Virus record (IMG/VR): IMGVR_UViG_3300031594_000001
Location: 1 to 51,867 of that record
DNA from: a virus
DNA: 51,867 nt
Reading direction: 5' to 3' (one strand)
Shown: positions 1-51,867 of the stretch, in pieces
Position numbering within the stretch: the first letter of the stretch is position 1
Layout: each line of letters begins with the position of its first letter
Notes under the pieces: generated by a model
Databases searched by the model: none
The model's input: the letters and a program-made list of their open reading frames with translations, nothing else
Told to the model about the DNA's origin: nothing
Translations under genes and position numbers: made by a program

Positions 1-369
1 ATGAAAGCTAAGTGGAAGCCTCAACTCAACGCCCTGTACGAGTACGCGTGTGTAATGACACCGATGTTACCTCTAGGGGATAGCACATGGCTAAATAATA
101 TGAAGCGTGAGCAAGGAAAACATTTCGGTGTCACAACCGATTGGAGCCTTACCCCGCTTGACGCACTAGAAGCAGGTGAGGGTGACGTAGGCTTTCACCA
201 CCTAGCACTAGAGTTTGCTGTCTCTACAGAAACCTACGAGTGGGGCGTAGGCACTACCTTCAAAATACAAACAGTCAGAACCAAAGAGGACGCATCAGGT
301 GTGCGTTCATCATTCAACAGATGGGCCAACAAAATGTTTGGCTTCACCTACAACACAACCAAGGAGTAA
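1..369 (+). CDS. hypothetical protein, first gene of the rightward block
   Basis: A 122-residue protein that I do not recognise. It begins at the first base of the window, so its upstream context cannot be seen; the ATG may be the true start or an internal methionine. The product is soluble-looking with no membrane segment, and has a Trp-rich N-terminus (KAKWKPQLN) and a basic, aromatic C-terminus (RWANKMFGFTYN). The next gene starts 6 bases after the stop, and an AAGGAG at the end of this gene serves as its ribosome site, so the two are co-transcribed. If the window is a circular genome opened here, the upstream bases would be the G-rich run at the right end (AGGGGGG then TA), which could act as a ribosome site. 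Confidence 0.7.
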   Translation: MKAKWKPQLNALYEYACVMTPMLPLGDSTWLNNMKREQGKHFGVTTDWSLTPLDALEAGEGDVGFHHLALEFAVSTETYEWGVGTTFKIQTVRTKEDASGVRSSFNRWANKMFGFTYNTTKE

Positions 370-375
370 TACACA

Positions 376-1287
376 ATGCCGTATCAACATCTACTTGTCA
401 AAGACGCAAAGACTAGGGAAGCATCGAACCCTCAACACAATAATATGGAGTGTATACGTGTTAACCACCCAAGACTATATGAGTTTTTCACTGAAGTTAA
501 GGAGGTCAAGCCGAGCATACAGCCTATTGTTGTAGGTAATAAGATATACCTGCACTTCAAAGGTGATCCGTACACAGCCGCGTGGATTGGTTATGGTGAC
601 TTCAAAGATGTGTGTAAGGGTGATAGTAACTACGTGGTGTGTTCACCTAACGTAGAAAACAATCGCTATGATGCTCATAGAGAACAACACTATATGCGTA
701 TGTCGGTGAACCTAAAGAAAGCCGTAGGTTTCGCAAGTACCTTTACGCGTCCGTACAAAGCCCTCACTATAGTCGGTATCAATCTACAAGATGTAGGGTT
801 TGCTGCGGGTATGAGCCACGGAGAGTTGACCAGTAAAGTCAACGAAATGCAAACTACCTTGTTTGGGCGTGATTCCAGCCGTGATACGCCTGTCATGGCA
901 GAGATGAAGCATCTGGTAGCGTCTGGGTATTCGTTCATAGATAAGAAACTAGAGGCCGAAGCGCATGAGTTTTTTGAACTTCACCGCAAGCAACAGGCAA
1001 GCGCAACCCTTAATAAGGATTTAGCAGCTACGGCTGTTATCTGTACGGGTACTACGTTGAAAGGTGAACAGAAGTTTGAGACTTTTCGATGCGAGAGAGT
1101 GAGCCATTATAGACGCAAGGTACTGCAAGAAACACACCAATACTACATTGGCGCAGATAAGATACCTGACGAGATAAAGGACAAGGTAGCTGTTCTATCT
1201 ATGATGGAGCATGGTGAGTTTGTAGATGAAGTCGGCATGAGAATATGTGACGAAATTGTCTACGTAATGGACACTGTAGAAATATAG
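376..1287 (+). CDS. hypothetical phage protein with duplicated C-terminal module
   Basis: A 303-residue protein of unknown function. AAGGAG lies about 10 bases before the ATG. No catalytic motif is evident. The central part looks globular (KALTIVGINLQDVGFAAG around residues 125-145), followed by a helical charged stretch. Its last 40 residues (IPDEIKDKVAVLSMMEHGEF...) align without gaps to the C-terminus of the next gene (LPDWVQGRLAVIAMLQVGEL...), with about 13 of 38 positions identical, including the PD, AV, M, GE, VG and RI pairs. The two genes therefore share a small module. The stop codon overlaps the GTG start of the next gene (TAGTG), which points to translational coupling. Confidence 0.85.
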   Translation: MPYQHLLVKDAKTREASNPQHNNMECIRVNHPRLYEFFTEVKEVKPSIQPIVVGNKIYLHFKGDPYTAAWIGYGDFKDVCKGDSNYVVCSPNVENNRYDAHREQHYMRMSVNLKKAVGFASTFTRPYKALTIVGINLQDVGFAAGMSHGELTSKVNEMQTTLFGRDSSRDTPVMAEMKHLVASGYSFIDKKLEAEAHEFFELHRKQQASATLNKDLAATAVICTGTTLKGEQKFETFRCERVSHYRRKVLQETHQYYIGADKIPDEIKDKVAVLSMMEHGEFVDEVGMRICDEIVYVMDTVEI

Positions 1288-1541
1288 TGGCCGCTATCAA
1301 ACGAGATATGATATACCACATAACGCTATCAGATGATAGAAAAATCATTAAGGTAACGTGTATAGGTATAGAATGTGTTGACACCGATCTTTCACCCATA
1401 TACAACAGTGTCTCTGATTTGCCCGATTGGGTGCAGGGGAGGTTAGCTGTTATAGCCATGCTACAGGTAGGAGAACTGGTGGCAGGTGTTGGGGGTAGGA
1501 TTAGCGATAATCAGTATTGGATTGTTCCTGATACATACTAG
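1287..1541 (+). CDS. hypothetical protein, stand-alone paralogue of the preceding gene's C-terminus
   Basis: An 84-residue protein starting with GTG inside the TAGTG overlap with the previous gene. Its C-terminal half matches the C-terminal module of the preceding 303-residue protein, whereas its N-terminus (RDMIYHITLSDDRKIIKV) looks like a small beta-rich fold of its own. The likely origin is a tandem duplication, or a splitting of one ancestral module. Its TAG stop lies inside the first copy of the 16-bp palindrome (1538-1553), so this gene marks the end of the first small operon segment. Function unknown. Confidence 0.75.
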   Translation: MAAIKRDMIYHITLSDDRKIIKVTCIGIECVDTDLSPIYNSVSDLPDWVQGRLAVIAMLQVGELVAGVGGRISDNQYWIVPDTY

Positions 1542-1553
1542 GACACGTCCTAG
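1538..1553. promoter_or_regulatory. 16-bp palindrome, copy 1 (CTAGGACACGTCCTAG)
   Basis: Seven-base inverted repeat CTAGGAC/GTCCTAG with AC at the centre. It overlaps the stop codon of the preceding gene and directly abuts a second stem at 1554-1576. The same sequence recurs at 2773-2788, 7401-7416 and 11072-11087, always between genes of the rightward block and always just after or on a stop codon. It could be a protein operator or an RNA stem (CUAGGA with a CRCG loop). No convincing -35/-10 pair sits next to it. Confidence 0.8.
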
Positions 1554-1576
1554 GGCGGGGCTTTGGTTGCCCCGTC
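1554..1576 (+). promoter_or_regulatory. GC-rich hairpin abutting palindrome copy 1
   Basis: GGCGGGGC (1554-1561) pairs with GCCCCGTC (1569-1576) across a 7-base loop, giving an 8-bp stem with one wobble. It starts on the base after the palindrome. The following bases are TCACAAAC with no T run, so it is not a classic rho-independent terminator. It lies 21 bases before the start of the VRR-NUC gene, in that gene's leader. Partial termination, transcript processing or transcript stability are possible roles. Confidence 0.6.
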
Positions 1577-1597
1577 ACAAACAAATGGGAGAGCAAC

Positions 1598-1906
1598 ATG
1601 GCTATGACGCCAGAAGCAAAAGTTAAGAACAAAGCAGTAAAGCAGCTTAAAGAATTAGGTGCTTATTATTTCTTCCCCGCTACGGCAGGGTTTGGTAAAA
1701 GTGGTGTACCTGATATCGTGGCTTGCTACAAAGGGCTGTTCTTTGGGATCGAATGTAAGGCAGGTAAAAACACACCCACGCCTCTGCAAGAGAAGAACCT
1801 GAGAGAGATACGTGCAGCGGGGGGCTGCGATATGATTGTAAACGAATGGACAGTTGGTGACTTGACCGACACGTTAGGCAGTTGGGCGGCAATGCCAAAT
1901 GGATAA
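1598..1906 (+). CDS. VRR-NUC domain nuclease
   Basis: A 102-residue single-domain protein of the VRR-NUC family (virus-type replication-repair nuclease, PD-(D/E)xK fold). The core is visible: GVPD at residues 36-39 with D39, then GIECKAG with E52 and K54, and a conserved Q64 in the next helix. Such phage proteins are small, metal-dependent, structure-selective DNA nucleases thought to act on replication or recombination intermediates. The length is normal for the stand-alone phage form. GGGAG lies 6 bases before the ATG. The gene follows palindrome copy 1 plus a hairpin and overlaps the next gene by 8 bases, opening a run of coupled small genes. Confidence 0.92.
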   Translation: MAMTPEAKVKNKAVKQLKELGAYYFFPATAGFGKSGVPDIVACYKGLFFGIECKAGKNTPTPLQEKNLREIRAAGGCDMIVNEWTVGDLTDTLGSWAAMPNG

Positions 1907-2090
1907 AAATGCAGAGTTAACCCCCGCTCAACAATCAGAGTTAAAATTCCTACGCCAACAGGTAGATATGTGGCAAGAGAAGTCTTACGATAGAGACCCG
2001 ATGCCTAATGCCAAGAACAACCTGTTTGCAGCACAAGAAGAACTAACACGTTATGTTAGTGACCTACGTGCATGGGGCAAGGCGATATGA
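1899..2090 (+). CDS. small coiled-coil hypothetical protein
   Basis: A 63-residue, charged, mostly helical protein (LTPAQQSELKFLRQQVDMWQ, then NNLFAAQEELTRYVSDLRAW) that probably forms a coiled coil. Function unknown. Its ATG lies inside the end of the nuclease gene (8-base overlap), and its TGA stop overlaps the next candidate ATG (ATGA), as expected for translational coupling. No membrane segment or cysteine is present. Confidence 0.7.
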   Translation: MDKNAELTPAQQSELKFLRQQVDMWQEKSYDRDPMPNAKNNLFAAQEELTRYVSDLRAWGKAI

Positions 2091-2269
2091 CTAAATGGGA
2101 GTTTAGCATGATTAACCGTGATGAGTACGAGCGCGTATGTAAAGAGAACCGCGAACTAAAAGCGGATTTACGCAATCTTATAAACCGTATCAATAAGGTA
2201 GGAGAGACCCTTGACAGCGTTGGAGCAGTGGAAACAGTTGGCGAAAGCCGAGAACAAGCGGATGATTGA
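2087..2269 (+). CDS. small coiled-coil hypothetical protein
   Basis: A short, strongly helical protein (YERVCKENRELKADLRNLIN) ending in an acidic tail (GESREQADD). Two starts are possible: the ATG at 2087 that overlaps the previous stop (ATGA), giving 60 residues, or the ATG at 2108, which has GGGAG six bases upstream and gives 53 residues. I list the coupled start, although the second has the better ribosome site. The 3' end overlaps the next gene by 59 bases if that gene starts at its TTG. Function unknown. Confidence 0.6.
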   Translation: MTKWEFSMINRDEYERVCKENRELKADLRNLINRINKVGETLDSVGAVETVGESREQADD

Positions 2270-2504
2270 TTATTGCGGAGGTCGATCACTTAACTACGGC
2301 ATACCGCAAGAACACACTAAAGGCAGCGGTAAGCCTCGCATGTCAGAAATAGAAAGATCAAGACCTGCGAAGGCTATACTACGTCTAGCGCAACAAGGCT
2401 TTTCTATAGCGGAAACCGCAAGGATTACAGGATCACCCGTAGAGATGATTATCAGTAGGGCCAGACGTTACCAGATAAAATTCAAGGAGAACCAAGATGG
2501 ATAA
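2211..2504 (+). CDS. small helix-turn-helix protein
   Basis: Up to 97 residues. The C-terminal half (residues about 53-90, AILRLAQQGFSIAETARITG then SPVEMIISRARRYQIKF) is a clear helix-turn-helix resembling the DNA-binding part of sigma region 4 or transposase-type HTH folds. The start is uncertain. A TTG at 2211 has AGGAG about 7 bases upstream and fits the layout; an ATG at 2262 overlaps the previous stop; an ATG at 2340 would leave only the HTH. It is a candidate regulator of the phage's early genes and lies 270 bases before palindrome copy 2, although no direct link can be shown. Confidence 0.7.
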   Translation: MTALEQWKQLAKAENKRMIDYCGGRSLNYGIPQEHTKGSGKPRMSEIERSRPAKAILRLAQQGFSIAETARITGSPVEMIISRARRYQIKFKENQDG

Positions 2505-2772
2505 AGAAGAGTTTGAGGTAGCGATGCACCGTATAGCAGAGGCCGCGCCGAAAGAAGCGTCACCCGAAGTTATGTCGTTGATCGTTGCAAATTTAGTTTT
2601 GCTGTTTGAGCAGCAAGAACAATGGCCTTCTATAATGGTGGCAGTGACCGCTGTTCTAAGCGAAGCCATAAAAGAAGATCGTGAAAGGGCCGAAGATAAA
2701 GGTGAAGATATAGCGTTACGTGATGCTAATAACTTCATGGCCGCAATAATTCAGAAAAGACACCTGCATTAA
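2497..2772 (+). CDS. hypothetical helical protein
   Basis: A 91-residue, all-helical acidic protein (EEFEVAMHRIAEAAPKEASP...). A moderately hydrophobic helix around residues 25-40 (VMSLIVANLVLLFEQQEQW) is too short and flanked too closely by charges to be a confident membrane anchor. Function unknown. The start overlaps the HTH gene by 8 bases, and the stop TAA ends at the base before palindrome copy 2. It is the last gene of the small coupled cluster that begins with the VRR-NUC nuclease. Confidence 0.7.
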   Translation: MDKEEFEVAMHRIAEAAPKEASPEVMSLIVANLVLLFEQQEQWPSIMVAVTAVLSEAIKEDRERAEDKGEDIALRDANNFMAAIIQKRHLH

Positions 2773-2788
2773 CTAGGACACGTCCTAG
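2773..2788. promoter_or_regulatory. 16-bp palindrome, copy 2 (CTAGGACACGTCCTAG)
   Basis: Identical to copy 1. It begins immediately after the TAA stop of the preceding gene. The flanks TTAA on the left and TAG on the right are shared with copy 4. It is followed after six bases by the large inverted repeat at 2795-2868. Confidence 0.8.
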
Positions 2789-2794
2789 TAGGGG

Positions 2795-2868
2795 TGAGGG
2801 TGGCTGTAGGTGTAGTACAGTAATAAAGCAGACCGCAGGTAACTCGGTTTAAATTATTGCCACCCTCA
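2795..2868 (+). promoter_or_regulatory. 74-nt structured leader, three-way-junction-like
   Basis: A perfect 10-bp inverted repeat TGAGGGTGGC (2795-2804) / GCCACCCTCA (2859-2868) encloses two internal stems: TGTA/TACA (2805-2808 with 2816-2819, 7-base loop) and AGACCG/CGGTTT (2830-2835 with 2845-2850, one wobble, 9-base loop). No T run follows, so it is not a terminator. It ends 32 bases before the next gene, in its 5' leader. It has tRNA-like length but lacks tRNA features. It is a candidate cis-acting RNA such as a leader or protein-binding element. Confidence 0.55.
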
Positions 2869-2900
2869 TAAAAACAATATCATAAAAGAGTGAGAGAACA

Positions 2901-3425
2901 ATGTTAAACACACTAAAGATATACGTGCAGCACGTATTGGTGGGTAAGCGATGCGGATTTGGAGTTGACATAGACCAAGGGGAGCGCGTGTTTATACCGC
3001 CTAACCTTGTCAATAAGTATGACCTTGCCGAAGGTACACTTGCCCAGATGCGAGTGATACCCAACACTTCAAGGATGGCTAACGCAACCAAGTATCAAGT
3101 TGTGGGTGTTATTGCTGAGAGCGTAACACATTCTGTCGATGCAGGTGAAGCATACGAAGAAGAAACACCCCGCGTAGTGGTAGCTAAGATGGAAGATCGC
3201 ATACTTACGTTGCTATCTGAAGCAGACAATCAGTTTGCACATAGGGCTAGTGAGATAGCGTCTAAACTAGACGCAAGTAATGACGAGGTTCAGTCTGCGT
3301 TGGGCAAGCTGCACCGCGATGGGGAGATTTGGGAAGCCAAGATAGAACGTCGAGGTTCCCAGAAGAAAGCGTCCTACTGTCTATGGGCGTTGGATGATGA
3401 CTGGTTTGTACCAGAATTTGAATAA
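2901..3425 (+). CDS. cold-shock-like plus winged-helix protein, putative regulator
   Basis: A 174-residue protein with two apparent parts. Residues about 1-60 resemble a cold-shock/OB-fold domain (GFGVDIDQGERVFIPPNLV, then YDLAEGTLAQMRV), which usually binds single-stranded nucleic acid. Residues about 100-165 resemble a winged helix (RILTLLSEADNQF, SEIASKLDASNDEVQSALGK, then a wing ending in SYCLWAL). This suggests a nucleic-acid-binding regulator. The leader contains palindrome copy 2 and the 74-nt structure, and the ribosome site (GAGAG) is modest. It may bind these structured elements, but that is inference only. Confidence 0.7.
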   Translation: MLNTLKIYVQHVLVGKRCGFGVDIDQGERVFIPPNLVNKYDLAEGTLAQMRVIPNTSRMANATKYQVVGVIAESVTHSVDAGEAYEEETPRVVVAKMEDRILTLLSEADNQFAHRASEIASKLDASNDEVQSALGKLHRDGEIWEAKIERRGSQKKASYCLWALDDDWFVPEFE

Positions 3426-3435
3426 GGAGAGAACT

Positions 3436-4035
3436 ATGACTGCCAATAAAGAGAAGAAACGCGATAGGGTATTTAAGTTGTTAGAAAAATCCCTTGGCAC
3501 TGACACAGATAAGTCTATAGCCAAAAAAGTTGGGTGTAGCGTGTCATACGTAGGTAAGTTGCGTAAGTATGATTTCTGGAAGAAAGAACCACTGCAAAAA
3601 GTTGACGATAGTTCGTTTTGGTCTGGCATTGGTTCTGCCGATGCTGCCTACGAACTGGATAAGGCCGAGAAGATTAAGCGACACTCGCAAAATATTAGCA
3701 ACTCTGCCTACGAACTGACTAAGGGCGGCAAGCCACCTAAAGAAGGTACATACACACGTAGCAGTGTCCTTGATACCGCCAAGCAGTACGTCACCGAAGA
3801 TCGTGAAGCTACGCATGGCGATATGGAGAATAACTTTGAGGCCATAGCTATGCTGTGGGAGCAGTATTTCGATTGTGAGTGGTCTTTCTCGCCCACCGAT
3901 GTTGCGATGATGATGGCCCTGTTGAAGATCGCACGGCTCAAGTCCAACAAATATAACCCTGACAACTACATAGACGCCTGTGGTTACATGGCGTGTGCGG
4001 GTGAGTTAGCATTAAAGAAAGTAACAAAGAAGTGA
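3436..4035 (+). CDS. HTH plus DUF6378-like phage protein
   Basis: A 199-residue protein starting at the ATG that follows AAGGAGAGAACT; upstream in-frame methionines lack a ribosome site. Residues about 25-44 form an HTH-like segment (KSIAKKVGCSVSYVGKLRKY). The C-terminal 90 residues carry the pattern seen in phage DUF6378-type proteins: R-x-ATHGD...NF, LW-x-QYF, DVAMMMALLKIAR and a DNYIDACGYMACAGE ending. The biochemical role of that domain is unknown to me; it commonly lies beside phage replication genes. Its stop overlaps the GTG start of DNA polymerase (GTGA), so the two are coupled. Confidence 0.75.
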   Translation: MTANKEKKRDRVFKLLEKSLGTDTDKSIAKKVGCSVSYVGKLRKYDFWKKEPLQKVDDSSFWSGIGSADAAYELDKAEKIKRHSQNISNSAYELTKGGKPPKEGTYTRSSVLDTAKQYVTEDREATHGDMENNFEAIAMLWEQYFDCEWSFSPTDVAMMMALLKIARLKSNKYNPDNYIDACGYMACAGELALKKVTKK

Positions 4036-5858
4036 ACCTTGTTACGTTAGACTTTGAAACCTATTACGCGCAAGACTTCTCTTTGTCGAAGATAACGACA
4101 GAGGAATATATACGTGATCGTAGGTTTGAAGTTATTGGGTTGGGGCTGAAACATGGCCCCAACTCAACCGAATGGGCGCAAGGTGATAAGCAAGTAAAGG
4201 AACTATTAGGTTCTGTAGACTTTGCAAAAACTGGCGTCATTGCACACAACACGGCTTTTGACGGAGCGATACTAAGTTGGCGTTATGGGGTGAAGCCTAA
4301 AGCATGGTTTGATACTATGTGTATGGGTAGAGCCTTGCACGGTACAGAACACAGTGTCTCGCTTAAAGCTATGTCCGAGCGATACGGTATTGGTGTCAAA
4401 GGCAACGAAGTTATTATGGCGAAAGGTAAACGCCTAGTCGATTTTACAACGCAAGAAATACGTGACTACGCACGTTATTGTATCAATGACGTAGAACTAA
4501 CATACGAACTGTTTTCGCAGATGGTAAGGACGTTCCCCAGACAGGAACTAAAGTTGATAGACCTTACCCTACGTATGTTTATAGAACCCTTCCTAGACTT
4601 GGATACAGGTTTGTTAGAGCAGCATCTTGAAGATGTGAAAGATCGTAAAGACAAATTACTACTGGACGCAAACATTACTGACAAGAAAGACCTGATGAGT
4701 AATGCTAAGTTTGCTACGCTACTAGAAGAACTAGGTGTATCTCCCCCTAGAAAGATCAGCCCTACGACAGGCAAGGAAACCTATGCCTTTGCCAAGTCGG
4801 ACGAGGCTTTCAAAGAACTACAAGAACATGAGGACGATAGGGTGCAGTCTCTAGTCGCGGCTCGCTTAGGTAACAAGAGTACATTAGAAGAGACACGTAC
4901 TCAAAGGTTCATAGCTATATCCAAGCGCGGTCTTCTGCCTGTGCCTATCCGATACTATGCGGCACATACAGGTCGTTGGGGTGGGCAAGATAAGATTAAC
5001 CTGCAAAACCTGCCTAGCCGTGGGGCCAATGGTAAGAAACTAAAGAACAGCATTATTGCCCCCGAAGGCCACAGTGTCATAGATGCAGATAGTTCCCAGA
5101 TTGAGGCGCGGGTGTTAGCTTGGTTGGCAGGGCAAAACGATTTGACCGAAGCCTTTGCCCGAGGCGAGGACGTTTACATCAAGATGGCTGCACAGATATA
5201 CGGTTGTGCCGAAGAGGAAGTTACCGGAGCGCAGCGGTTTATCGGTAAGACCACAATCCTAGGGGCTGGCTATGGTATGGGTGCTGAGAAATTTGGTATG
5301 CAACTAAAGACTTTTGGACATGAAGTTAGTCCAAATGAGGCCAAGCGGATCATCAATATCTACCGCGATGCCAACTGGCGAATAAGTCAACTATGGCGTG
5401 AAGCGCACCACGCGGTGAAGCAACTAGCGCAGGGTGTTTCGGGGCGTTTCGGGGTGTCCAATATGGTTTCATACTGCGCGGAGCAGTCTGGTATAAAGCT
5501 ACCTTCTGAGTTGTATATCTACTACGAAGATTTGTCGGGCTACCAGAACTCACAGGGCGTTGAGTACACCTATAAGGTACGCCGAGGGCGCAAAAAACTA
5601 TACGGTGGCAAGGTCGTGGAGAACGTGTGCCAAGGTATAGCCCGTTGCATTATTGGTGAACAAATGCTACGTATTGCTAAGAAATACCCTGTAGTCCTAA
5701 CCGTTCACGACAGCATAGCCTGTTGCGTTCCTGACGAGCAGGTGGACGAAGCGCAGCGATATGTAGAGGATTGTATGCGTTGGACACCTGATTGGGCCGA
5801 GGGACTGCCTATCAACTGCGAAAGCGGTAAAGCTAAATCATATGGGGAGTGTGAATAA
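4032..5858 (+). CDS. family A DNA polymerase with 3'-5' exonuclease domain
   Basis: A 608-residue replicative polymerase. The N-terminal DnaQ-like proofreading domain shows exo motif I DFETYY (D7, E9), a motif II region (VIAHNTAFDGAIL) and motif III (YCINDVELTY). The polymerase domain shows motif A (VIDADSSQIEARV, near residue 350), the O-helix (RFIGKTTILGAGYGMG, near 401-416) and motif C as VHDS (near 557) instead of the usual VHDE, a variant common in phage enzymes. There is no 5'-3' exonuclease domain, as is usual for phage replicative family A enzymes. It starts with GTG overlapping the previous stop, and its own stop overlaps the next ATG (TAATG). Confidence 0.96.
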   Translation: MNLVTLDFETYYAQDFSLSKITTEEYIRDRRFEVIGLGLKHGPNSTEWAQGDKQVKELLGSVDFAKTGVIAHNTAFDGAILSWRYGVKPKAWFDTMCMGRALHGTEHSVSLKAMSERYGIGVKGNEVIMAKGKRLVDFTTQEIRDYARYCINDVELTYELFSQMVRTFPRQELKLIDLTLRMFIEPFLDLDTGLLEQHLEDVKDRKDKLLLDANITDKKDLMSNAKFATLLEELGVSPPRKISPTTGKETYAFAKSDEAFKELQEHEDDRVQSLVAARLGNKSTLEETRTQRFIAISKRGLLPVPIRYYAAHTGRWGGQDKINLQNLPSRGANGKKLKNSIIAPEGHSVIDADSSQIEARVLAWLAGQNDLTEAFARGEDVYIKMAAQIYGCAEEEVTGAQRFIGKTTILGAGYGMGAEKFGMQLKTFGHEVSPNEAKRIINIYRDANWRISQLWREAHHAVKQLAQGVSGRFGVSNMVSYCAEQSGIKLPSELYIYYEDLSGYQNSQGVEYTYKVRRGRKKLYGGKVVENVCQGIARCIIGEQMLRIAKKYPVVLTVHDSIACCVPDEQVDEAQRYVEDCMRWTPDWAEGLPINCESGKAKSYGECE

Positions 5859-6055
5859 TGACTAAATACGTAGCAGTAGTGCCATACGGTAATGAGGGTA
5901 CTCAACCCCTAAACAACAATAGCTGTCCTTTGTACGAGGGTTCCCACACAATAGTTTGTGTAAGCAGTAGTGGCGACAGTATTTGCTCTGGTTTTACAGG
6001 ATTTGCGAGTGATGATGTAGTAGAATGTCAAGAGACAAGCAGCGGAGGTATATAG
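5858..6055 (+). CDS. small cysteine-containing hypothetical protein
   Basis: A 65-residue protein coupled to the polymerase gene by TAATG, with GGGGAG upstream. It has four spaced cysteines (C23, C34, C43, C58) in a Ser/Thr/Gly-rich sequence, which might bind a metal or form disulphides, but the spacing matches no zinc motif I know. It has no signal peptide. Its stop is immediately followed by the next ATG. Function unknown. Confidence 0.65.
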   Translation: MTKYVAVVPYGNEGTQPLNNNSCPLYEGSHTIVCVSSSGDSICSGFTGFASDDVVECQETSSGGI

Positions 6056-6451
6056 ATGGAACTTGATATAACAGAATTGACGCAGGAAAGCCTTAACAGC
6101 GTTTTAAAGAAACATGAGGCTTCAGCACTACGTGCGGAGGGGTTTTATGTAGGTGAACTAGAAGCACACGTTAACACTGACATACGTATACATGAGGTAA
6201 GGGAAGCTGCGCGTTGGCTTGCTAAAAACCGCCGAAGGGCTACAATAAACCGTAAGTATTCAAGTTACCAACTAAAGCACTTTGCAGAAAAGACCGCAGA
6301 AGGTGGATACATATCTAATGGCGCGTTAATTGCAGCGGCCTATTATCTTGGATTTGATGTTGAACCCGATGGAGGTCATTCACCTAACGCTTGTCTAAAC
6401 ATATCCAGTAAGACTGTTACACCCCTACGTGCGGCTGTTGGGTATGACTGA
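6056..6451 (+). CDS. hypothetical phage protein
   Basis: A 131-residue protein starting directly after the previous stop, with GGAGG nearby. The N-terminal half is helical (LTQESLNSVLKKHEASALRA). The middle contains a basic patch (LAKNRRRATINRKYSSYQLK) that could contact nucleic acid, followed by a pattern (GYISNGALIAAAYYLGF) that resembles a small HTH-like helix pair. I do not recognise a family. It overlaps the nuclease gene downstream by 8 bases and lies between polymerase and nuclease, so a replication or recombination accessory role is plausible. Confidence 0.75.
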   Translation: MELDITELTQESLNSVLKKHEASALRAEGFYVGELEAHVNTDIRIHEVREAARWLAKNRRRATINRKYSSYQLKHFAEKTAEGGYISNGALIAAAYYLGFDVEPDGGHSPNACLNISSKTVTPLRAAVGYD

Positions 6452-7112
6452 CGTTGCGCCGTGGTCTTTTAGTAAGATCAAAGCCTTTGAGCAGTGTCCA
6501 AAGCAGTTTTACCACGAGAAGATACTCAAGCAGTATCCTGTAGTTGAATCAGATGCTATGAGATACGGCACTGATTTTCACTTGGCTTGTGAAGAACATG
6601 TACGTGACGGTAAGGATTTACCCGCGAAGTATTCCTACGCGCAGGGTGCGATGGATAACCTCAACGCCAAGCAAGGGCGCAAGCTATGCGAAGAAAAGCT
6701 AGGGCTGACCGCAGACTTAGAACCGTGTGGTTTCTTTGACGATAATGTTTGGTTCCGTGGTATAGTAGACTTGGTAATAGTAGACGATGATGTAGCTTGG
6801 GTTGTAGATTACAAGACAGGCAAATCCGCTAAGTACGCAGACAAAGGGCAGCTTGAACTTATGGCCCTGACTGTGTTTGCACACTTTTCAAACGTACATA
6901 CCGTAAAGGCCGCACTTCTATTTGTTGTGTGTACAGCTATAGTAAAAGACACCTACCATAGAGCTTCCAGCTCAACATTATGGGAGAAGTGGCTCAGTAA
7001 GTATGGTAAGATGCAAAGTGCAGCCGATAACGATGTGTGGAACCCCCGAACAAGTGGGTTATGCAGACGCCACTGTGCTGTGTTAGAGTGCGTACATAAC
7101 GGAAGGAATTGA
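6444..7112 (+). CDS. Cas4/RecB-type PD-(D/E)xK exonuclease
   Basis: A 222-residue nuclease of the Cas4/AddB/RecB family. Core residues visible: H46 (GTDFHLACE), D109 (GIVDL), D122 with K124 (VVDYKTGK) and Q136 (GQLEL). One N-terminal cysteine (C18 in FEQCPKQFY) and three near the C-terminus (C207, C211, C216) match the layout of the 4Fe-4S cluster in Cas4 and AddB, although the spacing is C-x3-C-x4-C. Such phage enzymes act as DNA end-processing exonucleases for recombination or host DNA breakdown. I chose the ATG at 6444, within the ATGACTGA overlap with the previous stop, over an upstream GTG. Confidence 0.9.
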   Translation: MTDVAPWSFSKIKAFEQCPKQFYHEKILKQYPVVESDAMRYGTDFHLACEEHVRDGKDLPAKYSYAQGAMDNLNAKQGRKLCEEKLGLTADLEPCGFFDDNVWFRGIVDLVIVDDDVAWVVDYKTGKSAKYADKGQLELMALTVFAHFSNVHTVKAALLFVVCTAIVKDTYHRASSSTLWEKWLSKYGKMQSAADNDVWNPRTSGLCRRHCAVLECVHNGRN

Positions 7113-7113
7113 T

Positions 7114-7404
7114 ATGGGATATAAGAACAAGCCCCGCCCGTATAAGAAAGAATACCAGCAGCAGAAAGCGCGTGGTGAAACTGACGAGCGTTCCGAGCGT
7201 CAACGCGCACGGCGCAAGATGGACAAGACAGGCAAGGATGCCAACAAAAACGGCAAAGCCGACAAGCGCGAGGGCAAGGATATCGCCCACAAGAAGGCAT
7301 TAAGTAAAGGTGGCAAGAATAAGGACGGGGTAACTGTCCAAAGCCGTAAAAAGAACCGAGCCGCAGGGGGTGCTATGAGTAGCCCTAAAAGAAGAAAGTC
7401 CTAG
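7114..7404 (+). CDS. small basic protein with HNH-like remnant
   Basis: A 96-residue, very basic protein. The central pattern DKREGKDIAHKKALSKGGKN followed by NRAAGG resembles the D-H-x-x-P-L-S-x-G-G-x-N...N-R core of phage HNH-like proteins, here with a degenerate first part, so it may be a DNA-binding derivative without nuclease activity. GGAAGGAATTGAT precedes the ATG, one base after the nuclease stop. Its TAG stop falls within palindrome copy 3, as in copy 1. A DNA-binding role near the nuclease and helicase is likely, but catalysis is doubtful. Confidence 0.7.
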   Translation: MGYKNKPRPYKKEYQQQKARGETDERSERQRARRKMDKTGKDANKNGKADKREGKDIAHKKALSKGGKNKDGVTVQSRKKNRAAGGAMSSPKRRKS

Positions 7405-7416
7405 GACGCGTCCTAG
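7401..7416. promoter_or_regulatory. 16-bp palindrome, copy 3 (CTAGGACGCGTCCTAG)
   Basis: A perfect palindrome with GC at the centre. It includes the stop codon of the preceding gene and lies only 12 bases before the helicase ATG, directly beside its AGGAG ribosome site. The preceding GTC also makes a shorter palindrome GTCCTAGGAC. At this copy, any bound protein or RNA stem would sit close enough to affect translation start of the helicase. Confidence 0.8.
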
Positions 7417-7428
7417 TAGGAGAACAAC

Positions 7429-8964
7429 ATGCAAATACTACAGGACAAGGCTCTGGTAATACCAGTAGTCCACCCAAAACAGATCACTTCTGTAATACCC
7501 AAAAGCAAAGAGTTAAAGGGTGACGAAGTGATAGTACACTGGGGCATAGACGAGGTACATACGCTACGTAGTGTAGGGATAAAGGCACCGTCTCCGATCA
7601 GTAGACGCTACAAATGGACAGGCCAGTACACGCCGTTTGACCATCAGAAAAAGACAGCAGCGTTTCTCACGTTAAATAAACGTGCGTTCTGTTTTAACGA
7701 ACAGGGTACAGGCAAGACAGCTAGTGCTATATGGGCGGCTGACTACCTTATAAGCCAAGGCAAGGTTAACCGTGTGTTGGTCATATGCCCCCTATCTATT
7801 ATGGATAGCGCGTGGCGTAACGATATGTTTAGCTTTGCAATGCACCGCAGGGTGGACGTTGCCTATGGCTCCAAGTCTAAGCGCAAAGCAGTTATAGAAG
7901 GTGATGCCGAGTTTGTAGTAATAAACTACGCAGGTGTAGAACTTGTAGAAGATGCTATAGCCTCTGGTGGCTTTGATCTAATTATCGTGGACGAAGCTAC
8001 ACACTATAAGAACGCACAGACTAAGCGTTGGAAAGCCCTTAACCGCCTACTACAAACTGATACGTGGTTGTGGCTAATGACAGGTACTCCTGCTGCACAG
8101 TCTCCGACAGATGCTTTCGGCCTAGCCAAGTTGGTAAACCCGCTAGGTGTTCCTAGGTTCTTTGGCGCGTTCCGCGATATGGTCATGTATAAGTCTACTA
8201 TGTGGAAGTGGGCGATAAGAGATACTGCAACCGACACAGTATTCAATGCGCTACAACCTGCTATACGTTTTACAAAAGAAGAATGTCTGGACTTACCAGA
8301 CATGGTGTACGTGAAACGTAAGGTGCAGCTAACAACGCAGCAAGAGTTTTACTATGAAGAACTCCGCAAGAAAATGATTACCAATGCAGCGGGTGAAGAG
8401 ATATCCGCAGTAAACGCCGCCGTGCAAATGAGCAAGTTACTACAGATATCGGGTGGTGCGGTTTATACCGATGACAAAGAGACAGTTCAGTTCGATATCT
8501 CCAACAGGTACAGCGTCCTCAAAGAAGTAATAGCAGAGAGCAGCAAGAAAGTTTTGGTGTTTGTGCCTTTCAAGCACACCATAGATTTGCTGACCGAAAA
8601 GCTACGGGCAGACAAAATATCCGCAGAGGTAATACGTGGAGATGTACCAGTACACAGACGTACTGAGATTTTCCAAAGGTTTCAAACAGAAGATAACCCT
8701 AAGATTTTGGTTATCCAACCTGCCGCCGCTGCACATGGGGTGACACTGACCGCAGCAAATACAGTCGTGTGGTGGGGGCCGACACCTTCACTAGAAACCT
8801 ACGCTCAAGCTAACGCAAGGGTTCACCGCGCAGGGCAAACTCACAAATGTACGGTGGTACAGTTAGCGGGTTCTAGTGCTGAGAAACGCATTTATAGTCT
8901 GCTAGATCAGCGTATTAGCGTCCATTCAAAAATTATTGATTTATACAAAGATTTGCTTGACTAG
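7429..8964 (+). CDS. SNF2-type superfamily 2 helicase/ATPase
   Basis: A 511-residue SF2 ATPase. Motif I is NEQGTGKTAS (residues 90-99, K96), motif II is IIVDEATHYKN (DEAT at 188-191), motif III is MTGTPA (217-222), and the C-terminal RecA-like half has VIRGDVPVHRR, an HGVTLTAANTVVWW stretch and motif VI as QANARVHRAGQ (about 460-470). This matches SNF2-like phage helicases that move on duplex DNA and are thought to help replication or recombination. No extra nuclease domain is visible. The ATG follows TAGGAGAACAAC directly after palindrome copy 3. Confidence 0.93.
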   Translation: MQILQDKALVIPVVHPKQITSVIPKSKELKGDEVIVHWGIDEVHTLRSVGIKAPSPISRRYKWTGQYTPFDHQKKTAAFLTLNKRAFCFNEQGTGKTASAIWAADYLISQGKVNRVLVICPLSIMDSAWRNDMFSFAMHRRVDVAYGSKSKRKAVIEGDAEFVVINYAGVELVEDAIASGGFDLIIVDEATHYKNAQTKRWKALNRLLQTDTWLWLMTGTPAAQSPTDAFGLAKLVNPLGVPRFFGAFRDMVMYKSTMWKWAIRDTATDTVFNALQPAIRFTKEECLDLPDMVYVKRKVQLTTQQEFYYEELRKKMITNAAGEEISAVNAAVQMSKLLQISGGAVYTDDKETVQFDISNRYSVLKEVIAESSKKVLVFVPFKHTIDLLTEKLRADKISAEVIRGDVPVHRRTEIFQRFQTEDNPKILVIQPAAAAHGVTLTAANTVVWWGPTPSLETYAQANARVHRAGQTHKCTVVQLAGSSAEKRIYSLLDQRISVHSKIIDLYKDLLD

Positions 8965-8984
8965 ACACACATTGTTAATATATA
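8957..8984 (+). promoter_or_regulatory. candidate sigma-70-like promoter
   Basis: TTGACT (8957-8962) and TATATA (8979-8984) are separated by 16 bases. The pair overlaps the helicase stop codon and lies in an AT-rich 52-base gap upstream of the next gene. Matches are 5 of 6 for the -35 and 4 of 6 for the -10. It would drive the 9.0-11.0 kb genes. Sequence-only prediction. Confidence 0.4.
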
Positions 8985-9016
8985 CAAACTATTACTAACA
9001 AAAGACGGAGGATGCA

Positions 9017-9406
9017 ATGACTGTGACAGTCGATAAGTTGACTAGGGCGTACATTAAGATACGCGAAAGACGGGCCGAGTTATCCAAAGAGTTTAAAGAT
9101 GAAGACGGTGCGCTGTCTACTCAGTTGGATAAGATTAAACAGGCTCTGCTATCTCACTGCAAGGAACACGCAGTAGATAGTGTTAGGACTTCCGAAGGAT
9201 TATTTTACAGGTCTGTTAAGCAGCGGTATTGGACTAGCGATTGGGAAAGCATGAACGCTTTTATCATGGAGCATGACGTGCCGCACTTCTATGAGAAACG
9301 GCTTAACCAGACTAACGTAAAACAATTCTTGGAAGAAAACCCCGACCTCGTACCCAGAGGGTTAAACGTGGATTCGGAATACACTGTATCTGTGAGGAAA
9401 AAATGA
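9017..9406 (+). CDS. conserved phage hypothetical protein, coiled-coil N-terminus
   Basis: A 129-residue protein. Residues 1-50 form a coiled coil (AYIKIRERRAELSKEFKDED). The rest carries the pattern SVRTSEGLFYRSVKQRYW...DWESMNAFI...RLNQTNVKQFLEENPDLVPRG, ending in DSEYTVSVRK. This pattern recurs in many phages beside recombination and replication genes, but I know of no assigned function. The layout recalls Gam- or Gp157-like DNA-end proteins without clear evidence. GGAGGATGCA precedes the ATG. The stop overlaps the next start (ATGA). Confidence 0.8.
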   Translation: MTVTVDKLTRAYIKIRERRAELSKEFKDEDGALSTQLDKIKQALLSHCKEHAVDSVRTSEGLFYRSVKQRYWTSDWESMNAFIMEHDVPHFYEKRLNQTNVKQFLEENPDLVPRGLNVDSEYTVSVRKK

Positions 9407-9639
9407 CCCAAGATTTGAGTAAGATTGAAGACGTGGCAAAGCACTTTCAAGTGTCTGTGTCCACAGTACGGGCGTGGCTTAGACAGGGACGTATCCCTGA
9501 TAGCACATTCATTAAGCTGAATGATACGTACAGGTTTAACATATCTAAGCTGCAAGACGCGTTGTTGGCTGAAAAGTATAACGATGGCGATGGGGAGCAG
9601 TTAGAAATGTTTACTCCCGAAGAAATGGGACCACAATAA
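9403..9639 (+). CDS. MerR/excisionase-type HTH protein
   Basis: A 78-residue protein with an N-terminal winged-HTH of the MerR/excisionase type: EDVAKHFQVSVSTVRAWLRQ, then GRIPDSTFIKLNDTYRFNIS, where the loop after the recognition helix leads to the wing. The C-terminus is an acidic tail (LEMFTPEEMGPQ). These small proteins bind DNA as transcription or recombination-directionality factors. No integrase is visible, so a regulatory or replication-initiation role is more likely. It is coupled to both neighbours by overlaps (ATGA before, TAATG after). Confidence 0.82.
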   Translation: MTQDLSKIEDVAKHFQVSVSTVRAWLRQGRIPDSTFIKLNDTYRFNISKLQDALLAEKYNDGDGEQLEMFTPEEMGPQ

Positions 9640-10286
9640 TGTCGGAACGCTTTAGCCGTATTAGCACAGGGGGCAACGTGTTTACGCTACCTGATGGCGA
9701 TACGGCTACATCACTTGATGCAGTCATAGTAAATGCAGCGGAGATATCTCGCGCATATTACGAAGGCGTGTACGATAGTGATAACCCTACTGCACCTACC
9801 TGTTGGTCCTCAGACACAGATCGCCCTGACAAGGATGTACCTGTAGAAGATGTGCAAGCAGTACGGTGTATGGACTGCACTCAGAACATACGCGGTTCTG
9901 GTTCAGGTATGGGTAGGGCGTGTAGGTTTCATCAACGCATAGCGGTGTTATTAGAGGGTGAGTTAGGTACAGTGTATCAGTTGCAAGTATCTGCTACGTC
10001 TATATTCGGCAAACCTCAGAACGGTAATACCCCCCTGCAATCTTATGCACGGCACTTGAGCAGTCACAACACGCGCTTTGCGTCTGTGGTTACTAACGTC
10101 TACTTTGATGTAGATAGTCCTGTACCTAAGCTATTTTTCAAACCTAAAAGGTCTTTGAACGTAGCCGAAATGCAGGACGTGGATGGCATGATTGACCATC
10201 CAGATACTTTAGAAGCGATAAATACGGCTATACTTTCTGCCCATATCAATTCTAAATCCCCGTTCTCAGACGAGAGCGGCCTTTAA
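9639..10286 (+). CDS. conserved phage protein with cysteine cluster
   Basis: A 215-residue protein. A segment near residues 75-105 (VRCMDCTQNIRGSGSGMGRA, then CRFHQRIAVLL) has C-x2-C and a further C and H that could hold a zinc ion. After it come GTVYQLQVSATSIFG, PLQSYARHL and a beta-rich part ending in PKLFFKPKRSL. The same layout occurs in other marine phages next to their SSB gene. It may be a DNA-binding recombination or replication accessory, but this is inferred from position. TAATG overlap with the HTH gene; the SSB-like gene follows after 31 bases with its own AGGAG. Confidence 0.75.
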   Translation: MSERFSRISTGGNVFTLPDGDTATSLDAVIVNAAEISRAYYEGVYDSDNPTAPTCWSSDTDRPDKDVPVEDVQAVRCMDCTQNIRGSGSGMGRACRFHQRIAVLLEGELGTVYQLQVSATSIFGKPQNGNTPLQSYARHLSSHNTRFASVVTNVYFDVDSPVPKLFFKPKRSLNVAEMQDVDGMIDHPDTLEAINTAILSAHINSKSPFSDESGL

Positions 10287-10317
10287 CTACCTTAAAATAA
10301 AAACCTAGGAGAACGAC

Positions 10318-11043
10318 ATGGCTGAAGCCAACTCTATGAGCCACATTATACGTGGTGTTATCGCGCAGTACCCCCGAGTTAACCGCACCTATCGGTATGA
10401 CCCTGCCGCAGGGGAACGAGGCAAGTCTGTGCCGTGTGATCCATCTGACGATGGCGCAAAGTACGAAACCAGTTTTCGCATGACCAAGGCACAAGCCGAG
10501 GAATTGTATAAAGCTATGGCTGCGGCCTACGCAGAGAAAAAGCAAGCTAAGTGGCCCACAAAAATACCTGCACCTGCGGAGGTATTCAGTAAGCAAGAAG
10601 ACGGTACGTATATTGGTAAAGCCGTACTGAAGGGCGCGTATGGGGAACAGCCTACTACAAAGCCTTCTCAGTATGACGCCAAGAACAAAAAGCTAGACGA
10701 TGATTTTATGCTTACTACAGGCAGCAAGATACACGTACAGGTTACGTTTGTTCCTTATAGTATGCGCGACCACGGTGTATCTTTGCGCCTACGTGCCATA
10801 CAGGTTATCGACCTCAAGCCTATGGAAGATTATTCTCCCTTTGGCGCAGAAGAAGGGTTCTCTGTCGATGAAGCCCCTACTATGATTTCGGGGTTTGAGA
10901 TTGATGATACCCCCGCTGACGTTGATGTAGCACCTGATACACGTTCTGAGGAAGCCCCCGAGCCTGTGAAGAAGGCTACCAAGAAAGCACCGCCGCCCAC
11001 AGACGGTGACGATCTGGGGGATATCCTATCTGATTGGGAGTAA
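10318..11043 (+). CDS. SSB-like protein (gp2.5/DUF2815-type)
   Basis: A 241-residue protein resembling phage single-stranded DNA-binding proteins. It has an OB-fold-like middle section (GKAVLKGAYGEQPTT, then SKIHVQVTFVPYSMRDHGVS and LRAIQVIDL). A low-complexity, Pro/Lys/Asp-rich linker follows, and the protein ends in a strongly acidic tail (GDDLGDILSDWE) with a terminal aromatic residue, the hallmark by which SSBs recruit polymerase and helicase. Its place between the helicase and primase-helicase genes fits. CTAGGAGAACGAC precedes the ATG. It would coat ssDNA at the fork. Confidence 0.85.
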   Translation: MAEANSMSHIIRGVIAQYPRVNRTYRYDPAAGERGKSVPCDPSDDGAKYETSFRMTKAQAEELYKAMAAAYAEKKQAKWPTKIPAPAEVFSKQEDGTYIGKAVLKGAYGEQPTTKPSQYDAKNKKLDDDFMLTTGSKIHVQVTFVPYSMRDHGVSLRLRAIQVIDLKPMEDYSPFGAEEGFSVDEAPTMISGFEIDDTPADVDVAPDTRSEEAPEPVKKATKKAPPPTDGDDLGDILSDWE

Positions 11044-11056
11044 AGATATATAACTT

Positions 11057-11101
11057 ACTGCGGGGTGTTAACTAGGACGCGTCCTAGTAGCGTCTCGCAG
11101 T
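11057..11101 (+). promoter_or_regulatory. nested stem-loop containing palindrome copy 4
   Basis: Palindrome copy 4 (CTAGGACGCGTCCTAG, 11072-11087) lies inside an outer inverted repeat. ACTGCG (11057-11062) pairs with CGCAGT (11096-11101), and the stem can extend inward with wobble pairs through 11063-11066 and 11092-11095. The RNA would form an outer stem of about 10 bp with the palindrome hairpin inside, ending 20 bases before the primase-helicase start. This nesting favours an RNA-level role for the palindrome at this copy. Confidence 0.6.
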
Positions 11102-11121
11102 GACCTTGTGGGAAAGAGGCT

Positions 11122-13977
11122 ATGATAATAAAAACGTTTCTAAGCAGGGTTCTAGGGAGTGAGGGTAACTATTGTGTGTTTGCGGCTCGGAGCAGAGATA
11201 ACCGCAGAGTACAGAAATTCTATGACACAGTAGACGAAGTAGAGACTGCCGCTCAAGACTTAGACGCTGACGGGTACGATGTGTACTTTGCACTAGCTAC
11301 CTTTAAGACAACCGAAAATAGAAAAGCAGACAACGCCCACCAATTAAGGTCTATATTCTTAGATTTAGACTGTGGGCCTAGTAAGGATTATCCATCTAAA
11401 ACCGAAGCTGTGACGGCACTACGTAAGTTCTGCAAGCAGTACAAGTTACCTAAACCGTTAATGGTAAACTCGGGTAACGGTGTGCATGTTTACTGGTTCT
11501 TATCCGAAGCCCTAGCTGTGGATGATTGGATACCCGTAGCAGAGCGTATAAAACAGGTATGTGCTAGCAGTGGGCTTAAAGCCGATCCTGTAGTAACCGC
11601 TGACGCGGCTAGAGTGCTGCGTGTACCTAATACACATAACTACAAGTCCGACCCCCCTGCACCTGTGGAACTGTATGGTGTTGATATACCCGAACCCGTT
11701 ATACTAGACGAGTTTATGGGCCTGTTTGGTGAGCGACCCGAACCGACATTATCCCCACATGAGAGCAGGGATAGCAGCGCGGTATGGGACACGATCAACA
11801 GCAACAAAGAGTACGTCTTTAAGGACATTATAGAAAAGACCCGCGCAGGGCGTGGCTGCGCTCAGATATTACACGCTATAAAGGCGAAGGACGAAGTATC
11901 TGAACCTACGTGGCGCGGTGTCCTTAGCGTACTGCAAGCCTGTAAGGATGGTAGCAGGGCCAAGGCTCACAAAATATCTAAGGGCTACGAAGGTTATTCG
12001 GAGCAGGAAACAGATAAGAAATGGGACTACATAGAAGGCAAGGCTGCGGAGTTAGGTGTTAGAGATATAGCCTACAAGTGCGCTACCTTTGACGATAACA
12101 ACCCTGATATCTGTATGGATTGCCCTAACTGGGGTAAGATAAAAAGCCCCAAGGTTCTAGGTGAACGGCTAAAGGAAGCCCTAGGTGACGATGAAGTAGA
12201 GGATGATCCGTTCTCGGCATCGTCTACCAAGCACATGATCCCACCTTACCCTAAGCCCTACGTGCGAGGCGCACATGGCGGCGTATATGTACGTAAGAAG
12301 AACGCTGACGGGGACGTAGAAGAAGAAGTAATCTACCACAACGACTTCTACGTAACGAGGCTACTCCACGACGTTTCGCTGGGGGGTTATGTCGTAGTGT
12401 TTAGACTGCACCTACCACAGGACGGGGTACGGGAATTTACTGCGCCTATGTCTGCGATAACCTCAAAAGAAGAGTTCCGTAAAATTGTGGCTATGAATGG
12501 CATTACCACATGGGGCAACAAATTGGATCAGCTAATGGCTTACACAACTAAGTGGATAGACGAATTGCAGTCGGCTGCGGCGTCTGACGAAGCGCACCTA
12601 CAGTTTGGGTGGACTAACGATAGACAGGAAGCCTTTGTGCTAGGGGATAGACTTATCCTAGGTAATAGCATTGAGTATAACCCCCCGTCCAAAAAGACAG
12701 CAGGGTTGTTTTCTACCTTTGAACCCAAAGGATCAGAGGCTCGACAGCTAGAAATGTTTGCGTTTTATAACCGTGAGAATTTTCAGCTACATCAGTTTGT
12801 TATAGGCTCTGGATTCGGCTCTATACTCATGCCCTTCACAGGGCAAAACAGTATGGGTATTCACCTATTCGGTGGATCAGGCGTGGGTAAGACCACGGCT
12901 ATGAGGGCAGCATTAGGCATATACGGCAGACCCGAAGCCTTGATGAACCACCACGCAGACACACATAACGCCCGAATGAACAGGGCCGAGTTGATGCGTA
13001 ACCTCCCGTTAAGTTCTGACGAAATGACGAACATAACGCCAGAGTGGGCTTCCAAGTATGTATACGAGTTGTCTGGCGGTATGCAGAAGAACCGTATGTC
13101 TAGTGACGGTAATACAGAAAGACACAGAGGCGAACCTTGGGAGTTAATCGGTGTCACTTCTGCGAACATAAGCCTGTGGGAATTGTTGACCCGAAACAAA
13201 GAAATACCCCACGCAGAAATGCTTAGGATGCTGGAGATAAAAGTAGACAAGTCTCTTAAAGACCCAAGTATCAAGCCTATAACTGACAAGATATTCACCG
13301 ACATAAAATCTAATCACGGTTGGTTTGCCGCTAAGTTTGTGCAGCACGTAATAAATAACCGTGATGAAGTCGCGGCGTTGGTGTTGGGTATACAGGCACG
13401 GATAGATAAGGCTGCGGCGTTGGAAGCAGAACATAGGTTTTGGTCGGCGGGGTGCGGGGCTATCTTGGCGGGAGTAGTTATAGCCAAGAAGTTAGGCATA
13501 GTCGATTGGGATACTGCCGCGTTGTTTAAGTGGGTTGTTCAGCAAGTTACTATGCGTAAGAACATAGTAAACGATGTGGGTTCTTCTGTATCCGAAACGC
13601 TTAACAACTATGTGTTTGAGAACAACAACAATATCTTGCAGATCAAAAGCACCGCTGATCTACGGGCCTCTGTGAACGGCAATGCTTTAGACTATGGCGG
13701 TGCAGTTCCCGAAGCTACGCCCCGCAATCACTTTGTTGCACGGTACGAGATAGACACGCAAAAACTATACTTGCTGCCGAAACCGCTAAAGAAATACTGC
13801 ACGGATCACCAGATAAGTTTTGATAACCTTGTGCAGGATATGACCGAGGCTATGGGCGCAAAGAAAGTACAGATGCGGTTGAGTAAAGGTACTCACCTAA
13901 ACCTACCTCCATCGCGGTGTATAGTGGTGGACTACTCAGAAGGAGTATTAGATGAACCGCAAAGTGTTGATGATTGA
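11122..13977 (+). CDS. primase-helicase: AEP primase plus DUF927-type ATPase
   Basis: A 951-residue fusion. The N-terminal 200 residues are an archaeo-eukaryotic-type primase: FLDLDCG (acidic pair near 80), NSGNGVHVYWFL, and DAARVLRVPNTHNYK near 165-180. A cysteine group follows (CATFDDNNPDICMDCPNWG, about 310-330), probably a zinc knuckle. The C-terminal half is a DUF927-like helicase ATPase with Walker A GGSGVGKTTAMRA (about 584-596), then SSDEMTN as a probable Walker B. It likely unwinds the fork and makes primers for the family A polymerase; no DnaB-type helicase is present. The leader carries palindrome copy 4. The 3' end overlaps the next gene by 26 bases. Confidence 0.92.
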   Translation: MIIKTFLSRVLGSEGNYCVFAARSRDNRRVQKFYDTVDEVETAAQDLDADGYDVYFALATFKTTENRKADNAHQLRSIFLDLDCGPSKDYPSKTEAVTALRKFCKQYKLPKPLMVNSGNGVHVYWFLSEALAVDDWIPVAERIKQVCASSGLKADPVVTADAARVLRVPNTHNYKSDPPAPVELYGVDIPEPVILDEFMGLFGERPEPTLSPHESRDSSAVWDTINSNKEYVFKDIIEKTRAGRGCAQILHAIKAKDEVSEPTWRGVLSVLQACKDGSRAKAHKISKGYEGYSEQETDKKWDYIEGKAAELGVRDIAYKCATFDDNNPDICMDCPNWGKIKSPKVLGERLKEALGDDEVEDDPFSASSTKHMIPPYPKPYVRGAHGGVYVRKKNADGDVEEEVIYHNDFYVTRLLHDVSLGGYVVVFRLHLPQDGVREFTAPMSAITSKEEFRKIVAMNGITTWGNKLDQLMAYTTKWIDELQSAAASDEAHLQFGWTNDRQEAFVLGDRLILGNSIEYNPPSKKTAGLFSTFEPKGSEARQLEMFAFYNRENFQLHQFVIGSGFGSILMPFTGQNSMGIHLFGGSGVGKTTAMRAALGIYGRPEALMNHHADTHNARMNRAELMRNLPLSSDEMTNITPEWASKYVYELSGGMQKNRMSSDGNTERHRGEPWELIGVTSANISLWELLTRNKEIPHAEMLRMLEIKVDKSLKDPSIKPITDKIFTDIKSNHGWFAAKFVQHVINNRDEVAALVLGIQARIDKAAALEAEHRFWSAGCGAILAGVVIAKKLGIVDWDTAALFKWVVQQVTMRKNIVNDVGSSVSETLNNYVFENNNNILQIKSTADLRASVNGNALDYGGAVPEATPRNHFVARYEIDTQKLYLLPKPLKKYCTDHQISFDNLVQDMTEAMGAKKVQMRLSKGTHLNLPPSRCIVVDYSEGVLDEPQSVDD

Positions 13978-14179
13978 TGATCTGGACCCTGACGGAATTA
14001 AAATAACCGTTGATTGGGACAATTTAAAAGTCGGCGGTTCCGCTTTCATACCCTGCATAAATACCGAAAAAGCACACCAACAGGTAAAAAATGTAGAAAA
14101 GCGGAAAAAATGGACGATAAAAATGCAAGTCCGTGTCGAAAATGCTAAATTAGGAGTACGCCTCTGGAGAACAACGTGA
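13952..14179 (+). CDS. small hypothetical protein, last gene of rightward block
   Basis: A 75-residue protein whose ATG lies 26 bases before the end of the primase-helicase gene, after AAGGAGTATTAG. The first half is beta-like (DDLDPDGIKITVDWDNLKVG, SAFIPCI); the second half is a basic helix-strand pair (KRKKWTIKMQVRVENAKLG, VRLWRTT). It may bind nucleic acid, but no family is recognised. Its stop lies within the inverted repeat that begins at 14166, and the operon's terminator follows 43 bases later. Confidence 0.75.
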   Translation: MNRKVLMIDDLDPDGIKITVDWDNLKVGGSAFIPCINTEKAHQQVKNVEKRKKWTIKMQVRVENAKLGVRLWRTT

Positions 14180-14213
14180 TATGTCCTGCTCGACAACTCA
14201 TTAGTTGTTCTCC
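14166..14213 (+). promoter_or_regulatory. 10-bp inverted repeat with competing inner hairpin
   Basis: GGAGAACAAC (14166-14175) is perfectly complementary to GTTGTTCTCC (14204-14213). The right arm can instead form an inner stem ACAACT/AGTTGT with a CATT loop (14193-14198 with 14203-14208), so the two folds exclude each other. The left arm is identical to the ribosome site of the helicase gene (7418-7427) and is followed by GTG, opening an 18-codon frame to 14232. It could be an RNA stabiliser, an attenuator-like switch, or chance around a tiny ORF. Confidence 0.45.
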
Positions 14214-14221
14214 TCTCTACT

Positions 14222-14267
14222 GCCCCCGCTAGGTCAGGTTTCGCACTGCAACGGCGGGGGCTTTTTT
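14222..14267 (+). terminator. rho-independent terminator of the rightward operon
   Basis: GCCCCCGC (14222-14229) pairs perfectly with GCGGGGGC (14254-14261), followed by six T residues (14262-14267). It sits right after the last rightward gene and right before the stop codon of the leftward 2214-residue gene. On the opposite strand the hairpin is not followed by a T run, so it acts mainly on rightward transcripts. Confidence 0.92.
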
Positions 14268-14268
14268 A

Positions 14269-17200
14269 CTAAAACATAGTAGCTTTACCACTAAATTGAT
14301 CCGCAAAGTCCATGTATGTATCCCGTAGTTTGGGGTGTATGGATATGCCTTGGAACTTTTTAGACGTATTTTCGGCACGGCTGTTCATAGATTTCTCTAT
14401 AGACTTACCGTTGATGGGCCAATCAGGGTGTTCCGCATTGTACGCAGGTATTTTGTCATAGGCCGCTTGTTCGGCTTCGTTGTCACCGTCTGCTCTGGCC
14501 CTAGCGATTTCATCTAGGATACGCTTGCGTCTGGACTTAGTGCCTTTCTCCATGCTTTTTATTTCAGCATTTAATTCATAGGCCCGAGCCAACTCTGCGG
14601 GTATGAACCCTAGGGCTTGTGCGACTGCGTGTAGAGGATGCACAGGGGCAATGATATCACCTGCTAAGGTTTCGGCCCCACCGTCTTTGTAGAACCGCAC
14701 ACTCTTCATCACGTTACGCGCTGCCGATGGTGCAAAGGCTTCTGCCGCTCTAGCAAACTCACCCGCTGCAAACAAATCAGCCGCCCGATCCATCTGCAAC
14801 GTAATACCTATAGCGGGTCCACCCAACATTTCTACGGCAGTCCATATGGCAGGTTGGTCACGGTCTATCAATGTGTCTCTAAACAACAGATCGGATAACT
14901 GAATACGTGTAGCCACGTTAGTACCTGTTACGTAGTTTACAGCACCCGAGTAGTATCCTTCGCCCGTAACTCTACGCACTATGGATTGCATGGATTCTTC
15001 ATCATCGTCTTTGAGTAGGTTGTAAACCATAGCCGCCGCGCCAAAGAAAGGCACACCGCGCACACCTGACATAAGTGCAGCCGATCCGTATATACCCGCG
15101 AGTTGATAGGCGGCTAGTTTCTTAGCTTCAGCAGACTGACCGACCATTCCCTCTTTTGCCAGTTTATGTAGCAGAGACAGCATGGACACACCGTAACGCT
15201 TATACATAAAGACTACCGACCCGATAGACCCCTGCATTATCTGGGGTGAAGCCGCCGATGCGCTACCACCGTTGGTCATTTCGACCATGTAGAACGCCTT
15301 TTCAGCCGCTTGCTCATACTCAGCATCACTTACAGTACGGTTATCCTTGGCGGCTTGAGCATCTAGTATATCTGCCTCAAGGTTATACGCAGCGGTGAAG
15401 GCTACCTCACGGTTAATCCGCTCTCCGTGGTGCAGCATAAAGCCCGATGCGGCGTTGAACTTTTCCATACCGCCGTTAGTACCGTCTATGTCTAGCATGT
15501 CATAGGCTAGGGTGCGTTTGAACAAACCTAGTCGTTCACCTACACCCACTGCAAATTGCATACGCTTCTTTCGGGGGTCGGTCTCGTTTGCATAGTCGTA
15601 ATTGCTTACAGACCTGTCTGCGGGAGTTCCAGTTACTTCCTGCATTTCCTTGATAGGGTTGCCTTCTGCGTCAACCTTATCGCCGTACACTTCGACCATA
15701 CGCTTGCGACCACTGTTATGAATAAGGCGCATGGCCTCACCTATAGCAGAGGATGTTTTATCGTACCCATACTTAGCACCGTATACAGGGTATACTGTAA
15801 GGGGTATCTGCGAAAGGTTAACCAAAGCGCCAGACACGTTGAACCCTAGCGTCATGTTAAAGCCGATGTTGGTTAGCATTTTAGAAAAGTTACTTCTGTT
15901 GACGCCAGTTCCGCTATCAGCGAAAGATACCAAAGTGTCGTACATATCTCTCATGGCGGGGGTTGTGTTACCCTCTCCACCCGCTTTGTCATAAGCCGCT
16001 TGTAGTTCTACTTTTATTGCGTCGAACTTATTGCCGTACTTCATTTGCACAGCTTGCCTACCCAGCAAGGTCGCACGTTTTGTGGTGGCACGTATAGCGT
16101 CCTCTATGTTACCCAATGTGCCCTTACGAGTACGAAATGACTGCATGTAGGAGGTCTCTGGGATAGTGTTAAGAACTAACTCACCAATTTCGTTTATTAT
16201 TTTGTTGGTAGTTTCTCGCTGTTCTTTAGTGTCGCTAGGGCTGTTATCACGTATCTGTTTTGTAAGCTGCGCGATAAAAGATGCAGGAGGCGCGTTGTTA
16301 AAGTTTACTTCGGATATAGATGCTGCCTCAGTGACGCCTATCTGTGCGTCTATAGCCTCTTCTATATTGGCGTGTTTTTTCTGCCGAACCAACTCAGCCA
16401 TACTAGCCATGAGTTTCTGATTGCTACGTATACCACTACGTACAGCCTCTTGAGTTTCAGACCATGCTCTAGCTCTAGCAGCAGGTGTGGTGAAAGATTC
16501 GGCATACCGCTCAAGATTACCCGTAACTGGATCAACCCCATTGTAGTATATCCACAAGTCTCCTTCACGCTCCAAGGGAGTGTAGGGTTCTATAGTGCCT
16601 TTGGAAGTCAGCTTGTCATAAAAACTCTTCATAACCCTAGCGCGTACAGCACCATCAGGTATGGCTATGGTAAGTCGCTCGTCTACGGCGTTTCTAATGT
16701 CGTTACGTAGGCCACGAAATAGGTTACGCATGGTGGCGTATATACGCACGACTGCGGGGCTAGCGTTCACTAAGGCTTCGTAGTCGCTTCTAACCTGCTC
16801 CCAATTAGCCATTTTCTCAGGGTCTTTGCCATACTTTTTGACTGCGGCAGGGCGGTCAAGCACAGGGTCAACTTCACGGCGTGTAGCTTCGTTCACCATT
16901 CTGTTGAACTGATCCTGCAGTCCTTTGTTATTTTTGCCCCATTGTACTATAGGTAGCAGGGTGTTCTTCAACTCATCAATCTGCTTACCATAGGCTCCGT
17001 TAGCTTCATTAACGGTAGTGTTTAATTTGGTTCCTAGTTCGCCAAAGTATTTCCTAGATATTTCAGCTAAGTAGTGCAGAGGCGTAGCTTGCATTAAGAA
17101 TTTGTTTGCCCCGCCAAACAGCCCAAGGCTCACGTTCTTTGCGGCATCTTCAATCCAAGCTAGGTATCGCGTCTTACCTGCGTTGTTGAAGATAGGCCCA

Positions 17201-20200
17201 TTTGTAATGGCACTGTTTAGGAAGCCGTTAGCGGCGGCGGGTGTCATTAACGCAAGAGAATCCGCATCACGGAACTGTGGGGCAGGGGCCAACATACCTT
17301 CGATCAGGTAGTCTATCTCTGATAGGGCAGAGGTCAAAGGCTTGGGCTGCAAGCCGATCATGCGCCGCACAAAGTTAGTGATAGCATTATATAGACGTTG
17401 TAGGGCGGTCTTACCTTTATGCAGGTCGCCCTTATACACTAGCTGTCCTAGCTTCTCTTGAAACGCTGGATTGGTTAACGCTTCAGAAATAAACTCGTCT
17501 AGGTTTGTAGACCCATACTCAGTATCTAGTACGTCTTTTACATCGTTGAACACATTACGCAGCGCCAATGTGCTAGCAGAGTTCTTAGCCAAGGATGCAG
17601 AAACAGCGGCATGTACCATTTCATGTAAAACGGTGTGCGTGTTCATACCTGATTTAGGGTTTATAGAAATAGTGTTTGTCCTAGGATCAAACTGCCCTGC
17701 CGATGGCGCACCATCCATGTCCACAAGGTCTGGTACGAACACTATCTTGGTAGTACCCGCCATGTCTGCCAGCTTGTTAGCGATCTTAGCCAATTTAGGG
17801 TAGTTCGTACCTTGAGCAATCGCGTACAACGTTTCTTTTAACATACCCGAACCTAAGAAACCCATCGCGCTGGGCGACATAGGATCATCTAGGTATACTA
17901 CACTCTCAGTAGGTAGTGGTTTAAACAGTCCACTTTCTTCTACAAACTTATTAAATGCGGCTTCTGCTTTAGCTTTTTTACTAGCTGTAAACCCTGCTTT
18001 AGATGGGCCTTGCTGTTCAGGTACTGCGCTTACCCTTGCACCCAGCGTTACGCTCGCCGCATTATCTCGCTGGCGATCTGCTTCTGCTTGCGCTTCAAGG
18101 TCTTCTTGAGCCTTTCTAAAAGCTGCTGCTTGAGATTTGTTAGACCCCTCTGCTACATTATCATCAGCAAATGCTTCTTCAAAACCTGCTTGCTTGCTTC
18201 TTTCTGTATCTGCTGTAGCCCTACGTCTAGCTGCAGCTTTAGTGCCTGCTTGAACTTCTATTTCAGCCCTAACCCTATCTTTGTAGTATTTAAAAGTTTC
18301 AGGTTCTAAAAACTCTTCTAACCAATCTTTAGCCGCAAATGCAGCAGGTTTGTTTCTTCCCGCGTTAAACACCTGCTGTTCAACTGACATGCCTGCTTCG
18401 GAAGAAGACTTAGTACTACCATATACTATGTCGTGCGCTAATTCATCTATAGCTAACCCAGCATTTAAAGACACCGCAAAGTATTTCCTAGCCGCTAGTG
18501 CGCTTTTGTATAGTTCTGGATCAGTAAACTTTGCTTTTAATTCTTTAGGCGTGGCTTCTAACAAAAATATAATTTGTTCTTTGTCCGCAATACTTGTTGG
18601 GTCCATATAGTTTAAGCTACGATTACCTGTTTCAGGGTCTATAACATATGCGGCAGCGATAAGGAGTTTGCCATACGTTTTACGGTCAACGGCTGCAGAC
18701 TTATACGTTTTGGGTATGTATTTGTTAATTATAATACTACGTATACGTTCCTGTAGAGTTTTGTTTTCAGCTTTAGTGACGTTATCTCTCGCTTCAACAT
18801 CAGCTATAGGTTCTGCAGTAGGCTCTACAGGTTTAGGAGTGCTATCTACGCCTTTTATACCCGCAGGTACATCTTCCGGTTTTAACCCTCTACCTGCTGC
18901 GCCTACACCTACAGCATCTCGATCAAGGCTTGCCTCTACAGTATCAGGCACAACAGGTTTAGCTTCAGGCTCTACAGCGGATGTGGCCTCGACCTTATCT
19001 CCAGCGGTGCGCGGCTCAACAACAGGTTTAAGGCTGGGTGTAATAGCTCTAACAATGTCAGCGTATGTAGCATTGTCATTAGGTATATCAAAACCTAATG
19101 TTCTAGCGGTGGCTATGTCTTTAGGAAATGCTACGGATTGTATAAACTCCGCAGCTTTAGCACCATTAGTATCTATCTTATCAACTAAGTATTCTTTAAA
19201 AGTACGTAGTCTTGTAGAATCTACAGTAACAGGATCAATAGGGTTAGTTTCTTCTACTTCGACAGTGCCTGTGCTTGTCTCAACACCTTCAACATCACGG
19301 CCTTGATCTGTTTCTGTTTGAGCCTTACTAGCAGCAAGGTTAGCAGCAAGATCAATCTCGCTAGTATCTTCTCCAACCGTAGGTCCAGCGGTGCGCGGCT
19401 CAGTCTTGGCTTTTGCTTTGTCAGCGCGTTCTTGAGCTTTTTTAGCATCTAGTGCAGCTTTATCAGCTTTATTTTTTGCTGTTTTTGCCTCTTTTAAATC
19501 TTTAGCTGCTTCAGTTTTATCAGCCCGTGCTTGAGTTGCATCAGCGCGTTCTTGAGCTTTTTTAGCTTTTGTAGCTGCTGCTTGTGCAACTTTGTCAAAA
19601 GCAGTATTAGCTTTGTTTGCTTCAGCAAAAACTTCATTATCTGCACGTTCCGCAGCAGTAGTAGGGGATTTTGCTTTGTTTTCAGCAAACAGATCAAGCT
19701 GTGTTTCTTTTGGAGCCTTAACAGGTTTAGGTTTAGGCATAGACTCTATAGATTCACGTCTTTCTTTTTCTAAAGGACTTTCTGATTTTATTCTTTCTTC
19801 TCGTAACGGAGCCATAAGTGCTTCGTATTCGGCCAGCTTTTCGGCGTCTGTAGCGTAATCAGTTGTTAACCCGCTAGTTGTTGCAGGTTGAATAGCCCCA
19901 TCTAAATCTAGTTCGTCTTGTGAGTCTACCGCAGGAGGTACGGCATCGGGGTCTACATTTACTATAGGTTCAGGTCTTGGGCCGCGAATACCACCAGCAG
20001 CGCCACCTATTCCAGTACCAAGCAATGCACCGCCGACAAAAGCGTTCTTTAGCTGATCTATGCCCTCTTCATCAAACACTTGATCCATAGGCGCACCGGA
20101 CTGTAGCCGTTCAGCAGCGGTTTGAAACGTCTCGGTAAGAGCTTCAGTCCCACCACCTTTAAACGCTCCACTAAGGATACGTTGTGTAACCTTCTTGCCA

Positions 20201-20913
20201 ACAGCGGTAGGACTAATACCTATAGCTGCCATAGCTTTGAGGCCCAGACGTTCAGCTAAGGCTTGAGCAACAGCGGTGCCAACTGCCGTAGTAAGACTTA
20301 CGTTATCTTCACCTTTAACAGCTTCTTGCGCTTGTATATTCTTACCTGCAAACTCAGGAACTAATCCCGCAGTAAAACCGTAACCAAATCCTGCCATAGT
20401 ACCGGGACCGGGAAGAACTGATCCTGCAATGCCGCCAGCTATACCGCCTTTTAAACCGCTCTCAAGGGACGAACCTGTACCACCTACTAATCCTCCTAGG
20501 TACTCAAGTCCGGTACTAAAGTCGTTTACATCTTGATAACGACCCACAGGACGTTGTGCTATAGATTGTAGAATATTCTCTTGACCAAGCTCTTGTCGAG
20601 CTTCTTCTGCGTAGTCTGTACCGTAATCGGCTAATGCAGCAATTCCAGTTTTCTGACCAACAGTCTCTATTAAGTCGCCAATAGCTTGAGAGCCGCTACC
20701 ACTAGCTCTGCGATAAGCACGACCAATAGCAGTGCCGTCATCTGGCCCTTCTACATCTCCATACTTGCTTTCAAGATCGGCCTTAACAGCAGCCTCTTGA
20801 GTACGAATATATTCAGATATGCGCCCGTATTCTTCATCAGTAGGTACGTCACCTGCAATAATTATAGGATAGCTCTTGCCACTATATGGACCCGGAACAG
20901 ATATCTGACCCAT
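14269..20913 (-). CDS. giant internal virion protein with zinc metalloprotease motif (large polyvalent protein type)
   Basis: A 2214-residue protein, the last gene of the leftward operon. Glycine-zipper hydrophobic stretches occur near residues 140-190 (GGLVGGTGSSLE, GGIAGGIAGS) and 290-310 (GTGIGGAAGG). A long Ala/Lys/Glu coiled coil spans about 400-520, flanked by two copies of EPRTAG. A zinc-protease site HEMVH is at 1097-1101, with E1144 in DEFISEAL as a possible third ligand. The C-terminal third has several hydrophobic helices of the kind seen in large polyvalent proteins. By size, place and membrane-active segments it is probably ejected with the DNA and helps cross the envelope, with the protease acting on wall, virion or host proteins; this role is inferred. 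Confidence 0.82.
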   Translation of the reverse strand: MGQISVPGPYSGKSYPIIIAGDVPTDEEYGRISEYIRTQEAAVKADLESKYGDVEGPDDGTAIGRAYRRASGSGSQAIGDLIETVGQKTGIAALADYGTDYAEEARQELGQENILQSIAQRPVGRYQDVNDFSTGLEYLGGLVGGTGSSLESGLKGGIAGGIAGSVLPGPGTMAGFGYGFTAGLVPEFAGKNIQAQEAVKGEDNVSLTTAVGTAVAQALAERLGLKAMAAIGISPTAVGKKVTQRILSGAFKGGGTEALTETFQTAAERLQSGAPMDQVFDEEGIDQLKNAFVGGALLGTGIGGAAGGIRGPRPEPIVNVDPDAVPPAVDSQDELDLDGAIQPATTSGLTTDYATDAEKLAEYEALMAPLREERIKSESPLEKERRESIESMPKPKPVKAPKETQLDLFAENKAKSPTTAAERADNEVFAEANKANTAFDKVAQAAATKAKKAQERADATQARADKTEAAKDLKEAKTAKNKADKAALDAKKAQERADKAKAKTEPRTAGPTVGEDTSEIDLAANLAASKAQTETDQGRDVEGVETSTGTVEVEETNPIDPVTVDSTRLRTFKEYLVDKIDTNGAKAAEFIQSVAFPKDIATARTLGFDIPNDNATYADIVRAITPSLKPVVEPRTAGDKVEATSAVEPEAKPVVPDTVEASLDRDAVGVGAAGRGLKPEDVPAGIKGVDSTPKPVEPTAEPIADVEARDNVTKAENKTLQERIRSIIINKYIPKTYKSAAVDRKTYGKLLIAAAYVIDPETGNRSLNYMDPTSIADKEQIIFLLEATPKELKAKFTDPELYKSALAARKYFAVSLNAGLAIDELAHDIVYGSTKSSSEAGMSVEQQVFNAGRNKPAAFAAKDWLEEFLEPETFKYYKDRVRAEIEVQAGTKAAARRRATADTERSKQAGFEEAFADDNVAEGSNKSQAAAFRKAQEDLEAQAEADRQRDNAASVTLGARVSAVPEQQGPSKAGFTASKKAKAEAAFNKFVEESGLFKPLPTESVVYLDDPMSPSAMGFLGSGMLKETLYAIAQGTNYPKLAKIANKLADMAGTTKIVFVPDLVDMDGAPSAGQFDPRTNTISINPKSGMNTHTVLHEMVHAAVSASLAKNSASTLALRNVFNDVKDVLDTEYGSTNLDEFISEALTNPAFQEKLGQLVYKGDLHKGKTALQRLYNAITNFVRRMIGLQPKPLTSALSEIDYLIEGMLAPAPQFRDADSLALMTPAAANGFLNSAITNGPIFNNAGKTRYLAWIEDAAKNVSLGLFGGANKFLMQATPLHYLAEISRKYFGELGTKLNTTVNEANGAYGKQIDELKNTLLPIVQWGKNNKGLQDQFNRMVNEATRREVDPVLDRPAAVKKYGKDPEKMANWEQVRSDYEALVNASPAVVRIYATMRNLFRGLRNDIRNAVDERLTIAIPDGAVRARVMKSFYDKLTSKGTIEPYTPLEREGDLWIYYNGVDPVTGNLERYAESFTTPAARARAWSETQEAVRSGIRSNQKLMASMAELVRQKKHANIEEAIDAQIGVTEAASISEVNFNNAPPASFIAQLTKQIRDNSPSDTKEQRETTNKIINEIGELVLNTIPETSYMQSFRTRKGTLGNIEDAIRATTKRATLLGRQAVQMKYGNKFDAIKVELQAAYDKAGGEGNTTPAMRDMYDTLVSFADSGTGVNRSNFSKMLTNIGFNMTLGFNVSGALVNLSQIPLTVYPVYGAKYGYDKTSSAIGEAMRLIHNSGRKRMVEVYGDKVDAEGNPIKEMQEVTGTPADRSVSNYDYANETDPRKKRMQFAVGVGERLGLFKRTLAYDMLDIDGTNGGMEKFNAASGFMLHHGERINREVAFTAAYNLEADILDAQAAKDNRTVSDAEYEQAAEKAFYMVEMTNGGSASAASPQIMQGSIGSVVFMYKRYGVSMLSLLHKLAKEGMVGQSAEAKKLAAYQLAGIYGSAALMSGVRGVPFFGAAAMVYNLLKDDDEESMQSIVRRVTGEGYYSGAVNYVTGTNVATRIQLSDLLFRDTLIDRDQPAIWTAVEMLGGPAIGITLQMDRAADLFAAGEFARAAEAFAPSAARNVMKSVRFYKDGGAETLAGDIIAPVHPLHAVAQALGFIPAELARAYELNAEIKSMEKGTKSRRKRILDEIARARADGDNEAEQAAYDKIPAYNAEHPDWPINGKSIEKSMNSRAENTSKKFQGISIHPKLRDTYMDFADQFSGKATMF

Positions 20914-20924
20914 TTATTGTATCC

Positions 20925-23900
20925 TTACTTACTTAAATTTACAGGTGTATTTGCTTCCGCTAACGCATTACCAAGTATAGAGCCTTGGTTATTATAAAGC
21001 GATGTGTATTCTGCATTAAGTGTTTTAAGCTGATCTTCTAACTTACTTTTTTCTTGGGCTTGGGTAGAAGATAAATTACTGCCCCGATACCCGTCTAATG
21101 AGGCTTGCACTGCCTTAATTTGTTTTGCAGTTTCAGATAACCTAACTTTGTTGGTAACCATACCTGCTGGAGACCTACCACTAGCAGATATACCCGCAGC
21201 TTGTAATCTTGTGCGGTTAGCGTCATCAGCTATTTGTTTACGTGCCTCTAGTGCAGACAGCTTAGAAAGTACGTCCATTTCCTGCGCTTCAGCTTTCCGC
21301 TTGTTACCCAAGAATGTCTGGCTAGCACCAAGTCCTGCCTCACCTATAGCACTAAGCATGTTAGGATTACTGCTAGCCATAAGCCGCATACCCATCTCAG
21401 CTAGACCCAGCCACTTGTCTTGGTCTGCCGACTTCTCACGCTTGTCTAAAATATCCAACAGCTTCTGCTCGTAGGACGATGTATTGGGCTGTCCTTCACT
21501 TCTGCTGGTCGCACCGCTGCCACCAATAGTAGCTATGCCTGTACGTGTTGCAGGTGTAACTACATTTCCATTCTTAACGCTTTGGTCAAGCAACGGTAGT
21601 TTTTCTAAAATTTCTGCTGCGTTTTTGCTTGTGTCTATATCAGTTTTAGGAGGCTCATCATAACTAAATGGAAGCGTTATATTAGCATCTCCAGCCCCAC
21701 TGGGCACCATAAAGTCTTTTGTAACTGAGGGCGTAGTTGCAGACCCGTCAGCATCAAAATCAAAATAATTAGCTCCCCCGCCAAGTAACGCTGCTGTTGT
21801 ATTTGCGGTTGTTCCTGCTGCTTTTTTAGTTGTCTCTGCAGCCTTAGCAAGTATGTCGTACATTTCTTGAGAGTTAAAAGCCGCCTCGGGTATTTTAGCA
21901 GGTCCGGGTCTATCTTCAAGTTTTACATCTAGGAGAGACATAGGATCAGTAAGAGACATATTATCTGTATCAAATACATACTGACTGTCGGGACGATCTT
22001 CTGGACTTACACCTGTAACTACTTGAGTTGCATCTGCTGCTTTTTGTAGTGTGTCCCCTACTCTGTCTGCCCTAGCCTCTTTTTCAAGTGCAGAGGCTGT
22101 TTTAAACCTGTCTTGAAAGGTAGGTTTATAGTTAGCAGCGGCCCCTATAGCTCTACCTTGTTGCCCTGCTTCATAAAGATAAGGATCAAGCCTTGTATCA
22201 TCACTAACGGGGGCATCTTTTTTCTTCATCTGTTCTACGAGTTTTGCAGTTAGCGCAGCATTTGATGTTGGGTCCGCACTACTAGGGGCTACAAAAGCAT
22301 TCTTTCCTGCAGTCAATCCTGCGGCTCTTTCCGCGTCTAGTCTTGTTTCTGCGAGATCAAATCTTTCATCAGCATCAACATCTTTGTCCTTCATTGCACG
22401 TAACCGTCTACGCACTTCAACAGGACTTACAGGGTAATTTTCATTAGCAGTAACTTTAGCAACATCGGCAACGGCTGTAGCTTGCAGATTATCGGCTGCT
22501 TGTGCCTCAACAAGTTTAGATACTTCAGGCCCAAATGCACGTTTAATGCCGAAATTATCTTCTAAAACCCAAGGAGCTGCTCTTTCAATACGGTTTGTTT
22601 CTTTTTGTGCGACTTCTAATTTTTTCTCAGCGCGATAAACACCTGTATCGGTTTTTTCTGCTTCAGCTAATTCTTTTCGCGCTGCAACTTCTGCTTTTTG
22701 GGCTATAGTATGTTTGTCACTTGCTAATTTAATAGCCGCTATTTGTTCTTGTGGTGTTTTTAATTTTTTAATTTGGTCTACAAGTATTTGTTCTACAGGA
22801 GTTTGGTTGTCAGGACTGTCGTTAACTAGCAGCTCTTGAAAACGTATATCTTCAAGTGCATCAAATACTTTAGGTTTTGTTGGCACAGTTAGTGCTGTGT
22901 TTCTAAGCGCAGCCGCGTCGGTAAATGCTTCTAGCTGCGCGTTACTTGCTGGACGCCCTGCAGTCTCTGCAAGCTCTGTTCCGGGTTCGTCAGCAGTAAC
23001 GCGAGCTTGGCTTACGCTTTCTTTAGCCGCTTCATCAGAAGTTGCGTTAAACGGAGCTTTGCTAACAGCAAATGGATTTGGCTTAATCTCTCCTGCGGAA
23101 ACAGTCTCTACTGCGTTTGACTCTAGCGGAACACTAAACGCCTTGCGTGTGTCCGCCGCATCTTGTGCTATTTTCCCAGCCTCGGTTATATCGGCTCGTT
23201 GCCGCGCAACCTCTTCCCGTCTTAACGTGTCGCTAAGAGTTTTTTGATTACGTTCTGTTTGTGACGGAGACAACTCACCGCTATATGGATCGCCCTTAAT
23301 AAGAGACTCTATATATCTTTGAGCGTCTACCATCCTTAGATCATCACCGGACTCAGCGTACCTTTTACCAAGAGTACCTCCGGGTTGTCCCTTAGAGTTA
23401 GTAGCCTCTAATGCCCTCATTAGCTCAAATCTAGCTCTTCCAGCTTCATTCCTGTTGTCGGCTTGTTTGCGTAGTTCTTTTTCAGATAGGGTGCTAGTGT
23501 CGCCTACGACTACTTCATCACGCACATCAGCATCGCCAGCAGCGGCGAGTGTAGCTAGACCTACAGGCGTGGACATAGAAGATACAGGAACTTGGCTAAA
23601 CTCATCTTTAGGTAAACCCAAACGAGATGGGTCTGTATTGCCACCCTGACCCCCTGTTGGAGATGAGTACATAGCGCCGTCAGCGGGAGGTAAACTTGCA
23701 GACACACCATAGTTATCAGGTGGGACGTTATTTCTATCGCTTGTATCTATGAGAGGAAAAGACTCAGACTCTATAGTTTTAAGCTGTCTTTTTAGTCCAC
23801 CAGACATAGGGAGATAAGGCACTTTTTTAGCAGCCTCAACTCCACCTACATCGGCTACGCCTTTAACATCTTGTACGCTATTTCTAGGCATAGCTTCTAA

Positions 23901-24350
23901 GGTGTCTTGCGTCATGCGCCGTGTTTCGCCCGGATAAATAGGGCTATCTTCTGCAAAAGTAACAATAACTTGGTTTACAGCGCCTCCCGGAGCCATTTTT
24001 AAAATACCACCACTAGCCATAGTAGCTATGCCTGTATTTTTCGTTGTGTCAGTCTTAGGGGCCATAGACTGTGCCATGCCACTAGCAACATCTTGAGGCA
24101 TACCTGCCACGTTAGTCTGTGGTGTAGGGGCTGGAGCTGCGCCCATTAGTCCTTCAAGAACAGTAGGCTGACCTAGCCCTTCTTGCCGTGTCTGCTCATC
24201 GCGCATCTCTTTGCGGGTATTCGCTTCTACTAGAAGCATAAAAGGCGGGGGACCAGAAGGATTAGGATTCTGCATACCCTGCATTATCTGTTGGTCACTC
24301 ATACTTTTAACAGTATTTTCGTGAGCCTCATAGTTAGTAGCAATACCCAT
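20925..24350 (-). CDS. probable internal virion protein
   Basis: A 1141-residue, Ala/Glu/Lys-rich protein with extended coiled-coil regions (AEVAARKELAEAEKTDTGVY; also near residues 560-650) and disordered Pro/Ser/Thr linkers. Near the N-terminus (residues 107-123) is GIATMASGGILKMAPGG, a motif recurring in several virion proteins of this window. The last 250 residues are helical (KWLGLAEMGMRLMASSNPNM...LGASQTFLGNKRKAEAQEMD) and could pack in a core. Size, composition and position between the 2214- and 353-residue genes suggest a T7-like inner core or ejection protein. No enzyme motif is seen. Structural assignment is by context. Confidence 0.72.
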   Translation of the reverse strand: MGIATNYEAHENTVKSMSDQQIMQGMQNPNPSGPPPFMLLVEANTRKEMRDEQTRQEGLGQPTVLEGLMGAAPAPTPQTNVAGMPQDVASGMAQSMAPKTDTTKNTGIATMASGGILKMAPGGAVNQVIVTFAEDSPIYPGETRRMTQDTLEAMPRNSVQDVKGVADVGGVEAAKKVPYLPMSGGLKRQLKTIESESFPLIDTSDRNNVPPDNYGVSASLPPADGAMYSSPTGGQGGNTDPSRLGLPKDEFSQVPVSSMSTPVGLATLAAAGDADVRDEVVVGDTSTLSEKELRKQADNRNEAGRARFELMRALEATNSKGQPGGTLGKRYAESGDDLRMVDAQRYIESLIKGDPYSGELSPSQTERNQKTLSDTLRREEVARQRADITEAGKIAQDAADTRKAFSVPLESNAVETVSAGEIKPNPFAVSKAPFNATSDEAAKESVSQARVTADEPGTELAETAGRPASNAQLEAFTDAAALRNTALTVPTKPKVFDALEDIRFQELLVNDSPDNQTPVEQILVDQIKKLKTPQEQIAAIKLASDKHTIAQKAEVAARKELAEAEKTDTGVYRAEKKLEVAQKETNRIERAAPWVLEDNFGIKRAFGPEVSKLVEAQAADNLQATAVADVAKVTANENYPVSPVEVRRRLRAMKDKDVDADERFDLAETRLDAERAAGLTAGKNAFVAPSSADPTSNAALTAKLVEQMKKKDAPVSDDTRLDPYLYEAGQQGRAIGAAANYKPTFQDRFKTASALEKEARADRVGDTLQKAADATQVVTGVSPEDRPDSQYVFDTDNMSLTDPMSLLDVKLEDRPGPAKIPEAAFNSQEMYDILAKAAETTKKAAGTTANTTAALLGGGANYFDFDADGSATTPSVTKDFMVPSGAGDANITLPFSYDEPPKTDIDTSKNAAEILEKLPLLDQSVKNGNVVTPATRTGIATIGGSGATSRSEGQPNTSSYEQKLLDILDKREKSADQDKWLGLAEMGMRLMASSNPNMLSAIGEAGLGASQTFLGNKRKAEAQEMDVLSKLSALEARKQIADDANRTRLQAAGISASGRSPAGMVTNKVRLSETAKQIKAVQASLDGYRGSNLSSTQAQEKSKLEDQLKTLNAEYTSLYNNQGSILGNALAEANTPVNLSK

Positions 24351-24352
24351 AA

Positions 24353-25414
24353 TTAACCCCCGTAGGCTTTATAGAGAGATAGCCCCGTAAGACCTGCACC
24401 CGCTAATTGTTGCATAGTTCCCGGCTGTTGCACAGGGGTGGTGGACGTACCTTCATACGAAGTTGTACCTGTAGCAGCAATCGGCATCCCTGATAAAATA
24501 CCTGTCATGTTACCAATCTGCTGTGCAGTGTAACCTTCTTTTTCAAGGAAGTTTTGATAGTCAAGGTCAAGCTGCGCTTGGTCTCTACCTTCTTCAGCAG
24601 CACCAAGTCCTTCTAGCAACTGCATATCTTGTATCTCGGTTTGCCGTTCTAGTTCGCCCAAGGCTACTGAATCTTTAGCAAGTCCTGAACCTACGCCCAA
24701 TGCGTCAAGTCCTTGTTGAGCTGCAAACTGATCTGCATCTTCAGTAGACTTCTCATACCGTGCAAGTTCTGCGGCTTTAGACTTATCAACATCCATATCG
24801 GCAGTTCTGGAGGCGGTAAACTGATTGCTTGCATCCTTATAAGCATCTTGCAGCCCTTTGTCTTGCAGCATACCCATGCGGTTCATCATAGAATCTTCAG
24901 CTAGGAAGTTACGCACCGCACCGCGTGATCCACCAAATGCGCCTGCTTGTACTGCCTGTGAGTTTCTAAGCCCTTGAGTACGCTGATAGTCGCGCATGGC
25001 TTCCGACTTCTGTCGATCCACAACATTCTGCGTGTAGGGATTCATATACTGCCCTACATTGTCGCCCGTAAACTTAGCAGCGTCAGCATAGTCGTACTGG
25101 CTAAACTCATTAGGGGTGTAGTCACCCAAGCCTTCTGCGGTAGCCATGCCATCAGTCATGTACGTTTGTGCAGCCCCAAGCCCCGTTATACCGTCTCCAG
25201 TAGCGATATCACGCGTACCCGATATAGCATCAAGCGTATCTTGACTCTGCTCTGCAAACCGATCGCCTGTATAAGGGTTATATTCCTTACCGTACTCAGC
25301 TTCGGCTTTGGCTAGATTACGTTCAAAATAAGGTTTAGCCCATGCAGGTAGGTCTGCAGTCGAAGAACCCTGATTGGTTGTTGTGGTATTGTATGTCTTG
25401 CTTCCAAAACTCAT
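24353..25414 (-). CDS. probable internal virion or tail-associated structural protein
   Basis: A 353-residue Gln/Ala/Tyr-rich protein. The N-terminus (DLPAWAKPYFERNLAKAEAE, YNPYTGDRFAEQS) and the segment QYMNPYTQNVVDRQKSEAMR are followed by Gly-rich and helical parts (RNSQAVQAGAFGGSRGAVRN). The C-terminus has small hydrophobic stretches (LAGAGLTGLSLYKAYGG). Similar proteins occur next to giant internal virion genes in marine podovirus-like genomes. Its start overlaps the stop of the upstream GNAT-like gene (ATGA), so they are coupled. Exact role unknown; a core or ejection protein is the best guess. Confidence 0.68.
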   Translation of the reverse strand: MSFGSKTYNTTTTNQGSSTADLPAWAKPYFERNLAKAEAEYGKEYNPYTGDRFAEQSQDTLDAISGTRDIATGDGITGLGAAQTYMTDGMATAEGLGDYTPNEFSQYDYADAAKFTGDNVGQYMNPYTQNVVDRQKSEAMRDYQRTQGLRNSQAVQAGAFGGSRGAVRNFLAEDSMMNRMGMLQDKGLQDAYKDASNQFTASRTADMDVDKSKAAELARYEKSTEDADQFAAQQGLDALGVGSGLAKDSVALGELERQTEIQDMQLLEGLGAAEEGRDQAQLDLDYQNFLEKEGYTAQQIGNMTGILSGMPIAATGTTSYEGTSTTPVQQPGTMQQLAGAGLTGLSLYKAYGG

Positions 25415-25854
25415 TGGGAAATCTCCATTTTATAAGCCGTATACTCTGGTTCCCAGCCATACTTTTCTAAGCATCGTCCCCACGCTTTGCGCCCGTAACC
25501 TTCAAGATGACTACAGTTATTATTTATAGCGTACTCACGTAGTGTAGCCTGACATAAATCTAAGACTTTCATCATATTACTACCACCAACCCAGTCTATC
25601 GCTAACCCCCGCTTAGTAGGGTATTCTAGTATGCGGGTCGTAAACACCATCATAATAACATCATCTTTAACAATAATCCATAACGTATGAAATTTACGCT
25701 TAATATCGTCATACACACTCTTAGTAGTAAATTTACCGCCTGTAGTCTGCACTGCACGGCCTATAAATTCTTCAACTTGAGGCCACACCGAATCTACATA
25801 CTCAGCAGGTACAGGTGTTATGACAGAGAGGCTTTCTGTAACTACGTCCTTCAT
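25411..25854 (-). CDS. GNAT-like phage protein
   Basis: A 147-residue protein with the layout of phage GNAT-fold proteins: an N-terminal helix (VWPQVEEFIGRAVQTTGGKF), strands LWIIVKDDVIMMVFTTRILEYP and GLAIDWVGG, a helix LDLCQATLREYAINNNC, then LEGYGRKAWGRCLEKYGWEP, the usual C-terminal strand-helix of the fold. The acetyl-CoA loop (Q/RxxGxG/A) is not clear, so acetyltransferase activity is uncertain. Members of this family often lie among tail and virion genes. Coupled by ATGA overlaps on both sides. Confidence 0.72.
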   Translation of the reverse strand: MKDVVTESLSVITPVPAEYVDSVWPQVEEFIGRAVQTTGGKFTTKSVYDDIKRKFHTLWIIVKDDVIMMVFTTRILEYPTKRGLAIDWVGGSNMMKVLDLCQATLREYAINNNCSHLEGYGRKAWGRCLEKYGWEPEYTAYKMEISQ

Positions 25855-27659
25855 GCGGTCATCATCTTATTAAGTTCCTTAGCTGCATTAGAACCCGCGT
25901 CATTTACCTTATCTACGTTTACTCCTGCACCTTTTAATGCTTCATAAGCATCTTTACGTAACACAAACTCACCATCTGCAAGCAGTACATCTTGTGTAGC
26001 ATCGCCGTCTTTAAGCTGTGCTGTTATTTTGTCATCTGTGCCTGACCCATCACCGTTGCCGCGCACTTCACCGTTCTCACCACTTGCAAATCGTTTACGA
26101 GTTTCATCAGCCTCACCAGTACGTACACTATCTACTAATTGCATTAACGCAGGTTTGCCGTATTGTTCTACATATTGAGCAATAGCAATTTTATCTTCGT
26201 TGCTAATGTCCATATCGCCACCTCTAGCCATACCTTGTACTTGTAGTCCGTTACGTACAGCACGTTCAGCGGCATTAATTAGGTCTTTCTCGTTACCACC
26301 CAGCGCAAACTGTACATCACCACCTTCAGCCATACCTAGTGCGGCACGAGCGCCCCCTATAGCACCGCCGAATACAGGGCTAAGTCCTTTGTATAACGAG
26401 TTAGTAGGGGCTTGCGAAGAGGCCGCACTAGAAGCATTAGCACTCTGCACGTATTGCTCTACAGGGTCTATATTATTGTCGAACCCGTTTTCTATTAATT
26501 GAGTGTTATCAGTAGCTGTGGTTAATTCATTAAGTGGTTGAGCTAACCTATCTGCTGAACTACCAGCACCGCCTTTACCCCCAAGACCAGAACTAGGACC
26601 AGAACCTCCGCCACCACTACCAAATGTCTGCTGCTCCTGATGCGAAACGTTCATTAAAAACTGCATCCTTTTTTGGTCAAACTCTGGATCACCATACTTG
26701 TTATCTAAGTATGCGCCGTATTGTTGTAGTCCACCCGTCTGCCCACTAATACCACCTCTGCGGGACATCTGATCCATATGCACCTGATTCCGCCCAAGAC
26801 TACCACCCTCACTCATGGTTAACACGCCAGCGCGTTTGTCAGTGTTGTATTTAAAAAGAGCCTCATAGGAAGGGTTAGTATCCGAATAACCGTTTGCAAT
26901 CAGCCATTCAGCAGGGGGGCTTAATACCTGCTGTTTAGCAAATTCGCTTTCAGTTGAAATAGCAGGCATGGTGCTAGTAGGTGCAGTAGCTTGCGTACCT
27001 GCAGAGCGGCGTACCCCAGAGATACCACCATCATCGCCCCCCTGCATGCTTCTTTGCGTGTCTAACTCTAACGCTAAAGAATTACCCGTTTCGGGGTTAA
27101 TTTCATAGCTATTACCAAACATATTCATTTTAAATTGCTTAGAGGTATCACCGTCTCTATAATAAGAACCTTGTATACGATTTCCACCTTCCCGCGCTTT
27201 AGTAAGTTCTTCTTTAGTATATGTTGATGGACTCGCACCTTTTACAGGTTCGCCACTAGCAAGAACCGCATTGTCCCCGGACTGACCCCCCGACTGTGGG
27301 GTATTATACCGATTATATGTGAGTCCTGCAGCAACACCTACTGGTCCTAGCGCCATGCCACCTAACATAGGAAGCAACGACTGTATTCCTGTAATAGGTC
27401 TATCGGTACTAGACCCGTCTGAGTTAGTTTTCGCTTGCGGTACTCTAGGACTACTTTCGTATTTGGCCCTGTTAGTGTTTTCGTTATCTGAACTGCCTTT
27501 ACCTGAAGCAGCTCTATCTGCTTTGGTCGCTACCTTCCCAGTGCTTTCATTAATTAGATCACCGCGCTCATAAGAGTAACCATCATTAGGCGTAAATGTA
27601 TTAGCTACGCTTTCTTCAAAGCTGTTGCCGCCACCAACTGTATTAGCCCATGCACCCAT
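25851..27659 (-). CDS. probable virion protein with MAxGG motifs
   Basis: A 602-residue Gly/Ser/Asn-rich protein. A hydrophobic N-terminal segment lies near residues 92-112 (SLLPMLGGMALGPVGVAAGL). Motifs of the MAxGG type occur as LTMSEGGSLG, GMAEGGDVQFALGG and GMARGGDMDI. The C-terminus carries TAQLKDGDATQDVLLADGEF then VLRKDAYEAL, a segment often seen in marine phage structural proteins. It lies between the small 83-residue gene and the GNAT-like gene, which it overlaps by ATGA. A virion core or tail-tip role is inferred from context and composition; there is no enzymatic motif. Confidence 0.68.
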   Translation of the reverse strand: MGAWANTVGGGNSFEESVANTFTPNDGYSYERGDLINESTGKVATKADRAASGKGSSDNENTNRAKYESSPRVPQAKTNSDGSSTDRPITGIQSLLPMLGGMALGPVGVAAGLTYNRYNTPQSGGQSGDNAVLASGEPVKGASPSTYTKEELTKAREGGNRIQGSYYRDGDTSKQFKMNMFGNSYEINPETGNSLALELDTQRSMQGGDDGGISGVRRSAGTQATAPTSTMPAISTESEFAKQQVLSPPAEWLIANGYSDTNPSYEALFKYNTDKRAGVLTMSEGGSLGRNQVHMDQMSRRGGISGQTGGLQQYGAYLDNKYGDPEFDQKRMQFLMNVSHQEQQTFGSGGGGSGPSSGLGGKGGAGSSADRLAQPLNELTTATDNTQLIENGFDNNIDPVEQYVQSANASSAASSQAPTNSLYKGLSPVFGGAIGGARAALGMAEGGDVQFALGGNEKDLINAAERAVRNGLQVQGMARGGDMDISNEDKIAIAQYVEQYGKPALMQLVDSVRTGEADETRKRFASGENGEVRGNGDGSGTDDKITAQLKDGDATQDVLLADGEFVLRKDAYEALKGAGVNVDKVNDAGSNAAKELNKMMTA

Positions 27660-27672
27660 TAGAAAATATCCT

Positions 27673-27924
27673 TCATACTACTATCCTCAGTTCACCGCCA
27701 GCAGTCTTGTAGACACTGTTAACGGCTAGTCCGCCAGATACTGCTGCTGTGTTATTAGCAAACACAGGGAGATTAGTCATCACTATAGTTGTACCCCGTA
27801 TAGGGCCGGGATTACTCATCTGCTGTGCATACAACGCAAAGCTACGCGTCATCTGTGCAAAGTATCCTGCATCGTATTCTACAGGTACATCGGCAAAAAA
27901 TGGAATAGGTACTTCAGTAGTCAT
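27673..27924 (-). CDS. small conserved phage protein
   Basis: An 83-residue protein. The ATG at 27924 overlaps the stop of the upstream tail-hub-like gene (TAATG), which makes it preferable to an upstream in-frame methionine. The sequence is a compact beta-like protein (PIPFFADVPVEYDAGYFAQM, then GTTIVMTNLPVFANNTAAVS) ending in ELRIVV. No known family is recognised. Its position directly after the probable tail hub suggests a small virion or tail accessory protein. Confidence 0.68.
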   Translation of the reverse strand: MTTEVPIPFFADVPVEYDAGYFAQMTRSFALYAQQMSNPGPIRGTTIVMTNLPVFANNTAAVSGGLAVNSVYKTAGGELRIVV

Positions 27925-29804
27925 TATCGTCTCCCATCTGGACGTACATCTATTCTGGGAGTACCTAGTCGCCATGATACCCCCAACACACCTGCTGTTG
28001 AAGCTAACTTTAATGCTATAGATCGACCTCTAATGCGTATATCTACTTCTTCAGTAAATGTACCTACAGGTATTGATTGCCCTGTTAGTGTGTTATCCTC
28101 AGTACCAAAAGCACTACCACCCGGACTATTTCTAGCAGATAGACTAAGTTCTGCTGTGGCTGTAGCACCACCTGTAGAGTTTCTAAACGATATGTCGGGT
28201 AGTAGCCTGCGCCCAAACATAAACTGATTACCGCTACTTAGCTCTATAGGACTAGATTCTATAAATGCCCCTATACTAGATGCAGGAGATGTACTGCCAT
28301 CATCAGTGCCAAACTCATGTGTGTATAAGTACCCATCTGTAGCCGCAGCTATAGGGTTTCCTGCGTGAGTATTATCCATCCATGCAGTGCGGTTAAGGTT
28401 GCCATAATACCAAATGTTTTGAGCGTAATTAAATACTACGTACTTATTATTGTTCAGAGAATTTAAAGACGGGTAGAACCACCACACCTCAGAAAAGGCT
28501 GTATTGCTACCTGCCATCACTTTAGATTGTTGTGCTAAGTTTAAGTCTGCAAATACGTATTCTTTTACTGTGCAGGGTATTTCTTTAACATTACCATTAT
28601 ATAGATAGAACTGCCCTCTACCCATCCAGTACACAGCATCTCCTATAGCTACAGCAGCGTTCTGCCCCGTTATAGAAATGTTTCTAGATACTTCCGAAAG
28701 GCCATAAATAAACGGATCACCTACATACTGCAGCGCGTGTGCAGACATATCTGTTAAAACAAGTATCTGTTGTTTGGTTTGCACCGCTGCAATAATGGCA
28801 CTGCCTGAGCTAAGTTGTAATTCTCCTGCAGTGTTAGTGTCTAGGGTACGCCATTCAACTGCGGATTCTTGACTAGAAAATCTAATCGTTAACGGGTCTT
28901 GTGTGCCAGAAGCACCTTCAGGATCGCACCCAAATGCAATTACGTGTCGATCTTTTTCAGATACTAGAATAATAGCGGCTACAGTAGGCGCAGATTGTGC
29001 GTTGGTTAAATCGCTTAATGCTACTGCTCTTGCGCCGAACCCACTTGAAGTATCCCAATAAAATATACCCCCATTACGTACACACATAATAAGGTCTTCG
29101 CCAAAGTTATCCTGCGACCATAAGCGTAATGATTCAGCCGGAATGGTTATATCAGCCTCAACTCCCCACCCTCTATTAGGATCGTTCCACGGTCCCGCAC
29201 CCCAACCTGCGCCAAAAGTAGCATTATCTTGCCCTGTATTTATTTGGTACGCAGCCTTAGAACTAGCTCCACCATTACCGGTATCAGAGCCATTAGCTGT
29301 AGCCGTAGCTATAAACTTATAGCTATTTGCGTTTACTACCTCATATATTTGATATTCACGATTTAGCACCGCAGCCGTTATTTGACCTCCTAGCCCATCA
29401 GGATTTGTTGATACTCCCGAAAACGTAACAAAGTCATTTGATACCGCTCCATGTGACGTATCGGTAGCAGTTATTATGTTTGACCCGTTAGTAGCTGCAA
29501 ACGTAACCGCATTGTTAGATGACCGGATAGGAGTTACATCGTTAGCTTGAATACCTTCAAATACATAAAACTTTAGGCTAGTACCCGCACCTATGAAGTT
29601 TCCTCCTCTTAGGCTAGTCCAGTTAAACAACGACCTACATGCGCCTAAAATAGCTATAGGGTTAAACTTTGCCCAACCTCCAATAGTTTCAGGAAAACCC
29701 ATACGAAACCTAATGCGATTACTATCAAACCAGCCACCATCATTACTATAGCGAGTTACGTCACGGACAATTCCGGGTTTAAACTGTAGTTTCGTATAGG
29801 CCAT
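27924..29804 (-). CDS. probable tail hub / DNA-stabilisation protein
   Basis: A 626-residue beta-rich protein. The N-terminus (MAYTKLQFKPGIVRDVTRYS, then FDSNRIRFRMGFPETIGGW) is typical of podovirus tail proteins resembling P22 gp10-like packaged-DNA stabilisation factors. Repeats of WYFP- and W/Y-G-type beta blades follow (QFYLYNGNVKEIP, EVWWFYPSLNS, QNIWYYGNLNRTAW), suggesting a beta-propeller. It probably closes the portal channel and connects to the tail tip. AGGAGA precedes the ATG by 8 bases. The assignment rests on composition, size and order; a tail tubular protein B-like role is the alternative. Confidence 0.72.
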   Translation of the reverse strand: MAYTKLQFKPGIVRDVTRYSNDGGWFDSNRIRFRMGFPETIGGWAKFNPIAILGACRSLFNWTSLRGGNFIGAGTSLKFYVFEGIQANDVTPIRSSNNAVTFAATNGSNIITATDTSHGAVSNDFVTFSGVSTNPDGLGGQITAAVLNREYQIYEVVNANSYKFIATATANGSDTGNGGASSKAAYQINTGQDNATFGAGWGAGPWNDPNRGWGVEADITIPAESLRLWSQDNFGEDLIMCVRNGGIFYWDTSSGFGARAVALSDLTNAQSAPTVAAIILVSEKDRHVIAFGCDPEGASGTQDPLTIRFSSQESAVEWRTLDTNTAGELQLSSGSAIIAAVQTKQQILVLTDMSAHALQYVGDPFIYGLSEVSRNISITGQNAAVAIGDAVYWMGRGQFYLYNGNVKEIPCTVKEYVFADLNLAQQSKVMAGSNTAFSEVWWFYPSLNSLNNNKYVVFNYAQNIWYYGNLNRTAWMDNTHAGNPIAAATDGYLYTHEFGTDDGSTSPASSIGAFIESSPIELSSGNQFMFGRRLLPDISFRNSTGGATATAELSLSARNSPGGSAFGTEDNTLTGQSIPVGTFTEEVDIRIRGRSIALKLASTAGVLGVSWRLGTPRIDVRPDGRR

Positions 29805-29815
29805 AGACGGGTCTC

Positions 29816-30268
29816 CTAGAACATTATCTCAAAGTGCGGTGCGTCTATAAACGGTCTGCGAGCCTGTGATCTGCGTGTATCTATGTACGAACACATAGCA
29901 TGTTCTGCTGTACCGTCATAGGCACCTAGATCATCAATAGTCCATGCAGCGCCCCACCGTAACTTAACACCTGCAGCCTCCGCGCCTTCTTTCATGGCAT
30001 CGGCAATCTCATCGTACAGATTAAGTTCCCATCGACCACCATCACAGTAAGCCATTAGGTCTACGGCGTTACCATCAATGTGTTTTGATTTCATGGTTTG
30101 CGATGCGCCCTTTGCTACTAAGGCGCGCTGTTCTTCTATTGTCCGCAACCCGCAGATCACCGAGAAGTCTTGTTTGGTAACACCTATGGCGTACTTCACG
30201 ACAGTTATCAGACTTTCGTTTACACCTTCTAGCCTAGACAGACTTCGTTTACTTAGCTTGTATCCCAT
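29816..30268 (-). CDS. endolysin, M15/VanY-type peptidase
   Basis: A 150-residue single-domain peptidase. The zinc-site motifs of the M15 (VanY / L-alanyl-D-glutamate endopeptidase) family are clear: SKHIDGNAVDL with H63 and D70, and DAPHFEI with H145. A conserved CGLRTIEEQRALVAKG segment lies upstream. It cleaves peptide cross-links in peptidoglycan at the end of infection. No signal peptide is visible, so it needs the holin encoded next to it (30271-30624). It closes the lysis cassette. Confidence 0.93.
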   Translation of the reverse strand: MGYKLSKRSLSRLEGVNESLITVVKYAIGVTKQDFSVICGLRTIEEQRALVAKGASQTMKSKHIDGNAVDLMAYCDGGRWELNLYDEIADAMKEGAEAAGVKLRWGAAWTIDDLGAYDGTAEHAMCSYIDTRRSQARRPFIDAPHFEIMF

Positions 30269-30270
30269 AA

Positions 30271-30624
30271 CTATTTCTTCCCAAAAAACTTGCTTACAGA
30301 CCGCATACCTATACTAGCACTAACGATCCCACCCAACGCAATTTGATACCACTGAGGCATAACTTCCAAAGCCATAAAGCCCTTAGCAACTATGTCATTT
30401 CCCCAATCCCCGCAGAAGGCTAATATTAGTGGAATACTGAAAAGTAGGGTAATCCATTCATCCTTCCAAGAATTATCAGCGCCCTTTATAGCTGCAATAT
30501 CCCAATCAATCTCACCTGTGAGTTGCTTCTTACGCACCTCTGCTTCGGTCAGTTTGATCTGTGTCTTACCGTCTATTACCGAGGTAGCTAAACCTGTAAG
30601 ACTGCTTATAAGTTGTGTTATCAT
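30271..30624 (-). CDS. holin, GTA-type 3-TM-like
   Basis: A 117-residue membrane protein. Hydrophobic segments lie at about 57-72 (EWITLLFSIPLILAFCGDW) and 92-107 (WYQIALGGIVSASIGM), with a weaker N-terminal one, matching the GTA/phage 3-TM holin pattern with its LPEWYQ-like motif (here MPQWYQ). It would form the membrane lesion that releases the endolysin encoded next. I chose the ATG at 30624, which overlaps the previous stop (ATGA), over a longer frame that lacks a ribosome site. Lys-rich C-terminus (SKFFGKK). Confidence 0.85.
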   Translation of the reverse strand: MITQLISSLTGLATSVIDGKTQIKLTEAEVRKKQLTGEIDWDIAAIKGADNSWKDEWITLLFSIPLILAFCGDWGNDIVAKGFMALEVMPQWYQIALGGIVSASIGMRSVSKFFGKK

Positions 30625-30821
30625 TTCTCTGATCCTAGCCATACCGCAAACGCGCCCGTCATGGACCCAGAACAAATTGATATCATCGCGGACTGCTGTG
30701 TAGACAAATCCTCTAAAGTCATCCCCCACTCCAGAACCCGTATATACATCACGGTCATTACAAACATCATAAGTCTCGGCATAAGACGATATTCTAGTAT
30801 AGTCTTAAAAGTTATAGACAT
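30621..30821 (-). CDS. small membrane protein of the lysis cassette
   Basis: A 66-residue protein coupled on both sides (TGATG before, ATGA after). One long hydrophobic stretch (residues 13-29, LMPRLMMFVMTVMYIRV) and a second weaker one (47-62, ISICSGSMTGAFAVWLG) suggest two membrane passes. Position between the secreted protein and the holin points to lysis control, for example an antiholin or pinholin-like partner. No family name can be assigned. Confidence 0.75.
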   Translation of the reverse strand: MSITFKTILEYRLMPRLMMFVMTVMYIRVLEWGMTLEDLSTQQSAMISICSGSMTGAFAVWLGSEK

Positions 30822-31087
30822 CAGAAACCTCCTTTAAGGCCATCTAATATTTCGGACAAACTAGGTCGTTTATCCTTCTTTTCATAGACGCAACTAAATA
30901 CCTTCGGACACTCTGAAAAACTAAGCGTAGGGTAATGATATCCCAGCCCACCAAAACCCGCACTGAATCTATATACACATACCTTTTGGTCATTTACGTC
31001 TGTAAACCTCTTCCATAGGTGACACTTTACATGAGTTGGATTAGCAACCCCCACAAGTGTTACTGATAGTATTAGCGCATTTATCAC
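30821..31087 (-). CDS. small secreted cysteine-containing protein
   Basis: An 88-residue protein starting with GTG in a GTGA overlap. The N-terminus (MINALILSVTLVGVANPTHV) looks like a signal peptide, with possible cleavage near residues 15-19. The mature part has four cysteines (C22, C37, C60, C66), which could form two disulphides in the periplasm, and ends in a charged tail (KKDKRPSLSEILDGLKGGF). There is no lipobox, so a classical outer spanin is not supported. It lies within the lysis cassette and may act in the periplasm during lysis. Confidence 0.7.
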   Translation of the reverse strand: MINALILSVTLVGVANPTHVKCHLWKRFTDVNDQKVCVYRFSAGFGGLGYHYPTLSFSECPKVFSCVYEKKDKRPSLSEILDGLKGGF

Positions 31088-31563
31088 TGTGTAGCCAATA
31101 CTATTAAATATAGGCCACCACCTAACACACTAAGGATACCTAAAGACAGGCCACCAATAGCTGCATTGTTTGCCATCTGTCTCTTTGCTTCCATAGCTGC
31201 GTACACCGTATCTTCTCTTTCTTTGCGTATCTGTCTACGCATACCTAACATCTCATCGTAGGTTCCTAAACCGAACCTGTAATCTAACATAAACTTAATC
31301 TCTTTTTCTTTCTCAAGCAAAGTTTTCTTACGGATAACAATATCCATAGCCTGTTGTTCTATGTTGTCAGAACCTTGAGTTTGTTTGTCTAGCCACGTAG
31401 GGTTCTTACGTTGAGACTCCGCACGGGTAATGTCCGCAACTGCACAGTACCAAGACCCAAGTTGCTTACTAACATCCTGCATCTCACGGCCTGCGCCAAC
31501 CAATAGTTTTACGCCTTTAAAGGCTGCATTAGCTGCTGCAAAAGCTGTAACGGGGTCAATCAT
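31084..31563 (-). CDS. coiled-coil protein with C-terminal membrane anchor
   Basis: A 159-residue protein. An N-terminal Ala-rich helix (PVTAFAAANAAFKGVKLLVG) is followed by long charged coiled coil (KKTLLEKEKEIKFMLDYRF; MRRQIRKEREDTVYAAMEAK) and a C-terminal hydrophobic segment (NAAIGGLSLGILSVLGGGLY, about 134-156). The topology is the reverse of Rz-like inner spanins, so that role is uncertain, but the neighbours are all lysis genes. AGAGGT lies 9 bases before the ATG. The stop overlaps the next GTG. Confidence 0.72.
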   Translation of the reverse strand: MIDPVTAFAAANAAFKGVKLLVGAGREMQDVSKQLGSWYCAVADITRAESQRKNPTWLDKQTQGSDNIEQQAMDIVIRKKTLLEKEKEIKFMLDYRFGLGTYDEMLGMRRQIRKEREDTVYAAMEAKRQMANNAAIGGLSLGILSVLGGGLYLIVLATQ

Positions 31564-31584
31564 ATATCGTTACCTCTGCAGAAC

Positions 31585-31764
31585 TTACTCCATACGGTTT
31601 AAGATCGCTAGTAACATCAAGATAGTGGCACCTGATGTACCTATTAGAACGGTCTCAAGGCGTTTTATCCTAGTAAAAACCTCTTTAAATTGTATTCTAA
31701 CTTCTGTCTGCACAGCGATCATATCCCGTTCTAGCGCCGAGACGCGCTCATTCATATCTGGCAT
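31585..31764 (-). CDS. XhlA-like coiled-coil/TM protein
   Basis: A 59-residue protein: an N-terminal coiled coil (MNERVSALERDMIAVQTEVR then QFKEVFTRIKRLE) followed by one membrane segment (about residues 39-55, VLIGTSGATILMLLAIL). This is the architecture of XhlA-type haemolysin-like proteins that assist holins in phage lysis cassettes. The ATG at 31764 is chosen because it follows the stop of the upstream gene after six bases; a second ATG three codons later is possible. It is the first clearly lysis-related gene in transcription order. Confidence 0.75.
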   Translation of the reverse strand: MPDMNERVSALERDMIAVQTEVRIQFKEVFTRIKRLETVLIGTSGATILMLLAILNRME

Positions 31765-31769
31765 TGCTA

Positions 31770-32000
31770 CTAAAACACCCCACCACCAATAGAGGCAGGG
31801 GCAGTAACAGTAATAGCAACATCTTTTCCTTCTGCCCCTGTCCACGGATTTTTACATTTAGGGCAAGTACCTTCAGGATAAGAAGCAACTTTTTCAGGGG
31901 CGTCTACTGCATTACCACACGAAGCGCAGTGGATAATATCCTTACTTGTAGCGGGTGCCCCCATAACCCCACCGGGCATTGTTATAACAGTATCAACCAT
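31770..32000 (-). CDS. small zinc-ribbon protein
   Basis: A 76-residue protein with two CxxC knuckles (CASCGNAV and CPKCKNPW), spaced about 21 residues apart, forming a probable zinc ribbon. The flanking parts are Gly/Val-rich (DTVITMPGGVMGA; ITVTAPASIGGGVF). The start at 32000 is preferred because GAGGTGATGAT precedes it and it avoids overlap with the upstream gene; a longer form to 32036 is possible. It lies between a tail-assembly chaperone and the lysis cassette. Function unknown; it may be a virion or regulatory protein. Confidence 0.7.
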   Translation of the reverse strand: MVDTVITMPGGVMGAPATSKDIIHCASCGNAVDAPEKVASYPEGTCPKCKNPWTGAEGKDVAITVTAPASIGGGVF

Positions 32001-32022
32001 ATCATCACCTCTAATCATTAAT

Positions 32023-32415
32023 TTAGCTAGGCTCAACGGGCCAAGTTACATTTGCAGGAAACCCAGCTTGTGTAGGTACGGCACGTAATGCAGCACGATA
32101 AGTAATCCATGCGTCTGGCATGGTAACGTCACTGCCAGCCATCCAATCGCAAGCCGCTAGTTTGGCGTTACGTTCTTCACGGACTAAAACTTCTGGTGCA
32201 ATAGGCGCAGGTTCTGGATCAGACTCTACAACAGGGATGTTTTCTACAACCCACTTTGTGCCCTCCCATTTAGCAAGCTGGCTGTAAGTTATAGTTGGTG
32301 GTGCAGTCTCTACACAGCCTGCTGGGATAAGCCAATTATTACTATCCAAAGGGTCTTGGTCTGCTGTTGTAATGCCTACATAGACACCATTTAAATCTGT
32401 TTGATATACGTTCAT
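32023..32415 (-). CDS. tail fibre assembly chaperone-like protein, copy 1
   Basis: A 130-residue protein. The N-terminus is a small beta domain (MNVYQTDLNGVYVGITTADQ) and the C-terminus has the tail-assembly-chaperone pattern (RNAKLAACDWMAGSDV, then WITYRAALRAVPTQAGFP and VTWPVEP). This C-terminus matches the one in the gene at 34821-35237 (YRTDLLNVPQQAGFPASVTWP), so the phage has two paralogues, each lying right after a fibre-type gene. Such proteins help trimerise or fold the fibre encoded upstream, here the collar-domain fibre at 32428-33918. Confidence 0.8.
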   Translation of the reverse strand: MNVYQTDLNGVYVGITTADQDPLDSNNWLIPAGCVETAPPTITYSQLAKWEGTKWVVENIPVVESDPEPAPIAPEVLVREERNAKLAACDWMAGSDVTMPDAWITYRAALRAVPTQAGFPANVTWPVEPS

Positions 32416-32427
32416 ATCGGCGTCTCC

Positions 32428-33918
32428 TTAATATTTAATGCAAGCAAGCAGGGCAATGTTGCGTGATCGGGTTTCACCTCCCCTGTTATCAAAACTTAGT
32501 GAGATAAGAGGTGACACATTACCGCCAGAGTATATTTTGGGCGAGGTGGTCCCGTCCATTGGGACAGCTACACTTGTGGCACTCCCAGTTACCCCTGAGA
32601 AGAATCTAGCTCTTGAAAAGTTATTGGTCCGTTGCGCCTGTGCAGAGCCGAATACACGGTCGGCATCAATCTCACGGCCATCATCCCAACCACGCATAAA
32701 TTCACCACGAAGGTCTGGAACAAGGAATGTTGTACTGTCATCCCCAGCGCCAAAAGTTGTTCCTATTGCTGTAAACAAAGCAGAATAAGTTGAACGGGAC
32801 ACCTCTGCACCGTTAGCTTTTAAATAGCCAGAAGGCGCAGTGTTAGCTGCGTGGTAGATTACTCCTCCTACGGGATAAAAAGTACCAAGATCAGCAAATG
32901 ACAAATCAGTGCCATCGGACGTTAGAACTGTTCCAGCAGCGCCTTTAGCTAGTCTGGCTGTTTCGCCAGAAGCGTTACCGTACAATATACTGCCGCGAGT
33001 AAGATCGGTTAATTGATTTATTTCAGTTGCATCGGCTGTTACACCATCAAGAATATTTAACTCGTCGCCCGTAGACGTAACCGGTGTAGAGCCAATGGTT
33101 AATTTATCTTGAGGCACCACCAATCCAGCCGCGCCACCAAGAATTAAATCATCCTCACTTGCATCCCACTGCATGTATGCACTGGCCGTATCTCCAAAAA
33201 ACTTAACGTCGTAACCTGTATCATCAATGCCTACTGTTAGTGTGCTGTCTAATTGTACAGCGCCGTCAATATCTACAGCATCAAGGTTTGTGATTCCGTC
33301 TACGTCTAGGTCTGTACCAACGAACAACTTCTTAGCTATACCAACACCACCGTCAACAATCAAAGCGCCTGAAGTTGAGCTGGTTGAATCAGTATCAAGA
33401 TTTAAATTAACAGCGCCGCTTGTATCAAGAGTTCCTACAGTAGTATTACCAGAAGTAATACCACCAGACACACTCAGATTAGTAACGCCCAACGTGCCAA
33501 TCTCAGCCACGGCTGCGCCAGTACCTGCACCATCTAAGTATACGAGCTTGGTTTGTCCTGTCGGAATTATAACTTCATTGCCAGAACCCTGCTTTACACT
33601 AATGCTTTGAGAGCCGGTTGTGCCGTTCTCAATGTACATCACTCGGTTTATTGTAAGGGGAGCTATAGTTAATGTTCTTGTAGCAGTTAAGTTGAGGGTT
33701 GATGTAACTTTAAAGTACATAGCCCGTACTGGATCAGTCGTGCCATCCGCTATGACAGTTTCTTTGTTTGCGTCTTGGTCAAAAGTTGCCTCTGTACCAA
33801 AGCCCATAGCCTCTGCAATTAGTTCGAGATTTGTGTTAGTTGTATCGCCCCAAGTGCCAGTTTGGTCGCCTGAACCGATCTCTTCTAGCCGAAGATCATT
33901 TGCATATGTACTAGCCAT
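32428..33918 (-). CDS. tail fibre with phage tail collar domain
   Basis: A 496-residue fibre. The N-terminus (YANDLRLEEIGSGDQTGTWG) is the usual virion-attachment part of marine phage fibres. The middle is Thr/Asp-rich with GTLDTSGAVNLNLDTDS-type beta repeats and the segment TGYDVKFFGDTAS, which also occurs in the 745-residue fibre. The C-terminal 150 residues are a tail collar domain (APSGYLKANGAEVSRSTYSA, then LVPDLRGEFMRGWDDGREID and DRVFGSAQ). It probably binds the host surface. The downstream gene encodes its likely chaperone. Confidence 0.9.
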   Translation of the reverse strand: MASTYANDLRLEEIGSGDQTGTWGDTTNTNLELIAEAMGFGTEATFDQDANKETVIADGTTDPVRAMYFKVTSTLNLTATRTLTIAPLTINRVMYIENGTTGSQSISVKQGSGNEVIIPTGQTKLVYLDGAGTGAAVAEIGTLGVTNLSVSGGITSGNTTVGTLDTSGAVNLNLDTDSTSSTSGALIVDGGVGIAKKLFVGTDLDVDGITNLDAVDIDGAVQLDSTLTVGIDDTGYDVKFFGDTASAYMQWDASEDDLILGGAAGLVVPQDKLTIGSTPVTSTGDELNILDGVTADATEINQLTDLTRGSILYGNASGETARLAKGAAGTVLTSDGTDLSFADLGTFYPVGGVIYHAANTAPSGYLKANGAEVSRSTYSALFTAIGTTFGAGDDSTTFLVPDLRGEFMRGWDDGREIDADRVFGSAQAQRTNNFSRARFFSGVTGSATSVAVPMDGTTSPKIYSGGNVSPLISLSFDNRGGETRSRNIALLACIKY

Positions 33919-33927
33919 GTGAGTTTC

Positions 33928-34821
33928 CTAAGCTGCTATTCTTGTCCAGATTGTGTTCGGGTCTGGAACTAAGTTACCCCATGTTGTGTTCGGGTCTGGA
34001 ACTAAGTTACCCCATGTTGTGTTCGGGTCTGGAACTAAATTACCCCACACAGTTACATTTGCTATCTGCCCTGTAGCCAAGACTCCAGTTAGAATTACAA
34101 AAGAGCCTCCAGCAACTGTAACTGATCCTACACTACTTGTACCGAAAACACTAGCAACAGATACACTAGCGCCAGCGGCTACAGTAACATCGTTAGTAGA
34201 TGCAGTACCAGAAACACTGCCAATCGAAAAATTAGCGTCAGCGGTTACAGTAACATCGTTAGTAGATGCAGTGCCTTGCACACTGGCAATCGAAAAATTA
34301 GCGTCAGCGGTTACAGTAACATCGTTAGTAGATGCAGTGCCTTGCACACTGCCAATCGAAAAATTAGCGTCAGCGGTTACAGTAACATCGTTAGTAGATG
34401 CAGTACCAGAAACACTGGCAATCGAAAAATTAGCGCCAGCGGCTACAGTAACATCGTTAGTAGATGCAGTACCAGAAACACTGGCAATCGAAAAATTAGC
34501 GTCAGCGGTTACAGTAACATCGTTAGTAGATGCAGTACCAGAAACACTGGCAACAGATACACTAGCGCCAGCGGCTACAGTAACATCGTTAGTAGATGCA
34601 GTGCCTTGCACACTGCCAACAGATACACTAGCGCCAGCGGCTACAGTAACATCGTTAGTAGATGCAGTGCCTTGCACACTGCCAATCGAAAAATTAGCGG
34701 ACCCGTCAAATTGCAAAATACCTGCAGTGATATCGCCCTCAACCCCTACAGGGATAACTATCAGGTCGCCGCTACCTAAATCGGCAAAGGCGGCTGCTGA
34801 ATATGGTGAGAAACCTAGCAT
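33928..34821 (-). CDS. repeat-containing virion protein (22-residue and 11-residue repeats)
   Basis: A 297-residue protein made mostly of tandem repeats. Eight near-identical 22-residue units (GTASTNDVTV core) and one decayed unit form a regular beta-solenoid-like array. A C-terminal set of three TWGNLVPDPNT units (11 residues) follows, ending in IWTRIAA. The units differ at three sites only: I/V and A/G before SV, S or Q before GTAS, and TADANF, AAGASV or AAGANF after DVTV. The N-terminus (MLGFSPYSAAAFADLGSGDL) is unique. Position between fibre and chaperone genes suggests a fibre or spike spacer. It starts in a TAATG overlap with the upstream chaperone. Confidence 0.8.
   Translation of the reverse strand: MLGFSPYSAAAFADLGSGDLIVIPVGVEGDITAGILQFDGSANFSIGSVQGTASTNDVTVAAGASVSVGSVQGTASTNDVTVAAGASVSVASVSGTASTNDVTVTADANFSIASVSGTASTNDVTVAAGANFSIASVSGTASTNDVTVTADANFSIGSVQGTASTNDVTVTADANFSIASVQGTASTNDVTVTADANFSIGSVSGTASTNDVTVAAGASVSVASVFGTSSVGSVTVAGGSFVILTGVLATGQIANVTVWGNLVPDPNTTWGNLVPDPNTTWGNLVPDPNTIWTRIAA
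33951..34049. repeat. three tandem 33-bp repeats
   Basis: A 33-bp unit beginning TTGTGTTCGGGTCTGGAAC starts at 33951, 33984 and 34017, with the period exact to the base. It encodes the TWGNLVPDPNT repeats of the repeat protein. The copies are almost identical at the DNA level, so slippage or recombination could change the copy number. Confidence 0.9.
34145..34700. repeat. eight tandem 66-bp repeats
   Basis: The anchor ACAGTAACATCGTTAGTAGA occurs at 34181, 34247, 34313, 34379, 34445, 34511, 34577 and 34643, spaced exactly 66 bases. A decayed ninth unit lies just left of 34181. The units encode the 22-residue repeats of the gene at 33928-34821. Variation between units is restricted to two or three alternative blocks that appear in shuffled combinations. 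The array also keeps a long false reading frame open on the plus strand. Confidence 0.95.
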
Positions 34822-35237
34822 TACTCAGGCTCTGTAGGCCATGTGACGCTTGCAGGAAACCCAGCTTGTTGCGGCACATTCAACAGGTCCGTGCGATACT
34901 GCGACCACTCTGTTTGTTTGTTAGACGAAAGATCAGCCCAGCGAAGTGGGTTGGACACCATAGGGTCAACTACTGTAGCTAAAATATTATCACGTTCAGC
35001 ACGGACATTAGCCGCCGTTTCTGAATCTAACTCCGCTTGAGTAGGAGCAACGTAGGCCGTAAAATTAGAGCCAATCAGAGCCATAACGTCATCATTATTG
35101 ATAGTGTTGTCAGTGTCATCGAGGTCTAATGTGTATGGTATCCAGCCGTGTTCTGGGTGGTTAATTTCTACGTCCATACGAGCATTGTCTGCCTGTAGTG
35201 ATGCCGCATTACGGATTTGTGTGATTGTAATGCTCAT
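34821..35237 (-). CDS. tail fibre assembly chaperone-like protein, copy 2
   Basis: A 138-residue protein. The ATG at 35237 overlaps the stop of the 745-residue fibre (TAATG), which sets the start. The N-terminal half (ITQIRNAASLQADNARMDVE, then HPEHGWIPYTLDL) resembles small DUF4376-like phage domains; the C-terminal half (RAERDNILATVVDPMVSNPL; YRTDLLNVPQQAGFPASVTW) is the tail-assembly-chaperone type, paralogous to the protein at 32023-32415. It probably assists the 745-residue fibre upstream. Confidence 0.8.
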   Translation of the reverse strand: MSITITQIRNAASLQADNARMDVEINHPEHGWIPYTLDLDDTDNTINNDDVMALIGSNFTAYVAPTQAELDSETAANVRAERDNILATVVDPMVSNPLRWADLSSNKQTEWSQYRTDLLNVPQQAGFPASVTWPTEPE

Positions 35238-37474
35238 TAGGATATCCTCACAAAGACAGAGGCTGCAGTGGAAGTGCCACCAATTGATACACCATTGTAT
35301 ACGCCACAATGTCCCATTATACGCCACGTTCCGCTTGGAGCCGTGTTGCCAGAGCCATAATAACTCGCACCGTATTGATAGGTGTTGGCATAACGTAGCC
35401 CCGAGCCTGCTCTAGTAGAGCCGGGGGTAAAGTTTGCGGTACTAGCAGTATTTCTAAATAAACCATAAGTGCCGACAGCGCCTAAAGTTGTTGAACCACC
35501 ACCAGCCTGTGCCCACGTCAGCCCACCTGTGTTCCCCGATTGAGCCGACAGAAAATAACCGTTGGTTGGGCTGTTGCTGACCTTGAGATTAGCCTCATCC
35601 ACAACATTACTAGCAATGGTCAATGCGCCAGAGCCAGTGACCTCTCCTGTGTGTGTCGCATTAGTAGTTTTAGCAGTGTTAGCTGTAATCGCAGTTGCTT
35701 GACTACTTGTTATTCCAGTTTTGGCAGTATTAGTACTGACAGCGCTGTTTAAAGTTTGCAAGTCAACGCCATCTACTGTGCCAGAGACTGTTATGTTACC
35801 TGTTACGTCTACGCCTGTGCTTTTTGTTGCAAATTTCTCAGAGCCATAATGATACAGGATGCTTTCGCCTGTGCTGCCATCTGCTCTAAAGTAATCAGCA
35901 TTGCCACCAGAAGAGTTATCTGTCTGAATTATAACATCTTTATCATTTTGTTGATTTTTGATAATTAGGTCATTAGCTTGTACACATTCAACGTAAGCAT
36001 TTGTTGAATTAGAGTACAGTCTTAGGTCGCCAACATTTGTAGTGCCACCAAACATCAGACGAGAGTTCTCAGGAAAATATAAAGTATCTTCGCTTGCGAC
36101 CCACCGCACATACTCTCCAGATGTATCTCCAAAAAACTTAACATCATACCCTGAAGTGTCTGCCCCGACTGTCACAGCACCTGTAAATGTACCACCACCT
36201 TTAGGCATTGCATTAGTAGCAAGTGTCCCTTGAGCAGCAGTTGCATATGCGGTGGCTGCGGTGGTAGCTGCAGTGCCTAAACCTAATGTTGTTCTGGCGG
36301 TGGATGCGTTTGTATCATCGACTAATGTTTTACCAAATGCACTGATAGTTGTACTAGCCGGTAGCGACAAAGTCTTAATATCAGCGTCAACTTCAGAATC
36401 CATCAAGGCTCCTGCGGCAGTGACATTAGCTGTATCGGTTACGTCAGCACCGTCTTCTACGCTTAACGCTGTTAGTAATCCGCTTTTAGTTACAGAACCA
36501 GTTAACCCTACAACCGCTTGAACTGCGTCTGTTTGGTCATGTTTTGACCAGTTGTTTGCGTAGGTAGAGGCAGAAGCGTTATCTGTTGTTGCAACAATGT
36601 TGTCTCCCACTGCGAACGCTATATTGTCAACAGTTCCAGCTACTGAAACGTAATAAAACCAACCCGTTTGTGCAGAGCCTGATCCGGGAAAACTACCTGC
36701 CGATGCGTCCCAATTGCCTTTATAGACCATGCCATTAGCAAGAGCCGCAATATCTGTTTCCATCTGGTCAAGGTCAACGTTCTGCGTAACGGCAATAAAA
36801 TCTAGCTTGGTTTCATCTGCGGTAAGAAAAGACGCCGTGGTATTTGCTAGAACGCTAGAATAAGCCTGTACGTTGGAACCAATAGCAACGCCCAGCGTAG
36901 TACGTGCTGCTGCTGCGTTTGCATCATCGACAAGACTAGCTCCAAAAGTGGAGATGGTTGTACTAGCGGGTAGACCTAGTGTTTTAATATTAGCGTCTAC
37001 TTCAGAGTCCATCAATGCGCCAGCAGCGGTTACATTGGCTGTGTCAGTAACATCCGCGTTGGCTTCAATTCCGTTGAGCTTAGTGCCGTCAGTTGCTACA
37101 TCACGACCATCCACTGTGCCACCCACAACTAAATTGTTGCCGATGGTTACGTTGTTACTTGCATCCTCAACTACCGCCTTTGAAGCAGGGTACGTTAGAA
37201 ATATCTTTTTTGTTCCTGCTCCCCAATTAACAGCGTTATTAGAGTTTGATGAAGAGAATACTGTTGTACGGGCTAACGTATTTCCCGAAGAAGCGTAAGT
37301 ACCGAGTCCTACTTCGTAATCATCATCATCAGTAGCTGCATAATAAAGAGTGTCACCATTGGAGACTGCAGCCGAAAATGTTTGAAACCCCGCTACAGCT
37401 CCGCCCAGAGCATACGACCCCGTTCCTGTAGTCGTAGTAGATTCATTTACACGATCAGCTACAACAAATGCCAT
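35237..37474 (-). CDS. large tail fibre with internal duplication
   Basis: A 745-residue fibre. The N-terminus (MAFVVADRVNESTTTTGTGS, then YALGGAVAGFQTFSAAV) is a virion-attachment domain common in marine phage tail fibres. Two 57-residue blocks (ADVTDTANVTAAGALMDSEV...ARTTLG) repeat almost exactly, separated by a unique domain (GMVYKGNWDASAGSFPGSGS). A GYDVKFFGDTS segment is shared with the collar-domain fibre. The C-terminus (YLFRN-type, then GSGNTAPSGTWRIMGHCGVY) has a receptor-binding look. It probably forms a trimeric fibre; the following gene encodes its likely chaperone. Confidence 0.85.
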   Translation of the reverse strand: MAFVVADRVNESTTTTGTGSYALGGAVAGFQTFSAAVSNGDTLYYAATDDDDYEVGLGTYASSGNTLARTTVFSSSNSNNAVNWGAGTKKIFLTYPASKAVVEDASNNVTIGNNLVVGGTVDGRDVATDGTKLNGIEANADVTDTANVTAAGALMDSEVDANIKTLGLPASTTISTFGASLVDDANAAAARTTLGVAIGSNVQAYSSVLANTTASFLTADETKLDFIAVTQNVDLDQMETDIAALANGMVYKGNWDASAGSFPGSGSAQTGWFYYVSVAGTVDNIAFAVGDNIVATTDNASASTYANNWSKHDQTDAVQAVVGLTGSVTKSGLLTALSVEDGADVTDTANVTAAGALMDSEVDADIKTLSLPASTTISAFGKTLVDDTNASTARTTLGLGTAATTAATAYATAAQGTLATNAMPKGGGTFTGAVTVGADTSGYDVKFFGDTSGEYVRWVASEDTLYFPENSRLMFGGTTNVGDLRLYSNSTNAYVECVQANDLIIKNQQNDKDVIIQTDNSSGGNADYFRADGSTGESILYHYGSEKFATKSTGVDVTGNITVSGTVDGVDLQTLNSAVSTNTAKTGITSSQATAITANTAKTTNATHTGEVTGSGALTIASNVVDEANLKVSNSPTNGYFLSAQSGNTGGLTWAQAGGGSTTLGAVGTYGLFRNTASTANFTPGSTRAGSGLRYANTYQYGASYYGSGNTAPSGTWRIMGHCGVYNGVSIGGTSTAASVFVRIS

Positions 37475-37491
37475 AAAGTTATCCTCTTAAA

Positions 37492-37929
37492 TTAAGCAAT
37501 ACGGACAATAGCACTACTAGAACCCGGTGCAGGGAAGCTAATAGTAAACGTACCCGTAGTAGAAGTTTTAGGGGAACCAAAATCCAAAACCGCAACCGCT
37601 GGGTTGCCTGATGCGCTACTATTGTAAATCAACGCGCCATATGCAGTGATTGTAGCCTCAGTAAACGATATATCGGCAAAATCACACACCGCTACTACAC
37701 CTGAAGCCACAGGAGTTGCGCTTACAAGATTGCCACCCCCTGCGGAGTAAGTCCCAGAGTTGCTCACTTCGTTAGCGGTAGTGTACGCAGTTGTGTTTGC
37801 CCTAAACGCTGCGCTGTTTGTATATAGCGCAATTTTAAAAGTGTCACCTGATGAGGCAGTAAAGTCGTGGATGCCCTTTAAGAGTTCTACCTTAAAAGAG
37901 GTACACATAAAGTTGCCGTCAAAAGCCAT
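37492..37929 (-). CDS. beta-rich virion protein
   Basis: A 145-residue protein, beta-rich and Ser/Thr/Ala-rich (KVELLKGIHDFTASSGDTFK, IALYTNSAAF, then TISFPAPGSSSAIVRIA). It resembles a family found near fibre genes of marine phages; function not known to me. AAGGAG precedes the ATG by 8 bases, and a candidate promoter lies 68 bases upstream (37997-38025). It may be a head or tail decoration, or a baseplate-type protein. No membrane or signal segment. Confidence 0.7.
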   Translation of the reverse strand: MAFDGNFMCTSFKVELLKGIHDFTASSGDTFKIALYTNSAAFRANTTAYTTANEVSNSGTYSAGGGNLVSATPVASGVVAVCDFADISFTEATITAYGALIYNSSASGNPAVAVLDFGSPKTSTTGTFTISFPAPGSSSAIVRIA

Positions 37930-37996
37930 ATCGTAGTCTCCTTAGTTGTTTTGCAAGGTCAGGAAAACCAGTCCCTTACGGTATTCTTTAATTGTT

Positions 37997-38025
37997 ATTC
38001 TAAAGCATTGCGGGGTAGTGTGCAA
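37997..38025 (-). promoter_or_regulatory. candidate sigma-70-like promoter, leftward
   Basis: Read leftward, TTGCAC (38025-38020) and TAGAAT (38002-37997) are separated by 17 bases. The -10 matches consensus at 5 of 6 positions, the -35 at 3 of 6. It lies in the 110-base gap between the tail adaptor gene (38040-38696) and the gene at 37492-37929, and would raise expression of the fibre and lysis genes. Prediction only. Confidence 0.4.
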
Positions 38026-38039
38026 TATTTCTGTTTTGC

Positions 38040-38696
38040 TTACCCTATTAACGCCCTTGGCTCCCCATCACGATAACTATCTCTCTTACTAGCGGCATCT
38101 ATCCTTGATAGTTGCCTTATCGCCTCTTCGTATCGCGCCTGATAATTCTGCATTATATCAGGATCACCTTTCATAAAGGTATATGCTTCTAAAAGAGACC
38201 CATACAACAGCACAGTATCTGCGTTGTCACCTAACCAAGAGGTTGCTGTGGTGACAATAGACGGCGGTTCAAAATAATAATGCAATTCAGTAACAAAGTT
38301 ACCGTTAGGTGTTGGCCCTAGTATAAAATGCCCCGGCGAGTTTGTACTTGCAACATCTCCATCAAACTGTGCATAGTATCTAGGTAGCCCTGTTGTGGCT
38401 GAAGATGGATAGGCTTCCCTTATAAAATTAACATCTCTGTCTAAAAGATAACTATAGTCACCGCTACCATCAACCACCGCTAGTGAAGCCACTGCTAGAA
38501 AGTCGCTCGGCCTTGCTAAATATTGATTACCATCATTCATATTGGACGAAACGTTTTTTCTAACTTCGGGTATAGTAACAGTACGAAATATACGTTGCTC
38601 CGCTTGCTGGACAAACGTAGGGATCATAGAGACGAATGTTGCTTCTGTGTTCTCTGTATAGTCTTTTATAGCTTGCGTAAGCTCAGTATAGTTCAT
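38040..38696 (-). CDS. head-tail adaptor / tail tube-like protein
   Basis: A 218-residue protein with the layout of podovirus head-tail adaptors (T7 gp11-like): an N-terminal helix (TEATFVSMIPTFVQQAEQRI), a beta core (RPSDFLAVASLAVVDGSGDY; HFILGPTPNGNFVTELHYYF) and a C-terminal helix (LLYGSLLEAYTFMKGDPDIM, then YQARYEEAIRQLSRI). The same order of parts is seen in the 228-residue protein at 40797-41483, so there are two related adaptors. It would sit between portal and tail. Coupled to the upstream gene by TAATG. Confidence 0.72.
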   Translation of the reverse strand: MNYTELTQAIKDYTENTEATFVSMIPTFVQQAEQRIFRTVTIPEVRKNVSSNMNDGNQYLARPSDFLAVASLAVVDGSGDYSYLLDRDVNFIREAYPSSATTGLPRYYAQFDGDVASTNSPGHFILGPTPNGNFVTELHYYFEPPSIVTTATSWLGDNADTVLLYGSLLEAYTFMKGDPDIMQNYQARYEEAIRQLSRIDAASKRDSYRDGEPRALIG

Positions 38697-39373
38697 TACT
38701 CGGCCTCGCTGTACAAATTATCAAATATCTGCGTTACATCTAGCGTGTAGTCTAAATCAGATTTGGAATAATGTATATGCTGTGATGGCTTAAAGTCTGG
38801 TGCGCCTTCACCTGTCTCAAACCACGCAGGGTGTGTTACCCGTACCCTGTTGTTGGGTAACGCCACTATATTGCCTGTCCACTTACCCGCATCTAGTAGC
38901 TGTAGTACATGCGCTTGTTTATGCTGTGCAGGGTCATCTGCTACATCTGTGTCGGTATAGTCTACAGTAAATAGGTATTTAGCAGGAAAGAACCCTCCTG
39001 CAATCTTTGCCATCCACGGACAAGGTGACGCCCTATCAAGCGTGTATACCGCATGTGTATGGGAAGGGCAGTCCCAAGGCTGGGCTTCGTGAACTGCCAT
39101 ACCCTCGGGCCACTCTTCAAATGACTCATCGGCCACCAGAGCAGTTATGGGCATCCTAGCCCACATAGCCCCACCGTGTACGTTAGCTTCGCCTGTATCG
39201 TCCGCCTCACACCCCGTAAAGATAATCTGAAAACTCAGGCATCTGTTAGGCATTGTAGTGACAGCGATAACCATAGCATGTAGAAATTCGCCGTGGTAAC
39301 GCTCATGGTTGACCGTATACTCACGACGAACCCAACACTTAAAGTGTGGTATATTGCTCTGCAGATAAGGCAT
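38696..39373 (-). CDS. conserved marine-phage protein of unknown function
   Basis: A 225-residue protein rich in His, Trp and acidic residues (HGEFLHAMVIAVTTMPNRCL, GCEADDTGEANVHGGAMWAR, and MAVHEAQPWDCPSHTHAVYT, which has a histidine/cysteine cluster that might bind metal). No enzyme motif is certain. It lies between a basic repeat protein and a tail adaptor; the whole set is coupled by TAATG overlaps. It is probably a virion or morphogenesis protein. Low functional certainty. Confidence 0.72.
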   Translation of the reverse strand: MPYLQSNIPHFKCWVRREYTVNHERYHGEFLHAMVIAVTTMPNRCLSFQIIFTGCEADDTGEANVHGGAMWARMPITALVADESFEEWPEGMAVHEAQPWDCPSHTHAVYTLDRASPCPWMAKIAGGFFPAKYLFTVDYTDTDVADDPAQHKQAHVLQLLDAGKWTGNIVALPNNRVRVTHPAWFETGEGAPDFKPSQHIHYSKSDLDYTLDVTQIFDNLYSEAE

Positions 39374-39723
39374 TAGCCGTTTTTACGAAAGCGTTGAGGA
39401 CGTGCTGCACCGCTACCACGAGCAAACGTACCGCCGCCTTTACTCATTTTCGCCATCTTGCCACCTTTAGCGTAACCTTTTTTCTTCATCATGCCGCCGC
39501 CCATCTTCTTAGCTACAGCACCGCCTTTAGCCATGCCTTTTTTCTTCATCATGCCGCCGCCCATCTTCTTAGCTACAGCCCCACCTTTAGCCATTTTTCC
39601 TTTGCCATCAGCAGCAAAAGCAGGAACCATTTTTCCAGCTTTGTTTTTAACCATTTCTAATTTACCAGCAGCCTTCATCTTCCGTACACCGCCCTTAGCG
39701 GCACCTTTTTTCTTCATAGCCAT
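39373..39723 (-). CDS. Lys/Met/Gly-rich repeat protein
   Basis: A 116-residue, extremely basic protein. The ATG at 39723 is chosen because AGGAG lies 8 bases upstream; an upstream TTG is less likely. The sequence is low-complexity and rich in K, M, G and A, with a tandem 20-residue unit MAKGGAVAKKMGGGMMKKKG repeated almost exactly, and other AKGG blocks. Such proteins probably bind DNA or RNA, or pack in the virion. It contains the MAxGG motif found in other virion proteins here. The stop overlaps the next start (TAATG). Confidence 0.72.
   Translation of the reverse strand: MAMKKKGAAKGGVRKMKAAGKLEMVKNKAGKMVPAFAADGKGKMAKGGAVAKKMGGGMMKKKGMAKGGAVAKKMGGGMMKKKGYAKGGKMAKMSKGGGTFARGSGAARPQRFRKNG
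39481..39594. repeat. 60-bp tandem repeat, two copies
   Basis: The unit starting TTTCTTCATCATGCCGCCGC begins at 39481 and again at 39541, with two mismatches and the second copy tapering off after 39594. It encodes the repeated 20-residue unit of the Lys/Met/Gly-rich protein and could expand or contract by slippage. Confidence 0.9.
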
Positions 39724-39765
39724 GTCCAAGTCTCCTATGGTGTGTTAGCCGTACCGTCCGTTAAG

Positions 39766-40416
39766 TTATACTATTGTTATGTTTCCAACCATACCGCTGT
39801 GGTTGGTACATTGATATACTAAAGAAGAGTCAGAAGGCTCGTGCGGAACGATGAACTGTGTTAACCCTGTAGTAGAATTATAGTTGTCAGTTACACCCGT
39901 TGTGAAAGCAGAACCACCTGACGATACTCTTATCTGCAAAGGATGACTGCCTACATTAGCCGTATTATTTAAAAGATAAGTATGACCTTTGTAGAAAGTA
40001 AAGTTTGGATTGTTGCCAGATGTAGCTCCGGGGCCAGTAAATGTATAGGCAGTTGATCCGTTTACACCTGCAGTGTATTTAGTCACAGGTCCAGTTGTCT
40101 CATCATTTAGCCTAGTCCACGCTCCACCATGTGCGAAATATAACCCGCCTGTTGCGTGAACATGCGCTACTGCGCCATGATATGTACCCGCGCTAGGTAA
40201 GTCGCTTAAATTGGCGTAATAAAAAACAATCTTATTGGCTCCAGAACTCACATCAATAAGACCGTTACCGTCTATTATATCTGTGAGCGCAGAGCCGTTC
40301 CCAATAGCAGCATATATCTCAGTAAAGTTTGCGTTTATTTTAGTGGCACCAGAACGAAGGGTATCCCCACTACCATCGTTTGCGCTACTTCCTATCCCTA
40401 CTGCCTGCAAAGTCAT
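39766..40416 (-). CDS. virion fibre-type protein with C-terminal cupredoxin-like domain
   Basis: A 216-residue two-part protein. The N-terminus (VGIGSSANDGSGDTLRSGAT, then KINANFTEIYAAIG) is the attachment domain of marine phage neck or fibre proteins. The C-terminal 95 residues resemble a cupredoxin: a beta sandwich (YTFTGPG, NFTFYKGHTYLLNN) with the ligand pattern H158 ... C203-x2-H206-x2-M209 (YQCTNHSGMVG), exactly the type-1 copper set His, Cys, His, Met. It may bind copper on the particle, or the fold may only be structural. The start follows GAGGG. Confidence 0.8.
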   Translation of the reverse strand: MTLQAVGIGSSANDGSGDTLRSGATKINANFTEIYAAIGNGSALTDIIDGNGLIDVSSGANKIVFYYANLSDLPSAGTYHGAVAHVHATGGLYFAHGGAWTRLNDETTGPVTKYTAGVNGSTAYTFTGPGATSGNNPNFTFYKGHTYLLNNTANVGSHPLQIRVSSGGSAFTTGVTDNYNSTTGLTQFIVPHEPSDSSLVYQCTNHSGMVGNITIV

Positions 40417-40419
40417 GTT

Positions 40420-40800
40420 CTATCCCTCGTCAAAAGTATCTGTTGTTGAATCTAGCGTAACAGCCGTACTGTCAAATCTTGGAGCAGTTCCCGCAAGTAC
40501 ACTAATGGATACCGTTCCAACTTGACCTGTCAGGTATAAGAGAGGGCCCCCTACAGGGTTCCAACCACCAATTCCTCGCCCCGGCTCATAATCCGGTCTG
40601 GGGTTAAGTAGAGATTGAGGGTCAACAACCCGAATACGCCCCAAAAAGTTCTGTGGTTGATCTGGATCAACTACGTCTCTACCAACACGAAAACCAGTAC
40701 GGTGTCCATCTTTGAACTCCCACACAAGCTCGTTTAAAGGGTATCTAAACCCTGTTCGGTCACATATACCATATGCGTACTTACCAGACGCGTAGCTCAT
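40420..40800 (-). CDS. conserved marine-phage virion protein
   Basis: A 126-residue protein. The N-terminal half carries a conserved-looking pattern (YAYGICDRTGFRYPLNELVW, then GHRTGFRVGRDVVDPDQPQN and RVVDPQSLLNPRPD). The C-terminal half is beta-rich and ends in an acidic tail (TTDTFDEG). Found in this spot, beside head-tail adaptors, it may be part of the head-tail joint, but I cannot name a family. Its ATG overlaps the stop of the upstream adaptor (ATGA). Confidence 0.7.
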   Translation of the reverse strand: MSYASGKYAYGICDRTGFRYPLNELVWEFKDGHRTGFRVGRDVVDPDQPQNFLGRIRVVDPQSLLNPRPDYEPGRGIGGWNPVGGPLLYLTGQVGTVSISVLAGTAPRFDSTAVTLDSTTDTFDEG

Positions 40801-41483
40801 CGCATCCCCCCATGAAAGGTTTGAAACGGTACAAACATAGAGGATGCACGTTCTTGGTCTTCGTATGCTGCCAGCTTAAACTGATACTCATACTCTTCTC
40901 TAAGAGGCGTTGCTCTAGCTGCAGCTTCGGGTTTCTTCATGGCTACATGAAACGCTAACCCTGATACAAGTGCAGGCACAAACCGTGGAGGTATATTGTT
41001 TGTTTCTCCCCCAACACCTGACGCAAGACCATCAATACCCTTTAGGCGAAAATACAGTAGTTGATAAGTCTGTGTAGTGTCCGGTGTGGGCCACAGTGTA
41101 AACTTTACTTCAGTAGGTAGCCGCTGCACATATATCTGCGTTGGCCGTCCTACAGTGTTCTTGTTAGTCTGCTGTGCATATGTAGACACGCTAACACGCT
41201 GCAACGCTGTATCTATCTGGTTTGTACCTGTACCAGTACGTAGCTGATGCTCAATAATGTCTATGGTATCTACGGGCATACTGTAATCTACTTGCCCTGC
41301 AGTCAGGTTGACAGTGCCAGAGTCAATAGTAAATAGGTTAAGACCCCTGTTCTGCCACTCTAGGGTTAAGATATTAAGACTACGACGAATAGTGCGTAAG
41401 TCATACCCAGATTGCATCTGCAAGCCAGCCCGTTCAAAGGCTTCCTCAAACAGTTCTGGTAGATCGGGTACGACTGTAGCCAT
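40797..41483 (-). CDS. head-tail adaptor / tail tubular protein A-like
   Basis: A 228-residue protein. N-terminal helices (LPELFEEAFERAGLQMQSGY; LRTIRRSLNILTLEWQNRGL) are followed by a beta core (GTVNLTAGQVDYSMPVDTID; VKFTLWPTPDTTQTYQLLYF) and a C-terminal helix (FVPALVSGLAFHVAMKKPEA then REEYEYQFKLAAYEDQER). The W-P-x-P strand followed by helices is typical of podovirus portal-bound adaptors such as T7 gp11 or P22 gp4-like proteins. It is related in layout to the protein at 38040-38696. Coupled to its neighbours by TAATG and ATGA. Confidence 0.75.
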   Translation of the reverse strand: MATVVPDLPELFEEAFERAGLQMQSGYDLRTIRRSLNILTLEWQNRGLNLFTIDSGTVNLTAGQVDYSMPVDTIDIIEHQLRTGTGTNQIDTALQRVSVSTYAQQTNKNTVGRPTQIYVQRLPTEVKFTLWPTPDTTQTYQLLYFRLKGIDGLASGVGGETNNIPPRFVPALVSGLAFHVAMKKPEAAARATPLREEYEYQFKLAAYEDQERASSMFVPFQTFHGGMR

Positions 41484-41737
41484 TATTTAGTCCTTTTCTT
41501 ACCACTAGCAGTAGTAGACCATTTTACACGCTTAGGCCCAGTTTTCTTTGTGGCCTCAGATTTAGTTATCTTAGACGCCACCTTTTTAGGGCGACAGGCA
41601 GGGTAAGGACGCTTGGACTTACCTTTAGCGGTTTTGCGTCCGCAGGCTTTGCCCGTCTTAACGTCTCTCCAATCTTCGCCAAACCATTTTCCAAGACCAC
41701 CCTTGGTACTAGGTTTTTTTGGTTTTGCTTTTGCCAC
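41483..41737 (-). CDS. small Lys-rich protein with KWF-W-CGR-YPACRP pattern
   Basis: An 84-residue, very basic protein starting with GTG. The pattern GGLGKWFGEDWRDVKTGKAC, then GRKTAKGKSKRPYPACRPK has two cysteines and recalls short basic proteins (DUF5872-like, by recall) of phages and nucleocytoplasmic large DNA viruses. The rest is Lys/Thr-rich. It overlaps the preceding small gene by 29 bases. A DNA-condensing or virion role is plausible from charge and clustering, but untested. Confidence 0.68.
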   Translation of the reverse strand: MAKAKPKKPSTKGGLGKWFGEDWRDVKTGKACGRKTAKGKSKRPYPACRPKKVASKITKSEATKKTGPKRVKWSTTASGKKRTK

Positions 41738-41903
41738 TTTTAGCTACCTTATTGTTGCCGCCAGACCAACCGCCACCTTTACCTTTATACCACTTAGAAG
41801 CCCAAGCATTTGCATAAGCGGAAGGATAAACATCAAACTTACTTCGGGCTGCGGACTTAGCCTTAGACCACAACGCAGCATTGGTAGGTTTTGCTTTAGA
41901 CAT
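41709..41903 (-). CDS. small Lys-rich protein with PSAYANA pattern
   Basis: A 64-residue basic protein. The segment ALWSKAKSAARSKFDVYPSA, then YANAWASKWYKGKGGGW matches a short module that I recall from phages and giant viruses (often written PSAYANAYAAKKYK). The tail is Gly/Asn/Lys. AGGG precedes the ATG. It overlaps both neighbours and belongs to the basic-protein cluster (41483-42428). No membrane or enzyme feature; nucleic-acid binding is inferred. Confidence 0.68.
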   Translation of the reverse strand: MSKAKPTNAALWSKAKSAARSKFDVYPSAYANAWASKWYKGKGGGWSGGNNKVAKSGKSKTKKT

Positions 41904-42138
41904 ACCGCCCTCGTGTCTTACCTCTTATAGCGCGACCATCCATTTTACCGCCACTACGCATTTTAAGTATGCCGCCTTTAGCACCTTTAAAAACACCTGC
42001 TTCTATCTGCTTTTGTATCTCTATTTCTTCTAAACGAATACGTTCTTTTTCAGCGGCAGCGGCTTCTGCATCTAAACGCTTTCGTTCCGCTTCGTTCTTA
42101 CGGCGATCTTGTGCCGTGTGTGTGTCACGTTTAGCCAT
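41896..42138 (-). CDS. small coiled-coil basic protein with GGILKM motif
   Basis: An 80-residue protein: a charged coiled coil (RRKNEAERKRLDAEAAAAEK; RIRLEEIEIQKQIEAGVF) then a basic Gly-rich tail (KGAKGGILKMRSGGKMDGRA, IRGKTRGRY). The GGILKM-x-S/P-GG motif is shared with the 1141-residue internal virion protein (GGILKMAPGG). It overlaps the next gene by 8 bases. It is probably a small virion protein or packing factor. Confidence 0.68.
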   Translation of the reverse strand: MAKRDTHTAQDRRKNEAERKRLDAEAAAAEKERIRLEEIEIQKQIEAGVFKGAKGGILKMRSGGKMDGRAIRGKTRGRYV

Positions 42139-42146
42139 AATTTATC

Positions 42147-42428
42147 CTAACACTTCCAGCGTTTTCTAGCCTGTCGTAGACGGCTATTCGGGTCTTTTGC
42201 TGCTTTGGGGAATTGTTTCATCTGTCCAGCAGAACGAGCGCAGAACGACTTGCGCCGCTTGGCATCTTTACTGCCTTTTTTAACTGTACCCGTAACAGCG
42301 GTTTTTAACTTCGATCCGGGGTTTTTACGTCTATACGCAGCAACACCCGCCTTCGTCATTCCCGCCCCAGACTTAGTGGAGCGGAAATTCTTTTTGTTAC
42401 GCTTCGGCATCTCACCCTTTGAAGCCAT
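42147..42428 (-). CDS. small basic protein with SGAGMTKAGVAAYRR pattern (DUF6321-like)
   Basis: A 93-residue, strongly basic protein. The pattern TKSGAGMTKAGVAAYRRKNP, then SKLKTAVTG, KRRKSFCARSAGQMKQFPKA and SRLRQARKRWKC recalls small proteins of phages and giant viruses (DUF6321-type, by recall), which are otherwise uncharacterised. It contains two cysteines and ends in KRWKC. It lies at the start of the basic cluster in transcription order. DNA binding or condensation is the obvious guess from composition. Confidence 0.72.
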   Translation of the reverse strand: MASKGEMPKRNKKNFRSTKSGAGMTKAGVAAYRRKNPGSKLKTAVTGTVKKGSKDAKRRKSFCARSAGQMKQFPKAAKDPNSRLRQARKRWKC

Positions 42429-42434
42429 AACGAT

Positions 42435-42719
42435 TTACTCTATGAGCAGGGTCATTACATTGTTAGTGCCTGTAAAGGCAGCAACAAAACAACCGTTGTC
42501 AGCAAGAATACCGTCATTAGGGATATATACATCATTCCAACCTACAGGCAGAGTTAGCTGAAGTATAATATCGCCCGTAGCACTACCACTACGAATGGTA
42601 AAAGCCGCAACCGCAGCAGCGTTAACTAGAACGCCCTGCAACCTACCGCGTGATGGGCCTACAAGAGCAGCAGTATCGCTTGCCGCAAAGTTGTAAGCTC
42701 GGACCTCTTGACCAGCCAT
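42435..42719 (-). CDS. small beta-rich structural protein
   Basis: A 94-residue protein, mainly beta (VRAYNFAASDTAALVGPSRG; VLVNAAAVAAFTIRSGSATG, then DIILQLTLPVGWNDVYIPND). It looks like a small jelly-roll or head-decoration type protein by composition and length. No family name is certain. It lies one gene after the small structural protein at 42731-43189, downstream of the capsid terminator. Confidence 0.65.
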   Translation of the reverse strand: MAGQEVRAYNFAASDTAALVGPSRGRLQGVLVNAAAVAAFTIRSGSATGDIILQLTLPVGWNDVYIPNDGILADNGCFVAAFTGTNNVMTLLIE

Positions 42720-42730
42720 TTAGCTACTCC

Positions 42731-43189
42731 TTACGTTACGTTGTTGCTTTGTGCATAGACAACGGTAACTGCGCCGACACCATTTCCAGTGTTTGCTGTG
42801 GTCACGATCAGCCTGTGGTCGCCTGTGCCTGTGTTTAGCCATTTCCCTGTGCGAGTTGCGTCAGTTCCGGGACTTGCCGCCACGATACCCACTGCATTAC
42901 CTTGAATAGCTCCAGCAGCAGTCAGAGTAGTTGCCGCGCCAACGCCGCCCAGACCAAGAGTTGTGGCTCCACCGCTCCACGCTGTAGTTACAGTCACATC
43001 AATTGAGATAAGCTGACTGTTCGGGGGAATAATAATATTTGTGGTCGTTGTTGTTGCTGTTTGATCAATCGCAGCAGTTTGCGAAAGGACAACAAAACCT
43101 ACGTTAGCCATGTTAGAACCAACGGTTGTTCCACTGGTTTCTTTAATCGTGCCTGATTTAATCGGGCCTGAGAAAGTTGTAGTACCCAT
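42731..43189 (-). CDS. beta-rich structural protein, possible head decoration
   Basis: A 152-residue, Thr/Ala/Gly-rich beta protein (TFSGPIKSGTIKETSGTTVG; NIIIPPNSQLISIDVTVTTA, then GDHRLIVTTANTGNGVGAVT). No motif of known function. AGGAGATCATC precedes the ATG. It is the first gene after the capsid terminator, so it may be expressed from its own weak promoter or by read-through. A particle-surface protein is likely. Confidence 0.65.
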   Translation of the reverse strand: MGTTTFSGPIKSGTIKETSGTTVGSNMANVGFVVLSQTAAIDQTATTTTTNIIIPPNSQLISIDVTVTTAWSGGATTLGLGGVGAATTLTAAGAIQGNAVGIVAASPGTDATRTGKWLNTGTGDHRLIVTTANTGNGVGAVTVVYAQSNNVT

Positions 43190-43214
43190 GATGATCTCCT
43201 GTCGTGGGTTAAGT

Positions 43215-43233
43215 CAGATGCAAAGCGCATCTG
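43215..43233 (-). promoter_or_regulatory. hairpin in the leader downstream of the capsid terminator
   Basis: CAGATGC/GCATCTG (43215-43221 with 43227-43233) with a 5-base loop gives a perfect 7-bp stem. It lies 25 bases upstream of the next gene's ATG and has no T run, so it is probably a leader structure rather than a terminator. Confidence 0.5.
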
Positions 43234-43266
43234 TCAGGGATGAATTAGTAATACAGTACCTTTAGA

Positions 43267-43296
43267 CAAAAAGAAAGGGGCAACCGAAGTCACCCC
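43267..43296 (-). terminator. rho-independent terminator after the major capsid gene
   Basis: Read leftward, GGGGTGAC-TTCG-GTTGCCCC (43296-43277) forms an 8-bp stem (two wobble pairs) with a UUCG tetraloop, followed by TTTCTTTTT. It lies 26 bases after the capsid stop codon. Partial termination here would give high capsid and lower downstream expression, as in many phages. Confidence 0.9.
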
Positions 43297-43321
43297 TATC
43301 AAATCAGCATTGACGCCTATC

Positions 43322-44227
43322 TTAGGCTCCGGGAGAGCCGTAGATACCCAGTGGGTCAGAGACACCAAACGAATAACGCTCACGCGCTTTGTAGCGCACG
43401 TTACCTGTATCGAAGTCGCCATCCATGCTGGTATTCATAGCAGTCCGCTCGAAATGCTTCATGCCATTAGGAATATCAGTGGTCATAAACCACGCATCCG
43501 CATCGGTCAGATAATGGTTAACCGTATAACCGCCCGGAATAGAACCGTTTGAGTTAAGCGCGTTAATATCATTATCGGCTGTACCCACACGATTTGTGGT
43601 TTCCAGCAAGCGTGTTGCCACAAACATAAGACCCGCAGGGATGATGAGCTTGCGAGGGCGCGCAGCGATAAGGAGACCACGTTCATCAACGTAGGCCGCA
43701 ACATCAATTACTGCTTGCTCAAGCGAAGTTTCATTCAAGTCCGCAGCTACCGCAGGGCGGTTGCCGTTTGTAGCACCTGATACTGTAGGGTGGTTAACAT
43801 TGAACAGTGTGACGCCATCACCTGAGTTAAAGGTGGCGAAGCCTGTGTTCAATAGAGCCGCTGCCTTAACCTGCTTGGTATAAGCCATAGCGCGAGCTAG
43901 TGCTTTAGTATAGCGGGTGGACAGTGAATCGTATAGGTTATCTTCCATCGCTTCTTCAGTGATAGAGAAACCCATAGCCACAGTTTCATGGTTGTAACGA
44001 GCAGTGAATGATTCCTGCGCGTTATCATACGAGATAGCAGAACCTTCGTTTTTGACGGGTGCAGCGCCAAAACCTGACAGTTTTACTTCCTCTTCAAAAC
44101 TACGCTCCGAAGACTCGGTTTCGTAGATGGCTTCATGCTCGTTTTCGTACTTGCCGTACTCTAAACCAAACAGGGCGTTGAGGCCCGGAAGAAGCTCTTT
44201 TAGCGCCTGTGCGCGAGAAATAGCCAT
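43322..44227 (-). CDS. major capsid protein, gpT-like
   Basis: A 301-residue protein resembling Mu gpT-like major head subunits (HK97 fold): an N-terminal segment (LLPGLNALFGLEYGKYENEH), then FTARYNHETVAMGFSITEEA, ALARAMAYTKQVKAAALLNT (spine helix), PRKLIIPAGLMFVATRLLET, and the C-terminal FETGNVRYKARERYSFGVSD-like region. AAGGAGATAAT precedes the ATG, one of the best ribosome sites in the window, as expected for the most abundant virion protein. A strong terminator follows the gene. Confidence 0.9.
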   Translation of the reverse strand: MAISRAQALKELLPGLNALFGLEYGKYENEHEAIYETESSERSFEEEVKLSGFGAAPVKNEGSAISYDNAQESFTARYNHETVAMGFSITEEAMEDNLYDSLSTRYTKALARAMAYTKQVKAAALLNTGFATFNSGDGVTLFNVNHPTVSGATNGNRPAVAADLNETSLEQAVIDVAAYVDERGLLIAARPRKLIIPAGLMFVATRLLETTNRVGTADNDINALNSNGSIPGGYTVNHYLTDADAWFMTTDIPNGMKHFERTAMNTSMDGDFDTGNVRYKARERYSFGVSDPLGIYGSPGA

Positions 44228-44238
44228 TGATTATCTCC

Positions 44239-44832
44239 TTACAGGCCAAGACCAGCGGTGTACGCATGTGACGAAGGATTGAACTTAACAATCACATCGG
44301 TAAATGCGTCACCCACGGTTGATCCGGGTGCGTTAACGAAATCTACAATCTTAAAGGCGACTGTGGCGGTGACAGCAGCAGTAGCTACATCCAGAGAGAT
44401 TCTGGAATTGCCATTGGCTGTATCTGGCGGAGTCTGATTAACAGCGCAGTTGCTGTGCATCAGAGTTTGCGCTACGGCAGCATCAGCTTGAATTTGGAAC
44501 AACGCGTTAGGGTCATCACAAATATAAGCCTGAGCATCGGCAGCAACTTGACCTGCAGGCCACTGGTTATTCTGAGTAAACCCACGAACAGTATCAGTGT
44601 ATGAACAGCCAAGAAAGACGCCAACAGTCCCAGCAGGGAACGCAGCAGCGTTTGTACCAACCTGAGTGACCTTTGTGATGGTGCCATTCGCGGCTACCTG
44701 CACAATGTCGCCGTTGGCGATAGCGGTGTTGAACCCAGAAGTAATAGGTAATTGGCGAGTTGATCCCGCAAAGGGACGCCCACCAATCGCATTAATAGGG
44801 CGCAAACCGTATGGAGTAGATGTAAGAGCCAT
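44239..44832 (-). CDS. capsid-associated structural protein
   Basis: A 197-residue protein encoded directly before the capsid in transcription order. The N-terminus (YGLRPINAIGGRPFAGSTRQ) and the beta-rich body (GDIVQVAANGTITKVTQVGT; SRISLDVATAAVTATVAFKI) recall the conserved capsid-neighbour protein of marine phages, possibly a decoration or minor head protein. The ribosome site GAGGAGAG suggests strong translation. No enzymatic motif. Assigned by position and pattern; function inferred. Confidence 0.75.
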   Translation of the reverse strand: MALTSTPYGLRPINAIGGRPFAGSTRQLPITSGFNTAIANGDIVQVAANGTITKVTQVGTNAAAFPAGTVGVFLGCSYTDTVRGFTQNNQWPAGQVAADAQAYICDDPNALFQIQADAAVAQTLMHSNCAVNQTPPDTANGNSRISLDVATAAVTATVAFKIVDFVNAPGSTVGDAFTDVIVKFNPSSHAYTAGLGL

Positions 44833-44877
44833 TTAAGTCTCTCCTCTATTACGATTTCACATACAGTAAGTAGTTAA

Positions 44878-45321
44878 CTACTTACCAAACGAGGTACGAG
44901 TAGACCGTTCAGGAGCCATAACGGGCATACGGGGATCAGATTCCCGCATGAAGTTCCTATCCACAGCGTCGGACTGATGTTGTGCAGTCTCCAACTGACC
45001 GTCGATTCGATCTTCTTGCAATTCTGTAGGTATTGCACATAGCAATAACCCACCGACTTCGACATTATCCTTAAAGCGCGAGTCAATATCGGACATGATC
45101 TTTAGTTCGGGGTAGTCTTCTGCTTTACAAGCTACATACCCTTCACGAAAGCGTTGAGAAACATTGGTCATATCACCGTTACCCAAGGTAGCTGTGCGAA
45201 TCCAACGAAACGACAAGCCGTCACGCGGTTCGGGGGTTGGCAACATAGATGCGCGCTTCCACGGTTTCCTACGTTCACCTGTTTCACGGGTGTCTAAAGA
45301 GCGAGGTTTGCGATCAGCCAT
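44878..45321 (-). CDS. conserved hypothetical head-region protein
   Basis: A 147-residue protein, charged and Arg/Pro-rich at both ends (RSLDTRETGERRKPWKRASM; PRMPVMAPERSTRTSFGK). The middle segment (GLSFRWIRTATLGNGDMTNV, then GYVACKAEDYPELKIMSDID) is more folded. It lies between scaffold and capsid-associated genes and overlaps the scaffold gene by 8 bases. It may be a head assembly or decoration factor; no family recognised. Confidence 0.7.
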   Translation of the reverse strand: MADRKPRSLDTRETGERRKPWKRASMLPTPEPRDGLSFRWIRTATLGNGDMTNVSQRFREGYVACKAEDYPELKIMSDIDSRFKDNVEVGGLLLCAIPTELQEDRIDGQLETAQHQSDAVDRNFMRESDPRMPVMAPERSTRTSFGK

Positions 45322-46249
45322 TGTTTAATTCCTTCAGCTTTTGCGCCGCGTAATCTTTAAGTGGTACTCCAAGTCGCTTGGCGATAGCGGCCTCAGAGGA
45401 GGTCAGTTTAATCGTTGTGCGTGATGTAGCAGTATTTCTACCACTTGGGGCCACCACGGAGCCAGCTTGACGTTGCGGTTTTCTGTCCTCGGTAACATCG
45501 TCAAACCTGTCTGGATAACGCTGCCGCATGGCACCATCAATTCGACTATAGTATGTATCAGAAGAAGAATCAACTCCTTCTTCTACTAGCTCCTGATGCA
45601 CAAGCATAGCGTATCGCTCCATACCCTTATCCTCGGTAAACCAAGAATTTTTAGCTACCCACTCTTGCGCCTTCTTATCAGGTTCAGGTGCGCGGGGTCT
45701 TGCTGCAGGTGCCTGCTGTTGCTGTGGAGCTTCTGGTGGTCTAGGTTTCCAGTTTTCAATGCGGTCAGCTTCGGTCTGTAGTTTTACCATAGCTGACTGC
45801 GCTTCAACTACCGCATCAGAGTCACCAGCATCATACGCTTGTTTGTAAGCAGCTTTTGCTTGAGTAAGTTCAGAACTGTTACGTGCTTTTGCCTGTGTGA
45901 TTAAGACGCCTTCACCCTCAGACAGGTTTTTGCGTAGTTTGTCAGCCTCACTCTTAGCACTTTGCGCGTACTGTATAGCCGCTTCACGTTCTCGTTCTGC
46001 TTCTTCTTTACGCCTGCGTTCTTCGTGATACTCAAACTTTAGTTTCTTAATCCGCTTCTGTACTGACTCACTGTGTTGTTGTAAGTCATCGTCCTCTGGA
46101 ATGTCAGCTTCTTCACCTTTAGCTCGGCGTGGTCGGCCTTTATCCTCTTCAGGAGTATCGTCTTCAACCTCTACAATAAGGTCATCCGATGATTCCATAG
46201 ATACTTCTACGGTGCCTGTATCTTCTACAGCTTGCTCTGCGCCACTCAT
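45314..46249 (-). CDS. capsid scaffolding protein
   Basis: A 311-residue acidic protein. Long coiled coil (VQKRIKKLKFEYHEERRRKE; then REREAAIQYAQSAKSEADKL), a Pro/Gln-rich linker and a compact C-terminal helical part (RTTIKLTSSEAAIAKRLGVP, LKDYAAQKLKEL) match the scaffold layout of podoviruses (T7 gp9-like). It sits directly upstream of the capsid cluster. It guides procapsid assembly and leaves before packaging. The stop of the GroES-like gene overlaps its ATG (ATGA), so chaperonin and scaffold are coupled. Confidence 0.82.
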   Translation of the reverse strand: MSGAEQAVEDTGTVEVSMESSDDLIVEVEDDTPEEDKGRPRRAKGEEADIPEDDDLQQHSESVQKRIKKLKFEYHEERRRKEEAEREREAAIQYAQSAKSEADKLRKNLSEGEGVLITQAKARNSSELTQAKAAYKQAYDAGDSDAVVEAQSAMVKLQTEADRIENWKPRPPEAPQQQQAPAARPRAPEPDKKAQEWVAKNSWFTEDKGMERYAMLVHQELVEEGVDSSSDTYYSRIDGAMRQRYPDRFDDVTEDRKPQRQAGSVVAPSGRNTATSRTTIKLTSSEAAIAKRLGVPLKDYAAQKLKELNNG

Positions 46250-46614
46250 GCTCTACTATACCCCCGTGGGTCTTCTACCACCGCTTCTACGGTGTCATCA
46301 TTGATAATACGAAACTCTTTACCCATCACCTTAAATCTAGTGCCTGAGTAAGAACGGAAGATTACAAAGTCTCCCTCCTCACAGTAGGGTCCGCTGGGAA
46401 ACCGCTCTTTGTCTGTGTAAGCCTCGGGTCCGGTTTTTATAACAAACCCAATGATAGATGCTGTCTCTTCCATGGATTTAAGAGCATCAGGCATAATAAC
46501 GCCGCCTTCTGTCTTTCCATCTAGTTCTGGGACTGCGATTAAAACTTTAAAGCCTTTAGGCTCGGGAAGTTTAGCCTGTAGTTCGCTATCTTCCAACTTG
46601 TTCGCCGCGTACAT
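46246..46614 (-). CDS. GroES-like co-chaperonin
   Basis: A 122-residue protein with the Cpn10 fold pattern: PKGFKVLIAVPELDGKTEGG (roof strand and mobile-loop entry), VIMPDALKSMEETASIIGFV, the dome strands EEGDFVIFRSYSGTRFKVMG and the C-terminal strand EFRIINDDTVEAVV. It is longer than bacterial GroES (about 97 residues) owing to short insertions. Phage co-chaperonins of this type replace host GroES to fold the capsid protein inside GroEL. Its place, coupled to scaffold and just before the capsid genes, fits this use. CTAGGAGAG precedes the ATG. Confidence 0.88.
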   Translation of the reverse strand: MYAANKLEDSELQAKLPEPKGFKVLIAVPELDGKTEGGVIMPDALKSMEETASIIGFVIKTGPEAYTDKERFPSGPYCEEGDFVIFRSYSGTRFKVMGKEFRIINDDTVEAVVEDPRGYSRA

Positions 46615-46635
46615 TTTACTCTCCTAGCAGTGATT

Positions 46636-46670
46636 AAAGGCTCACAGCGCCTTTGCGTGGATTATCCACG
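46636..46670 (-). promoter_or_regulatory. paired hairpins in the leader of the GroES-like gene
   Basis: Two adjacent stems: AAAGGC/GCCTTT (46636-46641 with 46649-46654, 7-base loop) and the near-perfect palindrome CGTGGATTATCCACG (46656-46670). They lie 22 bases before the GroES-like ATG at 46614. Neither is followed by a T run. They may stabilise or pause transcripts between the portal and chaperonin genes. Confidence 0.5.
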
Positions 46671-46695
46671 TAACTTTGCCATACAACTAAAAGTT

Positions 46696-46884
46696 CTATG
46701 GATCAATATACCGTTGTTCTACTTCTTTAATCTCTGCGACTGTGTTGCCCAACGCTTCGTACTCGCCCACAAACTTCCAGTATTCTCTGTCATTTGTAGC
46801 GCCACCACCTGCTAGATGATGACGTATTGCGCTACGTTGCTCCTCTATACGGTTCAACACCGTTAGGAATATGCTCTGCTCCAC
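46696..46884 (-). CDS. small coiled-coil hypothetical protein
   Basis: A 62-residue helical protein starting with GTG (AGGGACTAATAC before it). The pattern SIFLTVLNRIEEQRSAIRHH, then YWKFVGEYEALGNTVAEIKE is that of a small protein often found right after the portal gene in marine phages. Function unknown. It may be a morphogenesis factor. The portal stop lies three bases upstream of its start. Confidence 0.7.
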   Translation of the reverse strand: MEQSIFLTVLNRIEEQRSAIRHHLAGGGATNDREYWKFVGEYEALGNTVAEIKEVEQRYIDP

Positions 46885-46887
46885 GTA

Positions 46888-49329
46888 TTAGTCCCTATCG
46901 TTTATGTCTCTAGCTGCTTCCATCGCTAGTTTAATAGCTGTGGTATCTTCTTCTGTCTGCAACTCAGCTACTTTTAACTGTATGTTAGCCGCTGCTTTGG
47001 CGTTGTCAGCTTCCATGCGACTTTCTTGAACACCAATGTTGGCCCGTTTAGTCTCCATATCAAGCTGCAGCTTTGCCTGATCCATCTTCATCATGTGCTG
47101 AAGCTCTTGCTCTTTGATAGCCATCTCACGCTGCTGTAGCTGTGTCAGAGGGTCTGCCTGTTGTTTGGCGTTTTCCTCTGCGGATGCCTCGGCTTGATCC
47201 TTCTTGAGTAGCTGCCCTGCCGCCTGTGCGACCACCTTAGACAGTTCGCGCTCTACGGACTCTGGTAGTGGCTCATCTTGGTCAGGTAGCTCTGTGCCTA
47301 GCTGTGCTTCGATCTCTTTGCGATACTGCAATGCTATGTGTTCTGTGACGTGAGACTGCATAGCCGCTGATATGGCCCCTGCAAACGGCGACTGACCTAC
47401 AATCTGCTGTATCTTGGGGTCTTGTAGCGCCGCCATGTGGGTCATAATGTGTGCTTCGTGATCTTGATACGAGAACGCTTTTACAGGCTCTTGTTTCATT
47501 ATCGACATATTCTCGGACACAGGATCAGCAGGCTTGATATCTTCAGGTAGCTTAATAATATCTGACGCGTCTGGGATACCTAGAACCTCAAGCATTTGGC
47601 GATGCAGCTTACCCAGATCATATAGCTGTGGTGCCTGTTGTGATAGCTGTAGGGCCGCTTGGTACTGCATAATACGCTGCGCCATAGTAGCGGCGTTAGG
47701 GTCAGACACGGGTACTACGTCTACACGTCCATCAAAGTCTGCTGCACGATCCGCAGGCTCATCCATCTCATATGCGTACTCAGAGGGCATATAGTCATGT
47801 ACAATACGGGCCAGAATACGTAGTTCTTCCTTCATAGCCGCGTGTAGGCGCGCTTGTACGCCCGACATAACCTTCATAGACCGTTCCATAAGCGCCAGTG
47901 TGGTGCCTACAGGAGCCTGTGCGTTCATATCACCTACCTGCATGTCCCCTACAGAGCCAATGCGCCGTCCTTCCTCAACCACGTTGTTTAGGAGGGTATA
48001 CAGCACCTGTGACGGCTCTTTGTACGGTAGGAAGGTGATAGAGTCCTTAATCGCTCCACCCGGAACGTCAACATCTCTAAATTCTCCGGGCATCAGGGGT
48101 GTATTATCCCCTTTGATCCGCATACCACGAGACTTTAGCCCTGCTGGTAGGTTAGATAGTGTCCCAGCGTCGATAAGCTGCCGCATGATGGACGTAGCGG
48201 ACTTTGCCAGCCCACCTATGGTGTGGATCAATCCTGTACCGTAGAAGCCCATTCCGGGCAGGTACGGGTAATGTACAAAATGACTGCGTTTCCGCTTCTT
48301 CTTGTCATCTTCGTACCAATTTCGACGGATTGCTAGGATTGAACGCGAAGATTTGTCCATTGTAATCACAAATGGAAGCGCCAAACCGTCAGGATCGTCA
48401 AACGGCTCGGGCAATATGATATCTACGTGCATTTCTAGCAGTGTATGGCGTGGGTCATCGCTATAAACAGGCTCTGTCCCATCCATTTCGTTGTATTTTT
48501 CTTCAATGTCCGTAATATCACGCGTTGGTTCCGGTAATTCTATGTCTGCGTAGAACCCGTTAACCTGTAATGCGCGTATTTCTTCGTAAGTTTTCTTCAT
48601 AACGTGCGTATAGCGGGGGCAGGTACGCAAGTTAGACGCGCCGTAGGACGCTACAAAGTCTTCGGCAGGTACAAATACAGATACAGGACGCTCTAAGATC
48701 GGATCGTAGTATATTTTCTTAAATGCGGACCCAGCTAACGGAAGTTTGAACAGCATCTGCTCCATTTCGTTCCGGTAGTCGGGCATTTCTTCCGTTATGA
48801 GGTAATTGAGTTCTGTTTCTACACGCTGAGATTGTTTTAATTTCTCAGGAGTCATCTTACCCACGATTTTTGACTTCACAGGGCCAGCCGCAGGCATAAG
48901 TTCACTCATGGCTTGCGCTTGGAACCGCACTACAGCCTCAGTAAGCATGGGATGGTACACCCCAGAGGCTCCCTGCCAAGGTTGTGCGCGATCTTCGACC
49001 TTCATACCCAGCAAATCTAAGCCGTTTATGTACGATGTGGCCCATTCTTTGCGTGATGCGCGGTCATTATCGAAGTCCTCTACCAATTCAGAGGCCATGC
49101 TCTCCAACATCCCGTCCTCAATAGCCTCGGCTAGGTTCGCATTGTGGTCTTCCATAGCTGCATCAAGGTCATCATCGAGTCCGGGACTACCAAAGTTTAT
49201 GACTACAGACCCATCATCCATCTCGACTTCGACTGCACTGTCAGCATCGGCTATGACTTCTACCTCTAAGTCAGGGGTCTCACCCATCAACTCGATCTCA
49301 TTGGGAGTCATCATTTTTTCAATTGCCAT
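46888..49329 (-). CDS. portal protein, podovirus type
   Basis: An 813-residue protein, long for a portal and close to podovirus examples with a long C-terminal barrel. The N-terminus is acidic. The core shows RAQPWQGASGVYHPMLTEAV, then KLPLAGSAFKKIYYDPILER and VPAEDFVASYGASNLRTCPR, the wing-and-clip pattern of P22-like portals. A long coiled-coil C-terminus follows (QLQQREMAIKEQELQHMMKM; DMETKRANIGVQESRMEADN), likely the barrel. It forms the dodecameric DNA channel bound by the terminase and scaffold. GAGGCCCGAC precedes the ATG. Confidence 0.9.
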   Translation of the reverse strand: MAIEKMMTPNEIELMGETPDLEVEVIADADSAVEVEMDDGSVVINFGSPGLDDDLDAAMEDHNANLAEAIEDGMLESMASELVEDFDNDRASRKEWATSYINGLDLLGMKVEDRAQPWQGASGVYHPMLTEAVVRFQAQAMSELMPAAGPVKSKIVGKMTPEKLKQSQRVETELNYLITEEMPDYRNEMEQMLFKLPLAGSAFKKIYYDPILERPVSVFVPAEDFVASYGASNLRTCPRYTHVMKKTYEEIRALQVNGFYADIELPEPTRDITDIEEKYNEMDGTEPVYSDDPRHTLLEMHVDIILPEPFDDPDGLALPFVITMDKSSRSILAIRRNWYEDDKKKRKRSHFVHYPYLPGMGFYGTGLIHTIGGLAKSATSIMRQLIDAGTLSNLPAGLKSRGMRIKGDNTPLMPGEFRDVDVPGGAIKDSITFLPYKEPSQVLYTLLNNVVEEGRRIGSVGDMQVGDMNAQAPVGTTLALMERSMKVMSGVQARLHAAMKEELRILARIVHDYMPSEYAYEMDEPADRAADFDGRVDVVPVSDPNAATMAQRIMQYQAALQLSQQAPQLYDLGKLHRQMLEVLGIPDASDIIKLPEDIKPADPVSENMSIMKQEPVKAFSYQDHEAHIMTHMAALQDPKIQQIVGQSPFAGAISAAMQSHVTEHIALQYRKEIEAQLGTELPDQDEPLPESVERELSKVVAQAAGQLLKKDQAEASAEENAKQQADPLTQLQQREMAIKEQELQHMMKMDQAKLQLDMETKRANIGVQESRMEADNAKAAANIQLKVAELQTEEDTTAIKLAMEAARDINDRD

Positions 49330-49492
49330 GTCGGGCCTCGCTACGATGTTTCTTTTGTAATTCTAACAAATAAATGTGTCCTTGTCGATGTGAGGGTGCC
49401 CTATAGGTTGGGAGGAAACCCAGAACACCCCCACGGGACGCGGCGAGCGTCCTATAGGCGTAATACCAAAACTCGCGTGATAAAGCCAGCAT
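49319..49492 (-). CDS. possible small gene between terminase and portal
   Basis: A 57-residue reading frame that starts one base after the terminase stop and ends 11 bases inside the portal gene. It is basic (SRGGVLGFLPTYRAPSHRQG, QKKHRSEARHGN) and has no obvious ribosome site. The tight fit is typical of real genes in this block, but the region also carries inverted repeats and two CCTATAGG sites, so it may be regulatory DNA instead. Low confidence. Confidence 0.28.
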   Translation of the reverse strand: MLALSREFWYYAYRTLAASRGGVLGFLPTYRAPSHRQGHIYLLELQKKHRSEARHGN

Positions 49493-49493
49493 G

Positions 49494-51044
49494 TTAGTAA
49501 TAGTCCGCTCTCTGTGGTATTTCAGGTTCATCATCCCACACATCGGTAGGTAGTCGTATGAACCCACCCTGCCTGAAACGCAACAACGCCATAACTGTAG
49601 AGTCAACTTGGTCATCGTTAGACATAAACGGAAACCCAGCTATTTCTTCTACTAACTCTTCTGCCCATCGTTTAGCGGGAACCCAACACAGCTCTGACCG
49701 TATTATGTCAGCCACAGAGTTAAGACGCGCCATCTTATCACCCGACCCACGGTGAGGTGTGTACTCCTGCACAGGCAAGTCCATGCGTCTCATCTCTTGA
49801 TACAGGGCTGACCCCGATGACTTCTTTTCCACGATGAACGCGTCTGGCTCCCAATCGTGGTATTCCCGTACAGCCAACTCTTTTAGCTCTGGAAACTCCA
49901 TACGCTCTTTTATAGCGTTCAGCAGGATGAGGTTGTGCATCTCCTCTTCTTCGTTGAAGAACACCCCCCACGTTGTCAGCGATGTATAGTCAGCGCGGTT
50001 GTGTTTCTCGGCTGCAGCATCAAGTGACATTATAATATACTCACAGTCGGGCGGATCATCGTCAGCCCATATGCGCCACCACTCACGTTTTATGATAGAC
50101 GCTTCTTCTGCTGTAGGTGTCTGCTGGTACTGTGCGTTCCACTGAAACGAAGGCATAGATGACTTCGTGCGTAGCAGCGCCTCTAAGTCAAAGAACTCAG
50201 GCCACAGTGGTTTCTGTATCGGCTTACCGTCATCATCTTCGGAGTCTAGGATGGCGGGAAACTCTATAATCTCAAACTGATCGGACTTCTCGTTCTTGAC
50301 CATATCAGCGGTCACACGACCTGTCAGATCGTCCATGTGCCAGCGCGTCTGTATTATCGCTACTGAACCTCCCGGCATAAGACGAGTACGCGCACCAAAG
50401 GTGTACCACTCGTATGCTCTCTCAAACACAGAGAAGTTGCCGTTGATAACGTCTTGTTCTGAGTGGGGATCGTCAATGAGCAAGAGGTCAGCGCCTCGAC
50501 CAGCAAGAGCAGAACCAACACCACACGCATAATACTCACCACCGAAATTCGTATTCCACCGCCCCGCAGACTTACTATCTACCGCTAGTTTAACTGTGGG
50601 GAATATATCTTTAAAGTCATCTAGGGAGATAAGGTTACGTACCTTACGCCCGAAGTCCACAGCAAGGTCTGTGGTGTGCGACACCATCATAACCTTCTTG
50701 GTAGGGTTACGCCCCAAGAACCACGCTGGGAAATATATAGATACTAGCTGTGACTTGCCGTGACGTGGGGGTATGTTGACACAGATACGATCCTCGTCTC
50801 CCGCCTCAATTGCCATCAGCAAATCAGCGAGTATGCGATGGTGACGCCCCACAATATAGTCAGGCTGCATCCGCTTGCAGAACTCTATAAGATCATCGTA
50901 GGCGGTCTTGTTACGCTTACGTACCCCTAGCTCTTCTACTAGCTTGTCTATCTCGGCTATTTCTTCGTCTGAGAAGCTGTCCAAGTTGTCCAGCATGTGC
51001 TGCACTTCTTCCTCGGAGAAGCCATTTGTGACGCTATCCTTCAT
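49494..51044 (-). CDS. terminase large subunit
   Basis: A 516-residue packaging motor. Walker A-like PPRHGKS lies at residues 92-98, Walker B-type LLLIDDPHSEQD at 187-198 (D191, D192), and a coupling motif TRWHMDDLTGR follows. The C-terminal nuclease part has SLDAAAEKHNRADYT near residue 337 and FIVEKKSSGSALYQEM later, matching the RNase H-like nuclease of phage terminases. It cuts concatemeric DNA and drives it into procapsids. It overlaps the probable small subunit by 11 bases. Family placement is firm; the packaging strategy cannot be told from the sequence alone. Confidence 0.95.
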   Translation of the reverse strand: MKDSVTNGFSEEEVQHMLDNLDSFSDEEIAEIDKLVEELGVRKRNKTAYDDLIEFCKRMQPDYIVGRHHRILADLLMAIEAGDEDRICVNIPPRHGKSQLVSIYFPAWFLGRNPTKKVMMVSHTTDLAVDFGRKVRNLISLDDFKDIFPTVKLAVDSKSAGRWNTNFGGEYYACGVGSALAGRGADLLLIDDPHSEQDVINGNFSVFERAYEWYTFGARTRLMPGGSVAIIQTRWHMDDLTGRVTADMVKNEKSDQFEIIEFPAILDSEDDDGKPIQKPLWPEFFDLEALLRTKSSMPSFQWNAQYQQTPTAEEASIIKREWWRIWADDDPPDCEYIIMSLDAAAEKHNRADYTSLTTWGVFFNEEEEMHNLILLNAIKERMEFPELKELAVREYHDWEPDAFIVEKKSSGSALYQEMRRMDLPVQEYTPHRGSGDKMARLNSVADIIRSELCWVPAKRWAEELVEEIAGFPFMSNDDQVDSTVMALLRFRQGGFIRLPTDVWDDEPEIPQRADYY

Positions 51045-51636
51045 CGCTTATTCCGAGTTCGGCGTCTATGTCTATAGTCTGACCATCTAGGATTACGGCA
51101 TCTTCTACATCATCGTCTGGTGTGACATCTACGAGCTTAGTTAACTTATCTCGCAGTCTATCTCTGATATCGTCTGTAGTCTGGTGAGTGACAGTTACTT
51201 CGGTCTTCTCGGCAAACAGCCCCACGTCTGAGACCTTACCTAGTAGTTCTAGTGCGCGTATACGTATCCGTGCGTCTGGGTTCTCGGTCTCTTCGATTAG
51301 CTTGTTTGTGACTAGGTGCCTTATCTGTATAGAGTTCTTAACGACAGAATGACCGAAATCTTTAAGGATTCGATCAGTTAAAAGCAAAGTAGCAGGTGTT
51401 AATACCGCAGTCCGCCTAGGTGTAGCCTTCTTTGCAGTCTTCACAGGGTCTTCGGCAAACGCAGTTGCTATGGCTGCAGCAGTATCTCTATCTGCGTTGG
51501 TTGCCTCTATCTCTAGGCCATGCTCTGCAAGCAACTTGGTGGTTTCGGCAGCGGCAGCTATTCGATCAGCAAGGGGTATAGACGGATTGTCCGCTGGCAC
51601 AGGCACATTAGTTTGCACATCTACAGTTATGGTCAC
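51034..51636 (-). CDS. probable terminase small subunit
   Basis: A 200-residue protein immediately before the large terminase, which it overlaps by 11 bases. It starts with GTG in a GTGA overlap with the upstream 50-residue gene. The middle (ILKDFGHSVVKNSIQIRHLV, then RIRALELLGKVSDVGLFAEK) is helical with a DNA-binding look, and the segment TEVTVTHQTTDDIRDRLRDK leads to an acidic tail. This matches small-terminase-like proteins in marine phages. It would recognise the packaging site. Assignment is mainly by position and pattern. Confidence 0.75.
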   Translation of the reverse strand: MTITVDVQTNVPVPADNPSIPLADRIAAAAETTKLLAEHGLEIEATNADRDTAAAIATAFAEDPVKTAKKATPRRTAVLTPATLLLTDRILKDFGHSVVKNSIQIRHLVTNKLIEETENPDARIRIRALELLGKVSDVGLFAEKTEVTVTHQTTDDIRDRLRDKLTKLVDVTPDDDVEDAVILDGQTIDIDAELGISDEG

Positions 51637-51785
51637 TTGTATAAGTCCTCTATAAACTTAGCCAACTTAGCATCTTCTATATGCTTTGTCTGCTCCCGTA
51701 TAAGTTCTTGCTGTTTCTCTATCTCAAGAAACTGCCGATCCAGTTCAGACGGCACGGGGAAGTCTATAATCTTATCTGGGTCCAT
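51633..51785 (-). CDS. small protein at the start of the leftward operon
   Basis: A 50-residue protein, too short to be called by length alone but well supported: GGAGGA lies 7 bases before the ATG at 51785, and its stop overlaps the GTG of the next gene (GTGA). The sequence begins MDPDKIIDFPVPSELDRQFL and ends HIEDAKLAKFIEDLYK, and is charged and helical, with a likely coiled coil in the middle. It is the first gene of the packaging and virion operon and may be a terminase accessory. No family recognised. Confidence 0.72.
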   Translation of the reverse strand: MDPDKIIDFPVPSELDRQFLEIEKQQELIREQTKHIEDAKLAKFIEDLYK

Positions 51786-51826
51786 AGCAGTGTCCTCCAA
51801 CACGTATATAATTTTTTTACACTATA

Positions 51827-51856
51827 ATAATATTTTTGGGTAGGGGGGTTTTTCAA
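51827..51856 (-). promoter_or_regulatory. candidate promoter of the leftward virion operon
   Basis: Read leftward, TTGAAA (51856-51851) and TATTAT (51832-51827) are separated by 18 bases, in an AT-rich stretch 41 bases before the first gene of the leftward operon. The -35 and -10 each match consensus well (4 of 6 and 5 of 6). Between and beside the boxes lie two copies of GTAGGGGGG (plus strand, 51840-51848 and 51857-51865) that could be a binding site. If the genome is circular, this stretch is the divergent control region for both operons. Confidence 0.5.
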
Positions 51857-51867
51857 GTAGGGGGGTA

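Follow-up and report, generated by a model that had tools for sequence, protein, structure and literature searches.

A cupredoxin domain with a predicted type-1 copper site at the C-terminus of a putative tail protein of marine phages

The DNA analyzed here, called the window below, comprises the 51,867 bases of the virus record IMGVR_UViG_3300031594_000001 (IMG/VR) and has genes for terminase, portal, major capsid protein (MCP), an SU10-type adaptor, and several tail fibers. The portal and terminase were nearest to those of the pelagiphages HTVC023P/HTVC027P and their relatives, at about 40-46%. The SU10-type adaptor points to the head-tail connector of a short-tailed phage, and the window proteins tested included neither a sheath nor a tube protein, so the window phage is probably a short-tailed marine phage. 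The gene of interest, here named cup216, lies in an accessory slot between two neighbors (Table 1). No counterparts of cup216 were found in the structural regions of HTVC023P and CRP-901 that were examined.

Table 1 Position of cup216, its parts, its predicted copper ligands and its neighbors in the window
Feature	Position	Strand	Evidence
Upstream neighbor: SU10-type adaptor, 228 aa	40797..41483	minus	PF24175, E 7e-13
Upstream neighbor: 126-aa conserved protein between cup216 and the adaptor, bordering the accessory slot on one side	40420..40800	minus	
cup216: 216-aa protein with gp9/10-type N-terminus, short middle, and C-terminal cupredoxin domain	39766..40416	minus	
T4 gp9/gp10-like N-terminal (tail/baseplate attachment) domain, residues 4-60	40237..40407	minus	Pfam PF07880
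Middle segment, residues 61-106, with YFAHGGAW motif common to phage tail-fiber families	40099..40236	minus	phrog_9729
Cupredoxin domain, residues 107-216	39769..40098	minus	phrog_677, AF2, Foldseek
His158 codon, first predicted copper ligand, HPL/HPF motif	39943..39945	minus	Aligns with amicyanin His53; conserved
Cys203 codon, predicted thiolate ligand	39808..39810	minus	Alignment and conservation
His206 codon, second predicted His ligand	39799..39801	minus	Alignment and conservation
Met209 codon, predicted axial ligand	39790..39792	minus	Alignment and conservation
Downstream neighbor: 218-aa virion structural protein, bordering the slot on the other side	38040..38696	minus	phrog_2941, E 4.5e-26

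The same slot also contains a 225-aa protein (window 38696-39373, minus strand), whose sequence identity over 48 relatives was about 80% although its synonymous sites were saturated; its C102, H151, and H155 were invariant in 46 sequences. The labels of this protein conflict, as PHROG 3704 is called "ferredoxin" and the GenBank homologues are called "PurM" or "ferredoxin". It was considered as a redox partner of cup216 and rejected on these conflicting labels and on the lack of a visible ferredoxin Cys pattern. Small Lys/Gly-rich ORFs with MKKKGMAKGG-type repeats recurred beside cup216, both in the window (39373-39729, minus strand) and in the slots of the related loci L405, L421, L443, and L464. 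Elsewhere in the window, a 297-aa ORF (33928-34821, minus strand) has repeats of about 22 residues (SVSGTASTNDVTVAAGA) followed by three WGNLVPDPNTT repeats, and a 2214-aa ORF (14269-20913, minus strand) matches PHROG "DarB-like antirestriction" over its C-terminal third (E 2e-52).

An earlier note, made from the letters of this DNA, had placed a type-1 copper ligand set (His158, Cys203, His206, and Met209) in the C-terminal beta-sandwich of a protein with a fiber-type N-terminus. The ORF was found on the minus strand with 216 codons for amino acids, and all four residue numbers were correct. The fiber-type N-terminus could be named specifically, since residues 4-60 matched the Pfam family T4_gp9_10_N (PF07880) above its curated gathering cut-off (26.4 bits vs 25, E 8.6e-6), and phmmer matched the N-terminus to the solved T4-type gp10 chains 9f4a, 2fl8, and 5hx2. 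Residues 66-106 matched phrog_9729 (E 3.9e-10), and the segment 61-106 was the best-conserved part of cup216 among close relatives. The C-terminal half, residues 107-216, matched positions 301-409 of the profile of PHROG 677, annotated as "baseplate wedge tail fiber protein connector" (E 5.2e-45). Cys203 is the only Cys of the protein, and Met209 is the only Met apart from the start.

The structure of residues 107-216 was predicted by AlphaFold2 with an alignment of 67 sequences, and the model had 8 strands with a pLDDT of 92.9 and a pTM of 0.86, which bears out the proposed beta-sandwich; in a full-length run the N-terminal half was poorly modelled. When the domain model was compared with the PDB by Foldseek, the best 50 matches listed were all cupredoxin-fold copper proteins, including nitrite reductase, rusticyanin, two-domain laccases, AcoP, plastocyanin, amicyanin, and pseudoazurin (best E about 1e-4, TM-scores about 0.45-0.5), and the full-length model also returned cupredoxin-fold copper proteins, namely laccases and rusticyanin. 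In BFVD, two predicted "beta-sandwich proteins" from Marseillevirus and Pithovirus metagenome genomes (A0A481YVH3 and A0A481Z7Q7) matched the domain weakly in structure. A profile search of the PDB reached amicyanins with E-values near 1e-3, and blue-copper or copper nitrite reductase chains made up almost all of its 26 matches. Profile-profile alignment by hhalign against an amicyanin and nitrite reductase pair reached E 3.7e-6 and paired H158/C203/H206/M209 one-to-one with amicyanin His53/Cys92/His95/Met98; the C-x2-H-x2-M spacing of cup216 is that of the amicyanin loop.

Single sequences were less easily recognized. The window protein alone had no match in NCBIfam or to PF00127, so it falls below the curated copper-family cut-offs, and among other members queried singly, 6 of 10 matched the NCBIfam amicyanin family and 3 of 10 matched Pfam Copper-bind, with weak E-values. 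These scores would suit an immunoglobulin-like or cupredoxin-derived adhesin that binds no metal and keeps the motif for folding only, but the structural neighbors among the best 50 listed were all copper proteins, and a lone Cys in a protein of extracellular type also argues against it.

The conservation of the ligands bears on the same question. Domains were collected from 80 close IMG/VR relatives, diverged searches, and annotated phages, giving 448 distinct domains. H158, Y201, C203, H206, and M209 were invariant in the initial alignment of 74 sequences, a set chosen without degenerate copies. For a fair test, loci that had been fetched with the C..H..M pattern or with queries lacking the ligands were omitted, and across the remaining 129 distinct domains the four ligand columns, named beforehand in the earlier note, ranked 1, 3, 4, and 5 of 102 (random-column P about 1e-6), the other top place being taken by Y201. 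Among 383 distinct domains in which the four sites were covered, 364 had each of H158/C203/H206 and 19 had none of them, with no domain keeping only one or two; among domains ending before the Met column, three retained one of these residues (QYH twice and HSD once). The number of independent losses is far below 19, because many of the ligand-less copies are related to one another. The axial Met was lost alone, with H/C/H kept, three times, being replaced by Gln in two domains and by Lys in one; an axial ligand is expected to allow such changes. A Cys other than the ligand occurred in 10 of 369 domains. The ligand-less copies lay mostly downstream of an intact copy within one polypeptide. Such sandwich copies, with H, C, and H lost together, were seen in long fiber proteins at L161, L192, L213, L186, L354, and other loci.

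The coupled loss of H/C/H together with a freer axial position argues for a type-1 copper site, as a purely structural motif would not predict this pattern. The all-or-none behavior of the three strong ligands and the rank of their columns among the most conserved make the metal-free adhesin very unlikely. Alignment and structural model thus support well that residues 107-216 are a genuine cupredoxin domain, of the same build as the blue-copper proteins in bacteria and plants, whose predicted mononuclear type-1 copper site is intact and has an amicyanin-like loop.

The domain shares with amicyanin and other single-domain cupredoxins (PF00127, TIGR02657) the beta-sandwich, the ligand order H...C-x2-H-x2-M, and the signature Y-x-C-T-x-H-x-x-M-x-G. 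It differs from amicyanin in being fused to phage tail modules, in having no signal peptide of its own, and in that its copper is predicted; the first His stands in HPF/HPL rather than PHN, the ligand loop has variable small residues where amicyanin has Pro/Phe, and the sequences diverge by more than 80%. The best Foldseek neighbors were cupredoxin domains of multicopper oxidases, copper nitrite reductase, and rusticyanin, but the phage domain has a single site without type-2/3 copper ligands, and it is not an oxidase.

Among deposited phages the domain was found in 322 records, nearly all of them marine Synechococcus/Prochlorococcus phages, mostly as the C-terminus of gp9. Cyanophage gp9 (PHROG 677) shares both the C-terminal domain and a gp9/10-like N-terminus with cup216, but it has about 400-500 aa and belongs to contractile-tailed phages, while cup216 has 216 aa and belongs to a probably short-tailed phage. 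In IMG/VR, the domain was also present inside many long tail-fiber proteins, in C-terminal, internal, or tandem positions (two copies in some). Two genes upstream of the cup216 homologue, one relative encodes a second cupredoxin-domain protein (L070:4511-5515, plus strand), which has 335 aa and contains YYCINHSGM. When 84,980 bacterial and archaeal species were scanned for the motif, just 15 stretches came up, among them several evident phage contigs, and plasmids had no match to the domain. In two Bacteroidetes contigs (one a MAG) and one Phycisphaerales MAG the domain occurred in apparent cellular surface proteins, and such cells may have supplied the module or received it. These proteins (L308, L314, and L310) are large and of surface type, two of them beside collagen-like GPTGPTG repeats.

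Blue-copper proteins of cyanophages have been described as plastocyanin PetE, a separate small gene of 324-369 bp that serves intracellular photosynthesis (PMC3037559), and cup216 could by analogy be a phage-borne petE-like auxiliary metabolic gene acting within the infected cell. PetE shares the blue-copper fold with the cup216 domain but stands alone, whereas our domain is fused to gp9/10-type and other tail-fiber modules and lies among structural genes, an architecture that contradicts such a role. We saw no separate-gene form here, and the nearest solved sequence relatives were amicyanins and not cyanobacterial plastocyanin, so an intracellular role is highly improbable.

The earlier note had also stated that such motifs have no assigned role in marine phages, and this held. 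The label carried by the families is "baseplate wedge tail fiber connector", and Pfam, NCBIfam, and PHROGs do not name the C-terminal domain as a copper module, although InterPro-type databases may already tag some carrier proteins as cupredoxin-like. Among the open-access papers searched, a set with few subscription papers or preprints, none links "cupredoxin" with "tail fiber" or discusses cupredoxins for cyanophages, the lone co-mention concerning Borgs.

The gp9/10-type N-terminus, the position among tail genes, and the PHROG tail family make it very likely that the cup216 product sits on the tail or virion. S-CREM2 ORF123, for which virion proteomics recorded 55 peptides (PMC10665884), was considered as proof of virion location and rejected, as ORF123 does not carry the domain. 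The site would very probably be occupied by copper in the virion. The fold, the aligned profiles, the conserved ligands, and their joint loss thus uphold the cupredoxin and type-1 copper part of the earlier reading, and its virion part is strongly indicated by gene content and domain family. The roles put forward in the earlier note, binding of a host surface or metal-uptake receptor and redox protection, are candidates only, so the reading as a whole was supported in part.

To follow cup216 among phages, we took the 80 loci in IMG/VR that matched it best. Median amino acid identity over these loci was 88% for cup216 (biased upward, because the loci were ranked by cup216 similarity), 65% for the capsid (MCP), 40% for the adaptor, and 44% for the downstream structural protein. 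The pS of cup216 was 0.66 (0.7-0.8 for its neighbors) with near-saturated synonymous change, and its pN was 0.069, so cup216 is under strong purifying selection. A recent transfer as the only cause of the high identity was ruled out, as synonymous sites differed by 54-76% in the listed loci, one identical contig aside; cup216 may well have been exchanged among phages at an earlier time. When loci with enough flank were picked by capsid similarity instead, cup216 was absent in 28 of 29, and the slot was nearly closed or filled by small unrelated ORFs. This ruled out cup216 as a phage core gene and makes it an accessory cassette in this podovirus group.

The best explanation of the whole, to which we give a probability of roughly 0.5 on sequence and model grounds, is a tail-anchored cupredoxin with an intact site that works as a copper-loaded module for adsorption. 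The gp9/gp10-type N-terminal domain would anchor the protein to the phage tail, and the cupredoxin domain would therefore be displayed on the virion, outside the cell. Copper would fill the type-1 site of this virion-borne domain, and it would lock and stabilize the loop region, exposing a metal-bound His at the tip. The copper-loaded domain might then serve as a rigid head or distal adsorption module that touches the host surface, which is the least certain step, and phages would acquire or lose the module as a cassette, depending on their host or habitat. The repeated fusion of the domain to unrelated tail-fiber and baseplate proteins favors a tail role.

Receptor-binding tips usually diversify. 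The cup216 protein varies less than the capsid, which suits a fixed partner or cofactor better than an arms race, and this counts against an adsorption tip. The low diversity of the sequence also keeps a close rival in play, a purely structural clip in which copper or another soft metal only stabilizes the tail domain in seawater and is not directly involved in host recognition or redox chemistry. Strong purifying selection suits such a clip, and so do ligands kept across very different carriers and positions (C-terminal, internal, and tandem); the loop around the exposed His has small residues that vary, which leaves no surface apparent for a universal partner. But the ligand-less beta-sandwich persists beside intact copies in the same proteins, so the fold is not strictly metal-dependent, and on balance we regard the clip as possible but rather unlikely.

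Known cupredoxins are soluble electron carriers or domains of oxidases, and the full type-1 ligand set with amicyanin loop spacing would also suit a redox module, either for electron exchange or Cu/superoxide detoxification at the host surface, or for metal delivery or uptake via a host metal-uptake receptor. The replacement of the axial Met by Gln in two sequences with H/C/H kept resembles the axial-ligand tuning known from stellacyanin. But the variable loop residues beside the exposed His leave no conserved partner-docking patch evident, no redox partner was identified, and an extracellular protein that is probably present in very few copies per particle makes bulk chemistry implausible. 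A published precedent for metal on tails is the iron bound by HxH motifs in the tail fibers of T4 (gp37) and Alteromonas phage R22Y (PMC11705849), to which a redox or uptake module would be the copper counterpart (Ferrojan/Trojan-horse idea). The HxH fibers share with cup216 a metal on a tail protein (predicted here) and include those of marine phages, but they have octahedral His sites in a trimeric fiber, while cup216 has a cupredoxin fold, other ligands, and another expected metal. We consider a redox role unlikely.

For the preferred tail-anchored adsorption module, a stronger form would be that marine phage tails hold type-1 copper as an infection cofactor that directly contacts a component of the host surface, and this we put forward tentatively, as doubtful on present evidence. 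The adsorption cassette would then be shared by short-tailed phages and T4-like cyanophages, as a copper counterpart of the iron Trojan-horse idea. With a cupredoxin module recurring in the tail and baseplate proteins of abundant ocean viruses, phage particles would contain a defined copper site. A protein of roughly 320 deposited phage genomes, hitherto only a "tail fiber connector", would thereby receive a functional name for its C-terminus, and C203, H158, and H206 would be concrete residues bearing on metal-dependent adsorption in culturable cyanophages.
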